A stretch of 8,983 nt of DNA from a bacterium (GTDB lineage Bacteria; Chloroflexota; Dormibacteria; UBA8260; Bog-877), in assembly GCA_021817185.1 (NCBI GenBank), contig JAKAVU010000109.1, positions 1 through 8,983 of the forward strand. The letters run 5' to 3'. Shown piece by piece: positions 1 through 8,983 of the stretch. Each line of letters opens with the position of its first letter. The first letter of the stretch is position 1. A program made the position numbers and the translations under genes. The notes beneath the pieces were generated by a model. That model saw only the letters and a program-made list of their open reading frames with translations, did not search any database and had not been told where the DNA came from.

Positions 1-446
1 CTGTCCCCCAGGACCAGGCGCAGGGAGATCACCTGGCTCAGGCGCAGGTCGGCGACCCGCACCAGATCGCGCAGGAACGGAAAGGCGAGCGGCACCAGCT
101 GGTTCCGCAGGCGGTTGCGCACCGCCTGCACCGGGTTCTCGGCGGTCGTCGCCAGGCTGCGGTCGCGGAAGGCCATCACGATGACCTCGTCGGTGAGGGC
201 GATGGGGTCGGTCCACGAGTATGCCTCGCCACTCAGGGTGCAGTCGACGAAGAGCTCCCGGGCCGGGAAGAGGCGAAGCCGCTCGGCCAGCCGGCTCATG
301 ACCGAGGCCTCGCCCTCGACGAAGAAGGGCACGTCGGCCGGCTGATCCTCGCGATCTCCGGCTGCGTACCGCACCGAGAAGCCCACGTTGTCGACGCCGA
401 ACAGCGGGTTCGGAACCTTGATCCAGAGATCAGCAGCGTTGGCCAC
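1..446 (-). CDS. Hypothetical protein, 5' part only (runs off the left edge)
   Basis: About 148 residues are visible, beginning MANAADLWIKVPNPLFGVDN. I do not recognise the family. The frame stays open to the window edge and has protein-like composition: mixed hydrophobic, Asp/Glu and Arg residues, several Phe and one Trp near each end of the first half. The last part, from about residue 100, is rich in Arg and Leu and could form amphipathic helices. No signal peptide or membrane span is seen. The GTG at 446 is chosen because the frame upstream holds no ATG or GTG before an in-frame TAG. The only Shine-Dalgarno-like sequence is a weak AAG, so an unled or short-leader start is possible. It is divergent from the dehydrogenase at 602, and the two share a 155-base intergenic region. 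The overlapping opposite-strand frames are low-complexity Arg/Ser/Pro shadows. Confidence 0.6.
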   Translation of the reverse strand, partial: MANAADLWIKVPNPLFGVDNVGFSVRYAAGDREDQPADVPFFVEGEASVMSRLAERLRLFPARELFVDCTLSGEAYSWTDPIALTDEVIVMAFRDRSLATTAENPVQAVRNRLRNQLVPLAFPFLRDLVRVADLRLSQVISLRLVLGD

Positions 447-457
447 CTTGAGATCTG

Positions 458-463
458 AGCATA
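458..463 (-). promoter_or_regulatory. Possible -10 box TATGCT for the left-edge gene
   Basis: TATGCT (TANNNT type) lies 11 bases upstream of the GTG at 446 on the minus strand. It sits inside a small palindrome, CTGAG-N5-CTCAG (455-469). The predicted transcript would have only a few leader bases. There is no convincing -35 hexamer, so this is a weak call based on position and on similar boxes elsewhere in the window. Confidence 0.25.
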
Positions 464-525
464 ACTCAGCCGTGGCGGCCGCGTCGCCGGTCTCCGGGCG
501 GCCGCCTCGGAGCTTCTCTGACGGC

Positions 526-531
526 TACGAT
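526..531 (+). promoter_or_regulatory. Possible -10 box TACGAT for the dehydrogenase gene
   Basis: TACGAT is the best TANNNT match in the divergent intergenic region reading rightward. It would place the transcript start near 538, giving a leader of about 64 bases that holds the inverted repeat at 541-570 and the Shine-Dalgarno at 590-595. No recognisable -35 element is present. Confidence 0.25.
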
Positions 532-540
532 CGGGGGGAG

Positions 541-570
541 CCAGGTGGGCAACCGGGCCGCACCACCTGG
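541..570. promoter_or_regulatory. Perfect 8-bp inverted repeat in the dehydrogenase leader (operator or hairpin)
   Basis: CCAGGTGG (541-548) and CCACCTGG (563-570) are exact reverse complements separated by 14 bases. The repeat lies just downstream of the candidate -10 at 526-531 and ends 20 bases before the Shine-Dalgarno. It could be a two-fold symmetric repressor site or a leader hairpin. GC-rich DNA makes such repeats by chance fairly often, so the regulatory role is inference. Confidence 0.35.
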
Positions 571-601
571 AGGTGCGCGCCGGCGGCCCAGGAGGCATCA
601 G

Positions 602-1573
602 ATGCGGGCTGCGTTTTTCGAGAGCCACGGTCCGGCCCACGAGGTGATCCGGGTGGGGGAGGTGGAGGATCCCGAGCCGGGGCCCGGGGAGGTCAGGGTC
701 AGGCTCCGCTATTCAGGGGTGAATCCCACCGACTGGAAGTCTCGCAGCGGGGCCACCCCGGGACGCCTCGACGGCTACCAGATTCCCCACCACGATGGCG
801 CCGGAGACATCGACCGGGTGGGTGAGGGCGTGGACCCGGGCCTGATCGGACGGCGAGTGTGGGTCTGGATGGCAGCGGCGGGCCGCCGGTTCGGCACCGC
901 CGCAGAGTACACGGTGGTCCCTCGCACTCAGGCGGTCCCTCTCCCGGACGGGGTCTCCTACGAGTTGGGAGCCAGCCTGGGAGTGCCCGCCATGACCGCT
1001 CACCGGTGCCTGCTGGCGGATGGCGAGGTCGAAGGCAAGGCGGTCCTGGTGGCAGGCGGGGCGGGCGCGGTCGGCCATTTCGCCATCGAGCTGGCCAAGT
1101 ACCACGGCGCGCGCGTGGCCACCACCGTCAGCGGACCCGAGAAGGCCGAGCTGGCGAGCGGCGCCGGCGCCGACCTGGTGGTGAACTACCGCCGCGAGGG
1201 GGCCCTGGACCAGCTGAAGGCCTTCGCGGTCCCCTACGACCGGATCGTCGAGGTGAATCTCACCGCCAATCTGGGGCTGGATCTTGCCCTGGCCGGGACC
1301 CCCACATCGATTGTCGTCTACGCGGCGACCGGTCAGGATCCGGTGCTGCCGGTGCGTGCCTGCATGAACACCAACGCCACCCTGCGCTTCGTGCTGCTGT
1401 ACGGGGTGCCCCGGGCAGCCCTGGAAGAGGCCGCCGCGGACATCACCCGGGCGCTCGAGGTCGGCGCCCTGAGCGAGCTTCCGGTGCACCGCTTCTCCCT
1501 GGAGGACTGCGCCAAGGCTCAGGATGCGGTGGAGGCGGGTACGGTGGGGAAGGTGCTGCTGGAGATCTCCTGA
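602..1573 (+). CDS. NADPH:quinone oxidoreductase-type (zinc-free MDR family) dehydrogenase
   Basis: A 323-residue member of the medium-chain dehydrogenase/reductase superfamily, quinone oxidoreductase branch; these cytosolic enzymes use NADPH to reduce quinones or enone-type substrates. The N-terminal GroES-like domain is at about residues 1-115, with the SGVNPTDWKSRSG segment at 38-50, where Asn41 stands where zinc-binding alcohol dehydrogenases carry Cys. No structural zinc cysteine cluster is seen. The Rossmann domain follows, with VLVAGGAGAVGHFAIELAK at 148-166, an AxxGxxG-type nucleotide motif. Length is normal. The ATG at 602 is preferred over the GTG at 545 because AGGAGG (590-595) lies 6 bases before it and homologous proteins begin with this MRAAFF-like strand; the 19 extra residues from 545 are Arg/Pro/Gly filler. 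It is transcribed alone and converges on coaE with 20 bases between stop codons. Substrate cannot be read from the sequence. Confidence 0.9.
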   Translation: MRAAFFESHGPAHEVIRVGEVEDPEPGPGEVRVRLRYSGVNPTDWKSRSGATPGRLDGYQIPHHDGAGDIDRVGEGVDPGLIGRRVWVWMAAAGRRFGTAAEYTVVPRTQAVPLPDGVSYELGASLGVPAMTAHRCLLADGEVEGKAVLVAGGAGAVGHFAIELAKYHGARVATTVSGPEKAELASGAGADLVVNYRREGALDQLKAFAVPYDRIVEVNLTANLGLDLALAGTPTSIVVYAATGQDPVLPVRACMNTNATLRFVLLYGVPRAALEEAAADITRALEVGALSELPVHRFSLEDCAKAQDAVEAGTVGKVLLEIS

Positions 1574-1599
1574 GGCGCTGGTGTCGGGCCAGCTCAGGA
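1568..1599. terminator. Stem-loop across two convergent stop codons (possible bidirectional terminator)
   Basis: TCCTGAG (1568-1574), a GCG bulge and CTGG (1578-1581) pair with CCAG (1589-1592) and CTCAGGA (1593-1599) around the loop TGTCGGG. This gives 11 base pairs with one 3-base bulge. The TGA of the dehydrogenase (1571-1573) pairs with the antisense of the coaE TGA (1594-1596), so the hairpin contains both stops. No T-tract follows on either strand, so it would be a non-canonical terminator or a 3'-end protecting structure. Confidence 0.45.
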
Positions 1600-2211
1600 A
1601 CCGAAACGGAGTTCCTTCTGCCAGAGGTCGAAAACCTGGGTCCTGGTCTGCTCCTCGGTTCCCGAGTTGTCCACCACCCAGGTCGCCAGTTCGCGCTTTT
1701 GGTCGATCGGCATCTGCGCCGCGATCCGGGCCTGCGCCTCCGCCTCGCTCAGCCCCGAGCGTTCCATCAGGCGTCGGAGCTGCAGCTCGGGCCTGAGGTA
1801 GGCCAGCACTATGGTGGTGAACTCGCCCGCCCGACCGATCTCAAACAGGAGGGGGATCTCGTAGACGACCAGGCGAGCGCCGGCGGCGGCCTCGGCTCGG
1901 ATCGCCTCACGGCTGAGCTCGGCGACTATGGGGTGGACGATCGCCTCCAGGGCCACCCGCTCGTGAGGGTCCCGAAACACGAGCTCCGCCAGCCGCTTGC
2001 GGTCCAGATGCCCCTCTTCGGTCAGCATCCCCGGCCCGAACCTGGCGACCACCGACCTCAGCCCCTCACTCCCGGGGGCCACCGCCAGTCTCGCGAGCTG
2101 GTCGGCGTCGACTATCCTGGCCCCCAGCTCCTCCAGCATCCGCGCCACTGTGGACTTACCGGTGGCGATCCCACCGGTAAGGGCAACCACCCGGGAGGAC
2201 CGCTCAGCCAC
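1594..2211 (-). CDS. coaE: Dephospho-CoA kinase
   Basis: A 205-residue enzyme, the usual CoaE length, that phosphorylates the 3'-hydroxyl of dephospho-CoA with ATP in the last step of coenzyme A synthesis in the cytosol. The Walker A loop GGIATGKST is at residues 13-21, followed by the DADQLAR segment (35-41) typical of the family. IVHPIV is at 91-96 and the EIPLLFE strand at 118-124. The LID-type region RLMERSGLSEAEAQARIAAQM comes next, and the chain ends in a normal WxxE/D-rich tail. The GTG at 2211 is chosen because it puts the P-loop at the usual distance from the N-terminus and overlaps the stop of the upstream coiled-coil gene by 8 bases, suggesting translational coupling. An open frame back to 2322 exists but adds only Ser/Pro/Gly residues overlapping the neighbour. 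GTG at 2190 is a shorter alternative. Confidence 0.93.
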   Translation of the reverse strand: MAERSSRVVALTGGIATGKSTVARMLEELGARIVDADQLARLAVAPGSEGLRSVVARFGPGMLTEEGHLDRKRLAELVFRDPHERVALEAIVHPIVAELSREAIRAEAAAGARLVVYEIPLLFEIGRAGEFTTIVLAYLRPELQLRRLMERSGLSEAEAQARIAAQMPIDQKRELATWVVDNSGTEEQTRTQVFDLWQKELRFGS

Positions 2212-2833
2212 CTGGTGACGGCCGCTCGGCGGGACGCGGGAGGTCCCCCTTCGGCCTGGGCCTGACGAAGCAGCGGTCGGGGTCGAGGAGCCGCTCCAGC
2301 CGCGTGCCGGGGGTGTGGACACGCACCCCCTTGCGGGCTGCCACCCCGAAGTCCCAGCCCGACTGGTACAGCCGCCGGGCAGAAGCCAGGTCGGCCACGG
2401 TCTCGACCCGACTTCCGTCGGTCATCTGCAGGGTGGGAGACCGACTGCCCGGGTAGCCCAGGGCCACCACTCCGCCGGTCTCCAACAGGAACTCCAGCTC
2501 CGCGAACGGCAGCTCACCGAACGGGGGCGGCTCGGCCGCCTCCACCAATCGCAGCAGCGACAGCGCCTGGCCCTCCTGGACGTCCGCCCTCACTCGGCGG
2601 CGCTCGGCCAGGTGACGCTGGCGCTCGCGCCGCCGGAGCTCGGTGGCCAGCAGTTCCTGGCGCCGGTTGAGCTCAGCCATGCGCGCTTGCAGAGGTGCCA
2701 TCTCAACTCGCAGGGCCCGCTCGGACGCTGCGAGCTCGGCCTGAATCCGCTGCAGCTGCGCCTCGTCGAGCCCGCTCAGGTCGTCCCACTCGGCGCGGTC
2801 GGAGGCGGGCGCGCCCCCCTCCTGCTGCTTCAT
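2204..2833 (-). CDS. Hypothetical coiled-coil protein upstream of coaE
   Basis: A 209-residue soluble protein that I do not recognise. Residues about 20-95 are a long charged helix rich in Glu, Arg, Leu, Ala and Gln with heptad-like spacing, predicted to be a coiled coil. A compact domain of about 100 residues follows, containing FLLETGGVVALGYPGSRSP and TDGSRVETVADLASARRLYQ; the tail is Pro/Arg-rich. No membrane span, signal or catalytic motif is evident. The ATG at 2833 has AAGGGG directly against it, too close for normal Shine-Dalgarno use, but a TAGGCT box ends 6 bases upstream, fitting a leaderless transcript. Its stop overlaps the coaE start, so the two are probably co-translated; that does not prove a shared function. 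The opposite strand has a 192-residue open frame, which I take as a shadow. Confidence 0.72.
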   Translation of the reverse strand: MKQQEGGAPASDRAEWDDLSGLDEAQLQRIQAELAASERALRVEMAPLQARMAELNRRQELLATELRRRERQRHLAERRRVRADVQEGQALSLLRLVEAAEPPPFGELPFAELEFLLETGGVVALGYPGSRSPTLQMTDGSRVETVADLASARRLYQSGWDFGVAARKGVRVHTPGTRLERLLDPDRCFVRPRPKGDLPRPAERPSPGG

Positions 2834-2838
2834 CCCCT

Positions 2839-2844
2839 TAGCCT
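2839..2844 (+). promoter_or_regulatory. -10 box TAGCCT for the enoyl-CoA hydratase gene
   Basis: TAGCCT (TANNNT type) lies 41 bases before the hydratase ATG. It would give a leader of about 35 bases that includes GGGAGG (2875-2880). It shares five bases with the opposite-facing TAGGCT, making a symmetric bidirectional -10 element in the 52-base divergent region. There is no clear -35. Confidence 0.35.
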
Positions 2845-2845
2845 A
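2840..2845 (-). promoter_or_regulatory. -10 box TAGGCT for the coiled-coil/coaE pair (leaderless spacing)
   Basis: On the minus strand TAGGCT is followed by six bases (AAGGGG) and then the ATG at 2833. Transcription would therefore start at or next to the start codon. No good -35 hexamer is seen. The box overlaps by five bases a TAGCCT box facing the other way. Confidence 0.4.
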
Positions 2846-2885
2846 CTGGCTGCGGGATGGACCGAGCGTGCACCGGGAGGAAGCG

Positions 2886-3662
2886 ATGACTGAGGTCGTG
2901 AGGCGGGAAAGGGAGGGCCGGGTGGGCTGGCTGATCGTGGACCATCCCCCGGCCAATGCTCTCAACCGGGCCGTGCTCGCCGGTCTGCGGGCCGGACTTC
3001 GGGAGTTCGAATCAGACCGGAGTCTGGCGGCCGCGGTGGTGACCGGGGCGGGTGACCGATTCTTCGTCGCCGGGGCGGACATCAAGGAGTTCGTGAGCGA
3101 TGGCCCCGACGCCACCCTGGACAAGATCGCCGACGGGCAGCGCCTCACCCTGGAGATGGAGAGTTCCCGATTGCCCATCGTGGCCGCGGTGAACGGATTC
3201 GCGCTGGGGGGCGGGCTCGAGCTGGCCATGGCCTGCGACCTGCGGATCGCCAGCCGCAGCGCCCGCCTGGGTCAGCCGGAGATTCTGCTGGGGATCATCC
3301 CGGGCTGGGGCGGCACCCAGCGCCTGCCCCGGCTGGTCGGCCGCGGCCGGGCGCTGGAGCTTTTGCTGAGCGGCGACCAGGTGGATGCGGAGCGGGCCCT
3401 GTCCCTGGGTTTGGTGAACCGGTTGGCGGATCCGGAGAACCTCCACCGGGAGGCACAGGCGCTGGCCGAACAACTCGGGCAGCGGGCACCGCTGGCCGTG
3501 GCCGCCATCAAGAGAGCGGTCTCCGACGGCCTGGACCGGCCCCTGGAGGCGGCGCTGGCGGTGGAGCTGTCCCAATTCGACGCCGCTTTCCGCAGCGACG
3601 ATGCCGGGGAGGGCATAGCCGCCTTTTTGGAGAAGCGCTCCCCGCACTGGGCGGGCAGCTGA
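2886..3662 (+). CDS. Enoyl-CoA hydratase (crotonase family)
   Basis: A 258-residue crotonase-fold enzyme, full length for the family, predicted to add water across the double bond of trans-2-enoyl-CoA in fatty-acid beta-oxidation. The oxyanion-hole strand FFVAGADIKEF is at residues 59-69 and the second CoA-binding segment NGFALGGGLELAMACD at 103-118. Both catalytic glutamates of true hydratases are present: Glu112 in GGGLELAMACD and Glu132 in GQPEILLG, matching Glu144 and Glu164 of the rat mitochondrial enzyme. That favours hydratase over isomerase or other crotonase activities. GWGGTQRLPRL follows, and the C-terminal helices look normal. The ATG at 2886 is chosen because GGAGG (2876-2880) lies 5 bases before it; a GTG at 2868 would add six residues and is less likely. 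It starts the plus-strand acyl-CoA block and is divergent from the coiled-coil/coaE pair. Chain-length preference cannot be told. Confidence 0.93.
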   Translation: MTEVVRREREGRVGWLIVDHPPANALNRAVLAGLRAGLREFESDRSLAAAVVTGAGDRFFVAGADIKEFVSDGPDATLDKIADGQRLTLEMESSRLPIVAAVNGFALGGGLELAMACDLRIASRSARLGQPEILLGIIPGWGGTQRLPRLVGRGRALELLLSGDQVDAERALSLGLVNRLADPENLHREAQALAEQLGQRAPLAVAAIKRAVSDGLDRPLEAALAVELSQFDAAFRSDDAGEGIAAFLEKRSPHWAGS

Positions 3663-3682
3663 TGGGCCCAGCCCCTACTCCA

Positions 3683-3688
3683 TACCAT
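3683..3688 (+). promoter_or_regulatory. Possible -10 box TACCAT before the small membrane protein
   Basis: TACCAT lies seven bases before the GTG at 3696 and 28 bases before the better-supported GTG at 3717. It could start a separate transcript for the small membrane protein and FeS oxidoreductase with about 20 leader bases, including AAGGAGG. The -35 position is a poor match, and read-through from the hydratase gene is also possible. Confidence 0.3.
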
Positions 3689-3716
3689 TTGCCGGGTGAG
3701 CCCGAAGGAGGCGACG

Positions 3717-3881
3717 GTGCCGGCCCAGCCTGACGACCCCAACCGGACGGCCCACGGCGCGCGGCGCCGTCAAGGGCCATTCTGGATCGACGAACCCAGC
3801 TGGTTCTGGGTCGTCTGGGCCGTGGTGGTGCTTCTGGGGGTGGCTCTCTTCGCCCTGGCCATGAGCTTCGACCACCCTTGA
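3717..3881 (+). CDS. Small single-span membrane protein coupled to the FeS oxidoreductase
   Basis: This 54-residue protein is not recognised as a named family. Residues 1-25 are polar and Arg-rich (PDDPNRTAHGARRRQ), then comes an aromatic Trp-rich stretch, FWIDEPSWFWVVW (about 22-34). One hydrophobic helix follows, to about residue 50, and the chain ends in FDHP. The positive N-terminal side suggests the amino end stays in the cytoplasm. The GTG at 3717 is preferred because AAGGAGG (3705-3711) sits 5 bases before it; GTG at 3696 would add seven residues (MSPKEAT). Its TGA overlaps the TTG start of the next gene (bases TTGA), so the two are almost surely translated together. Inferred role: a small accessory or stabilising subunit of the membrane FeS oxidoreductase, like other tiny single-span subunits of respiratory enzymes. 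The strong Shine-Dalgarno and stop/start overlap argue that the gene is real. Confidence 0.75.
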   Translation: MPAQPDDPNRTAHGARRRQGPFWIDEPSWFWVVWAVVVLLGVALFALAMSFDHP

Positions 3882-5902
3882 TCTGGCTCAACACGGCCGC
3901 GGCGGTGGTCCTGATGGCGGCCACCGGGGTCCTCTTCTGGCGGCGGATCGGTCCGCTGGTGAGGTCCATGCGCCGGGCCCAACCGGAGGCGCGGCTGGAC
4001 CACCCAGCCAGCAGGGTGAGGGGGGTGCTGGTGTTCGTGCTGGGCCAGAAGCGGCTGCTCCGCTGGCCGTTCTCCGGGGTCGCTCATCTCCTGATCTTCT
4101 GGGGCTTCGTGATCCTCAACCTGGAGATCCTCCAGTCCGGGCTGGAGGCGCTGGTGCCCCCGCTCAACCTCGATCAGCAGTACTGGTGGGGGCCGGTGGC
4201 CTTCCTCGAGGACCTGCTCGCGGCGGCGGTGCTGGTGGGGCTGGCGCTGGCGGCGCTCAACCGCTACCTGCTGAGGCCCCGCCGCTTTCAGGGCAGTCAC
4301 CAGCGCGACGCCACCACCATCCTTGTGCTCATCGCGGTCGTGATCGCCACCCAGCTCGGCATCTACGGCACCCAGATCGCGGCCGGAGCGGACCAGGTCG
4401 TCAATCTGCGTCCCTTCTCGGATGCGGTCTCCGCCCTCTTCCGCGGCCTCCACGGGGAGTCGATCTGGGCCTGGCACGAGTTCTTCCTGTGGGCGCACCT
4501 CCTGGTGGTGGCGGGCTTTCTGGTCTACCTGGCCCGGAGCAAGCACCTGCACATACTGACCGCGGTTCCCAACGTGTACGCCCGCGACCTGGAGCCCGCG
4601 GGCCGGCATCTCCCCATGCTGGACATCGAGCAGGCGGACCACTACGGGCTGGCCCGTGTGGACCAGTTGACCTGGAAGCAGGAGCTCGACCTCGCCACCT
4701 GCACCGAGTGCGGGCGCTGCCAGGTGCACTGTCCCGCCTTCAACACCGGCAAGCCGCTCTCGCCCAAGCTCTTCATCACCGACCTCAGGGACGCCTGGTA
4801 CGCCCAGGCCCGCGGCGAGCCTGCCCCCCGCGGCTACTGGGTGGGGGACCAGCCCTCGGGTGAGCCGCCCCCGGACGGGGGTCTGCTGGACTGGACGGTC
4901 CTTGAGGAGACCCTCTGGTCCTGCACTACCTGCGGCGCCTGTGTCGAGCAGTGCCCCGTCCTGATCGAGCACGTGCCCGCCATCGTCGAGATGCGTCGCT
5001 CCTTGGTTCTGGAGGAGTCGCGCATCCCTCGGGAGGCGCAGAAGGCGCTCGAGTCCCTGGAGCAGCGGGGCAACCCTTACGCGATGGCTCAGTCGTCGCG
5101 CATGCGCTGGGCGGAGGGGCTTAAGGTTCCGCGCCTGGCCGACAACCCCGACGCCGAGTACCTGTACTGGGTCGGTTGTGCCACCGCCTTCGACGAGGCC
5201 AACTGGCCCGCCGCCCGGGCGACCGTGGCGATCCTGAAGGCGGCCGGCGTCGACTTCGCCGTGCTCGGGGAGGAGGAGACCTGCAACGGCGACCCGGCCA
5301 GGCGTCTGGGCAATGAGTACCTCTTCCAGACTCAGGCGCAGCAGGTGGTCGACAAGCTGGAGCAGCGGGGGGTGCGGCGCATCATCGCCAGCTGCCCGCA
5401 CTGCTTCAACACCCTGGCCAACGAGTACCCCGACGTGGGTGGCAGGTACGAGGTCATCCACCACACCCAGCTGCTCAGCCGGCTCCTGGACCAGGGCCGG
5501 ATCCAATTGACGGCGGGGATCGGTCAGGGTCGCATCACCTATCACGATCCCTGCTATCTGGGGCGGTGGAACCAGGAGTACGACGCCCCCCGTCGCCTCC
5601 TCAGGGCAATCCCGGGGGTCCAGCTGCTGGAGATGGCCCGAAGTCGGGGTGAGGCGATGTGCTGCGGCGCCGGCGGGGGCAGGATCTTCATGGAGGAGAA
5701 CCGGGGCGAGCGGGTCAACCGGGTCAGAGTTCGGCAGGCCCAGGAGACCGGCGCCGAGCGGGCGGCGGTGGCGTGCCCGTTCTGCGCCACCATGTTCCAG
5801 GAGGGGATCTCCTCCCAGTCCCTGGGGCCGGAGCTGGGCAGTGCCGATGTGGCGGTGCTGGTGGCCGAGGCGATGGGCCTGGAGTACCTGCCCCGGAGCT
5901 GA
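3878..5902 (+). CDS. Membrane (Fe-S)/heme b oxidoreductase, candidate ETF:menaquinone oxidoreductase
   Basis: A 674-residue protein with the architecture of HdrD/DUF224-type FeS oxidoreductases fused to a NarI-like membrane domain, such as the EMO enzymes of fatty-acid oxidisers that pass electrons from reduced ETF to menaquinone. Five hydrophobic segments lie at about residues 2-21, 66-88, 107-130, 146-168 and 200-220. Candidate heme b ligands are His70, His200, His207, His223 and His225. Two [4Fe-4S] motifs follow: Cys275/278/281/285 and Cys349/352/355/359, each ending in CP. Two CCG-type cluster domains follow. The first has Cys434, CNGDPARR at 469-476 and Cys506/509; the second has Cys559, CCG at 595-597 and Cys633/636. 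The TTG start is supported by the 4-base overlap with the small membrane gene and because later starts would cut the first helix. No ETF gene is in the window. A heterodisulfide or glycolate-type acceptor reaction is less likely given the acyl-CoA neighbours. Confidence 0.82.
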   Translation: MIWLNTAAAVVLMAATGVLFWRRIGPLVRSMRRAQPEARLDHPASRVRGVLVFVLGQKRLLRWPFSGVAHLLIFWGFVILNLEILQSGLEALVPPLNLDQQYWWGPVAFLEDLLAAAVLVGLALAALNRYLLRPRRFQGSHQRDATTILVLIAVVIATQLGIYGTQIAAGADQVVNLRPFSDAVSALFRGLHGESIWAWHEFFLWAHLLVVAGFLVYLARSKHLHILTAVPNVYARDLEPAGRHLPMLDIEQADHYGLARVDQLTWKQELDLATCTECGRCQVHCPAFNTGKPLSPKLFITDLRDAWYAQARGEPAPRGYWVGDQPSGEPPPDGGLLDWTVLEETLWSCTTCGACVEQCPVLIEHVPAIVEMRRSLVLEESRIPREAQKALESLEQRGNPYAMAQSSRMRWAEGLKVPRLADNPDAEYLYWVGCATAFDEANWPAARATVAILKAAGVDFAVLGEEETCNGDPARRLGNEYLFQTQAQQVVDKLEQRGVRRIIASCPHCFNTLANEYPDVGGRYEVIHHTQLLSRLLDQGRIQLTAGIGQGRITYHDPCYLGRWNQEYDAPRRLLRAIPGVQLLEMARSRGEAMCCGAGGGRIFMEENRGERVNRVRVRQAQETGAERAAVACPFCATMFQEGISSQSLGPELGSADVAVLVAEAMGLEYLPRS

Positions 5903-5961
5903 CGGCCCAGACCCAGCCAGCAGCCCGGGGGGCCGGGGCCCGACCGGGTCCGGTCCATCGC

Positions 5962-5967
5962 CATAAT
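5962..5967 (+). promoter_or_regulatory. -10 box CATAAT with leaderless spacing before the epimerase fusion
   Basis: CATAAT differs from TATAAT at one position and is followed by six bases (CACGGG) and then the GTG at 5974. CCGACC (5940-5945), 16 bases upstream, shares GAC with the -35 consensus TTGACA. No Shine-Dalgarno is present. Together this suggests a leaderless transcript for the epimerase-mutase pair inside the 71-base gap after the FeS oxidoreductase. Confidence 0.45.
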
Positions 5968-5973
5968 CACGGG

Positions 5974-6768
5974 GTGGCCGCCCCCGTCCGCGGATTGCAG
6001 CTCGACCATGTCGCCATCGCGGTGCGAGACCTGCCCGCCGCCACCGCCGCGCTGGCCGCCCGGTTGGGGGTCGTGGCCGGTCCCGTGGAGAGGGTGGAGC
6101 CGGACGGCATCGACGCCACCTTTCTGCAGCTGGGAGGGCAGTCGCTGGAGCTGCTGAGCCCGACGCGGCCAGACTCGAAGGTCGCGAGATTCCTGGAGCG
6201 CCGCGGAGAGGGGCTGCACCACCTGGCCTACCGGGTGGATGACATCTTCCGGGAGCTGAGGGGCTGGGCTGAGCGGGGAGCGGAGCTGATCGACCCCGAG
6301 CCCCGGCCCGGCTCCAGGGGGAGGCTGGTCGCCTTCATCCATCCGGCCACCGAGCACGGGGTCCTCACCGAGCTGGTGCAGGCCCCTCGGGAGCTGTCCA
6401 GCCGGCCGGAGGAGTCGGCTCCCCGCGTGGTCTGTCTGTGCGGGTCGCCGCGTTTCCCGGATGCCTTCCGGCGCGCCCAGCAGGAGGAGACGGCGGCGGG
6501 CCGGATCGTGCTCAGTGGCGGCGTCCAGTCGGCCCGGTCACAGCGGGCCACGGACATCGAAGCCGGCTCGGTCGAGCCGGGGGCCACCCGGGGGACCGAG
6601 CTGGACCCGATTCAGCGACGCAAGCTGGATCTGGCCGACGAGGTCCTGGTGCTCAATGTCGGCGGCTATCTCGAGGACGCCACCCTCGGCGAGATCGCCT
6701 ACGCCAGGGCCCAGGGCAAGCGGCTGCGCTGGTTGGAGCCTCCCCGGGAGCCGGCTGGTGAGCGCTGA
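5974..6768 (+). CDS. Methylmalonyl-CoA epimerase fused to a nucleoside 2-deoxyribosyltransferase-like domain
   Basis: A 264-residue two-domain protein. Residues 8-136 are a complete vicinal-oxygen-chelate methylmalonyl-CoA epimerase that interconverts the (R) and (S) forms for the mutase encoded next. The [11 protein letters not shown] strand carries His12, LELLSP carries Glu59, [14 protein letters not shown] carries His82/His83, and VLTELVQ carries Glu133; these are the expected metal-site strands. After a linker of about 13 residues, residues 151-255 resemble small stand-alone proteins of the nucleoside 2-deoxyribosyltransferase superfamily. That part has [10 protein letters not shown] (152-161), [18 protein letters not shown] ending at 232, and [11 protein letters not shown] with Glu240 in the place of the family's catalytic Glu. 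Its substrate is unknown. The frame is open through the linker, so this is a true fusion in this sequence. The GTG at 5974 gives the normal epimerase N-terminus. The stop overlaps the mutase start by 11 bases. Confidence 0.85.
6408..6429 (+). promoter_or_regulatory. Possible internal ribosome site before the second domain of the epimerase fusion
   Basis: GGAGGAG (6408-6414) is followed after 12 bases by an in-frame GTG (6427-6429, residue 152), exactly where stand-alone relatives of the second domain begin. Initiation here would make a separate protein of about 113 residues. The spacing is longer than ideal, and the motif also encodes linker residues Pro-Glu-Glu, so it may be coincidental. 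Confidence 0.25.
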
Positions 6769-8332
6769 GGATTCCGCGTTCAGGACCGGCTCCGGCCTGC
6801 CCCTGCGGCCGCACTACGATCGCGATCCGGCGCGTCCGGAGCCGCCACCACCAGGGGAGCCCCCCTATACCAGGGGGATCCGCGCGGACGGTTACCGGCG
6901 ACGCCTCTGGACCATGCGCCAGTACGCGGGCTTCGGATCCGCCGCCTCCACCAACCAGCGCTTCCGATATCTGTTGGAGCGCGGTCAGACCGGGCTGTCG
7001 GTGGCGTTCGACCTGCCCACGCAGATGGGATACGACTCCGACGACGAGATGGCCAGGGGGGAGGTCGGCAAGGTGGGGGTGGCGATCGACCACCTGGGCG
7101 ACATGCGGACCCTGCTCGCCGATCTGCCCCTGGAGCGGGTGACAACCTCGATGACGATCAACGCCCCCGCCAGCCTTCTGCTCCTGCTCTATCAGCTCAC
7201 CGCCGCGGAGCGGGGCATCCCCGGGGCCGCACTCGGGGGGACGATTCAGAACGACATCCTCAAGGAGTACGCGGCTCGCGGCACCTACATCTTTCCGCCC
7301 CGGCCGAGCATGCGCCTGATCACCGACACCTTCGCCTACTGCCACCGGGAGCTGCCGCGCTGGAACCCGATCTCCATCTCCGGCTACCACATCCGGGAGG
7401 CGGGAGCGACCGCGCCCCAGGAGCTCGCGTTCGCGCTCAGCAACGGGCTGGCGTATGTCGAGGCCGCCCTCGCGGCGGGACTGGAGCTGGCTGAATTCGC
7501 GCCGCGGCTGAGCTTCTTCTTCAACGTCGACAACGACCTCTTCGAGGAGGTGGCGAAGTTCCGCGCGGCCCGGCGGCTCTGGGCGACGCTGATGGCCGAG
7601 CGCTTCGGGGCCACCGATGCCCGCTGCCTCCAGCTGCGCTTCCACGCCCAGACCGCGGGCGCGACCCTGACCGCGCAGCAGCCGCTCAACAACGTGGTCC
7701 GGGTCGCGCTGCAGGCGCTGGCCGCGGTGCTGGGAGGGGCCCAGTCGCTGCACACCAACGCCTACGACGAGGCGCTGGCCCTGCCCTCGGAGCCGGCGGC
7801 CACCCTGGCGTTGCGCACCCAGCAGCTGCTGGCCTACGAGTCGGGGGTGGCCAAGGTCGCCGATCCGCTGGGTGGCTCCTACCTGATCGAGTCCCTGACC
7901 GAGTGGCTGGTGAGCGAAGCCGCCGCCCTCATCACCGAGGTGGACAGCCGGGGCGGAGCGGTGGCCGCCATCGAGCAGGGCTACTACCAGGAGCAGATCC
8001 AGGAGTCGGCCTACCGGCACCAACAGGAGGTCGAGTCCGGGGAGGCGGTGGTGGTGGGGGTCAACCGGTTCCAGGATGATCTGCCCGTCGAGGTCCCCCT
8101 GCTCAAGGTGGACCCGGAGCTGGAGGCGCAGCAGGTGCGCGGCCTGGCGGAACACCGCCTGGCCCGGTCACAGGCGGCGGTCGCCGGGGCTCTGGATGGG
8201 GTCGAGCGGGCCGCTCAGGGAGGGGCCAACCTGCTGCCACCCATGCGGGAGGCGCTGGCGGCCGGCGCCACCGTCGGCGAGATATGCGACCGGCTGCGGG
8301 AGGTCTTCGGGGTCTGGCGCCCTCCCGTGTAG
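6758..8332 (+). CDS. Methylmalonyl-CoA mutase, catalytic chain (split type, no B12-binding domain)
   Basis: A 524-residue TIM-barrel chain of an adenosylcobalamin-dependent acyl-CoA mutase, converting (R)-methylmalonyl-CoA to succinyl-CoA reversibly. With Propionibacterium numbering offset by 33, the substrate-site residues are kept: Arg49 (82), Thr52 (85), Arg54 (87), Tyr56 (89), Thr162 and Gln164 in [10 protein letters not shown] (195, 197), Arg174 (207) and His211 in ISGYH (244). Tyr89 plus Arg207 mark methylmalonyl-CoA rather than isobutyryl- or hydroxyisobutyryl-CoA mutases. Positions matching Tyr75 and Met78 are instead Arg42 and Gly45. The chain ends normally after [11 protein letters not shown]; the cobalamin-binding domain (DxHxxG) is missing and must be a separate subunit encoded elsewhere. 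The GTG at 6758 has GGGAG (6746-6750) 7 bases upstream and overlaps the epimerase stop by 11 bases, indicating co-translation. The open frame back to 6461 is a shadow of the epimerase gene. Confidence 0.9.
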
Positions 8333-8335
8333 GCC

Positions 8336-8983
8336 TCAGGCGCTGCGCCGCCCGGGCCGAGCTGGTACCAGGTCGGGCCGCCCCGGCTCTCGCGGCGGAC
8401 CGAGGCGGGAGCCGTGGTCGGGGCCCGGGAGCATCCAATCCGCCAGGGCCTGGGCCCGCAGCGGCTTGGAGTAGCGGAATCCCTGCACGATCTCGCACCC
8501 GTAGGAGCGCAGCGCCACCTCCTGGGCCCTGGTCTCCACTCCCTCGGCGACGACGTCCATGTCCAGGTCTCGGCCCACCGAGAGGAAGGCTCGGATCACA
8601 GCCGAGCTGCGGCGGTCCCCTGGCAGGCCCATCACGAACACCCGGTCGACCTTGAGGATCTTGACCGGCAGGTCGACCAGGCGGGCCAGGTTCGACTGCC
8701 CGGAGCCGACATCGTCCAGGGCGCTCAGGACGCCGTGCTCGGCGAGCTCCTGGACCGTGGTCGCGACGCGGGGCTGCAGCTGCGGTCCGAGCTCGTGCTC
8801 GGTGATCTCCACGACCAGACGGTCGCTGGGGATCCCGTGGCGGCCCAGGGACGCCAGGACCCGGTCGCAGAAGCCCGGGTCGGTGAGCTCGGTGGGGGCG
8901 AAGTTGACTCCCAGGATCAGCTGGTCGATGCCCTGGGAGCCCCACCCCGCGAGGTCGGAGAGGGCCTGGTCCAGGATCCAGTC
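8336..8983 (-). CDS. EAL-domain cyclic-di-GMP phosphodiesterase, C-terminal part (runs off the right edge)
   Basis: The last 215 residues are visible, entering the window at DWILDQALSDL. This is the second two thirds of an EAL domain, which hydrolyses the second messenger cyclic di-GMP. Visible catalytic and metal-binding positions are Asn27 (VNFAP), Glu59 (EITE), Asp90-Asp91, Lys111 (LKVDR), Glu147 (EGVET) and Gln167 (QGFRYSKP). The EAL signature itself and any sensor or GGDEF domain lie beyond the edge. Loop 6 reads DDVGSGQSN rather than the common DDFGTGYSS; the two aspartates are kept, so activity is likely but not certain. A tail of about 30 residues rich in Pro, Gly and Arg follows the domain. 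The gene converges on the mutase gene with three bases between stop codons and is probably unrelated to its metabolism. GTG at 8812 is inside the domain and is not the true start. Confidence 0.88.
   Translation of the reverse strand, partial: DWILDQALSDLAGWGSQGIDQLILGVNFAPTELTDPGFCDRVLASLGRHGIPSDRLVVEITEHELGPQLQPRVATTVQELAEHGVLSALDDVGSGQSNLARLVDLPVKILKVDRVFVMGLPGDRRSSAVIRAFLSVGRDLDMDVVAEGVETRAQEVALRSYGCEIVQGFRYSKPLRAQALADWMLPGPDHGSRLGPPREPGRPDLVPARPGRRSA

Follow-up and report, generated by a model that had tools for sequence, protein, structure and literature searches.

A methylmalonyl-CoA epimerase fused to a degenerate nucleoside 2-deoxyribosyltransferase-fold domain in Dormibacteria

The window analysed here, an 8,983-nucleotide stretch of contig JAKAVU010000109.1 from a Dormibacteria bacterium (assembly GCA_021817185.1), encodes a protein in which a methylmalonyl-CoA epimerase is continued in the same frame by a degenerate domain of predicted nucleoside 2-deoxyribosyltransferase (NDT)/DNPH1 fold. 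The same architecture recurs in diverged proteins, whose second domains fall into one group on the domain tree. The key residues of the epimerase half are conserved, and in the second domain the pocket has decayed while the scaffold is better retained. We lean, with a slight preference, towards a predicted active epimerase carrying a captured pseudo-NDT domain whose retention would serve a non-catalytic purpose, dimerisation or assembly being the likeliest.

A recurrent two-domain gene beside methylmalonyl-CoA mutase

A preliminary description of the window had proposed that an epimerase is fused in one open frame to a second domain, and the frame was verified (Table 1). The 264-residue product carries the motifs quoted in that description: CGSPRF at residues 156-161, LNVGGY at 227-232 and [10 protein letters not shown] at 240-249. 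An open frame alone was rejected as proof of coding, since GC-rich DNA leaves chance frames open: two of the three forward frames are stop-free across 6385-6765, and mononucleotide shuffling of this region left the frame open in 2353 of 20000 trials. Firmer evidence comes from GC content by codon position, with similar values of 0.78/0.48/0.91 for the epimerase part, 0.76/0.52/0.89 for the C-terminal domain and 0.73/0.49/0.91 for the mutase, and from recurrence of the architecture.

The two-domain order recurs in P0002 (99% identical to the window's protein, P0001), P0003 (80%), P0220 (68%), P0221 (65%; named "VOC family protein [Candidatus Dormibacteria bacterium]" by NCBI) and P0222 (61%). 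Because these five database proteins, 61-99% identical, have the same architecture, the fusion is no assembly artefact, and it is confirmed as real. P0001 and P0002 were counted as one, which gives five distinct fusions in six fused rows.

Table 1. Features of the fusion gene and its neighbours (window coordinates)
Feature	Position	Strand	Remarks
Fe-S oxidoreductase (CCG + 4Fe-4S domains)	3878..5902	+	Upstream; 71-nt gap to the fusion gene
Fusion gene, methylmalonyl-CoA epimerase + degenerate NDT/DNPH1-fold domain (predicted fold)	5974..6768	+	264 aa; GTG start (5974), TGA end (6768)
Epimerase domain (VOC/glyoxalase-fold), residues 9-136	5998..6381	+	TIGR03081 and Pfam matches
Linker, residues 138-150	6385..6423	+	Low pLDDT; poorly conserved between fusions
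Degenerate NDT/DNPH1-fold domain (predicted), residues 150-256	6421..6741	+	Structure model, fold matches, pocket residue loss
GSPR, first pocket loop, residues 157-160	6442..6453	+	Family G-S-T-R; Thr replaced in every fusion
Q214	6613..6615	+	At family His (293/296) and DNPH1-type catalytic Asp (hhalign alignment)
A236	6679..6681	+	Place of family Ser (296/296); Ala in all five distinct fusions
E240	6691..6693	+	Place of family Glu (296/296) and DNPH1 nucleophile; kept in the window's protein
Methylmalonyl-CoA mutase catalytic chain, 524 aa	6758..8332	+	PF01642 703 bits, TIGR00641 699 bits

With the GTG at 6758 chosen as its start, the mutase gene shares its first 11 nt with the 3' end of the fusion gene, an arrangement suggestive of translational coupling. 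The Pfam scan found no B12-binding domain in the mutase chain, so its partner chain is probably encoded outside the window; no small subunit was recognised among the window frames scanned. No promoter or terminator pattern was found in 5700-7000. Elsewhere in the window, a 209-aa frame at 2204-2833 (minus strand) has no Pfam match and adjoins a dephospho-CoA kinase frame at 1594-2322 (minus strand). Recurrence beside mutase genes had been put forward as support for a functional fusion; the two-domain order does recur, in five distinct sequences, and the mutase neighbour is known from the window only.

No match covering both halves was found among the matches listed in genome sets of 292, 5, 4, 2, 1, 43 and 9, none of which is taken as Dormibacterota. 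That assignment follows from low identities. The best for the window's Fe-S protein is 48% across 79 genomes and for its dephospho-CoA kinase 49% across 292 genomes. For the epimerases at 28 loci (L001-L028), the best identity to any database epimerase is 61.5% (L013), except for L006 at 84%, an Acidimicrobiales genome.

The epimerase half is conserved

Residues 9-136 score 113.5 bits over the full TIGR03081 model, about 1.5 bits below its curated cut-off of 114.95, and 72.3 bits against Pfam Glyoxalase_4 (cut-off 27). This half also aligns with solved epimerases. Each of the six fused rows has the putative metal ligands H12, E59, H83 and E133, corresponding to the H, E/Q, H, E set of the Propionibacterium enzyme. 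Among 109 epimerase-only relatives, H83 and E133 are universal and H12 is found in 107 (two gaps), whereas position 59 is divided between E (55) and Q (54). E42 is found in all fused rows, with Glu aligned there in only 54 of the 109. Four of the distinct fusions change 0 of 34 conserved columns, and P0222 has two conservative changes; in these alignments the epimerase half is free of decay of the kind found in the second domain. For methylmalonyl-CoA epimerase in general, a catalytic Glu/Glu pair is named in one paper (PMC8142540).

The protein thus resembles methylmalonyl-CoA epimerase (TIGR03081; solved example 6wf6) over the whole domain, in its putative metal ligands and in the mutase gene adjoining it in the window, but about 110 residues of a second domain follow at its C-terminus. 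Epimerases had been described as normally single-domain, and this agrees with the best 120 epimerase matches listed: 109 are shorter than 200 aa, six longer ones read by eye as tandem epimerases, and five are the present fusion. The tandem proteins (276-332 aa, e.g. P0242, named Chloroflexi) are likewise two-domain epimerases, but their second half resembles a repeat of the epimerase domain and not an NDT fold. With a 263-aa frame at locus L005 (8001-8789, Acidimicrobiales), the proteins read by eye as tandem (P0225, P0240, P0241, P0242, P0244, P0266) span 263-332 aa and have a diverged second copy; one carries the name Chloroflexi. The L005 frame was considered as a further fusion of the present type and rejected: its match runs to residue 153 with no stop there, and its second half reads epimerase-like, with no parent-family match.

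The C-terminal domain and its parent family

In the structure model, residues 141-150 have a mean pLDDT of 53, and the linker is predicted to be flexible. The region after the epimerase has no match in Pfam, NCBIfam or PHROGs, nor to solved-structure sequences, against which a profile search gave chance matches only (best E 0.33). The preliminary description had recognised an NDT-like domain from motifs, and the model agrees: its best solved matches are NDT, MilB and, lower, DNPH1, which places the domain in the NDT/DNPH1 fold on predicted structure. The likeness to this nucleotide N-glycosidase fold (PF05014) extends to the Glu position, kept in three of the five distinct fusions. The window's domain nevertheless has no PF05014 match (in a sample of 49 rows from the parent family, three matched within E 1, the best at 0.012) and has lost the pocket Ser. 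In place of the Tyr-Asp-Glu triad of NDT/DNPH1 it has Cys154 (by register), Gln214 and Glu240. The phage NDT-family dAMP hydrolase/transferase DmtZ, likened here by description, is comparable as a viral nucleotide-metabolism enzyme from this fold class; it differs in being active with the family's catalytic triad (PMC12884076).

The direct parent is an uncurated family with the signature V-C-L-C-G-S-T-R-F ... L-H-x-R-K-I-D-L-A-D-E. A database search with an E threshold of 0.001 retrieved 657 proteins; non-fused members are similar across the whole C-terminal domain, with E down to 1.6e-26 and up to 59% identity among the non-fused matches listed. Its members keep the His, Ser and Glu, of which the epimerase-fused members have all lost the His and Ser and two the Glu, and none of the curated Pfam, NCBIfam or PHROG models fits the 49 members scanned. 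A further 98 members listed among the 657 measure 101-203 aa, 48 of them at most 125 aa. Relatives were found at 228 loci in viral contigs, in 93 plasmid records (77 Streptomyces) and in 4 of 50,697 phage records. Bacterial genomes contribute a few of the members listed (e.g. P0188, Deinococcus), and a search at E 1e-8, run without a positive control, found none in 292 genomes. The family has Cys, His and Glu at the places of Tyr, Asp and Glu in NDT enzymes.

Other fusions within the parent family, read from precomputed Pfam accessions, involve what we take to be cytidine/dCMP deaminase (P0101, P0114), ThyX (P0103), a LexA-type DNA-binding domain (P0073, P0108) and a methyltransferase (P0078). 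These partners would link the family, by association, to deoxynucleotide metabolism. A MazG match occurs in 1 of 45 longer viral members. The genes beside viral members are mixed: with six of 149 left out as near-copies, DNA methylase was found in 4 of 143, and thymidylate synthase, ThyX and adenylosuccinate synthetase once each (25 of 60 neighbour families listed). By eye, ParB-type and ASCH/DUF3850-type regions were noted in the viral members L097 (2311-3318) and L112 (2191-3813), and HTH_ParB, ASCH and DUF3850 were each counted in one. Judged from its residues and its fusions to deaminase, ThyX and MazG domains, the parent family (P0004-P0219; viral loci L041-L120) is possibly a new nucleotide N-glycosidase family.

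The pocket has decayed more than the scaffold

Conservation was measured against 296 other members, made up of 216 database proteins (P0004-P0219, the non-fused proteins among the best 120 of 377 and the best 120 of 657 matches) and the best 80 of the 228 viral relatives. Across these, 37 columns are conserved in at least 95%. Mapping from DNPH1 set ten of them as pocket, namely the G-S-T-R loop, His67, Tyr85, Gly87, Ser89, Thr90 and Glu93 in family numbering (residues 157-160, 214, 232, 234, 236, 237 and 240 of P0001); the loop was taken to match DNPH1 G27-S28-I29-R30 from the alignment endpoints.

Pocket departures amount to 26 of 50 cells in the fusions versus 29 of 2960 in the other members, and scaffold departures to 11 of 135 versus 162 of 7992. 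The fused scaffold thus appears somewhat looser too, with 7 of the 11 departures in P0222. Counted per member, fusions depart at three to seven pocket columns and the others at two at most; over all 37 columns the ranges are 6 to 10 and 0 to 6. Ser89 and Glu93 are invariant in the 296, and His67 is present in 293, with Tyr in the remaining three. The five distinct fusions have Q, Q, D, T and S at the His67 place, P0220 and P0221 have Gln for Glu93, and P0003 has further lost Ser14, Arg16 and Thr90. Positions 232 (Y/H/R) and 234 (E/D/G) also vary among the fusions. The best-kept stretch, K-[IL]-D-L-A-D-E-[VI]-L-V-L-N-V-G-G, covers the last part of the third predicted helix together with the strand that follows.

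In human DNPH1, according to PMC10603095, D80 protonates the leaving base, the E104Q change is inactivating and leaves a mutant that binds its substrate uncleaved, and the third helix is the dimer interface. The Glu to Gln change in P0220 and P0221 matches E104Q. Because the scaffold is kept and key active-site residues are lost, the second domain is probably no longer an enzyme, and we infer that it no longer cleaves N-glycosidic bonds. The suggestion that it might hydrolyse a damaged cofactor finds no support in this pattern: each of the five distinct fusions lacks the putative catalytic His and a pocket Ser, and two of them have Gln for the nucleophile Glu.

Phylogenetic history of the fusion

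In the C-terminal-domain tree (69 of 302 domain rows, midpoint root, few columns), a branch with support 100/99 separates the six fused rows from all others. None of 500 label shuffles was as clustered; P0222 forms a long branch. In the epimerase tree (70 of the 109 epimerase-only rows plus the six fused ones, again midpoint-rooted on few columns), the fused rows group with an unfused protein of 142 aa, P0223, at support 100/96. P0223 lies beside P0222, so that the fused rows need two changes, and one change suffices in only 2% of bootstrap trees. Two long branches meet at this pair (94/0), so its position is unsure. The simplest reading is one fusion event, with P0223 either a later domain loss or misplaced from just outside. 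The preliminary description had set close relatives with the two domains apart against a functional fusion. A close relative without the fusion does exist in P0223, inside the fused group, though its place is uncertain. The second domain may accordingly be dispensable, given a close epimerase relative that lacks it.

Interpretation

In the favoured scenario, a parent-family domain of the type found in viral contigs, plasmids and metagenomes would have entered a Dormibacteria-like lineage by fusion to an epimerase. Its pocket would then have decayed after the fusion with the Rossmann-like scaffold retained, and the domain would now hold epimerase subunits together, or the epimerase beside the mutase, without catalysis. 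Retention of the scaffold would reflect this non-catalytic function. Dimerisation or assembly is put first for two reasons. The best-kept stretch reaches into the third predicted helix, which is presumed, by its order in the fold, to be the counterpart of the helix that forms the dimer interface of DNPH1. In addition, pocket substitutions that vary between fusions speak against a common new ligand.

The main rival is that the domain was fused by chance, never had a role and is drifting away, a reading that retains appreciable probability although we do not favour it. Conservation is lower over the C-terminal domain than over the epimerase half in 15 of 15 fused-row pairs (0.78 versus 0.91 for P0001/P0003), the C-terminal domain carries in-frame indels, and P0222 has its long branch on the domain tree. 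P0223 may be a case of loss, which lends this reading some weight. Against it, the scaffold departs less than the pocket (11/135 versus 26/50), which is not expected under uniform drift, and the known fused proteins are still full-length.

A bolder reading, which we regard as unlikely, is that a viral-type nucleotide-metabolism domain was captured in Dormibacteria, disarmed and rebuilt to serve regulation or assembly in the propionate pathway, perhaps by sensing the nucleotide state or by clamping the epimerase to the adenosylcobalamin-dependent mutase. That the domain is a ligand sensor, holding a nucleotide or CoA by its adenine-nucleotide end and so regulating the epimerase without cleavage, seems improbable. 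Relatives of the fold bind nucleotides (PMC10603095), two fusions carry the change that leaves E104Q DNPH1 binding its substrate uncleaved, and the epimerase to which the domain is joined has a CoA ester as its substrate. The pocket, however, differs from fusion to fusion (Q/D/T/S at 214, Y/H/R at 232, E/D/G at 234, and Ser and Arg missing in P0003), with no new site in common, which argues against a shared new ligand. An altered site that still cleaves or transfers a nucleotide-linked metabolite is quite improbable: the window's protein still has E240, S158 and R160, and the Glu is invariant in the parent family, but His, the pocket Ser and Thr are gone in five of five distinct fusions and the Glu in two. 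A frameshift or missed stop joining two separate genes can be dismissed, since chance open frames in GC-rich DNA would not explain a junction that recurs down to 61% identity; the diverged fusions likewise exclude the hidden stop raised in the preliminary description, and a sequencing error at the junction was rejected on the same grounds.

Among open-licence PMC papers, no print record of an epimerase fused to a nucleoside 2-deoxyribosyltransferase was found, and none joining nucleoside deoxyribosyltransferase with pseudoenzyme, or Dormibacterota with methylmalonyl-CoA. Neither the fold nor the epimerase is novel in itself; what is new is that they are combined and that the second domain is disarmed. 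As different fusions have lost different residues that are near-invariant in the 296 other members, the pseudo-NDT domain looks like a change from enzyme to pseudoenzyme in progress. It also cautions against inferring metabolic function from what family a fused domain is named after. Beyond Dormibacteria, the finding points to a large NDT-fold family in viral contigs and on plasmids for which the libraries searched offer no curated model.
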